A program made the translations under genes and the position numbers. A model generated the notes under the pieces. That model was not told the DNA's origin. It did not search any database and was given only the letters and a program-made list of their open reading frames with translations. This document shows, piece by piece, positions 1-64,000 of a stretch of 64,000 bases of DNA (position 1 is the stretch's first letter; the number at the start of each line of letters is the position of its first letter). This DNA is from a candidate division SR1 bacterium (GTDB lineage: Bacteria; Patescibacteriota; Gracilibacteria; Absconditabacterales; Absconditicoccaceae): assembly GCA_026397475.1 (NCBI GenBank), contig JAPLUT010000006.1:62001-126000 (forward strand), read 5' to 3'.

Positions 1-1240
1 CTCGTCTCATAAGTTGCTCTGCGTCTGCATGTCCAGAGAAGCCATTTATCTTTACGATTTCAGCGTTTACGGCAACTTCCATTCCCATCATTTGTACTCT
101 TTTTTCTCATTCTAGAATATGTCTTCCTAGCGTTCCTTCAGCTTGGTATCAGACAAACAATAATGTATTTTTTTTATTCCAAAGACCGTGTTTGAGATGT
201 TGCGTAATTCTTCCCGCAGTACACATTCCGTTTCCTGCTATAATAATACAGGGATCGTTATAGGTGTTTAACTTTATTGAATCTTCTATGCTTTCTGTGC
301 ATTCCAATTCTGGAAAATCAAAAGGATGGGGATATTTATGCAATGCTTCGTCATCAAAATCTTCTGTATGTTTTTTGAAAATCTCTGTTGCTTTGATAGA
401 GAGTGGACTATCTAGGAATATTTTTTCATTTGGAAAGTTTCCTTCTTTGATGATAATGTTGAAGAAATAGAGGAGTTCTTGAGTCCTTTCTACAGAAAAA
501 GAAGGAATCAATAATTTTCCTCATTTTTTATAGGTTTCGTTCACATATTTTATCAATAGTTCTTTTTTTCCTGCAGTATCTTCATGGCTTTTGTCTCCAT
601 AAGTCGATTCCATAAATAGATAATCTGCTTCTGCAATTAATGTCGGATCTTGTACTATTGGGGTATCTCGTTGTCCAATATCTCATGAAAATACGAGTTT
701 TTTCTTTGTTCCATCTTCTGTGATGAATACCTCAATGCTCGCAGAACCCATGATATGTCCTGCATCTTGGAATCTTGCTTCGATGCCTTCAGTTATAGGA
801 TATATTTTTCTATATTCTACTGGATTAAATAATTTCATTGCTGCTCTTACGTCATCAATAGTATACAAAGGGATTCTTGGTTCCTGATTCATTCTCATTC
901 TTCTTTTGTTTTCTTGTTTTACATTTTTATCTTGAATTTCTGCGCTATCTTCTAGTATGATTCCGCAAATATCTTGTGTCGCTGAGGTAGTATATATTTT
1001 TCATTTAAATCATCCTTTATATAATTTTGGAATCAATCCACAGTGATCAATATGTGCATGGGTGAGGAGAACAAAATCAATTTCTTTCGGATCAAAAAGA
1101 AAGGGATTATAGTTCAACATCATAATATCTTTTGGTCACTGAAACATTCCACAATCTACGAGGAATTTGGTCTTGCCTGTTTCAATATAATAACATGATC
1201 AGGTAACGATTTTAGCGGCTCAACAGAAGGTTAATTTCAT
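1..1240 (-). CDS. MBL-fold beta-CASP RNase/exonuclease (C-terminus off left edge)
   Basis: A metallo-beta-lactamase-fold nuclease of the beta-CASP (RNase J/CPSF73/YSH1-like) type, expected to process or degrade RNA with two zinc ions. The start at 1240 gives MKLTFCGAAKIVTGSCY, the classic family N-terminus, with two of those glycines written TGA. The zinc motif THAHIDH lies at residues 60-66, a DAGHIMGSA motif follows, and the beta-CASP segment [13 protein letters not shown] with HLKHG sits near residue 330. A final [11 protein letters not shown] motif is visible just before the edge. About 413 residues are present and the family usually has 450-470, so only the last part is missing. Family assignment is firm; whether it acts mainly on mRNA is inference. 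Confidence 0.93.
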
Positions 1241-1280
1241 GGTAGAATAAGGAATAATATAAAGTTTTTTTCAATATTTT

Positions 1281-1793
1281 TTAGTGTTTTGCCATTTCAT
1301 CAGTTAGCATATTTTCTCGTTTTTCACTCATTCCTCCTGGTTCTGGTATTTCTTTTTCCAATTCTAACAATTCTTTTTCATATATAGCTATATCACATCA
1401 AAGCTGTTTTGCTTCCTTTATTTCTTCTTCAATGATACGGTATGAAATGCTCATAGGTTCTTCTTTAAAAATTTTTATTCGTTTGCGTATTTCTCCTAGT
1501 GTTGCTCTTTTTTCTAGTCGTGGGAGTTTTTTTTCTCGTTCATTTACATTATTTCATAATTTTTTTGCTATTTTAATGTCATCTACAACAAGTCTATAAT
1601 TATCCTTATCTGGTTTCTTTTGTAGTTCGCATATATCTTTAATTAGCGTTTTTAACGCTACCGATTTCTCTTTGTGCAATATAACTGTTGCTATATCTTT
1701 TCTAGTTTTTTTTTGATGTTGTTTTGTTTTTGATTTAGGAAAATTAAACCTTTCAGGTCAATTTTTTTTGTTGAGATTTGTGCTTTTAGCCAT
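1281..1793 (-). CDS. small basic coiled-coil protein, unknown function
   Basis: An open frame of 170 codons under code 25 with three TGA glycines. The protein is very rich in Lys and Glu and reads as mostly helical: a basic N-terminal 35 residues (many K, Q, N) and then long charged helices. No catalytic motif, signal peptide or membrane segment is visible. It lies 40 nt upstream of the beta-CASP nuclease start on the same strand, so the two are probably co-transcribed, and it could be an RNA- or nucleoprotein-associated partner of the nuclease. That link rests on position only. I do not recognise the family. Confidence 0.7.
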
Positions 1794-1920
1794 CGTTTAT
1801 ACTTACTTATATAAAGTCTATTTGTTTATATATAAGTATACTTAGAAAGAGGCTTTTTGTCAAATTCTTCTTGCTATATTTTGAAATGATTTGGATAGTA
1901 GATATATGTCAAATTTGGGG

Positions 1921-2679
1921 TTATTTCAACTTCTCTAGAATCATTGCATGCACTAGTTTATTCGAAGCTATAATAGATGTACTTTCTAACCCCACTTGAT
2001 TTCATGCAAAGTCAGTAAACGTTCCTCATGCTTCTTCTACGAGCAACTTGCCTGTCATTTCAGGGAAGATGTCTTTGGGTAAAGATATTGTGCATTCGGC
2101 TCTTCCACAGGCAACGTAGGCGTAGTGGATGCCGAGGGATCATAACATACGAATCGTTCATAGTTTGCAAAATTTATTAATAATTTGTATTACTTTTTCG
2201 TTTTTTTCTTGATTTATCGGCATGAGGTGTGGTCAAACGATGATAGAGAGATCTGTCGTAGTGTTTGAAACGTGAATTTTTTGTCCGTTCAGGTATGTTC
2301 ATTTTCATTTTTCTGCATGAAAGAGTTCTTGCATTGAAGGATCATATACTACAGCAAATACCATTTCTCCTGCGAGCATATGCGAGATACATACAGAGTA
2401 ATGGGGGAGTCCGTGAATGAAATTAAACGTATTACTAATCGGATCTATAATTCGTAGATTTTTAGATTCTTTAGATTTCTCATGTTCTTCTTCTGCGAAA
2501 AATATTGCGTCTTTATCTATTGATTGAATAAAGGTGCAGAGTTCACGTTCTGTTTTGATATCATGCTCGGTGAGCCGTTTTTTACTTACTCCAATGTCAG
2601 GCGCTTTTCAGGAAAACTTATGAATAGCGTCTCCGATTTCTTTGATTTTTTTCAGAAGTTGAGCGTAGTTAGGTGTCAT
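1921..2679 (-). CDS. inositol monophosphatase (SuhB/IMPase) family protein, active site degenerate
   Basis: 252 residues, the normal length for this family. The fold is clear: the metal-binding acidic patch FFAEEEH, the DP-x-x-x-T-x-NFIHG loop (here IIDPISNTFNFIHGLPHYS), the Y-DPSMQELFHAEKGKGTYLNG segment and a C-terminal LVEEAGG block. Two catalytic signatures are changed. The family DP(I/L)DGT is DPISNT, losing the second Asp, and the C-terminal WDxAAG is IFPEMTG, losing the metal-binding Asp. Known members need those residues for Mg-dependent phosphate hydrolysis, so this protein may be inactive or bind a ligand without cleaving it. It lies in a minus-strand run after mltG with a 30-nt gap. 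Confidence 0.82.
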
Positions 2680-2709
2680 GATTTTTATTGTTTGATGTAA
2701 ATTTATCTC

Positions 2710-3726
2710 TTATAAATACTTCGATTTATTTGCATTATGCTCATCAAGCGTTCTTCCATAATGAATGTTTCCCTGCATATCGTGCAGATAATATAAGTAG
2801 TCAGAAGTTTGTGGATTCAATACTGCGTTGATGCTTTCTCGTGTTGGGTTCGAGATCGGCGTTGGTGGGAGTCAGCGAACTTGTCTGGTGTTGTAGATGT
2901 TTGTTTTGTCGCTGATATTTTGTCCTATTACGGCTGGTGTACAACTTGTGTATGAGGTCTTCAATCCGTAACATAAGGTGATGTCTGCGTCTAAGGCCAT
3001 TCAGATTTCTAACCTTTTCAAAAATATTCCTGCGACGGTTGGCTTGTTTTTGATATTTCTTTCTTCTTTTTCTAGGATACTTGCGAGAATGATGTCTTTG
3101 TACCAATCGCTTGGAGAGCTGACTTTGCTTCGTACTCTTGTGTTGAATGTTTCTAGTTGTACATAAACGAGTTGATCGATAATGTTTTTTGTTTTATCTA
3201 CTTGGTAGGTGTCGGGGTAAAGAAAACCCTCTAGGGTTTTCAATTTATAATTCATAATTCATAATTCAGAATTATTTAAAAAGGGGTATCTCACTTGATA
3301 TTTAATTATGATATTGGGATCGCTAACAAATGCAATATATTCGCCTCCCGTGATGTATCACTTTTTTGTTAATGCGTCGTCAATATCGTAGATAGATCGT
3401 CCTTCCAAAAGGGTAAGACGAAGATAATCTTTTTCTGATCATTTCAATATTTTTTCTACAAATCATGCTTTGCTATATTTTCCATTAAATTGATAATTTC
3501 CTGGTTCTAGTTTAGAAAAATCTATATGGTGCGTTTTGATGTATATTTTCATGCGAAACTTTTCTATAGTTCCGAGTTGATTCAAAATCTTGGAAACGCT
3601 TTCTCCTGATTCAATGGTTATTTTTTCGTTGAGGGAGATTTTTTTCGTGAAGAGGAAAATTACTAAAATAATCAAGATGAGGAGTATTCGTCTTCCGATA
3701 GGTGTCTTTTTCTTGGCTGATTTCAT
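2710..3726 (-). CDS. mltG: endolytic transglycosylase MltG
   Basis: A membrane-anchored lytic transglycosylase (YceG/MltG) that cuts nascent peptidoglycan strands and sets glycan length. 338 residues: a basic N-terminus, one membrane segment (residues 13-27, RILLILIILVIFLFT), a LysM-like region, then the catalytic domain. The catalytic Glu is in ASILEKEE (Glu219), and the later RLEIGMALDADITLCYG and GLPPTPISNP motifs match the family closely; the Gly in EIGMAL is TGA. A 14-residue stretch near residues 153-168 (NNSELGIMNYKL) is encoded by an ATTCATA-type repeat array, so it is probably a repeat insertion kept in frame. Confidence 0.95.
3241..3275. repeat. ATTCATA/ATTCAGA-type short repeat array inside mltG
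   Basis: Four tandem, slightly degenerate copies of a 7-8 bp unit (AATTTATA, ATTCATA, ATTCATA, ATTCAGA). The array lies in frame within mltG and adds a short Asn-rich peptide. The same unit recurs inside tsaD (9103-9143) and between genes at 41126-41172. Confidence 0.75.
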
Positions 3727-3789
3727 TATGTGTCTAATGGAATAAATGTGTGGAGATAGTAGTTATCTTGTTTTTTTTGTCAATTCGTT

Positions 3790-3885
3790 TATATTGAACT
3801 TAATAGTTAAAAGATTAATAAGATTAAAAGATTAAAATATTGTTGCTTAGTTTAGTTATTTGAATTTAATCTTTTAATCTTCAAA
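3790..3885. repeat. intergenic AGATTAAA repeats forming an inverted pair
   Basis: Between mltG and rsmA (3727-3911), direct copies of AGATTAAA are followed about 30 bp later by their reverse complement TTTAATCT, also in tandem. The stretch could form an AT-rich hairpin between the divergently transcribed genes. It resembles the other short-unit arrays of this window and has no coding content. Confidence 0.6.
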
Positions 3886-3911
3886 GCCTTCATAATTTTT
3901 TAATATAATTT

Positions 3912-4706
3912 ATGTGAACCTATCTTGGACAAAATTTTCTTATTGATGCTAAAGTCAGAACTTATATTGCTGATAAGATTTCTGCTTTGTATAAAAACTG
4001 TTGATGCGAAGTGTTGATAGAGATAGGGCCTGGGAAGGGCTCGATAACTAAGCTTATTCATGCTATTTCTGGTAACTTTTTTCTTATTGATAAAGATCCA
4101 ACATTTTTTGATAGTTGAGAATTAAAAATTGAAAAGTGAGAATTTATTCTAAGCGACATTCTTGAACTTGATGTTGAGCAGATGTTGGAAGAGAAAAAAT
4201 TAAGTCCATGAAAAACTTTAGTCGTTGGAAATCTGCCTTACTATATCACTTCTCCGATTTTGAGAAAATTCTTTTGATCTTGAAAGCAGGAGTTTGTATG
4301 ATGAATATTTATGGTCCAAGATGAAGTAGGTCAGAAGATCAGAAGTGATGCGAAGAAAAAATCTTATCTTCGATGGTTGCTCAATTATGCGTGTGATGTA
4401 ACGTACTTGAAGGGTGTCCCTGCTAAGTGTTTCAAACCTATCCCTAAGGTCAAAAGCTGTCTTATTCAGTTCACGATTAAAAACCAAGCCACTTCAGTCA
4501 ATCGAAATAAATTTATAGAATTTTTGGAATTATTCGCGCCGTTTAGTAGAAAAACCTTGGGAGCTATTTCTAAAATGATTAAAAAAAAATCAGATAAAAT
4601 ATCTTTTGAAATTCCGATTTCATTATCCTCCAAAAGATTGGAAGAATTGACTTGGGCGGACTTGACCCTAATTCTTTCTAAGAATTTGCAAAGTCTTGCA
4701 AATTAG
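3912..4706 (+). CDS. rsmA: 16S rRNA dimethyladenosine transferase RsmA (KsgA)
   Basis: A SAM-dependent methyltransferase that dimethylates two adjacent adenines in helix 45 of 16S rRNA during small-subunit maturation. 264 residues, the usual length. The start MGTYLGQNFLID matches the family N-terminus and its second codon is TGA (Gly). Motif I is IEIGPGKGSIT, motif IV NLPYYITSPI, and a later CFKPIPKVKSCLI block matches the family F-x-P-x-P-K-V-x-S pattern. No Shine-Dalgarno-like sequence precedes the ATG. The gene heads a short plus-strand run with the membrane protein and flippase genes that follow. Confidence 0.95.
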
Positions 4707-4774
4707 CGTATATTGAGTATATAATTTGATAGTATTCTTAATCTTCCAAATATTTTAATATTTTAATTTATTTG

Positions 4775-5230
4775 ATGAGTGTATTGGTCTATAATTGAGA
4801 AAAATTTCACAGAAATAAAGTATGGTACTTGATTTTTGCAGTGGTATTTGCCAGCGTTTTTGTGCTTTCTCTACTCAATAATAATATTGTCGGAGCGATT
4901 CTGATTTTCTTCTTGTTGTGATGATACTTTTATTATTCTACAATAAATAATCAGGTTATTAAAATGACTATAACTGATACTCAGCTTCTTGTATGAAACA
5001 AAACATATCCACGAAGTTTTTTCATAGGGTATGTTGTAGAGATATATCCCAAAACTCAACAGATAAAAAATATCGTTTTGCTTACCCCAAGATGACATAT
5101 TATTTATAGTTTTGATGATTCGATAGAACAGGTCAGGTGATTTCTTTCCCAGATGGATTCTCGTCTTCCTATGCTTGCTGATTTCCATCAAACTACCCTT
5201 GAAAAATTTTCTAGAAAGATACAATTATAA
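4775..5230 (+). CDS. small two-helix membrane protein, unknown
   Basis: 151 residues. Two hydrophobic helices lie at about residues 18-34 and 38-54 (the second containing two TGA glycines in LLGGYFYYS), followed by a soluble C-terminal domain of about 95 residues with beta-like alternation (VVEIYPKTQQIKNIVLLTP). The layout resembles PH-like or DUF-type membrane-anchored proteins common in small genomes, but I cannot name a family. It sits 69 nt after rsmA and 34 nt before the flippase gene, so it may share their transcript. Confidence 0.75.
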
Positions 5231-5263
5231 TTGATCAAATTATTAATTATTAATTAAAAAATT

Positions 5264-6844
5264 ATGGCAGCTTCACATAAATTAGTTATTAAAGACGCAG
5301 CATGGCAATTACTTTCTAGAGTAATTAGTGCTGTTTTTGGTTTTGCAACGACAAAAATTATGGCGTCTTATCTCGGGTCTTTGAGATATTGAGATTATAA
5401 CTCTATCCTTAAATATTTTGCTTTTTGGACGGCGTTGGCTGATCTTGGCTTATATGTTTTAGCGGTTAAAAGGCTTGGTGAGCTCAAAGAAAAGTGCAAA
5501 AATGATCCTGAAAATACAGAACTTAAATCAGAATATTGAAAATTTGTAGCGACGAGAATCGTGACTATGGTTGTTATTTATGCGCTTGCTATCGGTATTG
5601 CATATTTGATTCCTAGTTATAGAGCCAATCCTTATTATATTTGGTGATTGCCTTTGGGACTTTTGTTTTCTGCGAGTTTTATGTTTGCGGGGATCCAACA
5701 GTTGCCTTTGCAAATTTTCTGGAAGATGAAAAAGCTAAGCATTACGCTTATCACTGCTAGACTTAGTCAACTTGTAATTCTTCTTCCCGTGGTATATCTC
5801 TTCTTTAAACGCGTAGACTTTATGTCTTGACCGACAACGGTTTCTATTATAGCTTTTTGTTTGATATTGTTTTCTGTCGTCGGAAGCTGAGTCTGACAAA
5901 ATATTGAAATCTGACTCAGGGCTAGGAAAATATTGCCACTTAATATTATTTTTGATCGGAAGTTTATTTGGAATACTATAAAAACTAATCGAAATTACGG
6001 GGTTTCTTATTATCTTAGTAGTTTCCATACCTTATTGCCTTTACTTTTCTTAACTTGGTTTTATCCTACGGTATCAGGAAATAATTATTCGTGATTACGA
6101 TGACTTTCGTTGGGATTAATAGAAATCCTTCTTATTATCCCATCTGCTTTATGAAATAGTCTGCTTCATAATATTTCTACGTATGCAGAAAAACATAAAC
6201 GTCAGAGTCTTTGAAGTTTACTTAATCTTATGATTTGGTTTGGCTGTCTTTTTGCTGTCAATTTCGCGATATTTGCGGATATGATTATCAGGCTGACCTC
6301 TAATGAGAGTTTTATGTGAAGTTTCGATTCTTTGGCGCATTGGTGATCAAATCAGTTGATGCCTTTCTTGTGAATTATATTGCTCTTTAGTTTTGTTAAA
6401 CAGGTCTACAATTACGTTTTTGTGGCCACCTGAAAACATAATGTTCTCCTTTTGGTAAATGGTGTCTGAGTTCTTGTAGGTATTTTTGTGGGACTTTATA
6501 CGATACCTACTTGGCATTCTACTCTTGGTTGGTGACTTTTGTGAGCAATAATTACTCAAATGATTATGGAAATATTGTTTATGTCTTGAGCTATTTTTAC
6601 TGGATTCCGTATGAAAGTATCTCCTATTCTAAAGACGTCTATCTTGATGAAAACTGTTCTTATTATGGCGGGATTTGCTCTTGTCGGACGATGAATTACC
6701 TCTGTTGTTCACATGAATTATCTCTCTTTCTTTATTATAGCCATTGTGCTCAATGGTTCTGTAGCACTTATTTCTTTGCCTTTACTCAAAAAAATGGGTC
6801 GTGGTTTGACTGTAGAAGCTGATGTGTATCCTCCTGTAGCATAA
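5264..6844 (+). CDS. Wzx/MATE-like polysaccharide flippase
   Basis: 526 residues with about 12-14 hydrophobic helices spread over the whole length. The N-terminus (ISAVFGFATTKIMASYLG followed by YGDYNSILKYF) is the characteristic start of O-antigen/teichoic acid flippases of the MOP superfamily, which move lipid-linked oligosaccharides across the membrane. Many of its glycines are TGA, which cuts the gene into pieces under the standard code. The stop at 6842 is two bases before the stop of the convergent S1-domain gene. The substrate cannot be told from sequence; the glycosyltransferase at 51.9 kb is not linked. Confidence 0.85.
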
Positions 6845-6846
6845 AA

Positions 6847-8526
6847 TTACGCAGCTTTTTCTAAACTGATTGCTGTTTTACCGTTTTCTCCTGTTGAAAT
6901 ATTTGTTATTCTAACTTTGATTTTTTCTTGTTCGCTGAGTTCTTTCTCTTTTTTTTCTCCTTTGATAAGTCAAACAATATTTGGCGTGATATTTACATAA
7001 ATATGTTTTCCATTTACATTATGTACCACTCATTCATAAGTTTCTCCTATCTTGAGTTGGTCTAATGCAATATCTTTTAAGTCTTCGATATTTCCTATGT
7101 CTTTTACTCTTGGCGTGATTTTTTCACGATATGCCATAATTCTTGCTTTGATTTCTTCTGAATGCTTCTCATTAATATAAAATATGTCTAATATCCTTTG
7201 TAAATCTTCTTTGCTGATGTTTTTAATGATCAAAAAGTGCCCATCGGTAGTAAAATTTAATACCTTATTTGCTAATTCTTCCTGACTAAATAAATAGAAA
7301 TCTCCACTTGGAAATATTTTGATTAATCCAGCTTCATAGTATGATGCTACTTGTGCTCCATCGCTTATTTCATCTCCTAGTGCTATGTAAAATCTTTCTC
7401 CACCTTTATCTCCTTTAAACAGTCAGAATTGTCCTTTTGTATCCATTTCTGTTATTTGCTTAATATTTCTTTCTACTCTTTCTTTTTGTTTGTTAGAAAT
7501 TTCTTTGAGTGAAACTTCTTCTGTTAGTGGTTTTCCTCCTTTTCGATAATGTTTTGTAGCGTTATGCTGATTTAAAAAATCTTCTGACAATATTTCAAAT
7601 CATGTGTGTTTTGGGTCCTCGAAATATTGATATATTTCTTCGATTTGGAGATTACGATGCAATCCAAATAGTGTCCTGTAGCTATTTGTGTAATCCATCC
7701 CACTTGCTTGGTAGTCTAAGCTATCTACTATATCTATGAAATTTATAAACCTCTGCATTTGTTGTCTATATTGGTCTGGTATTTGTTGTAGCTTGTCTAA
7801 AATATAGTGCAACATGTGTGCACTTGACGTTGTTCTTCCTGTCTTTTCTGCTTCTAAAGAGCCATCAGAATGCTCGCTTATAATGGCCTGTGATCATATA
7901 AGTGATCTATGTTTATTCCCTTTGTGGATATTGTTGATTTTGATTCCGCTAACGGTTCATCCATTATCTATAGTTACTCATTTTTCTCCGATATGTTCGT
8001 TAGGAACTTCTTTTATGATGTTTTTAAGTTCAAGTTTTTCGCCTTTACTGTTTTTGAAAAAGCCAGTTATTTTTAGTAAGAATAACGATGCATCTTTGTC
8101 TATGTCTGATCCTTCGTGGAGGGTAACGTTTTTATTATACGCTCTTTTGATAATAGCAAAGATATCTTTTTTTATATCTCCTTTTGTTTTGTGCTCTAAT
8201 CTTACCTGTTTTTCAAGTTTTTTGTATTCTTCTTGTGTATATTGTGTTTTATGCTCTATGATTTTTTTCATATCCATTTTTGTTGTTCCATATTTTTTCA
8301 TCGCTTCTTGTTCTGCCTGCCTGTTATCTCTTTTAATTACTTGTTTTTCTACAAAATTATTAACGTCTTTTTCATACGCATTAGCTTTTTTGTTTTTTTC
8401 CTGTACGATCCCAAGAAGTGTTTTTTGGATTGCGTTTGCAGTTTCTTGTGTATTTCTTTCAGATTCAGATAAGTCTCTTACTCGTTCTTGAAGAGGTTCT
8501 AAGTCTTTAAATTTTGTTACTACCAT
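6847..8526 (-). CDS. 559-residue protein with C-terminal S1-like RNA-binding domain
   Basis: One open frame under code 25. Residues 1-120 are charged and coiled. The middle (about 200-400) carries VTIDNGGTVSGIKI, then AIISEHSDG followed by RTTSSAHMLHYILDKL, and later INFIDIVDSLDYQASG and NSYRTLFGLHRNL. The C-terminal 65 residues (GETYEGVVHNVNGKHIYV onward to ISLEKA) look like an S1/OB RNA-binding fold. The middle part faintly recalls DHH-type phosphoesterases, where DHH and then a TSA motif start a helix, but the DHH itself is not intact, so I do not call an enzyme. An RNA-related role is inferred from the S1 domain. Confidence 0.65.
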
Positions 8527-8665
8527 TGTCTATTTTTCTTTACATTATAAAAGGGATATGTATATTATAATCTAATTATACTTACAAATGCAAAAAAAAG
8601 CAAATTTTCTTGGTGAAAATTTGTAAACAAATTTTTAAGCACTTTTATGCTATTTATTCTTGTTT

Positions 8666-9739
<1,074 letters not shown>

Positions 9740-9786
9740 TCCCTCGGGACAAGTGGCGGTATTTTTTTATATTACAATATTGTAAA

Positions 9787-11076
9787 ATGGAGTCTTTAGT
9801 TGCTGTTTCAGATGATAGAGAAAGAAAATTTCTTGAATTAGAAGATAAGCTTTCTAGTAATATGCAATGGAGAAAGTTTACTCTAAATACTGTACAACAA
9901 TTAGTTGCTTTATTCGCAGAAGATATGAAAAAACAATGAAAGGATACGTATTCTAAAACACATCTGTATCAGTTTGAGGCTATGTGAAAAAACTTTGTTG
10001 GGAATATTATAATCAATACCTTAGAATGAGATCGAGAATTGTTTCATGAATATTTTGTTCAGAAGCATGGCTTAAAATATGCTTCTCTTTATGCCAATAG
10101 AAGAGTTTTTAATGAAGAAAATACAAAGATATATTTTGATGAATTTCTTAAAAAAATCAAAAGCATCGGTATTGACGAACGGAGTCAGGCAACACTATTA
10201 AAACATGATGCTGGATTTTACCAAAACATTATTTCAAGCCTTTATAAAAGCAATCGAAATAAATTTTTCAAAGATTTTGGATATACTGCTAAAAAAATAT
10301 GATTTGTATATAAAAAAATAGATATTATGACCGATAAAGTTAGACAAAAAAGAATCGATGGATTTATATCTTATATGAAAGAAAATCAAATTAACTCATT
10401 TTCTCCTCATACTATAAAGAAATATTCTCAGGCGCTTACTCTAGACTTGGAAAGGAATTTTAGAACGCAAGAAGATGCCGTAAATTGGCCCTATATTTTA
10501 GAGAAATTTTTTAAAGATCCAGAAATTATTCAAAAGTTTAAAAAACTGCTGATATGTAATGAAGTGAGATGAGAAAGAATAGAAAAATTTCTATCCTATA
10601 TGAAAGAAAGGCAACTTACTTATTTTTCTCCTTATAGTATAAAGAAATATTCTGTTGCTTTGGATTCAGATTTTAGAAAACATTTTAGGACAGAACAAGG
10701 TCAAATTGATCGATTATATATTTTATATAAGTTTTTTAAGGATCCAGAAATAATCAAAAAATTTAGACATGAAAGAAGAAAGGAACTTGATGGGAGGAGA
10801 TATTTGGATTGACTTAAACATAAATCAAAGTCTCCTGAGTATCGTGCCTATGGAAGTAATAGCTATAAGTATGCCAACGCTTCTTCTCAGAAAACCGTAG
10901 AAACTGATTATATAGAAAAAGAAGAATATATGCTTTATCAAGAAGCGATAAAAAAATTATCTCCTGCAGATCAAAAAATTATTGTTAGTTTTCTTAATGA
11001 AGAAAATGTCGATCAAGAAATGATGGTGCGTATTATTTCTGCTTTGAGAACTTTGTGTTATGTCCCGTTGAAATAA
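9787..11076 (+). CDS. 429-residue protein with internal tandem duplication, unknown
   Basis: An open frame from ATG 9787 to TAA 11074 with several TGA glycines. Residues about 189-255 and 264-330 are two copies of one module: SYMKENQINSFSPHTIKKYS and SYMKERQLTYFSPYSIKKYS, then RNFRTQ or KHFRTE, then KFFKDPEII in both. The repeat step is 75 residues (225 bp). The N-terminal third contains a related but weaker pattern, so the protein may be built from three or more such units. The modules look all-helical and rich in Lys, Tyr and Phe. No signal peptide or membrane segment is seen, and I do not recognise the family. Confidence 0.75.
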
Positions 11077-11102
11077 AAAAAAGAGGTGGGGAAACCCACC
11101 TC
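11074..11102 (-). terminator. intrinsic terminator for the 11.1-11.5 kb gene
   Basis: Stem GAGGTGGG / CCCACCTC with a GAAA loop at 11083-11102. On the minus strand it is followed by a run of T, so it fits termination of the minus-strand gene whose stop is 5 nt away. It may also slow transcription arriving from the plus strand. Confidence 0.8.
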
Positions 11103-11106
11103 ATCA

Positions 11107-11457
11107 TTAACTTCTTTCGGAAATACTGATATGGTATTCTTGAAGTGTTTGAATCTTTTCCTGTTCGTTGTTCTCACAAAAACATTTGTAGAAGATACCA
11201 TTTGTTATTTGAATCGAACTTGTTTCATCTACCTTTCCATTGTAGATTGTTATTGTGTATTCCTTTTTTTTGCTTTCTGTTTCTTGTAGTACATCAACTA
11301 CATTGATTTTGAATGCTCGTCTTCCGTTTTCATCCAAATAGGGAATAATTTTTGTTTCCTCTCCTTTAATTTCTCCATTTGCCTTAATTATTAAGGTAGT
11401 GGATTGGTTGTTGGTCGTAAGATGATATCCTCGAACCTCTATTTTTATTTTTTTCAT
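11107..11457 (-). CDS. 116-residue soluble protein, unknown
   Basis: Contains no TGA at all. The sequence is beta-rich with alternating polar and hydrophobic residues (IKIEVRGYHLTT, STTLIIKANGEIKGEE, KEYTITIYNGK), Lys- and Glu-rich, with two Cys near the C-terminus (YKCFCENNE). No export signal is visible. It stands alone, with its own terminator at the 3' side and another hairpin upstream at 11.53 kb. No family recognised. Confidence 0.65.
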   Translation of the reverse strand: MKKIKIEVRGYHLTTNNQSTTLIIKANGEIKGEETKIIPYLDENGRRAFKINVVDVLQETESKKKEYTITIYNGKVDETSSIQITNGIFYKCFCENNEQEKIQTLQEYHISISERS

Positions 11458-11522
11458 GGCTATTGTTTTATTTATGTCTCTTATGTATTCATATTTCTTT
11501 GAAAATCAATATTTTATCGAAA

Positions 11523-11548
11523 TAAAAAAAGGCGGATGATATCCGCCC
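11523..11548 (-). terminator. terminator of the FKBP gene (GGCGGAT hairpin)
   Basis: Perfect stem GGCGGAT / ATCCGCC with a 3-nt loop; on the minus strand it is followed by seven T. It lies 27 nt past the FKBP stop. The motif CGCCCCTACA next to it also occurs beside the hairpin at 37.19 kb, so both may belong to one repetitive hairpin family that doubles as terminators. Confidence 0.8.
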
Positions 11549-11574
11549 CTACAATAATTATTATTTGTAATCGC

Positions 11575-12198
11575 TTACTTTACTGATTTGATAGTAATGT
11601 CGAAGATAAGCGTCTTCCCTGCTAATTCGTGATTTGCGTCGAATGTAATTTCTTTGTCATCAACTTTATATACTTTAAATGTTTGTCCATTTTGTGACAT
11701 TACTTGCATTCCTACTTTGTACTGATTTGCATCTGGAATTTTATCTTTTGTTACTACAAGTAATTTATTTTTGTCTCGTTCTCCGTATGCGTCTTTGGGA
11801 GCGATTTCTATTGTCTTTGTTTCTCCGACTTTCATTCCTTCAACTCCTTTGTCGAAACCACCAATCATTTGTCATGCACCTACGCTGAATGATAATCCTT
11901 CGTTGTAGTTTCTTCCCGATGCATATTTCCCACATGCTTGGGCTATGCTTTCTACGCTTGTATCAAAAACTGTTTCTGTATCTAGTCTTCCTACATAATC
12001 TACGGTTACTGTATTTCATTTTGCCACAATTTGTCCGTTGCTAGAAGTTTTGCTTTGTTCTAGATATGAAGCAATAGCTACTTTACAAGAGCTAGTATCA
12101 GTTGTTGTGCTTTGTTGATTTTTTTTTGTTGAACATCACATGAGTCATAAAGTACATAATGATAAAATGGAAATACTTAGAATTTTTTTATACATCAT
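11575..12198 (-). CDS. lipoprotein, SlyD-like FKBP peptidyl-prolyl isomerase
   Basis: 207 residues. The N-terminus MMYKKILSISILSLCTLGLMGCS is a lipoprotein signal with lipobox LMGC; both glycines there are TGA, so the signal exists only under code 25. The mature part holds an FKBP domain: NTVTVDYVGRLD, FDTS, then FSVGAGQMIGGFDKGVEG and KVGETKTIEI, with an insert-in-flap region (AYGERD to DANHELAGKTL) as in SlyD. It should catalyse cis-trans proline isomerisation outside the membrane, perhaps folding the abundant surface proteins. ATG at 12198 and 12195 are both possible starts; a GGAA element lies just upstream. Confidence 0.9.
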
Positions 12199-12471
12199 TT
12201 CCTTTCTTAGTAAAATGATAAAAGTGGCACTACTGTAGTTATTTTGTTTCTGTTTTCAAATCCTTATTTTATCTAATAAGAATTTCGAAATATTCTTATA
12301 GATACAAACGACGTTAAAATCCTTTATGGGATTTTTGGCGTCTTATTTTATATCCTTATTTTATCTCATTTTTTTTTGCAAATGCATCAAAAATCACTAT
12401 ACTTTTTTTATATGCCATTTCATGGCTTTATTTTCCTTTGACTCTCTTAGATTTTACTCTTATATATCTGC
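12199..12471. promoter_or_regulatory. divergent intergenic region with hairpin and direct repeat
   Basis: This region separates the FKBP lipoprotein (minus) from the PKD surface protein (plus). It holds an imperfect inverted repeat at 12310-12342 (GACGTTAAAATCC against GGATTTTTGGCGTC) and a direct repeat TCCTTATTTTATCT at about 12263 and 12351. No gene is seen. The hairpin could be a 5' UTR element or terminator-like structure; the direct repeats could bind a regulator. Both readings are inference. Confidence 0.4.
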
Positions 12472-15400
12472 ATGAAATCGTTGTTTTCAAGGAGCATTTC
12501 AAAATTTATATTAATGTTTTTCGTTCTTGCGGTTGCTTTTTTTATTGGCAAGATCAATGCAACGATTCCGAGTGATTATATCGCAAACTATGAAATTAAA
12601 GCTGACTATGATAAAATTCTCTGACTTTTTGTGGAGATCGACGCTGCGACAAAAATCTGAACTCAGATTCCTCAGGCAACTTTTTCTACCCTCAATGCTA
12701 GTTTTCAAACTGTTTTCCCAAAATTTCCTCAAGATTATGCATTCAAAGTTACGTATCAACAATGTTTAGATGTATCTCAATCATTGATTACGTATACGAG
12801 TACAGATTATCAGACTAAACTTGCTTCGTTTGTTACCAATTGTTATAAGCCGTTTGGAGATATTGTCAAAAAAGTAAATGCAAAATATACAATAATTGCT
12901 AATGCGAAAATTGCGCCTCAAGGAGGTCCTGCTCCATTGACGGTTACCTTCGATGGAAGAGGAAGTATAGACCCATCCAATGATACTATTCCGTCTAAAA
13001 ATTATTTCCGATATTATAGAGATACTAATGGTAATGATACTGCTATAGGCGTATGACCCGTTGTAAATACTACTTTTGCTACTCCAGGAAATTATCAAGT
13101 ACACCTTACTGTTAGAAGTTCCAATAAGGCTACTGATGGAATTTTTGATGGTGAGAAAACTATTTCTATTGATGTATTGCCCAAGACAGCAAATATTGTG
13201 GTATATGCCAATGGACAAAAACTCGTGAAAGATGGTAAAATTAAAATAGGAATTCAAGAGGCTGAAAGAGGTGTTATATTTGATGGGTCCCCAACATTGC
13301 CTATGTGATGAAGACAAATTATTTCTCATAATTGGACTATTACTTCTCAGGCTTGATTTAATTTTACTCAAAATGGCGATGGTAAGCCTGGTGTCATGAG
13401 ATTGGTTCTCCCATGACAATGAGAATATAAGCTTGCTTTGACTACTATCGACAATGAAGCAAACAAAATTACAGATAACTTTTATCTTATTGTCTCTGAT
13501 CCTGTCGCTATTATCAAACAAATGCCTGAAAAGTGAAATACTTCTATTACATTCGCATTTGATTCTAGTCCTTCCTATTCTATAGTCTCTAGTCTTAAAC
13601 TCTTTACACGAGAAATTTTTGATCAGAATGGGAATAAAACAGATACCTTTCAGTGAAAATCTATTAAGCAACAATTTAAAAAACCATGAGTCTATACGGT
13701 AAAATTAACCGTTGAAGATGAGCTTGCACAAACTAATTCTGATTCTCTTTCGGTGTATGTGGAGTCTACAGATCCTATTCCACAATTCACGATTACTCCT
13801 ACCAATGCTCGAAAAAATCCTTCTGAATTTGTCTTAGATGCTTCTGTAAGTTTCGATTTAGATAAAACTAATGGATACGATAATCTAGCATACGAACTGT
13901 CGTTTTCTGATCCGACAACTACAAAAATTACAAATTCTGAAAATAATAATGAAAAGGTCACGGTTCAATTTAATTCTGTAGGAAAGCAAACTGTCAAACT
14001 TAGTGTAAGAGATGACTATGGAAAGTTAGCAGAAATTTCAAAAGATATAGAAATAGTGTCTATTTTGAGGCCCGAGATATTCGTTGTTCCTATCGCTACT
14101 CCATGGGGCAATCCTATGAATTTTATTGTGAAATCTAATCAGCCGATTATTAATTATCAATGGGATTTCGCTGATAAAGATACAAGAACGATACAAACAG
14201 ATAAGATAGCACATGCTTATAAGAAATCAGGAGTATATAAAGTAGTCCTCAAAGTTAACGGAGCTGATGGTATGGAAAATGAGGTCAGTAAAAATGTCTT
14301 TGTTTGAGAAAAAAATTATCCTGTTGTCTGATTTTCTGTCCTCAATAAATTGTCAAATATCGAAACACAAAGTGATCTATGCCCTGATACTAAATGATCT
14401 GGAGATATGGTCCCTGCCTATAGAATGGATAGATATCAGGACTTTACTATTGATCCTTCTTTGTCTGTAAATACCAAATGAGAAAAGATTGGCCTCCAAT
14501 TTTTCTTTCAACCGAGAGATAATGAAATATTTAAACAAGATACCTTCAAATATAAGTTTAATGAGTTGTGATGTAATTATATAGATCTTACTGCAGAAGA
14601 TACTACTATCTCCAAGAGCGACACTACTAGAATATATTTTAAGATTGTGAACGCTCTGCCTAAACTTGATAACGTTGTTCTTTTCTTCCCACAATATGGA
14701 AATGAGGTCGGTGTAGGATTCAAAGAAAATAATGCTAAAGATATTTTCAATGATACTTTTGATCCCTTGATTGTTAAGGTAGCAGCTACCAATGCTATAG
14801 ATCCCGATTGATTTATTTCCTACTTCAAATGGTATTATTATTACAAAGACGATCCAACTAGAACCCTTGAAACTAAAATTACCCCCGGAAATATTCCTTA
14901 TGTCTTCTTCTCTCTTCCTAGAGTACCTGGTGAGTTTATGTTTGGTGTTACTATGTATGATAATGATGATAGTAGCCAAACCAATCAAGATGTTATCGGA
15001 AACGGGCCATTAGTCTTCTTTCCGCCTGATGTAAGCAGACCAGATATTCCTCTTGTAACTTTAAGATCTGATGTGACGAGTGTGGAAATTGGCGATGAAG
15101 TAACCTTTGATGTGATTTCAAAAATTATTTCTGATAGACCTGATTTTATTAGAGAGAGAACTATTCAATATGATTTTGATGGCGATTGAACTTGGGATCT
15201 AACAACAAAATCTGATCGTGTAAAACATATATATACGGACCCTAATGAATTTGGATATAGACCAAGAGCCGCTGTCTTATATAGAGGATATAAGTGAGTT
15301 GGTGTTTGAACTCCCATCTTTGTAAAGAACGGTCTTAAGCCTATGCTTCTTTCAGATACCTTTGAAAAACTTGCTATATTTAGAGACGTAAGCTTGGGAA

Positions 15401-16716
15401 TTATTTCTAATAAAGATATATGTCTTAATATCAAAGATTGTAAAACTAATTCATGATTTGTTGTTTCTACTGGTGATGCCTTCTCTTTCATCTATCCTGA
15501 TTTGGGAAAATATTTTATCTCTATGCAGGTGACAGATAAATATGCAAATATTGCTGATAAGAGATGGACATTGAGTTTGACTACAGGTGTAGCCAATGCA
15601 GGAGACTTCCACATTCTTTCTATTCCAAAAGTTTCTATTACTACAGGAACGATTGATTTCTTTGTCGGAAAAAATTTAAATAATAGTATCTTGTTGTATA
15701 TCAAATATGATGATTCTAGAGGAAATTGTTATGTAGATACTGATATTGCTTTTGACACGAATGGTGATGGTATAAAAGATAATGATAAAGATTTTTTGTG
15801 TAATGATCTCTATCTTAAGGTATATGAACCAAAATATGAATCTGTGATCTGAAGAATATATTATACCAAACCAGATAGTACTTTAGTTTCCAAAGATTTC
15901 ACGGTTTCGTTTTTGGATTTCGATGCAAATTTAAGCCCAGAAATGACTATCGTATATAGGGAAATAAATACACTAATAAATGGTTTGCAAAATACAGGAA
16001 CTGGTGATATGCTTAACTTTAGGGTGTTTGTGATGTGACTTAGAGATTGATTGATCGATCAAATCGATACAAAATCTAATGTTGTTTCTCTTAAGGATTA
16101 TTATGAGACTCATACCATTTCTTTAAATGAAGAACAGAAAATTCTTCTTCAGGACATCTTCACTAAGCTTACTGACAAATCTGTCTCTGCTGCTGATGGT
16201 GGAAGTGTTTATCAACAAGCAAAGGCCGAAATACTTTCTATCTTACCTTCCAATCTTGCGGTAGATGTTGAGTGATTATTTAAAGAGTTTGAATCTGTAG
16301 TTTCTGATAGTACTCAAGCTAATTCTTCTCAGCAAGATAAAAGAAAACAAGTATTACAAGATATTGTTACTCTTATTACAAAAAATCTTGCTCCTGCTGG
16401 CGCACAGGTAGAGGCTAATCAGATAGATCCTTTGGATATGAAAAACACTATTATGCCAAACATATGTAAAATCCTAGGTTTCTATACTATTGTTACGGAT
16501 GCTTGTCCAAGTGACTCAGTCAAGGTTGTTGCTAATTCCGATACTATTAAAGCTGTCAACGCATGATGATCATCGAGTCGGTTGAGAATAGTTCTTATTG
16601 TTTTGTGAATTATTGTTTGAGCTTTTGTCATTCTTGTTATCATATTTGCTATCAGAGCTAGAATGAATCAGCAAGAAGATGACTGAGATACTGCTTCACA
16701 AACTCCGAGTACTTAA
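12472..16716 (+). CDS. giant surface protein with PKD-type domains and C-terminal membrane anchor
   Basis: 1,414 residues in one frame with several dozen TGA glycines. An N-terminal signal or anchor (about residues 8-26, ending FFIGKINA) is followed by a chain of immunoglobulin-like PKD modules, seen as repeats of the APLTVTFDGRGSIDPSN, YRVHLTV and EVFDGEKTI kinds of block and as PTNARKNPSEFVLDASVSFD. Two Asp-rich stretches (YDFDGDGTWDL and FDTNGDGIKDND) look like calcium-binding loops. A single hydrophobic helix near residues 1372-1393 and a short acidic tail end the protein. The likely role is a long cell-surface rod for adhesion or envelope structure. It stands alone between two terminator-like hairpins. 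Confidence 0.88.
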
Positions 16717-16731
16717 ATTTATTTAACGCTA

Positions 16732-16766
16732 TAAAAAAAACATTCACATGAGTGAATGTTTTTTTG
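16732..16766 (+). terminator. terminator of the PKD surface protein gene
   Basis: Stem ACATTCAC / GTGAATGT with a 4-nt loop at 16740-16759, flanked by eight A on the left and seven T on the right, so it can act in both directions. It starts 16 nt after the TAA. Confidence 0.88.
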
Positions 16767-16779
16767 TTAAGGATATTTT

Positions 16780-17096
16780 TTTTATTGATTATTTCTCAAG
16801 TTTTTTTAAATGTATCATCATAAATAAATGCTCCGCTGGGGTCACTTTTTCCCTTGATGCCCCGCTGTGCGGGATAAAGAAAAACTGACGAAAAAGATCA
16901 ATCCAGATGCAAATCCAACAGGCGGTCGTTTCACAACGAATGAATTAATATCTCACCTCCAACCCCGCTAAAACGGGGGCCCATTTCGGTTCGTTGAGGG
17001 TTAATTGCTACGAATTTGGGGAGAGTCTGATCATGCATCTGGCGATGTAATAAGGTTGATTCTTATATAAATAATTAGTTATTTGTTTTTTTTTGC
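16780..17096. other. non-coding island, GC-rich and structured
   Basis: No gene is seen in the 380 bp between the PKD gene and the deaminase. From about 16828 to 17045 the base composition rises well above its surroundings. A hairpin CCCGC/GCGGG sits at 16861-16873. Then a 9-bp inverted pair CCAGATGCA (16903-16911) and TGCATCTGG (17034-17042) encloses a second pair, CAACGAA and TTCGTTG, and a third hairpin with a CCCCG / CGGGG stem. Nested pairs of this kind suggest a folded RNA or a small mobile repeat. I could not match tmRNA, RNase P, SRP, 6S or a known riboswitch. Confidence 0.45.
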
Positions 17097-17588
17097 TTAT
17101 TGTTTCTCATACTTTTCTACAGAATCATCAAAGTAAGAAAATTCAATTCCTACCTCTTTAAACATTGCTTCTGATTCTGAACCTGCATGATATTTTTTTT
17201 CTGCGATGACTTTTTTTATTCAGCAACTTATGATAAGCATTGCGCAGGTTCTGCAAGGAGTCATTTTGCAATATAAAGTCGCTCAGTCTAAAGCTACTCA
17301 TAATTTAGCTGCTTGGCATATTGCATTTTGTTCTGCGTGAACTGTCCTTACGCAATGGTTGGTTACGCTCCCATCTTCATGAGTCATCTGTTTAAATTGA
17401 TGTCCTGATTCATCACAGTGGGGTAATCCTGGAGGTGATCAAACGTATCCTGTACATAAGATTTGTGAATTTTTTGCGATCACACATCAGCTTCTGCCTC
17501 TGTCGCAGCTTGCTCTCTTGGCTATGGTTCTTGCTACTTCCATGAAGTACTCGTCTCGTGTAGGACGAATATATCTTTCTTCAGCCAT
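17097..17588 (-). CDS. dCMP deaminase family protein (ComEB-like)
   Basis: 163 residues, full length for a deoxycytidylate deaminase, which turns dCMP into dUMP for dTMP synthesis. The zinc site is complete: HAE at residues 84-86 (VHAEQNAI) and PCRTC at 111-115. The N-terminal DEYFMEVARTIAKRASCDRG and the GYVGSPPGLPHCDE block are typical of the dCMP branch. Five glycines are TGA. No thymidylate synthase is in the window. The gene has AT-rich DNA and a TA repeat upstream and may be transcribed divergently from guaB1. Confidence 0.92.
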
Positions 17589-17618
17589 AATATATTTAAT
17601 TAAAAGTAAAAAAATCTC

Positions 17619-17650
17619 TGTAATATATTATATATATATATATATATATT
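17619..17650. repeat. TA dinucleotide tract
   Basis: An almost pure run of about 14 TA units between the divergent dCMP deaminase and guaB1 genes. It probably eases melting in the shared promoter region and could vary in length by slippage. Confidence 0.7.
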
Positions 17651-17762
17651 GTTTTGATCGTAGTATGTCAAACGTCTTTTTGTTAAAATAATATTATTGT
17701 AAAATCGAGATAAAACGATATTAATGGTCTGCTATAAAATATTTATTCCGTATCTCTTCTCT

Positions 17763-19205
<1,443 letters not shown>

Positions 19206-19281
19206 CCATAAGTCATGATAATTAAAAATAGTATTGTAAAGTGACATAAAAAACATATTATGTCAACCTAACAAAAACATA

Positions 19282-19719
19282 ATGTATATGGATACTATAA
19301 TTGGTAATTTAAATTTTTTGGCTGAAGTGGCTGTAAAAACAGTGGTTTGGAAGCCTACCCAGGCGACTACCAACATCAGTAAAACGGTGATTCATGGGAA
19401 ATACCCTGACTTCACTAAACATGTGATGTCAAAATGTGACATGAAGCGGATAATTGAAACTGTTCGTGAAGAAATGCTTTTAATGATGCCACATGAAGAT
19501 CTTATGGGGTATATTAAGGGATACACTGTTCACGATTTGAAAGGCAATATCATCTTGATTTTTGGAGAGAAAAATATTCCAAAGGATGCTGGATTTACCT
19601 TGAAAAAAATCTTTGATTCTGTTGTTCGCTCTGAAGAGAATTTAGAGCTGCATGCTCTATTGAAAGCAGAAAACAAGATTTATGCTGAGATAGAGGACTC
19701 CTTTGAGGAGTATAGCTAA
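19282..19719 (+). CDS. 145-residue protein, unknown
   Basis: Contains no TGA. It begins MYMDTIIGNLNFLAEVAV and is a mixed alpha-beta, Lys- and Glu-rich soluble protein (KRIIETVREEMLLMMP, HDLKGNIILIFGEKNIP). No signal or membrane segment. The gene follows guaB1 by 76 nt and precedes the tandem paralogue pair by 30 nt, so it may belong to the same transcript as those unknown genes. No family recognised. Confidence 0.65.
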   Translation: MYMDTIIGNLNFLAEVAVKTVVWKPTQATTNISKTVIHGKYPDFTKHVMSKCDMKRIIETVREEMLLMMPHEDLMGYIKGYTVHDLKGNIILIFGEKNIPKDAGFTLKKIFDSVVRSEENLELHALLKAENKIYAEIEDSFEEYS

Positions 19720-19749
19720 GTGAGCATTTACTCTATAAATAATTCTGCT

Positions 19750-20556
19750 ATGTGGTTTGATAATTATGTGACGGTATGGAAACAAAAACGTGAGCATTTC
19801 AATTCCTTGCCTTTGGACGAACTTTAAAAGGGAAATTTTTTCACGAAAGACGAAATCAAAAAGTCTTGTACTGTTTACTTACAGGAAGTTTTATCTCTTC
19901 CATTTTTGCCAACTTTTTATTCTTCAAATAGAAAAGCAAAGAAAAACTTTTTGCCGAAACTACCTTTTGCTCCTGAGTTTCAAGAACTTGATTTTTATTC
20001 AAAATCGTCTGTTGATTATATTTTTGAAAAAAATTTTAGAAAAAAAGAAGAACTTGTTGTTGCTTATGAAAGGATGCTAAACAAGATCCTTATTATGAAT
20101 CCATGAACTTTGTCTGAAGTAAAGATTAAATTGTTGACTGATTTAGATGATAGAGTGAGGATTTTGCTTCGTGCTCAGGAAGAAAAGAGAGAAGATACCT
20201 TGCATGTATTTTTTTCTAATATACCTAACTCTATAACAATATCTTCAGATGATATTTCTTATTTGCGAAAAAAACTTAAAGAGGCTACGATAGATTTTAA
20301 TCAGATGTGTAAGCAAGATTCTCGTTTCAATAAACTGGTTACATCGATAACATTATCACAAGGAAATATTCATTGTCAGTACCAAAACTTGTGGAATAAA
20401 AAAGTTGCTTGATGGATGAGAACTGAGGATGAACATCAGCAAGTTATTGATACTATCGTCAGTACTCTGACTAAAGATGATCGTGAATCTATAGTAGAAA
20501 AAATGCATATAAATGCTTTTGATGATGATATTAAGGCAAAGTTTAAAAATATTTAA
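19750..20556 (+). pseudogene. tandem paralogue 1, interrupted by an in-frame TAA
   Basis: A 269-codon frame homologous along its whole length to the next gene (20574-21431). The N-terminal WKQKREHFNSLPLDEL is followed at 19825-19827 by TAA, exactly where the paralogue has CAA in EEFQKGSFF; downstream the frame continues KGNFFTKDEIKKSC and stays intact to the end (NLWNKKVAGWMRT near the C-terminus). A single C-to-T change explains it. TAA is a true stop in code 25, so the protein is either lost, made from a later start, or the base is an assembly error. The undecayed remainder implies a recent event. Confidence 0.75.
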
Positions 20557-20573
20557 TTTCTGATCTCCCTACG

Positions 20574-21431
20574 ATGTACTACTACGATCAAATGTTAGTT
20601 TGGAAACAAGAACGTCTGCATTTCAATTCTTTGCCTTTGGAGGAATTCCAAAAGGGAAGTTTTTTCACGACAGAACAATTGATAGCCTCTTGCGCTGTCT
20701 ACTTAAAAGAAGTACTGTCTTTATCTTTTTTAGAAGATTATCCTACACAATTAAAAAGACCCTTATCAATAGATGATAGCAAAGATTTTGATTGTGATAC
20801 GAGAGAGTGAATCATTCAGAGTCAAATTTTTTGAAAAAAAGAAAAAGAAAGTCTTGTCTCTGCGTATCAGAGAAAACTTAACGATACTCTCATTTTAAAT
20901 CCATGAACTTTATCTGAAGTCAGAACTACCTTGCTGAAAACTAGAAGCGAACTGGCAAGTCTTTTACTTCATGCAAAAGATATGATGGAGGAAGATGATT
21001 TGAATGAGTTTTTTAAGTATGTTCGTAAGGAACCAGATGAAATAGATAGAAAATTAAAATATATCCCTGAGAATCAGCTTCCTATCCATCATGTTGAATA
21101 TTTGAGAGAAAGTCTTAAAAATGCTAGCGTAGATTTTGTTGAGATGCGCGAACAAGATATCCATCTTAATAAATTAGTTGAAAAACTTGAACAGGATGAT
21201 GCAAATAGGCCATTAGACTATCAGTATCGAAACTTGTGGAACAAAAAAGTTGCATGATGGATGAGGACGCCAGAAGAACATACTAAAATTATTGATAGTA
21301 TCGTTGATGCTTTGACCCTTCAAGATCTTATCATTATAAGAAATATGATTAATCGTTTTTATGGTATTGACGGTGAAAAACTTAATCAAAAATATAGAGC
21401 TCTGAAAGAGCAAAGAAATGCTTCAAGTTAG
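20574..21431 (+). CDS. tandem paralogue 2, intact, unknown function
   Basis: 285 residues, no signal or membrane segment, helical and rich in Glu, Leu and Asp. Shared blocks with paralogue 1 are WKQERLHFNSLPLEEF, SCAVYLKEVLSL, LNPGTLSEVR and, near the C-terminus, YRNLWNKKVAGWMRTPEEH. Conservation is strongest at the two ends, while the middle differs in length and sequence, suggesting a variable central region between conserved interaction surfaces. It ends before a hairpin shared with the convergent gene. No family recognised. Confidence 0.75.
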
Positions 21432-21449
21432 TCTGATATATTTTCTTGA

Positions 21450-21480
21450 TAAAAAAAGGAGCTGCGGAAACGCAGCCCTT
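21450..21480 (-). terminator. terminator between convergent genes
   Basis: Stem GCTGCG / CGCAGC with a GAAA loop at 21461-21476, extended by AAGG/CCTT. Seven A precede it, giving a T-run on the minus strand, so it mainly serves the gene ending at 21500. Confidence 0.8.
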
Positions 21481-21499
21481 GTTTAGTGTGGAAGTACTA

Positions 21500-21874
21500 T
21501 TACCGTAGTGTTTCAGCAATGTATGTTTTAATGTACGTCTCAACATATTCCATTGTATGAAGATCATCTTTTGTTTCATGGCTATCATCATCTATGCGTA
21601 AGATAATTCCTTTTACGCATTCTGTAGCTATGCCACCAAGATTAATCACTTCTTTCTTAATATTTACCTCAAGTACAACTGCCCAACATGATTGAGCATC
21701 GCTGATTTTTACTTTGAATTGCTTCCTGCGAAGAGTCTCCTTTTCCTCCTCAGAGAAATGAAATGTTTTGTGCTCAATCTTATAATGGTTCTGAGCATTT
21801 TCTAATGCAAGTCGAGCTAATTTTATAGCTAACTCTACTGTTGCGGTTTTTTTAAACTCAATATATGTCATCAT
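21500..21874 (-). CDS. 124-residue protein, unknown
   Basis: No TGA in frame. Begins MMTYIEFKKTATVELAIKLARLALENAQ, a long amphipathic helix, followed by a beta-rich half (QFKVKISDAQSCWAVVLEVN, KGIILRIDDD). The layout (helix, then a meander with a polar end) resembles small regulatory or adaptor proteins, but no motif decides it. It lies 49 nt downstream of the UPF0489 gene on the same strand. No family recognised. Confidence 0.6.
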   Translation of the reverse strand: MMTYIEFKKTATVELAIKLARLALENAQNHYKIEHKTFHFSEEEKETLRRKQFKVKISDAQSCWAVVLEVNIKKEVINLGGIATECVKGIILRIDDDSHETKDDLHTMEYVETYIKTYIAETLR

Positions 21875-21923
21875 ATTTTTTTATTTATACTCGTTTATAA
21901 TTATTTTATATTAAATGTCAATC

Positions 21924-22676
21924 TTATGATAAAATCTTCTTAATAATCGCAATTGCTTCCTTCTGGTCTATGAAGTAGGGCGAAGTGGCTATCGTGATGA
22001 GACAGGAATTTTTTATCAGCGCGTGAATAAGCTCAATATCTTTTGAGCTAAATTCTTTTCCTACTCGAAAATCTACGTCAATATCTAAGATATAATTATA
22101 CTTTTGAAAATCTATGTCTTTCAAGTTATGGAGCGCGTAGTCAGTTCTTATCTGAATTATTTCATCTATGATGCCTGCATCTTTTGCTGAAGTAATGAAG
22201 TTCCCGACATTACAAGCCACGTTTGTGAAGTTTAGTACTTCTTGAGGTGAAGCGTATTTGGCGTTGAAACTATTTATATTTTCTTTGGTATCTGCATGTT
22301 GATCGATGTGAATCACAGCAAAGGGTTTCATATCTTCTTTTTTAAATCCCCCTTTATCCCCCTTTATCAAGGGGGACATTAATTGCTTAGTATGTCGATA
22401 TCGAAAAAATAGTGCGTGATTGTGGTTGTCCATTATGTATACCGGAATTCATGCGTATGTTGTTTCAACAAGATGTTTGAGTCATGTACAACTTATTAAT
22501 TTATTATCCATTACCTCTTCAAAAACTATTTCTGATCCTATTTCGAGATTATCTAGATTTCATTTGATTAAACTCGGCACAAATATTTTACCTACAGATC
22601 AAAGACCGATTCTTTCTTGGTAAGAAAATTCGTTATTTCAAATGGGATCTGTGATATAGGTTCATTGTTTATACAT
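21924..22676 (-). CDS. UPF0489 family protein with repeat-encoded insert
   Basis: 250 residues starting at ATG 22676; under the standard code only the C-terminal two thirds are open. Recognisable blocks are VYIMDNHNHALFF, AVIHIDQHADT and YILDIDVDF, giving Asp and His residues in the order found in UPF0489 (C5orf22-like, arginase-fold-related) proteins. The activity of the family is not established. Between the first two blocks sits an extra SPLIKGDKGGFKKE, encoded exactly by a CCCCCTTTAT palindromic repeat at 22338-22380. This insert is in frame and probably makes a surface loop. Confidence 0.8.
22338..22382. repeat. CCCCCTTTAT palindromic repeat inside the UPF0489 gene
   Basis: Two direct CCCCCTTTAT units followed by CAAGGGGG, making a hairpin-forming element. 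Elements of this shape are widely dispersed in bacterial genomes. Here it lies in frame within a gene and supplies a 14-residue Lys/Gly-rich peptide. Confidence 0.75.
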
Positions 22677-22762
22677 ATTTATTATTCTATAAGTCAGTAG
22701 AGGAGTATGTTTTCTATGTTTACATTACTTTTCATTAATCTCTTTGTGCTTAATCGTCTTTG

Positions 22763-23590
22763 TCATTTTTTTTCCATGTTGTTGTTTACACAGTAGGCGA
22801 TTCGCCCATCAATAAACGCTTCCAACATTCCATATCTGTGGAGTTTTTTGAGTGCGTCATGAGAAAAAAAACGTTTCGTATCTGTAGTTAAGTTGTGAAT
22901 GAGTCCTGTAAATATTTTTTCTAATTCTGGTTCTTTGGTCATTAGTTCGTACATACGTTGAGCTATTCATGGCTTTCCCATAGCCATATTTAGTATAAGT
23001 TGTTTGAGATCTTTGTTGTTGGCAAATATATTGTTGCTTTCCATTCGTTCAGAGAGTTCTTTTTCTGATAATTGATCAAACTTAATTACTAATGCTCTGG
23101 AAAGAATGGTTTCTAAAAGCTGTGGTGCATTTGATGTTGTTGCAATAATTAATCTCTTGGGTAAGGGTTCTTCACAAGTTTTGAGAAAAGCATTTGATGC
23201 TTCCATGATCATTCTTTCAATATTTTCTAAGAAAACTACTTTGTATTTCCCGATTGATGATTGCTGAAGTCGATTATTCACATCTCTTATTCCTACGTCT
23301 TGATAATTCTGTTCTTTTATAAGAGTTTTGAAGGTTTCCGAAGTGATTACCGTCTTGAGTTTTAAATTATGCTTTTTTTCTAGCTGTTCTGAAAAATCTT
23401 TGATTTGAAGGGTGTCTGTCATAAAATGATTCCCCATTTTTTCTTGAAGTAATGCTTTTATGATGCTAGATTTTCCTATGTGCTGTGGTCCTGCAATAAT
23501 CAGAAAATGAGGTGCTTTGGGGTCTCCCGCAAAGAACATATCAAGATATCTTGTTAGTGTCTGGATGTTCTCCTGATTTCCTACGAACAT
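22763..23590 (-). CDS. holB: DNA polymerase III delta' subunit (clamp loader)
   Basis: 275 residues. AAA+ clamp-loader fold with a P-loop-like GPQHIGKSS at 34-42, the sensor region VVFLENIERMIMEASNAFLKTCEEPLPKR and IIATTSNAPQLLETILSRA. The NAFLKTxEEP block is characteristic of delta'/gamma family proteins; delta' itself does not hydrolyse ATP. It works with DnaX and delta to load the sliding clamp. Only one TGA interrupts the frame (GKPGIAQRMYE). It is shorter than the E. coli protein, as is common outside Proteobacteria. DnaX cannot be excluded on the P-loop alone, but the short length argues against it. Confidence 0.82.
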
Positions 23591-23787
23591 AAGTGTTTAC
23601 ATTACTAAATATACTGAAGCATAAAAATATTGTGAGTAAAAACAACTAGTTATTTTTTAACGCTACTAGTTATCGAGCTATGTATTCTAACCCTGCTTGT
23701 GGCAGCCAGGTTTTGAAACTCAATACGATATGTTTTGTTATTGCAAACATACTAATATTTGTTTTTTTTACTTTTTTTTCTCTGTCT

Positions 23788-23820
23788 TTAAAAAAAACTG
23801 CTGAGGATACCCAGCAGCAA
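23788..23820 (-). terminator. terminator of the 23.8-24.3 kb gene
   Basis: Stem CTGCTG / CAGCAG at 23798-23817 with an 8-nt loop, giving a T-run after it on the minus strand. It sits just beyond the stop at 23825. The remaining 200 bp up to holB (23591-23790) show no gene, only a CTAGTTATTTTTT.. AACGCTACTAGTTA imperfect repeat. Confidence 0.75.
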
Positions 23821-23824
23821 TGAT

Positions 23825-24343
23825 TTAGGCAAATATTTCTTCTAGTTCTGGTTGAACAGGAGTGAATTCTCCTTTCCATCCTTTGTCGTCATCATCATCG
23901 TCATTATTTTCTTCGCGTAATGCGACTCCTGAAAATACGATATGAGTATTCACGTATTTCAATTCTCCGGTTATCGCCCATATGTTAGATTTATGGAGCG
24001 TTTCCTGGATACTAGCATCGACATTGTGAATTTTCCTTGGAAATGATGAAAGGTCTCTTAACGACCTTAATTGTTCGAACTTTTTTTGTCTTACTTTTGC
24101 TCGTTCATTGGGAAAGAGGAGGAATGATATTGGATATACTTTCCCTTCGTGTTTAATGGTTTCAAGGTTTTTGAAAGTAATGCTTTCCACATCGTCTTTC
24201 CCATTCATTCCATAATTGAATAGGTGTACTTTTGTTTCCAGGCTTTCCGTGTAAGGAGTCTGATTCTTTTTTTTGTTTTTTTCGTAGATGAGATAGAGAT
24301 ATACTATCAGGCCTACTCCGATTGTAAGGATTAGATATTCCAT
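23825..24343 (-). CDS. membrane-anchored 172-residue protein, unknown
   Basis: No TGA. I chose ATG 24343 (MEYLILTIGVGLIVYLYLIY), which gives an N-terminal membrane anchor directly; the longer frame to 24424 would overlap the lysS end and add only Arg/Lys repeat-like residues. After the anchor comes a Lys-rich linker and a soluble domain with KVHLFNYGMNGKDDVESITF and FPNERAKVRQKKFEQLRSLRD, then a run of six Asp near the C-terminus. It follows lysS by 11 nt, so the two are likely co-transcribed. No family recognised. Confidence 0.7.
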   Translation of the reverse strand: MEYLILTIGVGLIVYLYLIYEKNKKKNQTPYTESLETKVHLFNYGMNGKDDVESITFKNLETIKHEGKVYPISFLLFPNERAKVRQKKFEQLRSLRDLSSFPRKIHNVDASIQETLHKSNIWAITGELKYVNTHIVFSGVALREENNDDDDDDKGWKGEFTPVQPELEEIFA

Positions 24344-24354
24344 GGTATATATAT

Positions 24355-26022
24355 TTATTTTTTTTCTTTTTCGTCTTCGATTTTTTCTTCTTCTCCCGCC
24401 TTGCGGGATTCCACTTCGCTTCATTTTTTCTCTTCTGGTTTCATTAATGGAAACATTACTACGTCTCTTAAATTATCTTGTTCCGTAAGTATAGCAAAAA
24501 GTCTTTCAAGTCCTATCCCAAATCATGATTGTGGTGGCATTCCATATTCCATTGCTGTCACAAATTCATCATCTCCTGCTGTTGCTTCATCATCTCCTTT
24601 GGCTGCTGCTTCTGCTTGTTTTTCAAAATTTTCTTGTTGTAAAATAGGGTCAACAAGTTCTGAATATGCTTTACACATTTCTCGACCGTTAACTAGTAGT
24701 TGGAATTGTTCAACAATGTTATTGTTTTCGTCAGAGATTCTTGCGAGAGGTTGCATAATAACTGGGTAATTGTAGATGAACGCAGGCCCTGTTATCTTTG
24801 GTCTCAATACCTTTTTATATAAATGATCGATAAGTGTCGTGGTACTCATTTTATGACTTCACTCAAATTCGATATTTTTTCATTTGATTTCTGCTCTGAG
24901 TTTGTCTGCATCGTCCATAATGTATTTTGTAATATCTATTCAGCTTGCATCCTTGATACCTTCTGTGAAGTCTATTCTTTTTCGTGGTGTCGTAAAATCT
25001 ACTTCTTTGATGGTACCTGTTTTGTCTTTTACATTGAGGTGTTTAGGAAGTTCCAGTTTTTCGAAAAGATAATCAAACATTTTCTCTGTAAATTTCATAT
25101 TGTCTTCATAGTTCCAATATACTGCATAATGTTCTATCTGCGTAAACTCTTGAACATGACTAGGATCTGATCATTCATTTCTAAAGTCTTGTCCGAGTTC
25201 GAAAACTTTTTCAAATCTTCCTACTGTTGCTTTTTTGAGTGCCGTTTCAAACGATATCCTCAAAAACACGTCAGTATCGTAATCGTTGTGGTGTGTCTCA
25301 AATGGTTTCGCGGCTGCTCCAGAAGCTGAATTTCACAGGATATTCGTTTGTATTTCTATGAATCCTTCTTTTGTGTAAAATTCTCTTAGGGTATGATAAA
25401 ATTTTGATTTTAATAAAAATCTTTTGTATGTAGCTGGATTCATCGTCATGTCGAGGTATCTTTTTCTGTATAATTCTTCTTGGTCTTGGAGTCCGTGAAA
25501 TTTTTCTGGTAGAGGTCTGATAGCTTTAGATAAAAATACAAACTCTGACACAAATATAGTGAGTTCTCATTTGTGCGTTTTGAATATTTCTCCACGTACA
25601 CCAATAAAATCTCCTACATCGACCAATTTTTCCATAAATTTATAAGCACTCATTCCTTCTTCGCTTCAATCTTTTATTACATTGGTCATTCATTCATTTG
25701 TGAGTGTTTTGCAGTTTTCTCTATGAAACATCAATTGTATTTCTTCTGTACTGTCCAATAGTTTTGCGAATGCTAGCTTTCCATGAGTACGATATAACAT
25801 CACTCTTCCTGCTGTCTGTACTTGCATTTCAGGGTTAGGAATGATATCGTTGATGTCACGATGTGTTGTGTTTTCATAATTTTTTATAATATCTCAGATA
25901 ATATTTTTTTTATCGAAAGATTGAGCATATGGAATGATTCCCATAGCTTTTATTTTTTGAACTTTAGCGATACGGACATCGCGTTCTCCTTGATGGTCGG
26001 TAACTTTTACTTCTTCGTTCAT
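24355..26022 (-). CDS. lysS: lysyl-tRNA synthetase, class II
   Basis: Charges tRNA-Lys with lysine in the cytoplasm. 555 residues: an N-terminal OB-fold anticodon-binding domain ([18 protein letters not shown]), then the class II core with [11 protein letters not shown], motif 2 [20 protein letters not shown] and motif 3 [15 protein letters not shown]. The first Gly of motif 3 is TGA. The protein is longer than most bacterial LysS by about 50 residues. The C-terminus carries an acidic-basic tail ([14 protein letters not shown] onward) whose DNA contains a GC-rich hairpin repeat (24394-24408), so it is probably an added repeat segment. LysU/GenX alternatives are excluded by the full-length anticodon domain. 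Confidence 0.95.
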
Positions 26023-26052
26023 TTTTTTTAATATAATAACTATTTAAAAGTA

Positions 26053-26646
26053 CTAATTACTTATTTGTGCTTTTTGTGCTGATTGTTTATACTTTTTTAC
26101 ATAAACAAGTATGATAATCAACGAGATTGTGGCCATGAGTATCATAAACAAAATAAGTGTTTTAAATCACAAAAATACTGCAATTAATCCTCAGAGAATT
26201 GCCGCAATTCAACTTATAATGTCCTGCATTCCTTCTCGTAATCCTCGTTCAAAAAGTTTGTTATTTTGGTCGGTATGTTCTGAGAGTTCTTTATCAAAAA
26301 TTGGATCGGCTATAGCATTTCCCATAGCAACAAGTATCTGTGTTAGAAACAACATTCGTGTACTTGATACCGCTAGATAGAGTGCAATACCTATAAGCCA
26401 TATTGCCCAACCTATAATCATCATCGTTATATGATGTCTATAAGTTCGTTTTAAGCGTTGGATGATGATAGTAAATATTCATTGTGAAATGAGAAAAACT
26501 GCCATAGCTCATGAAGCATCTAATACATCACCTCCTATTTTTTGTACAAATACCGCATAAATTGGTAGAAGTACTCATTCAGAAAACATTGAAATCCCAT
26601 ATGCAGAAACAAGAAGTTTATATAGTGAATTAATTTTACTTCTCAT
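26053..26646 (-). CDS. half-length MFS-type membrane protein
   Basis: 197 residues with five to six hydrophobic helices. KLLVSAYGISMFSEGVLLPIYAVF at the start and RHHITMMIIGWAIWLIGIALYL further on are typical of a major facilitator superfamily half. Normal MFS transporters have 12 helices and about 400 residues, so this is either a half-transporter that must dimerise or a remnant. The frame is clean from ATG 26646 to the TAG at 26053, with no sign of decay. It lies 30 nt upstream of lysS on the same strand. Confidence 0.7.
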
Positions 26647-26687
26647 TATTTAGGATTAAAAAATTAAAATACTAAAAAATTAAAATA

Positions 26688-27836
26688 TTATTTTGTGTAA
26701 AAGTTCTTCGTGTTAAACGTTGTTTGTAAGCTTATTTGGAAGTTGTTTATATTTCCTATTCCAAGTCTTTTTTCTCGGATTTTTCCATAAAGTTTGCTGG
26801 TGAAACTTATTGTGAAGTAGGGGTTTACTTGTGCGCTATCTTCTGCTAAGGCGTATTGTGGATTTTTGTTTGGAGAGACCACGAGATTTCGATCGCTGAT
26901 GGTAATATTCTTTTGGAAAAGATTAACCCAGCCGTCGTTTTGATCCAGAGGTAGTTTGTAATTTGGATATAATCATCCTACTCAACTTCCATTGCATACA
27001 AATCATTGTGCATAATCACATACTCGTGTATCAATCTTTCCATCATATACTCCTGAAGAATTGTTTACATCAAAGTCATGATTACTTCCCGCATCAAGTC
27101 CTCTAAGTTTTAATATTTGTAAGGTGTATCGTTTTTCGCTATCGCCACTAATTATTCCGTCTTGGTTGAAGTCTCCGCTTTCTATCAAAGCTCTTCTAAT
27201 GAATATCCTTGATTTCCCATCTTGTGAGATAAGATAAATCTCTTTTGTGTCTGTGGAGTCTTCTATGGCTTTTGGTCATTTCATAATGTTTTCGTCGTCA
27301 TCATCATTTGCAGCTCATGGCACAAAATCTGCATTTTTTCTGACGTCTCGAAACTGCTGACGATATTCTCTAAACGATTGTTGTCCGATGTTGCTGCATC
27401 CTGAACCCGATTTAAGGTCGGTGTTTTGGATTACTCTTTGTGGATATGCCGGAGGGGTTTCGTCGGTAGCAGAACTACAATAATATATTTTGTGTTCTCT
27501 AGAAGGTGTTTGATCTATGTTGCTGTTGTTTCCATATGCAGTAAAGAGATCACAGTATCCATTTGTTCCTACGTCTCGTATGAAATCGCTATTGTAGCTG
27601 TCACATCCTACGTTTTTCCTATTGAAATATTCTTCGTAGTCAATCGTGTAGTCTTTCAGAAGTATATTTATTTTTTCTATAACGAAATAAGAGTCTTGGA
27701 TTACATTTGTTCTTGCCTGGATATTGTATTTTAATTTTATCATCCTGGTATATATGTTGATAATTACTGTTAACAACAAAAAAAAGCTTGTTATCGCTAT
27801 TATTACTTCCAGGAGAGTAAATCATTTTTTTTTCAT
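26688..27836 (-). CDS. type IV prepilin-like protein
   Basis: 382 residues. The N-terminus MKKKGFTLLEVIIAITSFFL is a perfect type III (prepilin) signal: cleavage after Gly5, Glu at +5 of the mature protein and a hydrophobic helix. The decisive Gly5 is encoded by TGA, so standard-code annotation would miss the signal. The large C-terminal domain has several Cys and calcium-loop-like DFNQDGIISGD and DVNNSSGVYDGKIDT. It should be processed by a PilD-type peptidase and assembled into or near a type IV pilus or secretion pseudopilus; size suggests a minor, tip-like pilin. No other pilus gene is in the window. Confidence 0.88.
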
Positions 27837-27990
27837 TATTTGTCTTTTGGTTAAAGGTGGTTTTACTGTACTAATTTTCTTGTAACTTGCAATAAATAAT
27901 TCTGATTTCCCTTTTCTATACCTCCTTTATTTCAACATGAAGATATCCCTTGGAATTAGCATTTTTTTACTAAAATATATTTTATTTAAA

Positions 27991-28022
27991 TAAAAAAAGC
28001 GAACATTGTGCTCGCTTTTTTT
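27991..28022 (-). terminator. terminator of the triple-repeat protein gene
   Basis: AAAAAAAGCGA / TCGCTTTTTTT stem around a GC-poor loop; usable on both strands. It lies 22 nt past the minus-strand stop at 28044. The 150 bp between it and the prepilin start contain no gene. Confidence 0.8.
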
Positions 28023-28043
28023 CATATCTTCATTGATAAATAG

Positions 28044-29888
28044 TTATCTTATACTGACGGTATAATCGTACCAATCTAAGAATGCTGTGTAAAACTCACC
28101 GAAATTGTCGTAGACCTTGATACTCGCATTGTCAATTATTTCTTTTGTCGCAGCCTTAAAGTCATTAGATCTGTTTATTCGTGTTGTATTGTTTCTGAGT
28201 CTAGAATATTTGCTTTTGAGGTTGTTTATCATAGTATTTCGACCATTATATATCCCTGATACGGTAATCATCTCGCTTGATGTAAATCCGTTTATGCTTC
28301 AATTGGAATTACTAGAACTTACAGTAAATGTGATTTCTTTATAAATAGAGGTGTCGTTCTCGTCATATACTCTTACTTTATAATTATAGTTATTTCTATT
28401 AAATTTTATGAAGCTTGTTAAATTGGCGCTACCATAGTTAGCACTTAGAAAGTCATACCCGTTAACATAGCTAGAATTCATGGTATAATAAGTAGAAGAA
28501 GTTGTTTGTATCCATGATGAAGAGCTAGGTAATTTGTAGTATACTTTGAAGTTAACGTTATCAAAGAAATCTGTGATCGTATAGTTGTTACTGTCACGAG
28601 CTACGATATTTAGATTCACATATTGAAATACACTTGGAGTGGTGTCGTCTGTACTTACGTAAAAGTTATTCAGGTCCCCATTTGAATTAGAATTGGTGGA
28701 TGCAACATTGAACGTTATCTCTCTATATATAGACGTGGTATTTTCGTCATATACCCTTACTTTATAATCGTAGGTACTATTTTTAAATTCTATAAAATTG
28801 CTGAGATTTGCACTACCATTGGTAGGGTATGATCAAAAGTCGTATCCGTTAATATAGCTAGAATTCATAAGATAATAACTGGAAGAAGTTGTCTGTGTCC
28901 AGTTTGAAGAACTAGGTAATTTATAATATACATTGAATCTTACTTTGTCAGAAAAGTCTGTAATAGTGTAATTATTACTATCACGAGCTGTGATGTTGAG
29001 ATCGACATATTGATATGTAGCGGGAGACACATCATCTGTGCTTACATAAAAATTATTTAGATCTCCATTTGAACTAGAATTGCTTGAACCTACATTGTAT
29101 GTTATCTCTTTGTAGATAGAAGTATTGTTCGCGTCGTATGCTCTTACTTTATAGTCATAATTGTTTCTGTTGAATCTGATGAAATTTGTTAAACTGGCAA
29201 TGCCGTTATCAGATGAAAGGAAATCATATCCATTTGTGTATTCAGCATTCATAGTGTAGTAGGTAGAAGAGGTTGTCTGTATCCAAGATGACGTTCCAGA
29301 AGGCCTATAATATACTTTGAAATTGATGGTATCCGTATAATCTGTCAGTGTATAATTATCGCTATCTCTTGCTTTTACCGTAAGATCGACATATTGAGAA
29401 GTGCTTGGTGTAGAATCATCTGTTGTTAGATAAAAGTTATTTAGATTGGTATTTGCGCTAGTAGAATCCTGTAAATTGTCTGAGCTTCGTCCCTCATTGT
29501 GAAAATCATATATCCATTGAGGATAGGTTCGTTCGCTATTACTACTTGGCTTTCCTGCTCGAGTAGTCGGAGCTGATTCATTATATCTTATCCAAAGTTT
29601 GATTCTTCCTAAAAGTTGTACATCATAAAAAAATTCTCCATTACACGAAGAAATGCTTCTTAGATTGTTGTCTGGTAATATCATATCACATCTAAGATTT
29701 GATGTTGATCATCCGTTGAGTGTACTTGAAAGGCTTCGTCTGTCTGTTCCTACTTTTTCTATGTTTACGCATGCAGTAATGCTATTCGCAAAATATACGT
29801 TTTTGCAACTTGTCGTATTTGCAGATGCTATAGCCGTAAGTCCTCATAGTATTGCTATGCTACTTAAGATTATAAAAATTTTTTTCAT
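28044..29888 (-). CDS. secreted protein with three tandem Ig-like domains
   Basis: 614 residues. Signal peptide MKKIFIILSSIAILGGLTAIASA, with one TGA glycine, then a Cys-containing N-terminal domain (residues 24-140). Three near-identical domains follow, starting at about residues 147, 275 and 404, each opening LNNFY(L/V)(S/T)TDD and containing QYV(D/N)L, the phrases TITDF, FKVYYKLPSSS and NGYDF, and closing YKEITFTV. Ser/Asn-rich linkers separate them. A unique helical C-terminus (from about 530) ends the protein. The architecture is that of a surface or secreted binding protein; near-identity of the repeats suggests recent duplication or gene conversion. Confidence 0.88.
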
Positions 29889-30033
29889 TGTTTTTGTGAT
29901 AAGTAGGTAAAGATGCCTATTTTTTTATTACTGTTATTATACTCTTTTTTACTGCTTTTGTCAACTTTTTTTTATTGATACTTGTAGGCTAATGTATATA
30001 TATTTGTGACTTTTAAATCGTCTAATTTTACTC

Positions 30034-30477
30034 ATGTATTTTATTGGCAGAAGCATTAAATACCTTTTACGATCTATATTTTCTATTGTTATTTTCCTTA
30101 TGTTTGTGGGATTAGCAAAGATGAATCGAAATACCTCTACCTATGTTGATTTTCTTAATAATAATAACTGGTCTGTATTTCATTGGTCGCAACCCGCTAC
30201 TTGGGGAGATCCCTTTTGGCCCAACAAACAATACTCTGGTGGTATTGCTGACGTTGTCTCTCTTGATGTCTTGAACTCTGAGGATTCTTGACTAAATGTT
30301 TATGATGCTACGTTTGAACAAGATCTTAATGCTATCGCTGATGGTTCTGTTTCTGGAACTAATGAGGATTTCTGATTTACTGCTGATGGACAAACTTCTT
30401 CTACTGTTGAAATTTCAGGTGCTGATGCAAAAGCCCAGCTTCTCAATATTATCAAAAAAAGCGAACTTAATAAATAA
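30034..30477 (+). CDS. membrane-anchored 147-residue protein, unknown
   Basis: A strongly hydrophobic N-terminal helix (residues 10-28, LLRSIFSIVIFLMFVGLA) followed by an extracytoplasmic-looking region rich in Asn, Trp, Ser and Asp (NNNWSVFHWSQPATWGDPFWP) and a C-terminal ADAKAQLLNIIKKSELNK helix. Two TGA glycines. It is the first of a run of same-strand genes leading to dnaA. No family recognised. Confidence 0.7.
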
Positions 30478-30521
30478 TTAATAAAAATACATAACAAAAA
30501 CAATACTGGTATTTTTATTTT

Positions 30522-31214
30522 ATGGGCCGGGTTTTTCCGTCTCTGTATTATCATTTTGCTCTTATGACCGTATTTCAAACTAATATATTTCAGACCATAT
30601 CTGTGCCCCAAAATGAGTCTTTGGAGATTATTGATCTTTTTGATGTTCAATGAAAAAAAATTATCGAATTATCTTCCCATAGTTCATTAACGTATCTCAT
30701 CGTTGGTTCAGATATGAATATAGATATTCAGTTGATAACTAAATGATCTTCTTGTACTTGTAAAATATTTGGTTTGTTTTCTTCTGATATTACTCATTCT
30801 GTCAGGGGATCTATAAAAATAGCCCTAGATCATTCAGGAACTTCGGCTAATGTGGAATTATTCTCTTTTCTTCATGATGGGGCTAAAGTCAATATTGACG
30901 GTTCTATTGATATAACTTCTCATCTTGATCAGGTTCATGGACGTTTAATTGAACACAATATTATTTTAGGGAAAAATGTTTCTCTTAAAACCTTGCCTAA
31001 ACTTAATGTCTCTTCTCATAATGTCCGTGCTGCTCATGGTGCCAATATTGATACACTTGATGCACAAAAACTTTTTTACATGATGAGCAGGGGACTGACA
31101 CAGAAACAATCACAAACACTACTTGTAAATTGATATATTGATTATGTGCTGGGTCATTTTAAAAATATTGGAGAAAAAGAAAAAAATAATATTTGTGCTG
31201 TTTTAGTAAAGTAA
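30522..31214 (+). CDS. short SufD/SufB-like protein
   Basis: 230 residues matching only the beta-helix core and C-terminal part of SufB/SufD scaffold proteins: IDGSIDITSHLDQVHGRLIE, KTLPKLNVSSHNVRAAHGANIDTLD (shown as overlapping blocks) and FYMMSRGLTQKQSQTLLVNGYI. In SUF systems SufBCD assembles Fe-S clusters; no SufC ATPase or SufS desulfurase is near. Normal SufD has 400 or more residues, so the N-terminal region is missing or replaced. ATG 30522 gives the longest form; ATG 30564 is an alternative start. Its stop overlaps the next start by one base (TAATG), so translation is coupled. Confidence 0.75.
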
Positions 31215-31963
31215 TGTTGCTTATGGGGCATAAAGTTTTCTCTTTTGTAAAAATGGTTTTTCTTGTCTTTGCTTTATTTTTGGCGAGTTTTTTGTTATTT
31301 ACTACAAGTAAGGTTCCTACTCCTGATCAAAAAATTGTTTTTGTTTTGGATGTTAATAAGACTATGAATACGCAAGATATCCTTTCCGGTGCTCGTCATC
31401 TTTCTAGACTTCAAGCTGCTAAATATCTTATTCAACAACAAATTATTTCTGATCCTCAATTTTCTTATGGACTCATTATCTTCAACGCCGGAGCTGATTA
31501 TATTATTCCTCCTACTTTTGATAGCTGAAGCTTCTTTTTGTATCTAAGTGGTATAACTAGCAATTTATTGTCTGATTGAGTAAAAAAATTTGCTGGATTG
31601 AGCTGATTTTTACAGAAGGATGGCTATACTTCTTATCTACTGATTTCTGATTTTGACACTCAAGATGTATCCTCTAATATTCTCTTGCCTAGGTGAATAC
31701 GCTTGCTAGGATTATGATCCTCCCTTGGAGACAAGGTCAGATATAGTAATGGTGTTGTCTATTATGATAATGGAAAGTCTGTATTTAGTGCTCGTAATGA
31801 TAAGTTCGCTCAATCGCTTAACAGGACCTATACTATACTGTCTCATATTGATCATGCGTCTTTTCATGGTTTGTTATTTCATGATTTCAATATCCCTCTT
31901 TCTCAACGTATATTTCTTTATGTTATATTGTGAATTCTTGTTATTTTAGTCGTTTTTTTATAA
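31214..31963 (+). CDS. VWA-domain membrane protein (BatA-like)
   Basis: 249 residues: an N-terminal membrane helix (residues 12-30), a von Willebrand factor A domain and a C-terminal helix (LFLYVILGILVILVVFL-like end). The MIDAS start is FVLDVNKTMNTQD, followed by SRLQAAKYLIQQQI and FSYGLIIFNAGADYI, which is the BatA/MoxR-associated layout. The usual DxSxS is DVNKT, so metal binding may be weakened. Such proteins work with MoxR AAA ATPases in envelope stress or complex maturation; no moxR is present here. It overlaps the SufD-like gene and is followed 8 nt later by a small membrane protein. Confidence 0.75.
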
Positions 31964-31971
31964 TCCATCGT

Positions 31972-32412
31972 ATGTCTGATTTTTCGTTCTTAGCACTTCC
32001 AAATGTTGAAGGTATGCGTCTGTGATGGTATGTTCAGATATTTTGTATTCTTGCTCTTTTTGGAATATCATTGTTTTTTGTTCTTTATTTTTGGCGTAAG
32101 TATCGTAGTAATAAGTCATTAGTTGCGCAATTATATCATTTTGATGAACAGTCACAGCATATTTCAAAACAAGTTCTTGGTCAAAAGATTCATAAAACAT
32201 CAGGAAAGACAAAGCTTATATTATTCATTGAATATTTGGAAAAGTTTACTACAACTACACCCTATACGGATATAAGGTGACTTTTGTCGATTCAATGATT
32301 TGCTCATCAAGATATTCAAGATCTCCAACGTGTATTATATGCTGATGAGAAATTGTCTACTAATTTAGAAAACAAAATAAATGAAAGAATCGTTTCAAAT
32401 TCAAAATTTTAA
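31972..32412 (+). CDS. small membrane protein of the VWA operon (DUF4381-like)
   Basis: 146 residues with one membrane helix (residues 20-43, WYVQIFCILALFGISLFFVLYFW) and then a cytoplasmic helical domain (RKYRSNKSLVAQLYHFDEQ). The plan and position after a VWA gene resemble DUF4381 proteins of MoxR-VWA operons. The resemblance is by layout only. The C-terminus runs into an AAATTTTAAA repeat that also ends the gene, 18 nt before dnaA. Confidence 0.55.
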
Positions 32413-32430
32413 ATTTTAAATTTGTTCTGT

Positions 32431-33909
32431 ATGCTTCTTGATGTTGTAGAACAATATGATGCGGAAAAAATAGCTTTGTTCCGTGGAGTTTGGGAGAGTA
32501 CGCTCTTGCATCTCGGACAGCAACAGGATCATAAAAAGATTCTTTCTTTTTTGTGTAGAGTGGGAATTTTGGATTTGGATGAAAAGGATAAAATGGTTAT
32601 TTTCTGAGTTCCTAATGAATTTATCCTCACTCAGGTAAGAAAGTTTTTTTCTAAAGCGCTCAAAGAATCCATCAATGAGGTATACAATCCTCATTTCTCA
32701 GTTAAGTTTGTTATCTATTCCAAATTTTCAGGTACGAGTGAATTGCTTATTGATCTTAAAAAACTCTTACATATCAAAGAAACTAAGGCTTCTGAATTCA
32801 GTGCAGAAAAAAAGACAATAAAAACCGAGTTGTCTCATTTTTTTGGTATTCTTTTTGATCCTAAATTTACTTTTGATTCGTTTGTTGTTTGAGCTACAAA
32901 TAATATTGCATTTTCAGCAGCTAAAGCAGTTACTGCTAAACCAGGACAAGCATATAATCCATTATTTTTGTATGGAAGTGTAGGACTGGGAAAGACGCAT
33001 TTGATGCAAGCCATAGGAAACGATATCATGCAAAGATATCCTGATAAAGTAGTTGTATATTTGCCTACGAGTAAATTAATCGACGAAATCGTTACCGCAA
33101 TCAAAGCAAATAAACTTACTAATGTGCTTAAAAAGTTTGAAGATGTTGATGTATTGCTTATAGATGATGTGCAATTCCTTGCAGACAAAGACAAGACTCA
33201 AGAAATATTTCATAATATTTTCAATGATTTTCAACTTAGACAAAAACAAATTATCATCTCTTCTGATCGTCCTCCAAAGGAGCTTGTTCATATTGAACCA
33301 AGACTTAAATCTCGTTTTGCTTTGGGACTGGTTGCTGATATTAAGTCGCCAGATTTTGAAACTAGGATTGCGATTCTCCAGTCTAAGCTTATGAATAAAG
33401 GCGAAGATCTAGACTTCCATTTGCTTGAAATTATAGCGAAATATATCAAAGAAAACGTTAGAGAGCTTGAATGAGCTCTCAATATTCTTCTTAGTAGAAA
33501 GGCTATCTCCCACAAAGACGTTGAAGAAAAAGATGTATATGAGTGTCTCAAGACACTTGGATATAAGGTAGAACATACCGCTGAAGCTACAGAAATCGCT
33601 GTTCAGTCCAATACCAAGTGAACTAAAAATTACGATCTTCTTGTAGATATGGTCGCTCAGTATTATGGTCTCTCTGTCCAAGAATTAAAATCTGAATCAA
33701 GAAAAAAAGAAATCACCAATGCGCGTCAGCTCTTGATGTTATTGGCTAAAAAATATTTTAGCCGGACGCTTGAAAGGATAGGTGATCATTTCGGTGGAAA
33801 ATGACATGCCGCAGTTATTTATGCTATTAATAATACGGAAAAAAAAATAAAAAAAGACCAAGATTTGGCCCATGATTATGAGGTATTTGTCGACCGACTA
33901 GGGAAGTAG
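32431..33909 (+). CDS. dnaA: chromosomal replication initiator DnaA
   Basis: AAA+ initiator that opens the origin. 492 residues. Domain I is poorly conserved; the AAA+ core has Walker A YGSVGLGKTH (181-190), Walker B VLLIDDVQFL (241-250), sensor I IIISSDRPP and the SRF box EPRLKSRF. Domain IV ends with a helix-turn-helix DnaA signature (LERIGDHFGGKGHAAVIYAI), where one Gly of GGKGH is TGA. The start at ATG 32431 lies 18 nt after the upstream gene. dnaN does not follow. No TTATCCACA-type DnaA box is obvious within a few hundred bases, so I cannot place oriC here. Confidence 0.96.
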
Positions 33910-34255
33910 GTTATATTATTGTTGTTCCCTCTTTGTTTGAAAGAGGGGGGACCCGTGAGGGTGGGAGATTTATATCTTCCATTTTTTTTTAATATTTCTT
34001 TCATCGCCTTGCCGGCTGGGCCTTATTCGTCCACGAATGTGGGCTTTTTTCCTTCCAGGTGCCCTCCGACTTCGCGGAGGATAAAAAAAAAGTAAGCAAA
34101 AAAACCCTCGGCACCATTAGGGCAATATCATGGATTTATTTTGATCATATCAGGATAATTCCCCCAGACGTTGCTGGTGGTTTTCAGCTCGACCTACTTT
34201 TCACGCTGATTTGGTAATGGTGCCAAAAAAATAAATAACAAAAAACCTATCTATT
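33910..34255. other. structured non-coding region downstream of dnaA
   Basis: No gene is seen in these 346 bp. Three parts: a palindromic repeat CCCTCTTT..AAAGAGGG with GGACCCGTGAGGGTGGGAG (33932-33969); a GC-rich hairpin CCCTCCG..CGGAGG near 34070; and a 115-bp segment bounded by a perfect 10-bp inverted pair GGCACCATTA (34110-34119) and TAATGGTGCC (34215-34224). Inside the last, on the minus strand, are two stems (TCAGC/GCTGA and CCAG/CTGG), and a T-run follows the closing stem, so a minus-strand small RNA with its own termination is plausible. It does not match 5S, SRP, tmRNA or RNase P by eye. Confidence 0.45.
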
Positions 34256-36283
34256 TTATACTATTTGTTGTAGCAATCCCTCTGCATTTTCATGCTCTTC
34301 TGCGGTTTGGAAATCAGGAGAAAATTTGTGCATATTGCCTGCGAGGTTTTCTTTTTTTTCTAGTGTGGTGACGAAGGTATCTAGGTCTTGTAAATTTACT
34401 TGGTCGTTTTTGCTAAATTTTTTGAAAAATTTCAAAGTCTTTGATCATCGTTGGTCGCTGTAATTTTCTGCTCATCTTTCTTCATCAATTCCTTTGAGTG
34501 CTTTTTGTCGTTTGGGTTCTAAATTTCCGTGATCTTCTCTGCTTATGAGTTTGTCTGATCTTTCTATGAGTGATCTGAATTTTCTTAATTCGTCTGACCT
34601 CATGTTTTCTGTGCTTTTGTCTCGAATATTCAAAAGCTTTCGCGCTTTATTTTCTGTTGTTTTGTTGATGGATTTGTCTCTGTTCATTTCTCCAAGTACG
34701 GCTTCAGGTATAAAAGTAGTATTTAATGTCTGTGCTGTGATATTTTTTTCTACATCTCTTTCTACACGAGTCTTTACTAGTGCTTCTTGTCAGTAGTTTT
34801 TTAGCAATTCTTTGCTTATTTCTTCTTTGAATGACGCCTCAAAATCTTCGTTGCTTGATGAATTTTCTAGTAGTGTTGTGAATTTATTCTCTGAAACTTT
34901 TTGCGCTTGCGCTGTTAGCAAGCCAAGTGTAGGAAGTTTTACTCATAAACTATTTTTTCATCATCAATGTATTCCAAGGGCAAATGCTTCTGATACTCCA
35001 TCAAAATGAAGAAAATCATCTGACTTCAATTGGGCGTCGGGATTGGTAAGATTATAATAGAATCCTACGCTATTTCCCTTGATATTCCCATTGATATACA
35101 AAACATCATCACTTTTTTCGTTTTGATCTGTTCATTTATTTATACTAAATCCATCTTGAGCACTGATATCAAAGTCTTTTGAAAAATTATCTTTGTTGAT
35201 AGTGCTGCTATCAAAATATTTTGCTAATCCGCTTATGCAACTTCCCATAACTCTTTGCTTGATGATTGTTTGGCTTCTGCTAGGAAGATTTTCTTTTACT
35301 TCTGCTATGGCAGTTGCGTATTCTTCATTCGCTTTTTTCCCTGCTGGATTTTCTATGTTTTTTTTGTCTGTGTTTGTTCTAAATGTTTTGATAAGATCTT
35401 TGTTTGCTTGGATACTATTTCTTACATTTTTATCAGAAATAAATTTAACGTAAAGATCGAATTCTTTATCGAAGTCTTTTGATTCTGGAAGGGGAGGCGT
35501 TGTTATCTTATCGAACTTGTCTGAATTGTTTGCAAAGTTGTTAAGGCTTGAATTTGTTGCTACTAGAGCATCAGTATGCTCTGGATTTTTTGTGTTTGCA
35601 AGCGAGGTTCTTTCTCCTGGCAATATTTTTTCTAATTTTTCTAAATTATCCAAGAATTCTGTGTTTCATGCTTTTTTAAGTTCTTCTCCATGAACTTCTT
35701 TGGTAAATATAAAATTAGCATAGGTATTTACGTCTACCTTTGCATCCTCTAAGGCCTTTTTCTTTATTGAAGAGATGTTGTTTTTTATTGTTTCTATTTT
35801 GTCTTTTTCTGTATCTTTTGCTTTATATTTTGCATCTAATTTGTTGTATGATTCTTGAGTTGCTTTTCGTGTTTCAAGAAGAGTGTCCTTTTCTGTTACT
35901 GTATCTTTTTCTTCTTTTTTTTCTTTTTTATTTTCTTTATTTTCTTCTTTATTCTCTTCATAGACTTTTTTTTCTCTAGGTATTACATTAACTATTTCTT
36001 GAGTTCAATTCTTATTTAAGAAGGTATCTACAGCTATTAGTAGTGCCTTTTTATCGTCTTCGTTTGCATCGGCGATATTGCTAAATTCTAACTCATCAAG
36101 TGTTTTGATATAATTGTTTATGGGTTGTGAAAAACTATTTTGAATCTCGTTTAAAACTGGTTTTACCTTATTTAAGGTATCTTTGTCCGAAATTTTTGAC
36201 TCTAAAATTTGATCAAGCGTTTCTTTTTGCTGATTATCTTTCTTTACATCTTGTTTGTCTGTCTGTTCTATATTTTCTACCAT
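34256..36283 (-). CDS. 675-residue charged protein, unknown
   Basis: A single frame under code 25 from ATG 36283. Residues 1-150 are acidic and Lys/Glu-rich with a strong coiled-coil character (KENKKEKKEEKDTVTEKD); a central domain (about 200-480) holds AGKKANEEYATAIAEVKENL, KQRVMGSCISGLAKYFDSS and DDVLYINGNIKGNSVGFYYN; the C-terminal 150 residues are again helical and charged. No signal peptide. It follows the secreted 257-residue gene by 19 nt on the same strand and may be its partner. No family recognised. Confidence 0.75.
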
Positions 36284-36302
36284 AGAGATTATCTAAAATA
36301 AA

Positions 36303-37076
36303 TTATTGTTTGGCTGCATTGATTAGTTCTGCTAAATGAGATGATATAGGGTCTTTGTGTTTGATATAACTCGCTTCTGTTTTCAATACTAATTCTTTAA
36401 TATCGGGCTTTGTTTTTACATCACTTACGGTGAACTGGTTTATAATTCCATCAATTTGTTTATTAAGATTTTCAATCTTTTGTCTATCTTGCTCAATTTC
36501 TTTTTTATCTTGCATATTTTCTTCTCTATATTTTGCATTCTCTGCTTGAAGATCTTGAAGGATTTTTTGAAGGTTTGAATAATAACCATTAAATCGTTCT
36601 AAATATGCTTTTCCGAAAAATCTAAAGATAAATTGTGCGTTATCTTTATCGATGTCTTTTACATGAAGCTGTGAAAATCTTCTTTGAATTTTATCGCTTC
36701 CAAGATATGCATATTTTTCTATACAGTAAATGATTGCTGCCGTTCTTTGCTTAGGATCTGAAATATTTTTCATGATATGCTCATTGAGCAATGAATCTAC
36801 TGCGTTTCTTTGGTCTTCATTCCAAAAATTACTGAGAAGTGTATCTAAGTGTTCCTTCATGTCAGGATAGTAAGTATCGACATTATTCATTGCAAAACTA
36901 GCGGCGTCGCTGGTGCTAGCGGTTAATGTTATGCTTGCTCTACTTTTGTCTGTGGGTCTAGATTGTGCGAATGCGTGAGTCGCTGAATTTAATGCGAAAA
37001 GAAGCGCTGTAGTGACGAACGCTTTGTTGAATAAGCCGCTTGGCTTTTGTATGCTGCTTCTTTGTTTATTGAGCAT
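36303..37076 (-). CDS. secreted coiled-coil protein, 257 residues
   Basis: Signal peptide in residues 1-38 (FVTTALLFALNSATHAFAQS, cleavage likely after AFA). The mature part has a globular region (DTYYPDMKEHLDTLLSNFW) and a coiled-coil stretch around residues 170-215 (DLQAENAKYREENMQDKKEIE then NLNKQIDGIINQF). No TGA occurs in frame. It lies between clpC and the 675-residue gene and shares the strand with both. Function unknown; export is well supported. Confidence 0.78.
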   Translation of the reverse strand: MLNKQRSSIQKPSGLFNKAFVTTALLFALNSATHAFAQSRPTDKSRASITLTASTSDAASFAMNNVDTYYPDMKEHLDTLLSNFWNEDQRNAVDSLLNEHIMKNISDPKQRTAAIIYCIEKYAYLGSDKIQRRFSQLHVKDIDKDNAQFIFRFFGKAYLERFNGYYSNLQKILQDLQAENAKYREENMQDKKEIEQDRQKIENLNKQIDGIINQFTVSDVKTKPDIKELVLKTEASYIKHKDPISSHLAELINAAKQ

Positions 37077-37179
37077 TTAATTCATGCAAAAGATAAACGT
37101 ATATATTATATATAAAATATTATTAAAGTCAAATGCTGTTGCTTATTCGTATTTTTATACAAGTACGTAAAAAATGCAA

Positions 37180-37206
37180 TAAAAAAAAGGCGCATAGTAT
37201 GCGCCC
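37180..37206 (-). terminator. terminator of clpC
   Basis: Stem GGCGCAT / ATGCGCC with an AGT loop at 37189-37205 and a T-run after it on the minus strand, 18 nt beyond the clpC stop. The CGCCCCTACA flank is shared with the hairpin at 11.53 kb. Confidence 0.85.
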
Positions 37207-37223
37207 CTACATTTTATCACTAT

Positions 37224-39797
37224 TTATTTCTTTTTTGCCATGATCTTAGCAATTAATTGCGGCTCGATCTCGTCTTGAATATATCTGTCGAGAGGTCTTG
37301 CTCCGTATTGTGGCTCATAGATCTTCTCGATAATTTCTTTGATCTGTTTGTCCGAATATTTTGGTAATGCAATTTCTGAATTCAATTTTCGTGCAGCCAA
37401 GAAGGTTCCGATCTTGTTTTTCAAGATGCCTGCAAGTGTTTCTTTGCTCAAATGCTTGAAGACAATCTTGTAATCAATTCTGTTGAGCAATTCTGGAGTA
37501 AGGAAATTTTTCATTTCTTCAATTACTCTTTCTTTGACGATTGCAAATGCTTTGTCGTTGATATCTCCCTTTTCTCCTGTAGCGAATCCGATAGTGCTTT
37601 GTTTTTTTACAAATTCTTCTGAACCGATATTTGATGTCATGATGATAATCGTGTTTTTGAAATCGATCATTCTTCCCTTCGCGTCTTTCAAATGTCCTTC
37701 GTCTAAGATCTGCAATAAAATATTTAATACATCGCTAGATGCTTTTTCTATTTCATCAAATAATATTACTGAATAGGGTTTTCTTCTGACTGCTTCGGTG
37801 AGTCCACCTCCTTCTTCATATCCTACATATCCTGCAGGAGAACCTATAAGTTTAGAGACAGAGTATTTTTCCATAAACTCTGACATATCTATTCTAATCA
37901 TAGCGTCTGCGTTACCAAAGTATTCTTTTGCAATTAATTTTGCTAAGAATGTCTTACCTACACCACTTGGTCCTAGGCAAAGAAATGATCCGATAGGTTT
38001 TGTATATTTAATCACGGATAATCTACTTCTTGTAAGTGTTTTTACAACTGCTTCTACGGCTTCATCTTGTCCTATAATATTCTTTTTAAGTTCGTCAGAA
38101 AGTCTTCTCAATTTTTCTATCTCAGATTCGTTTACAATATTTGTTGGAATTCCTGTTTTATCTGCTAATACGTTTCCAATGTCTTCTTTGCTAATCGTTT
38201 GTCTAAGATGAGTAGGAATGTTTTTGTTGGTTCTAATCTTGTTCATTTCTACTTTTGCTTCTTCTTCTTTTGCTTTGAGTTCTGCAGCTCCAAAGTAATC
38301 TTGCTTTTCGATTGCTTCTTCTATTTTTTTCTGAATCTTAGCAAGAGTATCTTCAAATTTTTTGTAGTCCTTATCGTTCCCAAGTTTTTGATTCATAGTA
38401 GATTTTCTTGCGCAGGCTTCATCGATGATATCGAGTGCCTTGTCTGGCAAAAACTTATTCATCATAAATCTTTTACTGAGGTTTATCGCTACATCCAATG
38501 CGTCATCTGCGATTTTTACTCCGTGGAAATCTTCATAGGTTTGTTTCAATCCTGTAAGAATCTGTTTAGTTGTTTCTACATCAGGTTCGTTGATAACTAC
38601 CTCTTGAAATCTTCTTTTGAGGGCAGCATCTTTTTCGATGTATTTTTGATATTCGTTAAATGTAGTCGATCCGATAAGCTTGATTTTTCCTCTAGAAAGA
38701 AGCGGTTTTAGCATTTGTGCTGCATCGCCATTTTCTTGTCCTCCTGCACCGATAATCGTATGAATTTCGTCGATAAAGAGAATGATGTTATTCGTAGGAT
38801 CCATTGCTTCTTCTAAGATAGATTTCATTCTTGCTTCAAATTCTCCTCTATATTTAGTCCCTGCAACTAATGTTCCCATATCAAGTAAAAATATTCTCTT
38901 ATTTCTAAGTTTTTCGGGTACGTCGTTTTGAGCGATTTTTTGTGCCAATCCTTCTACGATTGCAGTTTTACCTACTCCTGCTTCTCCTATAAGAAGAGGA
39001 TTGTTTTTGTTTTTTCTCAAAAGCGTATAGATGATCTGATTAATCTCATTTTGTCTTCCGATGATAGGATCGATAAGTCCGTCCTTAACTTCTTTTGTTA
39101 AGTCTGTACCGAAGTATTCTATCGTAAGCTTTTTTTCTTCTTTTTTGCTTTTATCTCCTGTTGTTGTTGTGTTTTCTTTTTCAACAATTTCACTTTCTAC
39201 TGCATCTAAGAGCATATTGATATTGCTCATTTTGTGCATTTTCTTGATATCCATAAGTTTAATCTTGTTAATATCTAAATTGAACGTTATGAATATTTTA
39301 CTCAAGACTTGTAAAAAAGCAAATAGTCACATCTTCATTATGAGTGGGTTTTTGCTGAGCTTTTTGTAGTTCTCAACTATGTTTTTTGTGTCGATATTGT
39401 GGGTATACAGGTGGTCTATAAATTGATTTGACAAATCCTGAAATGATACGAAGAATAAGACATCAAGGTCTAATTTCTGGGTTTTTTCATTAATATGTTT
39501 GTGAAGTGCTAGAGAAATTTTTTTGCTGAGGGGCATTGTTTTCCCTTGTTTTAAACTTTCTACGATTGTGAGCGTATTGTATTTATTTTCAAAATATCTT
39601 TCTAAAAGCTCTTCTCAGATCCCGAGAAGTCTCCAAAAAATAGTATTGAGCTCGTGATGTTTAAAAAATGTAGAAACTCCCCAGAAAATATCTTCTCCGC
39701 GGATTGTTCTTTGTCTGTTACTGAAGGCCAATTTATTTGCGTGAGTTATGCATGAGCTAGAATTACTTGTGAGTAATGTTTCTATCTGTGACAACAT
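37224..39797 (-). CDS. clpC: ClpC/ClpB-type AAA+ unfoldase
   Basis: 857 residues from ATG 39797; the standard-code start at 39305 would delete the N-terminal domain, because two TGA glycines lie at 39613 and 39325. The N-domain (about 1-160) is divergent but keeps Clp-repeat-like [17 protein letters not shown]1 has Walker [10 protein letters not shown] (271-279) and LFIDEIHTI; a UVR-like middle motif [19 protein letters not shown] marks ClpC rather than ClpB; D2 has GPSGVGKTF (about 610) and ILFDEIEKA. It should unfold proteins for ClpP. No TGA occurs over the last 690 codons, unlike most neighbours. Confidence 0.93.
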
Positions 39798-40031
39798 ACT
39801 TTTCTCTTTAAGATAAAATATCGGTTTTTTGAGAATATATTTTTCGTATTAGAATTCAATAGCACAAAAATTAAATTAGATACATGATTCAAGATTCAAG
39901 ATTCAAGACAAAGCTTTTCTTGATTATTTTATGCTTATTATTACATTAGTATTGAGTAAAAATATTTTATTGTTTAGTCATTTTCTATGTTATGATTTTT
40001 GAGGGCCTTGTTTGGCTCGCGTATAAAGCCT
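39798..40031. repeat. clpC/alr intergenic region with GATTCAA array
   Basis: Divergent promoter region without a gene. Tandem GATTCAA/GATTCAAGA units (three copies, 39887-39909) belong to the short-unit repeat class seen elsewhere in the window. Confidence 0.6.
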
Positions 40032-41123
40032 ATGAATATGATTCGGCTTCGTAAACAAATATTTCTCCAAAATCTGGAATATCTTCAATCCATCCAGCCT
40101 CAGGCCGCTATTTTTCCTGTGCTTAAGTCTAACGCTTATGGTCATGGACTTAAACAAATTGCTAAAATGCTTTCTAGAACAGATGCTCCTTATATCGCTG
40201 TAGATAGCTATCCTGAGTATGTTATTGTCAAAAAAAACTCCCATATTCCTATTTTAATTTTAGGTGAGACTTTGCTGGAAAATTATACAAAATTTGATCA
40301 TAAAAAAACTACTTTTTGTGTCTATAATATTTGAACGATAAGACATTTGTGAAGATTGGGGAAGGAGACGAAGATTCATCTTTTTTTCAATACGGGCATG
40401 AATAGGGAAGGTATCCAAGAAGATCAATTATCTGGGTTTCTAAAAGAACTTCAAAGTCATCCTAATCTTATCGTCGAAGGGGTATTGTCTCATTGTTTTG
40501 ATTCTGATAATATATCAGATCATATGATTAATGATCAAATCCAACGTTTTAAACGCATGTACTATAAGCTTATCGATACTTGATTTACTCCTAAGCGAAG
40601 ACATATCGGAAATAGTGCGGCGATGTTTAAGATCAAAGATGAATTCTTTAATGCTTATAGGCCGGGAATAGCACTTTATGGGTATAATCCACTTAATCCT
40701 CAAGATTCTCTTTATAAACATTGAAATAATCTCTTGCCTGTACTTTCTATTAGCTCAAGAGTGATCAGTCTTCAAACGGTCTGGCCAGGAGAATGAGTTA
40801 GTTATCATCATGATTATAGGCCAAGCGATAAACAAAATATCGCCACCTTGCCTTTTGGTTATGCGGAATGACTTACTAGAAGCGCCTCAGGTAAATTGTT
40901 TATCAAACATCGTAAGACATTCTTTCGTCAGGTAGGAGTTATTTGTATGAACCTTTCTACTTATGCGGTAGATAATTCTCTCTCTATTGGTGATGAGGTA
41001 GAAATAATCTCTGACAATCCTCGTGCAAAAAATTCACTGACGAATCTCGCTGAACAGAGCGGTACTATAGTATATGAAACTTTAGTAAAGTTGGATAGAG
41101 GAATCAGAAGAGAGGTGGTGTAA
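40032..41123 (+). CDS. alr: alanine racemase
   Basis: PLP enzyme making D-alanine for peptidoglycan. 363 residues. The PLP Lys is Lys32 in FPVLKSNAYGHG; NTGMNREG, RHIGNSAAMF, YRPGIALYG and LPFGYAEGLTRSA follow in family order. In the second-half signature the usual CMD is CMN (ICMNLSTYAVD), a small change near the substrate pocket. I chose ATG 40032 since the longer frame begins with residues unrelated to the family. Together with mltG and the flippase it implies that a cell wall is made. Confidence 0.92.
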
Positions 41124-41125
41124 TA

Positions 41126-41175
41126 AGAATTTAGAATTTAGAATTTATAATTCAGAATTCAGAATTCAGAAACAG
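41126..41175. repeat. GAATTTA/ATTCAGA repeat array after alr
   Basis: About seven tandem units of 7-8 bp grading from GAATTTA to ATTCAGA, immediately after the alr stop. Same unit as the arrays inside mltG and tsaD. Confidence 0.75.
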
Positions 41176-41228
41176 AGAATAATTTAAAATTAGTTAAATA
41201 TATAGTCATTTAACTTCATATACTTCAT

Positions 41229-42119
41229 ATGAAACATTACAAAGAAATAGTAGATGATGTAATTAACGATAAAGATAAACAAGATGAACTTATACAAAAA
41301 TTGTTGGTAGCTATACGTGAGTGATGATACTCCTGAGTTATTGTTTTTTGTTGAAATTTCTTGTTGTGAATAAATAGTAAAGATGAATGTATCCCTTGTA
41401 TCCCCGAAGAATTCTTTCGTGATTGAAAAGTTACAAGCCAGGATAATTTGAATATATGTAAAAAGATGGACGATAAAAAGTTTAATACTAAGTTCTCCCT
41501 CTTTTCTTTGAAAGCTTGATTAGAACTGTTTTCAAAACTAAGTATTGATAAGCAATTCCTATTGTCTGTTGATGACAAATATGTTGATGGAAATATATCA
41601 AAAGATTATTTAAGAGCATGATATAAGACAATACCTAGTACGTTCAGAAGGTTTCTAGAACAGTATCTATGATGAGCTAAGTGAACAAAGGGACATTTGA
41701 AGAAGATAGTATCTGTTCTTTTTAAGAAGTGATTAGATAAAAGGAACGAATTTATGTTGAGTGAAAGAGCATTGGTCAACTGATTTGGTAGAAAAAAGCA
41801 ACATAAATCTCCTTGATATGAAGAGTATTTTGAAAATTTATGAAAAGATCGAGCTTCTTGTTCCTTAGAAATATTTCATTTGCTTACTCTATTAAAGGAA
41901 CAAAAAACTCAAATTTTTGAAAATTGTCAGGTTGATGACAAAATATGTGTAGTGGTTTTTATACCTGATGCCTGTGTTTCAAGTGTTATGCAATGATGAC
42001 TCGCCGTTTCAAAAACAGATGAAACATTTGAAATTATAAACGTAACCCAGACGACTACTATTGAAGATTGAGTCGTGATGATTACAAAAATAACGAAAGA
42101 TTGAGTGGTAAGAATATAA
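41229..42119 (+). CDS. 296-residue protein with extreme TGA-glycine use, unknown
   Basis: Invisible under the standard code. By my count 19 of its 22 glycines are TGA. Begins MKHYKEIVDDVINDKDKQDE; a short hydrophobic stretch (GVIVFCGNFLLGI) near residue 38 is too polar to call a membrane segment. Basic middle (RKKQHKSPGYEEYF), several Cys, and a beta-rich C-terminal part (DKICVVVFIPDACVSSVMQG, EIINVTQTTTIEDGVVMITK). The codon use, unknown family and neighbouring transposase-type gene hint at a recently arrived or phage-like accessory gene within a code-25 gene pool. That is inference. Confidence 0.7.
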
Positions 42120-42254
42120 AAAGATTCCTTTACAAGTAATGTTATCAATAATAAAAAGATCATCCTATTCTGGTTGATTTTTTTTCTATTGCAAAGAGAT
42201 ATACAAATATTTATAAACACAAAAGTAAAATATTTATATACGATATATTTACCT

Positions 42255-42551
42255 ATGACTGACTCTATTATATCTGATTGTTTGTTCTGTTTTAGCAACA
42301 GAACTAAAAAGCATTGAGTGCTAAAAAAATGAGGACAAAGGTATAAGTGCAATGAATGTTTTCACACCTATACTCTTTGAGGTATAAGATGAACCTATGA
42401 TGATGCATTTAAAAAGAGAGTTGTAGAAAATTATTGCCATAAGAACCAGAAAGTTGTTGAAATTCTTAATCATTATTGAATTTCCAGTAGAACTCTTATA
42501 AAACGAAGCAAAGAACATCAAACAAATTGTGGAATGTGTTTACATACATAA
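42255..42551 (+). CDS. orphan zinc-ribbon/HTH protein, InsA-like transposase part
   Basis: 98 residues with five TGA glycines. CLFCFSNRTKKHG and then GQRYKCNECFHTYT form a four-Cys zinc ribbon of the kind found in IS1 InsA and other transposase N-termini, followed by a helix-turn-helix-like region (VVEILNHYGISSRTLIKRS). No DDE catalytic domain follows; the ZIP gene starts 26 nt after the stop. It is either a stand-alone DNA-binding protein or the remnant of an insertion sequence. I saw no terminal inverted repeats around it. Confidence 0.7.
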
Positions 42552-42576
42552 TTTTATTTTTTATAAATATTCTGAC

Positions 42577-43302
42577 ATGAATTCTACGATCTTAATCCTC
42601 GCATTGATAACATTCGCCTCAACACTTTTGGGAGGATTGATTATCTTTAAATTTAGAAAAAATCTCCATTACTTTTTCGCTTTTGCGGCGGGAAGTTTGA
42701 TTGCTGTTTCGCTTCTAGATTTGCTTCCTGAGAGTATCGAGTTGTCGAAACAAATTAATTTCCCTATCAGAAATCTTATGATTATCGTAGTCTGTGCTTT
42801 CTTTTTGTATAGTCTTTTAGAAAGATTTTTTGCTACGCATGAGCTTGAACATTCGCATGATGAGCATGGTCACGTTATGGGACCTATCGGAGCAGGAAGC
42901 TTGATTCTTCACAGTTTTTTCGATGGAGTAGCTATTGGTGCAGCCTTTCATGTAAGCTTCGCGATTGGATTGATTGTTGCTTTTGCAGTTATCGCTCACG
43001 ACTTTACTGATGGAATCAATACTGTGATTATTATGCTAAAAAATAAACATACTAAAAAGACAGCGTTAACTTTCCTTTTGCTGGATGCGTTAGCGCCTGT
43101 GGTTGGAATTATAGCGACTTCTGCTATTTTTGTCCCTCAAAAGGCGCTTGCCATTATTCTAGCCATTTTTGTTTGAGAATTTCTATATATCGGAGCATCT
43201 ACGCTTCTTCCAGAAACAAAAAAACATCCCTCTAAAGGAATGTTGATAGCTATGGCTTTGGGGATTTGACTGATTATTGTGGTGACGTCTCTTATTGCTT
43301 AA
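42577..43302 (+). CDS. ZIP family divalent metal transporter
   Basis: 241 residues with eight hydrophobic helices. The helix IV/V metal site reads HSFFDGVAIGAAF and HDFTDGINTV, the ZIP signature, and between helices III and IV lies a His-rich loop (HELEHSHDEHGH). It should import zinc or iron. ATG 42577 (MNSTILILALITFAS) is preferred over the longer frame at 42529, which overlaps the zinc-ribbon gene. Two TGA glycines near the C-terminus. Confidence 0.92.
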
Positions 43303-43556
43303 AAATTTTCCTTCGGAGAGATACTTTTTGGCATTGCCCCAAAAAGTATCCCAAAAGATCTAGGAAAAATGATCCGCCATTTGACTGAAAGGAATCCAGT
43401 TTTGGGCATTTTTCCGGACTAGACAATCAGAGCGGTATTTTCAGCCTTTGAACCTCAATACGGGTATCTCGTTATCGGCTTACATTTGCCTTGTTCAACT
43501 TCTAACTTCTAAATTTCTTGATTTCAAAATTATAAATTTAAAATTGTAAATTACTG
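43303..43556. other. non-coding GC-richer island with hairpin
   Basis: No gene. A perfect-type hairpin GATACTTTTTGGC / GCCCCAAAAAGTATC occupies about 43319-43350, then about 150 bp of mixed composition with no repeat partner found in the window, then TA-rich short-unit repeats (AACTTCTAACTTCTAAATT, 43495-43550). The hairpin can also act as a terminator for the ZIP gene. Confidence 0.45.
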
Positions 43557-44153
43557 TTATATCTTCTTCAACACATAGATAATCCTCTGAATATCTCCTT
43601 CAAAGAGTTGATATGTATGTTTCTTCTGTATAACAAAACGATATCTTTTGATAATGGTTCAGATGGCTTGCGCTTCTTCTGAAGTATAAAGTTTGTATAG
43701 AATTAATTTTCCTTTCTTTTTCACGAGATGATGTATTTGGGGAAGAAGCTTATCTATATAACTGACCCCTCTTGCTGTGACATAATCAAATCCTTCTCCT
43801 CATGGGGTAGCTTCTTTCTTCAGCTCTTCAGCTCTTGTTCGTATTGTTTTGGCGTTAAGTATTTTGAGATGAGCAATCATTTCATTTACGGCATCTATCT
43901 TCTTTTTAGTGGAATCAATTCCTGTGCATTGTACTTTAGGATTGCTTATTGCTATCGGCAAAAGGGGAAATCCTCCTCATGTTCCTATATCGCAAAGGGT
44001 TGATCCTGGCTTTAGGATTATAGCTTTATTGATTTCTAGCGCGTCATCAATGTGTTTGATCTGAATACCCTCTGGATCTCTGATAGCTGAGAGGTTGGTG
44101 TGTGCGTTTATCGTCATAAACTGCGCTATTAACTCTTTTCGTATGGTTTCCAT
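43557..44153 (-). CDS. rsmG: 16S rRNA (guanine-N7) methyltransferase RsmG (GidB)
   Basis: 198 residues, near the usual length. The SAM motif is TLCDIGTGGGFPLLPIAI, followed by GIDSTKKKIDAV and RAEELKKE and FDYVTARGVSYIDKLLP, all family landmarks. It methylates N7 of G527 in 16S rRNA. Three TGA glycines, one within the SAM motif (GTGGGFP). Divergent from the 44.27 kb gene. Confidence 0.93.
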
Positions 44154-44267
44154 AGATGATAAGCCGTAATACTAAAATTTTTGTCCCTTTTGATGCTCTT
44201 GCTTTCTTTCTTAAAATCATTATAGTATGTAACCACGTTTGGGTTATTTTAAATAATTCCTTTTCGA

Positions 44268-45239
44268 ATGGTTATAAGAAATTTGAAGCAAAAAAAAATA
44301 CTAAATACAAAAGTTGTGTTTTGGTTTGTTGCTCTCTGTATAGGAACATATTTTTTGATTAAACTTGTTTCTTGAGTCAGCCAAAGATTTAGTCAAAATG
44401 GATCTGAAGGTATGTATACTTTATGAGCTACCCTTACTTTTTCTGGTAGGATTGTCGCTGACAATAACTTCCCTAATTATACGCATTCTCTTATTACTAA
44501 GGAATGAAAAAAAATTGGACTTAAGAGCTCGAGCATCAACCTTAATGCTTATGTGGGCAAAAAAATAGAATTTATAGGAAGAGTAAAAAAATATTTTAAA
44601 GTGACTCCTATTTTAGAGTTAGATACTCTCAAGATCCCCGATCAATGACTTATTATCAATGCTAATAAATATTTCTTTGTGAAAGAACTTATGTATTTGG
44701 ATTTTTCTACTCAGCCTCAGTTGAGCGCTTCTAAATCTTGAAATGATGTGCAAGTATTATTTAATGATAAACCTGTAGTCGCAATTGAACGTTTTGTGTG
44801 CAGTAAAATCCTTAAGGCGCGTGATTGTACCTATTTGGTCGCTGATTATATTAAAAATAATAAAGATAATTTTGAATCTTATCGAGCATATACCTTTTAT
44901 AAGCATGGAACTGGATTTTGGACTACATTCGATAACAATCAGTTTGGCTTCTTATTTAAAAATGTTTCTGATGAAATGATTTTGGACATCTCTAATATGT
45001 TTAGGATCGTCAATAGAGACTTTGTAGTAGAAAAAAAGATGGATTTGATTCAGTCAAATTGTCAAAATAAATTTTCTCAGCTTCATTCTATAGATTCAGA
45101 ATGAACGTTTACTTATCATGATCCTTATACTATTAGTCTTGGGCTTCAGGGTATTGATAAAAAAAGTAACCCTGTTACTTGTAGGATTACTTTTGATGTT
45201 CGAAATAACTGGATGGTAACTGATGCACAATTTAACTAG
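44268..45239 (+). CDS. membrane-anchored extracytoplasmic protein, unknown
   Basis: 323 residues. An N-terminal anchor (residues 14-32, VVFWFVALCIGTYFLIKLV) follows a basic start MVIRNLKQKK. The exterior part has a beta-rich OB-like opening (GATLTFSGRIVADNNFPNY, KKIEFIGRVKKYFKVTPILE), then a domain with FESYRAYTFYKHGTGFWTT and a C-terminal beta strand region. Under the standard code only the last third is open. It has its own bidirectional terminator. No family recognised. Confidence 0.75.
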
Positions 45240-45263
45240 ATTGTCTTTGCTGAAAATATTGAA

Positions 45264-45301
45264 TTATAAAAAAATGGAAAGAAGCATCTTTCCATTTTTT
45301 T
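45264..45301 (+). terminator. bidirectional terminator between 45.2 kb gene and greA
   Basis: Stem TGGAAAGA / TCTTTCCA with AGCA loop at 45275-45294, flanked by A-run and T-run, lying between two convergent stops. Confidence 0.9.
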
Positions 45302-45306
45302 ATGTA

Positions 45307-45807
45307 TTATTTCACGTCTAATATTTTTAATTCTTTCCTTTCGTTGTTAAGTCTCATTTTTGCAATGTCTCATGCTTGTTTTCATTTTATTGCTAATCCA
45401 AGTGGCGATTCTAAAGATATTTTAATGGAATCTTTCTCTGTTTTAAGGTTCTTATCAAATCCCATAGTCGTTTCTCCTGTACCCACAATTGTTACGGTAT
45501 AGATATCGTTGTCATCCATTTTTACTGTTACTTTAGACCCATAATCCACTACTTTATCTAATTTTCCTTTTTTTTCTTCTTTGATGATTTCTACATCTTC
45601 AATCAATGTCTCAATTTCAGACATTCTTGAATTAGTAAGGTCTTTATCTTCAAGTGCAGATTTATATTCAAAGTTCTCTGAAAGATCTCCCATAGCTTTT
45701 GCTTCTCAAAGTCTTTCTAATATGGCAGGAAGTTTAACTTTTTTGAGCTCATTGAGTTCTTGTACTAATTGCTCATATCCCTCTTTGGTAAGATAATTTT
45801 TTTTCAT
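45307..45807 (-). CDS. greA: transcription elongation factor GreA
   Basis: 166 residues. N-terminal coiled coil MKKNYLTKEGYEQLVQELNE with the tip motif GDLSENFEYKSA that reaches into the RNA polymerase channel, and a C-terminal FKBP-like domain (SPLGLAIKGKQAGD). Restarts backtracked polymerase by stimulating RNA cleavage. Two TGA glycines. Convergent with the upstream gene and followed (in its transcript direction) by the shared terminator. Confidence 0.95.
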
Positions 45808-45829
45808 TGGTGGAGTAAATAATATAAAT

Positions 45830-45900
45830 AAAGGTCAAAGGTTACAGGTACAAAGTTACAAGTGGAAGGTAGAAAACTAAGTTCTAAGTCCCAAGTTCTG
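45830..45900. repeat. GGTTACAGGTACAAAGTT-type degenerate array
   Basis: About eight degenerate 7-8 bp units (GGTCAAA, GGTTACA, GGTACAA, AGTTACA, AGTGGAA, AAGTTCTA, AGTCCCA) upstream of greA. Related arrays lie at 46863-46897 and inside tatD (55650-55682). Confidence 0.7.
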
Positions 45901-45903
45901 CTA

Positions 45904-46233
45904 TTAAGAGTCGTCTTGTTTAGATAAGAATTCTTTGCAGTGTTTGAATGCGTGGTTAACTATGTCTTCTACGAACTTAAATGCTATTTTGTTGTTGTAT
46001 AAGAATGTTTTTCCATCGAAGTTGAAGTTGAATGATCATTCATATTTTTTCTGTTTGTTTTCAATAATTTTGTATTCTATCCTGATTTCTGCCGTATCTT
46101 TGTTCGCATAAATTTTTTTGAAATATGAGTCCATTTTTCATTCAAGATTTTTCTGTACGATATCTTTTACCGTTTCTTGTTTGTCAGCTGGCATATCAAC
46201 GAATTGATACGAAATCACTGGTTTTTTTGCCAT
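45904..46233 (-). CDS. small HPF/YfiA-like protein (ribosome hibernation type)
   Basis: 109 residues. The pattern QETVKDIVQKNLEGKMDSYF, then TAEIRIEYKII and a final AFKFVEDIVNHAFKHCKEFL follows the beta-alpha-beta-beta-beta-alpha plan of sigma-54 modulation/S30EA proteins, where the first helix ends in a L-x-K-Y/F motif. Sequence identity is modest, so the family call is tentative. If right, it would bind the 30S decoding centre and stall ribosomes in starvation. Two TGA glycines. Terminates just before the repeat array upstream of greA. Confidence 0.5.
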
Positions 46234-46347
46234 TTTTTATATTGGTTTATGAGGTAAAAGGGTATCTTTTACTGTTTTTTGTTTATATTAGATAATTTCC
46301 TCAAAAATTCAATTGTATTTTCTATGGTAATGGTATGTATTTCTCTA

Positions 46348-46845
46348 TTATCCGAGTTTATCGATAAAGTCTTTTTTAATGTCTGAATTTTTTTGTCCTT
46401 CTTTGATCATGATATAACTCTTTCTTATGAGTTCTCTTATGTCCTGATAATAAATAAGAGATAGTACTTCGTTGAGCGTACATCGTTTATGTATTCCGAT
46501 ATATCCCTCAGCACGTTCTATTTTAACAACACTAGCTTCTCATGTAAATTGTACAAGAAAATAGGTTACATCTTTATTCATTTGTCCTTTTTGGTTCTCT
46601 GTGTTTCTTAATTGTGTCGTCCCTAGTTGTTGTTTGATTTTTATTTGATTAATGGGTATGCCCGTTTCTTCGCTTACCTCTCTGAGTGCCGCCTTTTGCA
46701 CATCTTCATTGCCCTGAACTTTCCCTTTGGGCGCGACTCGTTCTATTTTCCCACTCAGGGCATGTCTTTTGATGAGTAGGTATCTTGGTTCTCCATCTGT
46801 TTCTACAAAATAAACAATTCATCACGCGCTCTGTATGATTGACAT
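46348..46845 (-). CDS. Nudix hydrolase
   Basis: 165 residues. The Nudix box is complete: GKVQGNEDVQKAALREVSEETGI matches G-x5-E-x7-REUxEExGU when read in full (shown here in its key parts: G, E, REVSEETGI). N-terminal SAGGIVYF contains two consecutive TGA glycines. Such enzymes hydrolyse nucleoside diphosphates linked to X; the substrate is not evident. The C-terminal 70 residues are helical and may be a family-specific extension. Confidence 0.88.
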
Positions 46846-46862
46846 AATAATGCTAAATAACT

Positions 46863-46900
46863 AAAAAAAAGGTACAAAGTTACAGGTTACAGGTTGTAGA
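46863..46900. repeat. GTTACAGGTTACAGGTT array
   Basis: Four to five units of 7-8 bp (GGTACAAA, GTTACAG, GTTACAG, GTTGTAG) between the Nudix gene and the 46.9 kb gene. Same class as 45830-45900. Confidence 0.7.
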
Positions 46901-46942
46901 TATAAGAGAAAGGACTTTATATTTTATACTTGTTACTTTCTA

Positions 46943-47308
46943 CTAATTAAGAATTCTGTTCATGATTCTCCCAAGAAATCCTGCGATTCATTTTTCATTT
47001 TTACTGTTTTTTATAGTAGATTCTATATTTGTGTATGCTTGTGTTATTCATTTTTCTGCTTCTGGACGATTAAGTTTGCTAATACTTGTTTTTACGTCAT
47101 GAGAAAGTGGCGTATTTTTTTCTTGTATTGTGTTTTTTTGGATTTCTTCAGATTGGATTTTTTCAAGCAATTCCGCCGCTTGTTTGCGATCAGATTCCGT
47201 TTCTATCTTTCCAAATTCTTTCCCTTTAAGGTTGTCTTTATAGCTATCTGCTTTTCATTCGTTTCATCAAGCAGGAATGTCTATTCTTTTCTCTATTTTA
47301 TCTGACAT
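46943..47308 (-). CDS. 121-residue charged protein downstream of hrcA
   Basis: Starts 10 nt after the hrcA stop, where grpE would often be, but the sequence shows no GrpE features. It is Lys/Glu/Asn-rich, helical (SDRKQAAELLEKIQSEE) and ends in a short amphipathic helix GIAGFLGRIMNRILN that could touch the membrane. Five TGA glycines. Probably co-transcribed with hrcA. No family recognised. Confidence 0.65.
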
Positions 47309-47317
47309 ATCTTGTGG

Positions 47318-47989
47318 TTATATATCTAAAGATTGTAGTATTTTCTGAAAAATTGCTAAGTTCTTTTTGTAATTTACTCTTGTCGGCCCTATGATACAGA
47401 GCATACAGTCATAATCTTCTATATTTATTTTTGTATATAAACAAGATATCATTGTTTTTTGATCTTCTATAAAGGTATAATATATCTGATTTTTTTTCAG
47501 TATTTTACTATCGATAAATTTTACGATTCTTTTTTCTTCGATGAAAGAGATGATCTTTCTCGTAGTTTGGTATTCGTCCATCATATCGTCTCTTAAAAGA
47601 TTGTTGATTCAGAGATAATAGTATTCGTCATTTCTTAGAAATCCTACAACAACCCCGTCTGCTAAGGCACCTATACTTTCCACTAGTTCTTTTAATCAGC
47701 TTCTAACTTTAATAACCTCATCTTGCTTTTCATCTTCTTGAACAACAAGATAATTTTGTATATATGTTGTTAATCATTGTACAGTAGGAACTCTTCCTGA
47801 ACTATTGTAAGGCTGATACACCATCCCTGCTTTTTCTAGTTGATTAAGATATTTTCTTAATGTGGATGGAGCATATTCAGCGTCTTCCAGCGAATGCAAA
47901 AACTTAGAACCAACAGGTTCTCCCTTATTGATATAATTGTCGATAACCACATCGAGCAGAGCTAAGAGTTTTTGATCAAAATCTACCAT
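47318..47989 (-). CDS. hrcA: heat-shock repressor HrcA-like
   Basis: 223 residues (family usually about 340, so shortened). The N-terminal winged helix keeps the signature: VVIDNYINKGEPVGSKFL, then APSTLRKYLNQLEKAGMV and YNSSGRVPT. The rest, a reduced GAF-like domain (GALADGVVVGFLRND to the end), is divergent. HrcA represses chaperone operons by binding the CIRCE element; I found no complete CIRCE (TTAGCACTC-N9-GAGTGCTAA) in the window, and no groEL or dnaK. Confidence 0.85.
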
Positions 47990-48083
47990 CCTGAAATTGC
48001 ACTGTCTATCGTGTAAAATCCTTTTTGTTGTTCTTGCTTTGAATATATGGTTTTCTCTGAAATTTTCAAGGAATTTTCATTTT

Positions 48084-48112
48084 AAACTAAAAAACTCGCT
48101 AAACGAGTTTCT
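48084..48112 (-). terminator. terminator of the 48.1-48.6 kb gene
   Basis: Stem AAACTCG / CGAGTTT with a 5-nt loop at 48092-48110, T-rich after it on the minus strand, 16 nt past the stop. Confidence 0.7.
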
Positions 48113-48127
48113 TGGTTGAATTTTTTT

Positions 48128-48625
48128 TTATTCTATATTTGAATTGTCTTGTGCTTCTGTATTTTTGGTGCTTTGCAACTGTTTCTGCCAAAGCATTCTG
48201 TTTATCGACATCCTGGTAGGGGAGGCATTACAAAACTCGTCAGCGGTAAGGACGAGAAAGCCCTTGATTCCCTGCATAATATAACTGAGATTAAAGTCAT
48301 TTTCTCGTATTTTTTGATGAATTTTATGCTTTCCTACTTTTTCAAGTCCTATAACAGAAACATAGTAAAAAATATCATGCTCTCCTATCTCCATTTCAGG
48401 ATTTGTTTCGTATTCTAATTCGTGAATTTGGTTGGTGTTTTGATGATCGAGGCATATGAGATATTCTTTCAGTGCATCAATGTTTTGAAGAATGTTTTTG
48501 ATCTTATAATAATGCAAGTATTTCAAAAAATCTTTTACCTCTTGCTTGAGATACCCTGCAATGTCTAATGTTGCTATTTCATCGACAATATTCTTGCTAA
48601 TAATGTCGCTTTTGCTTTCTGCCAT
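48128..48625 (-). CDS. 165-residue helical protein, unknown
   Basis: No TGA in frame. All-helical and charged (MAESKSDIISKNIVDEIATL, KIKNILQNIDALKEYLICL), with a central EIGEHDIFYYVSVIGLEKVG strand region and a Gln-rich C-terminal helix (INRMLWQKQLQSTKN). No export signal. It lies 45 nt downstream of the ABC ATPase gene on the same strand. No family recognised. Confidence 0.65.
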   Translation of the reverse strand: MAESKSDIISKNIVDEIATLDIAGYLKQEVKDFLKYLHYYKIKNILQNIDALKEYLICLDHQNTNQIHELEYETNPEMEIGEHDIFYYVSVIGLEKVGKHKIHQKIRENDFNLSYIMQGIKGFLVLTADEFCNASPTRMSINRMLWQKQLQSTKNTEAQDNSNIE

Positions 48626-48670
48626 AGGGATTCTTTCACTTAGAACAAATAAAAGTAATTATTACTGCCA

Positions 48671-49336
48671 TTATCTAATGACATGAAGCTTAATAGCATG
48701 TTTTTCTTTGAGATAGTTCAATAAGTGAATATCATGAGTAATCAAAAATACTGTAGTACCTGCTTTATTTGCTGCAATAAGAATGTCAGCTACTATTTGT
48801 GTATTTTCTCGGTCAAGGTTTCCTGTCGGTTCATCAGCGATGATGAATTCAGGATCATGAATAAGCGCTCTTGCTAATGAAACTTTTTGTTTTTCTCCGG
48901 CACTTAATAATTTTACGGGAGTATCTAGCAAATGTTTGATATTTACTTTCTCTAATACTTGCTTAAGTTTTCCTTCTATAATGCTTTCTCCGAGTTCATA
49001 CAAATGAAGGGGATATGTCACATTATCTCTGACACTTAAATCTTCTAAGAGTTGATAATCTTGGAAAACGATGCCTAATCACTTTCTCAATACCTGAATA
49101 TCTTCAGAAGTAAATGTAGAGATGTCTTGATTATTGAAGAAAATCGTTTTTTCTGGAGGAGCAAGCTTTCCTATCATGAAATTTACCAAGGTTGTTTTCC
49201 CTGTACCTGATTTTCCTGTGAGTACAAAAAATTCGTTCATATCGACGGTAAAACTTAAGTTTTCAAAAAGAGGCGTTGGATTGTCCCAATATCCTCGACT
49301 TAAATTCTTTACCTCTATCAATGGGATTTTGTTCAT
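48671..49336 (-). CDS. ABC transporter ATPase, FtsE/LolD type
   Basis: 221 residues, the size of FtsE, LolD and MacB-like ATPases. Walker A GKSGTGKTT, Q-loop GIVFQDYQLLEDLSV, signature LSAGEKQKVSLARAL (LSAGE in place of LSGGE), Walker B FIIADEPTGNLD and switch His in LITHD. No permease gene (FtsX or LolCE) adjoins it. FtsE is favoured by size and by the general need for it in walled cells, but LolD cannot be ruled out. Confidence 0.88.
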
Positions 49337-49649
49337 GTGTAAGCGTCTAAACGATAAAGTGCCTTGAGGGAGCAGATTACAAGTTTAAGGACGCAAGTTG
49401 TTTCGAATCTTGTGCCTTGTATCTTGTATCTTGCGACCTCTCTGTTTAATTAAGTATATCCTTGAAAAGTTTATTTTGCAAAATAAACCATTTATCGTTA
49501 GCTATTCGGATTGACAAAAAGCCCAAAACTGATGAAATTTCACGAATATCGGGAAATATCGAGGAAGAATCATAGAAAGCGTTGAATTTTTGTCCGAATT
49601 ATTTATTTATTTGTAGTCTTTTTTGTTTTTAATTTGTTAGTTCCTTCGT
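49337..49649. promoter_or_regulatory. intergenic region upstream of pheS with a 20-bp palindrome
   Basis: No gene. From 49372 to 49435 lie degenerate CTTGTATCTTGTATCTTGCGACC-like units (the longest clean copy is TTGTATC repeated). At 49469-49488 a perfect palindrome GTTTATTTTGCAAAATAAAC could be an operator. A TTGACA occurs at 49511-49516 and an AT-rich tract precedes the pheS ATG, so the pheS promoter probably lies here. Assignment of the palindrome as a binding site is inference. Confidence 0.45.
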
Positions 49650-50669
49650 ATGATAGAATTGAAACATGCTTTATGAGAATTGGAAAAAGTGTCTGATGCC
49701 GCTCAACTTGAAAATTTCTTCCAAATATATCTTGGTAAAAAATGACTTCTTAATGAGGAGTTTAAGCTTCTCGTAGCGCTTAGTCCTGAAGATAAAAAAG
49801 ATAAGGGAGCTAAACTTTCTGATCTTAAAACTCAACTGACTGCAGCATACGAACAGAAACAAAATCACTTTATGATGGGACAAATCAATCAGCAACTTGA
49901 AAAGGATCCTGTCGATATTAGTTTGGATATTGCTCGTGAGGAATGATCTTATTCTCTTCTTGCTGAAGTGAGAAGAGACGCAGAAGATATCTGTAAATCT
50001 ATGTGATTTATCATAGAATATGGAACAGATGTTGTTACTAAATTTGAAAATTTTGAATCTGTAAATATTCCACTTACCCATCCTGCTACTGAAATGCATG
50101 ATACCATCTATCTCAATGATAAAGATGCTAGTGGAGAAAATTTGATCCTCAGAACACATACATCATCTATGCAAAATTTTCTTATAAAAAAATACGGACT
50201 TCCTCTCAAGGCGGTTGTTCCTGGAAGAACCTATAGATTTGAAAATATGGATGCTTCTCATGATACCATGTTTTACCAGATGGAATGAATAGTAATTGAT
50301 AAGGATATTAGCGTAGCTCATTTCAAAGAAATGATAACAAAGCTTCTTTCTGCTTTGCTTCACAAAAACGTAGAAACTAGAATGAGACCTGGATACTTTC
50401 CCTTCGTAGAACCTGGATTTGAAATCGACGTAAGATATGAGGTGTATAATAAAGAAACTGAAAAAAAAGAACTTTCTAACTGGATGGAAATCCTTGGAGC
50501 TGGAATGATACACCCCAACGTACTCAAAGAAGCGGGAGTAGATTCTACACAACGATCAGGATTCGCATTTGGTGTGGGTATTAGTAGGTTAGCTGCTGTT
50601 CGTTATGGAATCAAAGATATCAGATATTTTACTAATGGTGATTTAAGATTTGCTAAATCATTTGCTTAA
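49650..50669 (+). CDS. pheS: phenylalanyl-tRNA synthetase alpha subunit
   Basis: Class II synthetase subunit holding the active site. 339 residues: N-terminal coiled coil (HALGELEKVSDAAQLENFF), then motif 1 region PATEMHDTIYLND, motif 2 TYRFENMDASHDTMFYQMEG and motif 3 GFAFGVGISRLAAVRYGI. The last Gly of YQMEG is TGA. The beta subunit (pheT) normally follows but is absent here, so it must lie elsewhere in the genome. Confidence 0.95.
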
Positions 50670-50712
50670 TTGTAGAGCTGTTGTATTTTTTATTTTTTTT
50701 ATCATATCGATT

Positions 50713-51207
50713 ATGAGAAAATCATTAGTATTTGTTTTAGTCCCTGTGCTTTTAGTAGGTGTCTTTGTTTTTGCTGAAGATAATAATGGAACTTGAAGTA
50801 ATAATGAAAGTGGAAATCGTCAGGAATTTCGTGCAGAAAAGGATGCAAAATCAGTATTTACTTGATTATCTGTCAATGCTATTGCTTGTGTAACAACTGC
50901 GGTTACTAAAAGAGATGCTGCTATTTCATTGTGAATGGATGCTTACCATGCTACATGGACATCTACATTCAATGCTAGGACAACAGCGTTTGTTGCTGCG
51001 CTTTCTCTTACCAATAAAAAAGAAATGAAAAAGGCTATGGATTTAGCTTGGAAAAATACTGAAAAAGCTATGAAAGCTGCGCAAAAAATTAAGAAAGATG
51101 GAGTACAAGCAGCATGGGGCGCATATAGAATAGAGCTTAAGGTATGTAATACTGACACAGCAAAAGGCTTGATGTTAGAAAAAGGATGAAATGATTTAGA
51201 TGACTAG
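50713..51207 (+). CDS. small secreted protein, 164 residues
   Basis: Signal peptide MRKSLVFVLVPVLLVGVFVFA, cleaved before EDNNG. The mature part is hydrophilic at first (Asn/Gly/Glu-rich with TGA glycines) and then Ala/Lys-rich helices (TNKKEMKKAMDLAWKNTEKA, KKDGVQAAWGAYRIELK) with two Cys that could form a disulfide. Stop at 51207 is followed by a strong terminator. Function unknown; export is well supported. Confidence 0.75.
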
Positions 51208-51219
51208 TACTTAAGGTAT

Positions 51220-51256
51220 ATAAAAAAATCTCTCCAATCAGGAGAGATTTTTTTTA
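51220..51256 (+). terminator. bidirectional terminator between 50.7 kb gene and HD gene
   Basis: Stem AATCTCTCC / GGAGAGATT with AATCA loop at 51228-51249, A-run before and T-run after; lies between two convergent stops. Confidence 0.92.
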
Positions 51257-51271
51257 TATGTATTTTAAAAA

Positions 51272-51805
51272 TTAGCTGAGCGTATCTCTTATCTTCTCTA
51301 TTAATTTAACGTGTGTCGAAGTCAATTTCGTGACTCAGGATTCTAAGTAATCCATTATTTCTAATGTCTCTTTGGTATATCTTTTTTGAAATGCTGGTGT
51401 CGTATCTTTGAGGTCTTTTACATTATCTAAGCGATCAGAAAGCTTTATTACTAGTCCATAGGAAGACATTTTTGCCATTTTATTTTTTAGATATTCTGTT
51501 TTCCCTGTTTTTGCTATTTCATTTTTATCAGAAGTGAGTTCGTCTACGAGTGCTGCTACATAATATCCAAACTTTTTTGCAATTTCTTGGAGCGTTACTC
51601 ATTTACAATCTTCTACGGTATCATGCAAAAGAGCTGCTGTCATGAGAAGCTCTAGATTTTTAGATTTTTTAAATTCTTCAATGTTTTTGGCTACACGGAT
51701 AGGGTGTCGATAATACGGCATATTTGAGCCTTTTCTGACCTGTCCCTTGTGCTTTTTTAAGGCGAATTCGAGTGCTTGTTCGAACATGCCAGTAAATTTG
51801 TTCAT
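51272..51805 (-). CDS. HD-domain hydrolase, (p)ppGpp hydrolase-like
   Basis: 177 residues. ALEFALKKHKGQVRKGSNMPYYRHPIRVA and LLHDTVEDC are the start of a SpoT/MESH1-type HD hydrolase domain, with later SDRLDNVKDL. No synthetase, TGS or ACT domain is present, so it is a small alarmone hydrolase or a related nucleotide pyrophosphohydrolase. If it degrades (p)ppGpp, the synthetase is elsewhere. Three TGA glycines. Confidence 0.85.
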
Positions 51806-51874
51806 ACCTAACTGATTACACTATTAAAACATTTACATGTTGCTTTGATTTTGTGTCGTTATTCCTTTATTTTG

Positions 51875-53035
51875 TTATTTCTCTTTCCATTTTTCTCTGA
51901 TTCTTTTTGCTATCATTTTTCTATCTCGTTTTGTTTCTGTAAATTTTTTGAATCATTCTTCTAAACTTTCTGCGTCTTTGTGATCGACTAAAACTCCGCA
52001 ATCTTTATCTACGAGTTCTGGAGTCGCTCATTGATTGTATCCAAAAATAGGAACTCCGAGAAGAAGTGCTTCTACCGTTCCGATTCCATAACTTTCTTTG
52101 GTCAGATTGATAAGTCATTTTGCTTTGCTGATGATTTTTATTTTCTCGTCTTCATCTTTTACTCGTCCGATAAAAATAATTGATGGACCTGCGATGGATT
52201 TTAGATAGACCTCATCTGGACCGTTCCCCATTACGATCAGAGGGGCTTTCATAGTATTGCATAATTTAATTACCTTGTCTGTTTCTCTGACAAAATTTAC
52301 TAATCTTCCTACATAAAGATAATATTCTTGTGATGTCTCTTGAACTGCGGGAATGAAAAATTTATTTGGAATGCGTGGATATTTTATAATTATATCCTGC
52401 ATGCCATACAATTTTTTTGCTTCTTGTGCGGTGTATTTGCTATTGGCATAAATTTTATCAAATTTGGTATGATCAAGATCTCGTTCTTTTAGTCTTGGTA
52501 CAATTCGATTGAATATTGTTTTTTTTATCCCTGTAAGCTTTTCTTTGTATTCGTTATAATGTGTCCAAACGTATTGCATAGGTGAGTGAAGATATAGCGT
52601 CATTGGTATCCCTGATATTGGAGTGATGTTTTTAGCTATCGCGAAAGAAGAGATAAAAATCTGTCCGGGAATTGCGCCTCTTTTATGAAGACGGCCCAAA
52701 AATATTGATTTTTTGTCACGCTTTAAATATCTTTTTATTTTTCTTGAGAGAATTCTCATCAAGATGGGATAAAAGAATATGAGATTACGATAATCAAACA
52801 ATCGTGAAAGGAATGGAACTTTGTGAGTGCTACACCAGAGAAAAAGCTTATTCATTCGCCTGGGCAAAGCTGTGACTATTTTGAGGGTATGCTGTTGTGT
52901 TTTTAATTCTTTAAAATCAGAAAAGATCGTAAATATCTTCGCTTCTTTTATGGCTTTTTGCTCACCGATAAGATCTTCAAGTACGCTTAGTGCTCATCAT
53001 GGTCTGATTCGGCAGTGGACGAAGGCGACTTTCAT
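51875..53035 (-). CDS. GT4-family glycosyltransferase
   Basis: 386 residues of GT-B type. N-terminal MKVAFVHCRIRPGGALSVLE contains two TGA glycines in the donor loop; the C-terminal half has YYLYVGRLVNF, IIFIGRVKDEDE and the GT4 motif ESYGIGTVEALLLGVPIFGY with ATPELVD after it. Such enzymes use nucleotide-sugars to extend cell-surface glycans. The acceptor is unknown; the Wzx-like flippase at 5-7 kb could be in the same pathway, but they are not linked. Confidence 0.9.
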
Positions 53036-53215
53036 TGCGACTAACTACTAACAGATAAAAAATCATACTCATGAGATATTTCCATTACTAAAACTGTATA
53101 TATTGTTTGTCTTGAAGCAAGGAAAATGTTTTGCTAATATAAGCGCTTGAAAAGTATTCAGAAAACCATATTAATCAGTTATCTTGCAGTCAATTTTATG
53201 TCTTTTTTTTACATA

Positions 53216-53623
53216 ATGAATAGAGAAGAAAAGGTGTTTGTAAAAACTAATCTTGTAAAACTTGTTATCGGATTGATATTGTTGTGATTTTCTTATTCGT
53301 ATATCCTCAATCATCCTGCTGAGAAAGCTTCAATTTTTTCTGGGTTTCAAGTTCTTTGGCAGAGAGCTGTAGTGTATGTGCATAAAATAACTAATACTAA
53401 TTCTGAGGCATTTCAAAAAAAATATGATTATGAAAAAACCTATGGAGAGCTTATTAATATGGCAGAAAATAAACCATGTGTAGGTTCAGGAGTTCTTGCT
53501 CAAATTGATGAAACCTATCGTAATCTTAAGAATGAATGATTAAAGACATTAGATCAAAATTTGCCTGGATATATGCGTGATGCTAATAAATATAAAAATA
53601 TGATTGATAATTGTAGTAAATAA
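53216..53623 (+). CDS. membrane-anchored 135-residue protein, unknown
   Basis: One N-terminal hydrophobic helix (residues 14-31, LVKLVIGLILLGFSYSYIL) then a polar domain of about 90 residues with two Cys (PCVGSGVLAQ and NCSK) that could pair outside the cell. An in-frame ATG at 53198 would add six hydrophobic residues. Two TGA glycines. It ends at a strong terminator. No family recognised. Confidence 0.7.
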
Positions 53624-53639
53624 ATTTACTTAAGACATA

Positions 53640-53672
53640 AGAAAAACCTGCGAGTATGCAGGTTTTTTTTGT
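53640..53672 (+). terminator. terminator of the 53.2 kb gene
   Basis: Stem AAAACCTGC / GCAGGTTTT at 53643-53666 followed by T8, 19 nt after the stop. Confidence 0.9.
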
Positions 53673-53683
53673 GATAAAGTAAT

Positions 53684-53726
53684 TTTCCTCACCCCAACCC
53701 TCTCCTTCAGAGAGGGAGCAGTTACT
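53684..53726. repeat. CCTCACCCC..CTCTCCTTCAGAGAGGG palindromic repeat
   Basis: Single arm of the repeat found complete at 55950-56092: TTTCCTCACCCC then CCCTCTCCTTC/AGAGAGGG. It lies just beyond the rseP stop. Confidence 0.75.
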
Positions 53727-53730
53727 ATTT

Positions 53731-54927
53731 CTACCCTAGAAAAGGTATTTTTATGTTTCGGAAGTGAACAAGATCTTTTAGTAAAATATACACTCAGAGT
53801 GCCATAAGAAGAACGAAGAATACGAGATTGATGTATCATTCTACGTTGAAGTATTTTTCTGGTTTGAGTCTTCCGATTCGTTGTATTACTACTCCTAATA
53901 ATCTTCATCAGTCTAATGCGGGAATAGGAAGGACATTGAATATCGCTAGTGCAAGCGAGATCATCCCTGCAAATCCAAGATAAAGTTTTCGTCCTCCTAC
54001 ACTAAATAATGATTCTCAAAATTTTATTGCTCCTGCAGGTCATGTGAGCTTATTTAGCGAGGTTGTTATTCTTATTTTATTGAAAGAGAGGAGATCTTTT
54101 CCTAGTGTTCCTAGTGCTGAAAATGTTAGTACTGTTTGTGCTTTGATTTCTTTGGCTCCTATTCGCATTGCTTTAAAAAATGGGAATTTGATAGGCTTAA
54201 GATTCAATGCTCCTTCGTCAAACGTCAATCAAAGAATGCAATTGTCAGCAGGACATTGTGTCTTTGCGATAATGTTTTTATGGTTCCTTGTGAAAGCTAC
54301 TGCTATATCTTTATTAATATTTTTCTTGAGTACGGTTCCGATATTCCAAAGATCTACTGATTCGTTGTTGATAGAAGTTATAGTGTCTCATGAAAGTAAT
54401 CCTATTTTCTCTCACAAAAGACTTGGAGAAACTCTTTCTATCTTTGCTGGACTAGATACTAGTGTTCAGCTTATAAATCATTGGTCTTTAAGAAAGTTTA
54501 TTGTTGGCATCAAGTAACTATTTTGATGCGAGGTTAATGCATTTTCTGGAAGTACTGAGATAGGTTTCGTCCCCATGGTAAATATTGCTGTGAATATGAC
54601 CCATGCGAAAATAAGATTCATACCGACTCCAGAAACCAGAATTAATATTTTTTTCCCTATAGGAGCTTTGATGAAACTATCTTTTGCGTTAAAATCTTTT
54701 TCGTCTTTTGGGTCTTCTCCTTTGAGTCTTACGAATCCTCATAAAGGCAGAAGATTCAGCGTATATTCGGTTCCAGACTTATCTGTTCGTAGTCTACATA
54801 CCTTTGGTGGAATCCCGATACCAAACTCCAATACTTTTACTCCACTTCTTTTTGCGTTGATAAAATGTCCTAATTCATGGATCAATACAAGACACATAAA
54901 CATCAAAATCCCTACTATTAATCACAT
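53731..54927 (-). CDS. rseP: site-2 protease RseP (M50)
   Basis: 398 residues. A membrane metalloprotease that cuts transmembrane helices, for example of anti-sigma factors and signal peptide remnants. Zinc motif HELGH at residues 17-21, then LPLGGFVRLKGED, a PDZ domain (SPSLLGEKIGLLSGDTITS), and near residue 338 LPIPALDGGRLLG with the conserved LDG. The Gly of that LDG and of the PDZ loop are TGA. The second codon is also TGA. The order of parts and the length are normal. Confidence 0.93.
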
Positions 54928-55127
54928 AACTTTAATTAAAAACTAAAATTAATGAATAATGAAAAGTGAAAAATGAATAATGTTGGTATATCCTTTTATT
55001 AATAAATATACTTCCTACGTTTTTCATTATTAATTATCCACTCTTAATTATTTTAATTGTTGATTACTATTTACGAAATTGTATAACTAAAGCAACGCAT
55101 TTTTTTTAAATTGATTCATGTTCTGCT
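54928..55127. repeat. AT-rich divergent intergenic region with AATGAAAAATGAATAA units
   Basis: Region between divergent rseP and tatD. Contains AATGAATAATGAAAAGTGAAAAATGAATAATG-like units (the cleanest unit is AATGAATAATG), a partner TTCATTATTAATTATCCACTC on the other side, and no gene. These pairs could form a long weak hairpin. Confidence 0.55.
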
Positions 55128-55949
55128 ATGAAATTCTACGATTCTCATACCCATCTCAATGCTGAACCCTTACTTCAAGAATGGGAATCCTATCTTCAAA
55201 GGTTTATCGATGCTGGAGGAGTAGGAATTGTAAATTCTTGAGCAAGTGAGGAGTATAATATTCAAGCGATTGAAATTTCTAAACAATCGTCAGATAAAAA
55301 TATCCTAGTCAAGGCTACTTTGGGATGGCATCCTATGGAATGTTTTGAATGAGATATCACTCTGGTTACTATTGCGCCTAAGATGCAGTGGATTAGAGAT
55401 AGGTATCTTGCCAACAAGGAATGTGTTGTTGGTATTGGTGAAACAGGTATTGATGTCCATTATCCTAGGGGTCTAGAAACATTGGATATACAAAAACAAT
55501 TATTCATTGAGCACTGTAAACTGGCTCGTGAATTTAATCTTCCTTTGGTTATCCATTCTAGAGATGACTTTGAAACTACATTTGAAATAATAAAAAATTA
55601 TACGGATCTTACGATTTATTTTCATTGTCGAGGATACGGAACGGAACAAATTAATAGGTTACAGGTCGAAGGTTCCAGGTTGTGATGGAAATTGTTTTTC
55701 GGGTTTTGTGGAAATGTTACGTATAAAAATGCGCAAGTATCTAGAGATAGTCTCGCTATGATTGCTCGTGATCAAATTCTTTTAGAAACCGACGCTCCTT
55801 ATCTAGCGCCTCAAATTGTTCGTTGAGAAACTAATCATCCTGCCAATGTAAAATATATCTATCAGTATGTGGCTGAGTATTTGAAGATGGATATTGAAGA
55901 ACTTGCTTTGCAGGTGGAAAAGAATTTTAAAGCTGTGTATGGATTGTAA
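55128..55949 (+). CDS. tatD: TatD-family metal-dependent DNase
   Basis: 273 residues of TIM-barrel metal hydrolase. Metal motif DSHTHL at residues 5-10, GIGETGID, LVIHSRDDFE, YFHCRGYG and ETDAPYLAP are all in order. Acts as a 3'-5' exonuclease or in quality control. An extra segment INRLQVEGSRLGW follows YGTEQ and is encoded by a GGTTACAGG-type repeat (55650-55682). Several TGA glycines. Starts at ATG 55128 without a Shine-Dalgarno-like sequence. Confidence 0.93.
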
Positions 55950-56094
55950 TTTTCCTCACCCCCTTTCCCCCTCTCCTTCAGAGAGGGGAGCTGTTCTTTA
56001 CTGTTCAGAGAAAAAAATAAATAAAAAAAAATACCCTCTCTGAAGGAGAGGGTCTCCCGATAAGTTTATCGGGAGGGGTGAGGAAATTCACTTA
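55948..56094. mobile_element. MITE-like inverted element (CCTCACCCC..GGGGTGAGG)
   Basis: A 140-bp palindromic element between tatD and the next gene. Outer arms TTTTCCTCACCCC and GGGGTGAGGAAA frame inner palindromes CCCTCTCCTTC/GAGAGGG and CCCTCTCTGAAGGAGAGGG plus a CCCGATAAGTTTATCGGG hairpin. An incomplete copy lies at 53684-53726. It could act as a terminator for the two flanking convergent genes. Confidence 0.7.
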
Positions 56095-56097
56095 TGT

Positions 56098-58578
56098 TTA
56101 TACTCAAACTCTGAAATAAATCTCTTTATCAACCAATTCTCTTTTCGTTCCTCGCTTAAGTGCAGAGATTTGTTTCATGATCTCTACTTTTTCTGGAATG
56201 TTTAAGATAGTGTCGTTGTACGGTATTCTTGTAGTGAAACTAAATGGTCTTGTCGGTTGGTTGTTTACGACTATTTTTGCTGCAGATCTAAATGTGTCTC
56301 CATTTACTAAATCTGTCGCTGAAAATTCTGGTCCCATTTCTTTTTCCAAAAATTCTGCATCTTCTGGTCCTACTTTATGGAAGAAAAAATTTCCCACGTT
56401 ACCGAAGATAGTCTTTGACATATCAATATCTCCTCACAGTCATTTTTGACTGAGCTGAGCGATATATTGATGAGCTAAGACTAATCAAAGCTTGTATTTT
56501 CTTGCTTCTGATAAAATACTTTCAATAGATTTAGAAACGTAATTTTGGAATTCATCAATATAGAGAAAGAAAGGTACTCTGTCTTTTGGTTCAAGGCTCG
56601 CTCTTTTGAGTGCAGAAAGTTTAAGCTGCATGGTTATCATTCTTCCTATGATTTTACTTGGCTCTTCTCAGGTGAGTCCTTTTGAGAGATTTACAAGAAT
56701 TACTTTTTTCTGATTCATCGCATCAAAGAAGTTGAATGATGACTTGGGTTGTCCGATTATGTTTCTTACATAGGTACCTGTCGTAAATGGTCAAAATTTT
56801 GCTTGGATGAATGGAATAATTTCTGCTTTTTCTCTATCACCCATTTTTTTATACGTCTTGTTCCATCGTGCTGCGATTATGGGATTTTTAACGTTTCTGA
56901 TTTTTGATTCTGCGAATGCATCATCTGTAAAGAGTCTCATAATATCTATTAGTGTTCCTCCTTCTGGTTGTTCCATAAGTAAGAAACATGCGTTACGGAA
57001 GTAATCTTGAATACGTGGGCCGAAAATTTCTTCTCCATACATAGAGACAAACATTTCTACTAAATCATTTGTCATTACGTCTCTTTCGTCTTCTGTTTCT
57101 GCTCCATCCAATGGATTAAAGGCAATCGGATAGTCTGTATTTGAAAGATCAAAGTAAATAAGATCGTCTATTCTTTCTTTAGGAAAATATTTCATCGCAA
57201 ATTCTACTAAATCTCCATGAGGATCTATCACACAAAATCCATTCCCCATCTTGATGTCTTCTAGTATCGCAGTAAGCATTAATGTTGATTTACCTGAACC
57301 TGTTTGTCATAAAACATACATATGTCTCATTCTATCGTCGTTGTCGGTTCTAATTTTCACTTCTTTTTTGATCCCTGCGTAGGTGTTGTATCCCAATAAA
57401 ATTCCTTCTGTGGGAATGTTGTCGGGTGCCGGAATTATTTTATATTTTTGTCGACTAATACGAGGATTTCTATTAAATTTCGCATTAGGAATATGGATAA
57501 TAGACGAAAGTTCTTTAATATTTAGAATTGTTGTCTTCTCTCGTTTGTTGAGATTTGCCATCATTCAATTGTCTGTGTAGAATATTCTATTGATAAATTC
57601 TTTGGCAAATCATTGAATGTTTTTTGATTTTTTAAATTTGAATGCATTGAGTCCTATATAACTGTACTGACTAAATCATCTTGCAAGATCATCGATGATT
57701 CTTTCTGGTCTGTTTGCGTCTGGAGAAGTTACCAAGGCCCTTATTTTGATCGAGAAAATCTCATCTTCTGTTTTCTTTTCTATATCTCCGGATTGTTGTT
57801 GTGAGAAATCATTTTTCTTCTCATCATTTTTAGGTGTTTCTTTTGAATCAATGCTTCCGCCTGTTATCCCTTTTCGAACGTCTTTGAATAATCCATCCAT
57901 AAATCATTTGCTCTTTCATTCTTTGATGCCTTTTGATTCTTTTCTAAGTGTCTTAAGCTCCTTTTCATCAAGTGGAGAAACGAGTATTTGTAAACACATC
58001 TTTTCGTCAGTAAATACTTTTGAATATGCTGACAATACGCTATCCATAGGATCTGCTTCAAAAGACTCATAGGTCTTTATTGGATATGCATTTCCTTTCG
58101 TCAAAACAAATTCTCCTCCTGCCATATATTTTCATGCTTCAAGAAGTTTTGGTGCATCGATAGTATCTACTACCGCGCCTATATAAAATGAAGAAATAAG
58201 TTTTTCCATGTTTTCTATGTGTTCTTCTGGTACTCCCATTATAAACTTGATGACTTCTTTTTCTATAAACATTTCCATGCTGATATAATTATGTCCAAGT
58301 TTTTTATACTTTCGTTCCGTATCGATGATGGAATAGAAATTTTTATATATCTGATTCATGATTTGGATATTCTGTTTCATATCTCTGATAGAATCTCCTC
58401 CCTCGTCTCCTCATTTTGTAGTTACGCTTTTGGGAATTTTTACTTGAAGGTATCTTAATTTACTTGCCTGTTCTGTTCTATGCTTTTTATGCATTGAAAA
58501 AAATATTGCCTTGATCGTCAATGATCCTATCAGTCGTAATCCTAGTGCTATAATGATGATAATAATCAGATTATTCAT
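56098..58578 (-). CDS. membrane-anchored VirD4/TraD-like DNA-translocating ATPase
   Basis: 826 residues. One N-terminal membrane helix (residues 2-24, IIIIIIALGLRLIGSL) is followed by a 400-residue region with alpha/beta mixture, then an ATPase domain with Walker A GQTGSGKST (425-433) and Walker B FFLYIDEFQ (Asp675, Glu676), SEARKYKLGLVLAHQYIAQL after it. This is the layout of type IV coupling proteins and related HerA/FtsK-like ATPases, which pump DNA or protein. The first Gly of the Walker A motif is TGA, so standard-code prediction breaks it. No relaxase or VirB genes are in the window. Confidence 0.85.
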
Positions 58579-58737
58579 TCATCTAGAGTTCTATTAAAAC
58601 CTGCTTCTGGTTCTAATATAATTATAGCTAATATAATTGAAAATGCAATTTTGTCTTTTTGTTTTGGGCTTTAATTGCCTATTTATTAACCAAAGTTGTA
58701 AAAATGTTGTCCAGTATGGTTTTAAAGAAATATAGTA
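58579..58737. other. AT-rich gap between two same-strand genes
   Basis: 159 bp between the ATPase start and the stop of the transglutaminase gene. Strongly AT-rich, with no hairpin, repeat or open frame of note. It probably carries the ATPase promoter. Confidence 0.4.
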
Positions 58738-61700
58738 TTATTTTACTATTTGTTTTCGTTCATGTTCGTTGAATGAATATATCCATTCCCTCATTCTATT
58801 ATTGAGTTGATGTATTCTAAATTCTAGGAGTTTAGTCCCGAAAGAGGACTTATTCTCCATTTTTTCTTCTTGTAAACTTTCTAATAGTCCTTCTAAAACT
58901 TCGCTTGTATTTCTAAACTCAGTTTCACGTTCTGTCTCATGTTCTTCACTACTTTTTTTTCTCATTTTTCTGTATGCTTTTTCTTTTTCGTAAAATATAT
59001 TGTATGCTTTTTTGCAAATATCTAGCTTTTGGTCTGGTTTTATCATATGCAACAAAGTTGCAAGATGACGTTTTCCTATACCTGTATATTCGACCCTTCG
59101 CTTATATATTTGGTTCCCTTTTTCTACATTACTACTTTTTTTTGCTAAGATAGTCTCTATTACGCTAAATATAGCTTTTTCTATAGCCATCTTTTCTGTC
59201 GAAGATTCCGTAACAATCTTACAAATCTTATCTAAGTTATCTTCTATGATACCATAATCACTGATTTCTAATTTTTCTTTTGACGCAACAAAGTCTATTG
59301 TTGCTGTAGGATTTTCTTTATATTTCTCTAATAGTTTCTTCTCTAAAGCCGGTAAAAGCTCGGTTTCTATTTGTGTTCTATATATATATTCTGCTCCTGC
59401 AAAAATAGAGTGTGGTGGATCTCTTTTAATCGTATAATATAAAAGATTTGCGAACTTGTTGTTTCCAAGAAATAAATATCTTTCAAATAGTTCAAAAAAA
59501 TTCTCTTTCTTTATCTCGCTTTTGTAATTTTTATTTGTTATCATTGATAGGAGTTCATATGTTATGTTGGACGAATCTTCGCTTTTTATTTTTTCATTCG
59601 TAAGACTTTCGTTTAGTTCTTCTTTTCTTACGAAACTTACTATAAGGTCTAACTCGTAAGATGCTTTCGTAGGAAAGGTTTTAATCCAACTTCTAGTTAA
59701 CATACTTTTTCGAGTAGCAAATTCTTTTTTTATACTTTCTAGATCTGTTTTTGATCGTCAAATTCGTTCTGCATCATCTAGCTTATAAAATTTTGTAAAT
59801 ATTTCATCTGATCGAGCAAGTAGTACGCTTCTTAGCTCATTATTATAGTTTTTGTATATTTCTCCTTCTAGAGACGCTCTTGTTGATTGTAATTCTGATA
59901 ATATAGTTTGTTTTACTTTGTTTGGTGTTATATCTTTTTTATGTCCCTCGATGTTTTTTTTCTCTTCTACTTCTAAAACTATCCCATAGGAGCTGTCTGT
60001 AATGTCCTTCATAAGTTGCTTCTCGACAACAGTATTTACATCATAGGGTAATCTTTTGTCAGAGTATCAAACTGCGATCCAGAATACTATTGCTGCTGTA
60101 AGCATATTCTTGTATTCATTATTTTCTGATTCTTCTATCTCTGGTATTTCACTGACAATAAGTTCTGCTATTTCATGACTCATTACTTGATCAGATACTT
60201 GTGTATAGGTATGATACACAATACGTTCATTGATAAATGAAATAGTTATATCTGTTCCTATTTTTTTATTGATATAGTTGAGCTCGTTGGAGAATTGCTG
60301 TTCGTGTTCATAGTTTTTTGATATGTTTGAAGTAATGGTGTTTGTTATAGGAGTAATCTGATTTTTGTTCGCGTATTCCCGACCAAACTTCATTACTATC
60401 AATAGATTTTTTAATCTTTTATAATACTCAAGTATATATTCCTTATATACGTGTTTCGTGCGATCTAACTTTCATAACTCCTTCCATATTTCCTTACTTA
60501 TAAGTCCCTCTATATGAAATTTTAAAAGTTCGGCGAATCTTTTATTTTCATCGTTATCTGAATGCTCGGCTATTTTTAATAATTTTATCAAATCACCTTT
60601 TGCTCGTGCAATATTTTTTTCTATGATGAGGGTTTCATCTCCTTTTTTCATTTTTTCAATTTTTTCTCATGTTTTCTGTGTCTTTTTGTACCATTCTCTT
60701 ATGTGTTCCAATTTCTCTGCAAGAAATGACTTAGCAAGGCTGAATTGGTCTTTTATTTTTTGTTTTCTTTCTTCCTTTCTTTTGACCTCTTCGGCTTCTG
60801 CTATTTTTTTCTTGTCTGGAGCTTCCTCATGTGGAGTGGCGTCTAGAAGTAAACATTTTCCCTCTATATTTGCTTCTGTTACTCCATGTCATTCATATCC
60901 TTCTCCTGACTTTACATATCAGGCACACTCTTGGGCTTGTATATTTTGTTGTCTCAAGAGTGCTATATTGAGGGTATTTATGTTTTTACAATCTCCTATA
61001 CCGGTATGAGCAACTCAAGCTAGGTATGAGGGATGTTTTTTGTATTGATCTACAGTGTTGTCTCTATATTTTGAGTACAAGAATTTACTAGAGAGAAAAT
61101 TAGTAGAGTGGCGTCCTGCTGATTCAGGATTTTCTAGTCCTCACTGTTCGTCTATTACTGTTTGTATACTCTCAGGCAATTCTTCTTTATTTACAATCTT
61201 TGCGGTTAAAAGATTCTCGATGTTTTTATATCATTGTGTTCATTGATTTTTTGGGGTATTGAAAAAAATTCCATTATAATTCTTGTCTCCATAACGTACA
61301 TAATGTATTCCTATGTCTCAGCTAGGTACTTTATCAAGTGCTAGATAATAGTATCCAAGGTTTTTAATACAATAGAGCTCAAATTTGATTCATTGTTCTT
61401 GGAATATTTCTTTTGCTTTCTGTGACAGTACAGGAACATATCCTCTTGGACACACAATAGAGTTTATCCCTTTGGTTAGTGATCATTTGCTGAGAATAAG
61501 CGTAGGGTAGTATTTCTCATCAGGTAAATTTCGAAGTTCTCGATTATTTTGAGAAAGGAAAAAAGAGTAATCTCGAATCACCATCTCTTTGTTGTTTCTT
61601 TCTAGAATATGTTTGTTTTTATGATCGATTTTTTCTTTTAACCGTTTTGTCCCTTCAAGACGAAAAAATACTTCTCAAACTAATATGTTTGAATGTAAAT

Positions 61701-63378
61701 TACCATAATTTCTGATCTCTATATTTTTTAACTTGTCAGATCAACGATTGAGCAGATCACTTTCATGACGGAGATCATTTTCTCTTCCACTCATTCATAA
61801 TAAACTTCCGCTGAACATATTATTTAATAGCTCTTGTGTGCTTTGCTCTCTCATTCTACTTAGTAATCTTCATATTGTTTTATTTTCTTGTAGTCGCGAT
61901 TCTCAATCATTATTTTCGTTTTCTTCTCATTTTTCATATGATTCTTCATTATCTTTTTCATTTCTATTTTCTCAGTTTCAACCTTTGATAAGTGCGATAA
62001 GGTCTGTAATTCTTCTTTTAGTTTCTTGTATGGTTCTAAAGATTGTTAGGAGAATTATTGTTACAGCGATTATTATTGATTTAGGTGCTAATGTTCTAAT
62101 AGTATATCGAATTTTATCACTCCACAAGAGTAGTATATCTACTACTTTTATTAAAAATCTTTTTATTTTTCCTGGTCACTTATTCCTTTTTAGTTCTAGC
62201 TTTTTTCTCTTCTTCTCTTCTTTCTCAAATATTTTTTCACTCTTTTCTTTGATCTGTTCAAAGAGTTTTTTTGCTATTTTTTCTATCTCTTCAATTGTTA
62301 AATTCTCTTTATGTTCTTCGATTATATTGTATATGTCTTTATCGATTGCTTGGCTTGCGTAGAGAGTATTTAGTAAATTATTTTTATTCGAAGCGAGAAT
62401 GCTTTCTATTTTTGGATAACTTACTAGATTTTCTAGTATATAACATATTCTATCAAATTTATGTATTTGAGAGTTATGGAGGTGTCTTATAGCAATGTTA
62501 TTCTTGTCTCGGAACAAATACTCGTCTTTTTTGGAGTAGGCTTCCATTGTTATTTTTTTGATTGCTGCTTTTATTTTCTCTTTATCTGGTGCGTCTGGAA
62601 TGTCATCGAGGTAGTGGACATAATTCTTGATAGAGAAGTAAAGCCGTTGAAGTCAGCTATCCTTAAGCTCTTGAGCCCAGATTTCTAATATTTCTTTTGC
62701 ATGATGAAAATCGTCTCACTCCACTTTTGCAATAAACATATTGTAACTTCTTGTAATGTTTTGATCTAAGGTATTCAAAAAATCACAACTATTTTTGATT
62801 ATCTCAAAGGATTCTTTTCTTGTTTCCTCAGAGTGTAAGATTTTATTGAATATATCGCTTTCTGACTTTATTTCTTTGCTTCATTCAGACAATCCCTGTA
62901 TGGGGTTCTTTTTTGTTACTATAGATTCAAGTTTTCTTCTTGTTTCTAGGTTTTGATCAAGAGATATTTTTAAAACTTCTTTTGATTTTTCTAAAAAATC
63001 TAGAATAATCCCTTCATTTGTGATATTTTCTTTTAGATTCTTTATTCCTTCTTCTCATCATTTTAATACCTCTTGAGATTCAAGAGTATTTATTTTTGTG
63101 AGTTTGTTGTTGATGTCGCTAATGAATCTTTGTTTCTCTTTTTGACGTAATTTAAAAAAATCTGTTGTTGATGTTGCTTCTATATGGTAAAGCGTGCTTT
63201 CCAATTCGCTTACAGTTTCCTTTGTTAAAATATCAAGAGTGGGTATGATGTTATGGAGTTGATGTTGGAGAATATGCTTAATGCTACTTTTTACTGTTCA
63301 TAAAAATCACTCTTTCCTTCAAGAAGATTCGCGATCATTGAGATATAAGTATGTCTTTATAAGCTCTTTCTCGAACAT
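58738..63378 (-). CDS. 1,546-residue protein with transglutaminase-fold domain
   Basis: One frame from ATG 63378, checked codon by codon and free of TAA/TAG. Residues 1-400 are mostly charged helices; a hydrophobic stretch near 433-447 (KSIIIAVTIILLTIF) may be a membrane or buried helix. At 797-846 lies a transglutaminase-like catalytic core: GIGDCKNINTLNIALLRQQ (Cys797), GHGVTEANIEGKC (His831) and LLLDATP (Asp846), with normal triad spacing. The last 650 residues are helical again. Its start overlaps the stop of the upstream gene (TAATG). In other bacteria such domains are proteases, amidases or cross-linking enzymes; role unknown here. Confidence 0.8.
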
Positions 63379-64000
63379 TAGTAGACGTTCTTAAATAAAG
63401 TCTTTATATATTCCTTGCATCTGTTTTTTATTTCTACCTTGCTTTCATTCAGTGCTCTTGTTGTTTTAATTCAAGCGTGTATGCTATTTAAATCAAAGTA
63501 TTCTCTATCTTTTCAAAGAATATTGACTAATTTGTTGTATTCTCTTCATGTCTTTTCATCAAAGATGCTCGTAATTCCCTGATTTTCTGTCAGTTGTATT
63601 CAAAATACTGGTCGATTCTTTTCTCCCTTTGTGTTCTGATTCTCATTAAATTCTAAAGAAAGTGGATATTCTTCTTGATAGTGCTTTTGTATCCATTCAA
63701 AGATGTACTTTGATCGTTCTTGTTTTTCTTTATCTGAAAGATCTTTGTCCTCCATAAGATTTTTTCCTTCTGAATCCTTTTTATCTTCACATGATATTTC
63801 TACAGTGATTTGTTCTCATAATTGTTTTTGTATCTCTCAGATGCTGTTGAGCAATAATCTGATATGTTGAAAGTGTCTACTGACATCATAAAATTTGTCT
63901 TCTTCTTCTAATTTGCATACTGCATATATTCCATAGGGAATTTTTATTTTCATTCATAGGGGTAGTGGTGGTTGCGCTTCATCTACCCGTATACTCTTAT
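63378..64000 (-). CDS. protein of unknown function (N-terminus off right edge)
   Basis: The last 207 or so residues of a minus-strand gene whose stop TAA (63380-63378) overlaps the next start. Charged and helical, with PYGIYAVCKLEEEDKFYDVS, SEGKNLMEDKDLSDKEKQERS and ITSIFDEKTGREYNKLVNIL. Five or so TGA glycines. An internal ATG at about 63957 (MKIKIPYGIYAVCKL) could be the true start, since it resembles a protein N-terminus, but the frame is open to the edge. Translationally coupled to the transglutaminase gene. Confidence 0.6.

Follow-up and report, generated by a model that had tools for sequence, protein, structure and literature searches.

A short gene in the dnaA gene row of an Absconditabacteria genome very probably encodes a compact SufD, accompanied in its clade by the small membrane protein P1

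The open reading frame (ORF) at 30522-31214 of the window (the whole 64,000-nucleotide stretch of DNA analysed, from a candidate division SR1 bacterium, a group now named Absconditabacteria) very probably encodes a compact form of the SufD subunit, belonging to an iron-sulfur machine of the normal SUF type with dispersed genes. The protein is shortened yet apparently intact, does not look like a remnant and seems ordinary in function. Reading frames were called with TGA as glycine (code 25), and the ORF calls in the window place the gene in a closely spaced row of P1, SufD, a Bat-like VWA protein, P3 and dnaA, with the following features:

28044-29888, minus strand: 'SEC' gene, a divergent 614-aa ORF with an N-terminal hydrophobic stretch (4-22)
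29964-29936, minus strand: promoter-like hexamers TTGACA-17-TATAAT, from a consensus scan only
29975-30004, plus strand: promoter-like hexamers TTGATA-18-TATATT, from a consensus scan only
30034-30477, plus strand: P1, a 147-aa single-pass membrane protein; ATG 30034, stop 30475-30477
30522-31214, plus strand: SufD ORF, 230 aa; likelier start ATG 30564, 216 aa
31214-31963, plus strand: VWA gene; ATG 31214 overlaps the SufD stop (TAATG), stop 31961-31963
31972-32412, plus strand: P3, 146 aa; ATG 31972, 8 nt past the VWA gene, stop 32410-32412
32431-33909, plus strand: dnaA; ATG 32431, stop 33907-33909; Pfam Bac_DnaA 1.7e-59, Bac_DnaA_C 6.6e-21
33957-33986 and 34029-34044, plus strand: terminator-like hairpins 3' of dnaA, from a consensus scan

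These coordinates bear out the tight packing described in the original prediction, including the 18-nt gap before the dnaA ATG at 32431, but the genes it called partly overlapping reduce to one pair, SufD and VWA, which share a single base when ATG starts are taken. Its 230-residue SufD is likewise correct for the ORF; since SufD starts in relatives near the second methionine (M15, base 30564), the protein is more likely to be 216 aa long, with an 86-nt gap after P1. The gene order recurs in relatives and is therefore not due to chance. The consensus scan found no terminator-like hairpin on the plus strand from P1 to the dnaA start, and one within dnaA at 33461; promoter-like sites in the region equal the shuffled expectation (22 observed against 20.7). 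Judged from the spacing and these weak consensus scans, SufD probably shares a transcript with P1 upstream and with VWA, P3 and dnaA downstream. The 'SEC' gene, the upstream neighbour of P1, lies outside this proposed operon and probably encodes an exported protein with repeated domains; in 15 genomes, the window's among them, relatives of it occupy the same divergent place at the SufD locus, adjoining P1 in 14.

The SufD protein matches the SUFBD core (PF01458) with an E-value of 5.6e-25 and 88.6 bits against a cut-off of 27, over profile positions 78-231 of 232, and scores higher as SufD than as SufB both with NCBIfam models (97.8 against 49.3 bits) and in a phmmer search of the PDB (51 against 20.6 bits). 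Given that its 97.8 bits fall below the 222 bits of the NCBIfam SufD equivalog cut-off (TIGR01981), with positions 119-266 of 275 in that profile matched, we describe it as a compact SufD variant, not as a canonical SufD. Structure predictions covered single chains, and the AlphaFold2 model of SufD (pLDDT 90.7, pTM 0.86, 31 sequences) opens with a strand at residues 15-20 and consists of a beta-helix and C-terminal helices. SufD chains (5awf_B, 1vh4 and 2zu0) are among its best Foldseek matches, the E. coli SufD chains giving TMq 0.80-0.83 for 5awf, 1vh4 and 2zu0 and 0.70-0.71 for 5awg. Residues P159, H172, Y186 and G191 are invariant in all 31 sequences of an alignment comprising 28 of the 30 family SufDs (G020 and G029 left out), two from family f14 and the genome's own SufB. 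By the PDB alignment (offset 188) they correspond to P347, H360, Y374 and G379 of E. coli SufD, which excerpts of one study name as conserved, His360 being reported as essential (PMC6006206). At the SufB Cys405 place SufD aligns a Glu, the HTQCDAL of the genome's SufB reading RLIEHNI. The protein resembles E. coli SufD of the SufBC2D complex (1vh4, 2zu0, 5awf) in its beta-helix core, C-terminal helical domain and Pro347/His360/Tyr374/Gly379 equivalents, but is much shorter (216-230 aa against 423), lacks the N-terminal helical domain, carries Ala at the Cys358 place and is encoded apart from sufBC.

The partner genes lie elsewhere in the genome. The original prediction was right that there is no SufBC nearby; SufC and SufB are present on contig C1 (L003:6965-9084), with no SufD beside them. 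Both exceed their cut-offs (SufC TIGR01978, 252 bits against 212.8; SufB TIGR01980, 614 bits against 346.4), and Cys, Cys, His and Glu of this SufB align with C254, C405, H433 and E434 of E. coli. A SufU-like protein is encoded at L003:12108-12515 (48.8 bits, under the SufU equivalog cut-off of 92.5) and a SufS-family protein at C2:142273 (397.6 bits, under the SufS equivalog cut-off of 475.1). A profile search of the assembly, which is 99.57% complete, returned only two SufBD matches, and with no further SufD at the SufBC locus the copy described here is not a spare one. Computation establishes the fold, the invariant residues, the partner genes and the lack of another SufD beside SufBC; the complex and its activity are predicted. 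SufD would keep only the later beta-helix turns and the C-terminal helices. Its beta-helix interface, with the Pro347/His360 equivalents, is predicted to pair with the genome's SufB, and its C-terminal helices, the part of SufD reported to bind SufC (PMC6006206), to hold one SufC, while SufS and the SufU-like protein would supply sulfur.

A SufD lacking its N-terminal half had been regarded as unusual, a view that comparison with relatives does not sustain. Among the compared genomes, which are of mixed quality, the short form occurs in each of the 30 first-set family genomes that yielded a SufD, in 13 of 13 added family genomes and in six genomes from other families of the class. SufC, SufB and a short SufD stand together in other families of the class (L054, L057, L060, L069) and, within the same family, in G012 (L058). 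Our literature searches found no open-licence paper pairing Absconditabacteria with SufD and none joining SufB, SufD and the Candidate Phyla Radiation; for Gracilibacteria with SUF assembly, the open-licence matches listed hold no mention of Gracilibacteria.

The position of SufD beside dnaA is an inherited order, found mostly in one clade, and provides no evidence of the coupling to growth originally suggested: SufD adjoins dnaA in 13 of 30 genomes; in the other 17 the two are separated by 41 kb or more or lie on different contigs. A single group of 19 rows in the DnaA tree (support 95/78, not starred) holds 12 of the 13 adjacent genomes, with four changes in all, as expected of inherited order. 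The synteny anticipated in relatives does recur, in all eight genus genomes with SufD assembled as well as in genera g2 and g3, but outside part of the family positions are scattered, and the VWA-P3-dnaA end of the operon would represent gene order inherited in that part. A replication origin beside dnaA was considered and not adopted; DnaA-box-like sites (at most one mismatch) number 16 in the window against 18.9 in shuffles, and there is no GC-skew switch around dnaA, so an origin at this place is not shown.

As had been proposed, the VWA protein appears to be related to Bat (aerotolerance) proteins, and its MIDAS is altered. It has two hydrophobic transmembrane stretches, and its matches to VWA_2 (E 5e-4, below the Pfam cut-off) and NCBIfam BatB (E 0.0012, far under the cut-off) are faint; the top three Foldseek matches of its weak model (pLDDT 65) are chains of 4jdu and 3ibs, two Bacteroides Bat/aerotolerance proteins (TMq 0.44-0.45). 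The MIDAS reads DVNKT, not DxSxS, with no Thr at the aligned place and the Asp retained; VWA copies of G010, G012, G019 and G027 have an intact DxSxS. Like BatA and BatB it would combine a VWA fold with flanking transmembrane stretches, and relatives in the class occur as tandem BatA-BatB-like pairs (L095, L097, L098, L099); it differs in the MIDAS changed in this genus and in lacking MoxR and DUF58 genes as neighbours. MoxR and DUF58 have one match each in the genome, both on contig C2 (C2:65505 and C2:149811), away from the VWA gene and from each other, and an operon of VWA with MoxR/DUF58 was accordingly rejected for this genome. P3 has one transmembrane stretch and is the usual neighbour of this VWA gene, and in G014 (L096) it also adjoins a VWA gene away from dnaA; its identification as DUF4381 (E 0.16 only) is not claimed. 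VWA and P3 are probably a derived membrane pair of Bat type, with a metal site that has changed in this genus. The link between SufD and VWA remarked on at first is not upheld as a functional pairing, as the genes are neighbours in genera g1, g2 and g3 (10 genomes) and G019 has its VWA gene by dnaA and its SufD on another contig.

The most faithful neighbour of SufD is P1, not dnaA or the VWA gene. The original prediction did not single it out. P1 (147 aa) has one transmembrane stretch, an acidic tail and an EDFGF motif near its C-terminus, and gave no family match in Pfam (searched with the longer ORF form) or NCBIfam. We assessed a clade comprising genera g1, g2, g3, g4, g14, g15, g19 and g21, whose limits were set once 18 genomes had been seen; the 10 later genomes, examined after that, are every additional family genome in these genera. 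G002 and G030, whose SufD is absent or truncated at the edge of a contig, were excluded. In all 28 assessable clade genomes the gene immediately upstream of SufD encodes P1 or a P1-like protein, including those with dnaA elsewhere, and P1 would be the one neighbour to accompany SufD wherever it lies in the clade. The aromatic-Gly-Phe/Trp motif [FYW]G[FW], a pattern fixed after the sequences were seen and with Trp added after G065, is present in 25 of the 28 against 1.5 expected by shuffling; the strict [FY]GF is found in 24 of 28 overall and in 8 of the 10 later genomes. A P1 profile gives 19 matches in 49 family genomes, never two in one genome, of which 18 are clade P1s and the last (G014) is outside the clade, weak and without the motif. 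The other 10 clade proteins (g4, g14) are P1-like in position, single transmembrane stretch, acidic tail and motif (9 of 10), and are therefore putative homologues. The acidic tail is the rule, with one exception in the P1 of G006 (net +1), and P1 was not found beside SufD in three added g18 genomes, outside the clade. A 130-aa protein, X, follows SufD in relatives (17 genomes); the idea that it supplies a missing part of SUF in this genome was rejected, its profile finding none in nine genus genomes or in g2 and g3.

Other readings of the locus have to be weighed against a compact, working SufD. That it is a decaying remnant, with SufB and SufC working alone as in SMS-type minimal systems, strikes us as extremely unlikely. 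The lost N-terminal half would fit such decay, SufBC-only systems are described in excerpts of two papers (PMC12442378, PMC12584684), and G027 and G035 of the family carry an SMS-type protein in place of SufB and SufD; however, interface and catalytic residues are invariant over 30 SufDs, the fold is confident and complete, and the short length is similar across the family. The original prediction named a full-length SufBCD operon as the sign of a remnant, and the SufBC locus has no second SufD. The SMS system (SmsB/SmsC; M. jannaschii MJ0034), reported to lack SufD (PMC12442378), also uses a SufBD-type beta-helix scaffold, but this genome has a true SufB (614 bits, against 237 as SmsB), SufC and SufD, and the SufD model matches the SMS fold far more weakly (9h78_B, TMq 0.31). 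The earlier idea that the row is a module coupling iron-sulfur assembly, VWA envelope sensing and replication initiation is very unlikely. Tight spacing and the order kept within the genus, g2 and g3 speak for it, but the parts separate freely (VWA-dnaA without SufD in G019, SufD-dnaA without VWA in g8 and g19, SufD without dnaA in 17 of 30), the DnaA tree fits inheritance, the MIDAS is altered and the VWA domain lacks about 50 residues in two genomes.

A membrane link of SufD may remain as an option only through P1. In that reading P1 would anchor the SUF scaffold to the membrane or position it there, the aromatic-Gly-Phe motif in its tail docking SufD to create a membrane-bound iron-sulfur assembly site, which we consider unlikely. 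It draws on the 28 of 28 clade genomes, 10 of them examined afterwards, on all 19 profile matches lying directly upstream of SufD and on the motif's excess over expectation, and a parallel exists in Waddlia chondrophila, where a RodZ yeast two-hybrid screen named SufD a candidate interactor of this membrane protein (PMC6956297, in excerpt), the only other hint we met of a SufD-membrane protein link tied to growth. P1 differs from RodZ in having no family match, and the Waddlia evidence is two-hybrid; there immunoblotting did not reveal SufD, whose localisation is described as less clear. Against a tether, basic residues flanking the P1 helix are slightly more numerous N-terminally of it (65 against 47), favouring a tail located outside the cell, on the opposite side from SufD; moreover three of 28 clade members lack a motif chosen after the sequences were seen, and outside the clade only the G014 match occurs, with none in the g18 genomes. 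It is equally doubtful that the SUF scaffold of one Absconditabacteria-type clade gained P1 as a dedicated membrane partner, often with X after SufD, bringing SufD and cluster assembly to the membrane.

The compact SufD shows how far this subunit can shrink in genomes of about 1.2 Mb while retaining the residues of its interface and of catalysis, which points to a minimal SufD part. A search with the SufD equivalog model would overlook it, as its score is far below the threshold, and genomes of this kind risk being misread as SufBC-only. The P1-SufD link may be the only new part of these findings, and the P1 motif provides a concrete handle on whether a SUF scaffold can be membrane-linked.

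Read with TGA as glycine, the window holds five genes at 30034-33909, all on the plus strand:

First of the row, plus strand: P1, small membrane protein, 147 aa
Second, plus strand: SufD, 230 aa as read, more likely 216 aa
Third, plus strand: VWA, Bat-like protein, 249 aa
Fourth, plus strand: P3, small membrane protein, 146 aa
Last, plus strand: dnaA

The shorter SufD, starting at the second methionine, is favoured because relatives begin about there. The ATG start of VWA shares one base with the end of SufD, VWA and P3 are 8 nt apart, and P3 and dnaA 18 nt, confirming the gene row of the original prediction and its tight packing of SufD, VWA and P3 into dnaA. Upstream of P1 a divergent gene (28044-29888, minus strand) encodes a protein that is probably exported and contains three repeat domains resembling one another. 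Related genes occupy the corresponding divergent position before SufD in 14 other genomes, with P1 between in 13; at the 20 loci examined that have dnaA without SufD, none was found. A consensus scan, which is weak evidence as its promoter-like sites equal chance in number, places promoter-like hexamers between this gene and P1 and terminator-like hairpins 3' of dnaA, the only earlier plus-strand hairpin sitting inside dnaA; a single operon from P1 to dnaA is plausible. Convergent with dnaA is a gene (34256-36283, minus strand) for a 675-aa Lys/Glu-rich protein with no family match over the cut-off. Between 28000 and 36000 neither an excess of DnaA-box-like sites nor a GC-skew switch by dnaA was found, and dnaA may therefore not mark the replication origin in this genome.

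The SufD has lost its N-terminal helical domain along with the initial part of the β-helix. It matches the SUFBD core of Pfam (5.6e-25) and scores higher with the NCBIfam SufD model than with the SufB model, at 97.8 bits far below the 222 needed for the SufD equivalog. The solved folds nearest to its predicted structure (pLDDT 90.7) are E. coli SufD chains, then SufB chains, with TMq 0.80-0.83 against the SufD chains of 5awf, 1vh4 and 2zu0. When 30 short SufDs (two from another family, f14, the others representing 28 of the family's 30) are aligned with the SufB of the window's genome, only four columns stay invariant, P159, H172, Y186 and G191. H172 corresponds to E. coli His360 in the PDB alignment and the others, at the same offset, to Pro347, Tyr374 and Gly379; a review describes all four as highly conserved, with His360 an essential residue that probably ligates the cluster (PMC6006206).

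The genome has two SufBD matches, this SufD and a SufB on contig C1, and encodes the following partners:

L003:6965-7696: SufC, its end overlapped by SufB
L003:7669-9084, contig C1: SufB
3 kb beyond SufB: NifU_N/SufU-like gene
Contig C2: SufS-family desulfurase

The short SufD indeed has no SufBC nearby, as had been noted, the pair being located at L003:6965-9084 on C1. A SUF set is thus present, spread over at least three places: SufD, SufC-SufB with the SufU-like gene, and SufS. The SufB retains equivalents of Cys254, Cys405, His433 and Glu434, and the SufD, taken as the central player of the locus, is a compact but apparently complete form, predicted to work with the SufB and SufC encoded elsewhere. 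SufC and SufB are grouped with a short SufD at L058 in one genome of the window's family (G012) and at L054, L057, L060 and L069 in other families of the class, which we infer to be the older arrangement. Five class genomes carry longer SufD-type genes (L061, L065, L071, L072, L073), their lengths being upper bounds as read with code 25. In genome G013 a NifU_N/SufU-like gene (L066:7088-7492) lies directly 3' of SufD, an independent link of short SufD to the SUF pathway. No SufB/SufD match was found in two genomes of genus g20 (G027, G035), which carry instead:

L134:1734-2720 and L140:2001-2987, convergent with dnaA and one gene from it: SufBD-family protein

The L134 copy (328 aa) aligns over its full length with the archaeal SMS protein MJ0034 (E 4.6e-26), and an SMS-type system possibly took the place of SUF here.

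The first genome set comprised 59 genomes including the window's own, 36 of them from its family, with a SufD match in 30. The expected synteny held in part: 13 of these 30 (genera g1, the window's own, g2, g3, g8 and g19) have dnaA and SufD on one contig with no more than 4 kb between them, but in 17 the two are apart, on different contigs in 13 and at least 41 kb off on one contig in 4. A later addition of 13 family genomes yielded one further case of the pair, G070 (g19). In a DnaA tree built for 33 genomes, a single group of 19 rows (support 95/78) takes in 12 of the 13 SufD-dnaA genomes of the first set; the exception, G015, is on a long branch. The adjacency label requires 4 changes, at least 2 of them imposed by well-supported branches, against a shuffled mean of 10.5; G002 was scored 'no' in this count, yet its contig begins inside P3 and cannot be judged. 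The pattern fits an inherited order with later moves, and placement before dnaA is lineage-specific.

VWA and P3 lie between SufD and dnaA in g1, g2 and g3 (10 genomes), P3 being a weak match in g2; in G019 VWA precedes dnaA with no recognisable P3, and SufD is encoded on a different contig. The predicted VWA structure is weak (pLDDT 65), with the Bacteroides proteins 4jdu (aerotolerance) and 3ibs (BatB) as best folds. Its metal site (MIDAS) reads DxNx(T/S) in six g1 genomes including the window's, without Thr at the aligned second place, which agrees with the altered MIDAS first proposed for this VWA protein. In G007 a Thr stands beside that place; G004 and G006 are changed further and lack about 50 residues of the domain, and G009 has DMHES. 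DxSxS is intact in G010, G012, G019, G027 and the Bat-like proteins that occur as tandem pairs in other genomes. DUF58 proteins are usual partners of Bat. A study of Leptospira biflexa gives MoxR as a usual partner of Bat genes and reports oxidant susceptibility of a batABD mutant equal to wild type (PMC3557215). In the window's genome a MoxR-type ATPase (C2 near 65505) and a DUF58 protein (C2 near 149811) are single genes away from each other and from VWA, a Bat-type set dispersed within one genome. We read VWA-P3 as a putative derived Bat pair, its metal site altered in this genome.

VWA-P3 follows SufD in g1, g2 and g3 in place of X, a 130-aa protein with no Pfam or NCBIfam match over the cut-off (e.g. 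L043:1159-1542, L047:7521-7916). Of 49 family genomes searched with its profile, 27 have X; the 11 that belong to g1, g2 and g3 all lack it. It is directly 3' of SufD in 17 of the 27 and one gene off in G019; in the remaining 9 it is elsewhere, on another contig, or without a full SufD for comparison.

The constant neighbour of SufD is P1. Searched with its profile, 49 family genomes gave 19 matches, never two in one genome and always directly 5' of SufD on the same strand, with or without dnaA after. Genera g4 and g14 gave no profile match, and the protein that stands in P1's place there is shorter, with one TM stretch and an acidic tail. P1 or such a protein precedes SufD in all 28 assessable genomes of the clade (g1, g2, g3, g4, g14, g15, g19, g21), 10 of them examined only after the pattern was noticed; outside it P1 was not found beside SufD except for a weak match in G014. 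An aromatic-Gly-(Phe/Trp) motif, fixed after the sequences were seen, occurs in 25 of 28 tails against 1.5 expected from shuffled tails, being absent from both g21 genomes and G029; the strict form [FY]GF is found in 24 of 28 overall and in 8 of the 10 examined afterwards. Basic residues around the helix (65 before, 47 after) lean towards a tail outside the cell, which disfavours direct contact between tail and SufD. This faithful neighbour of SufD would be the modest surprise of the locus.
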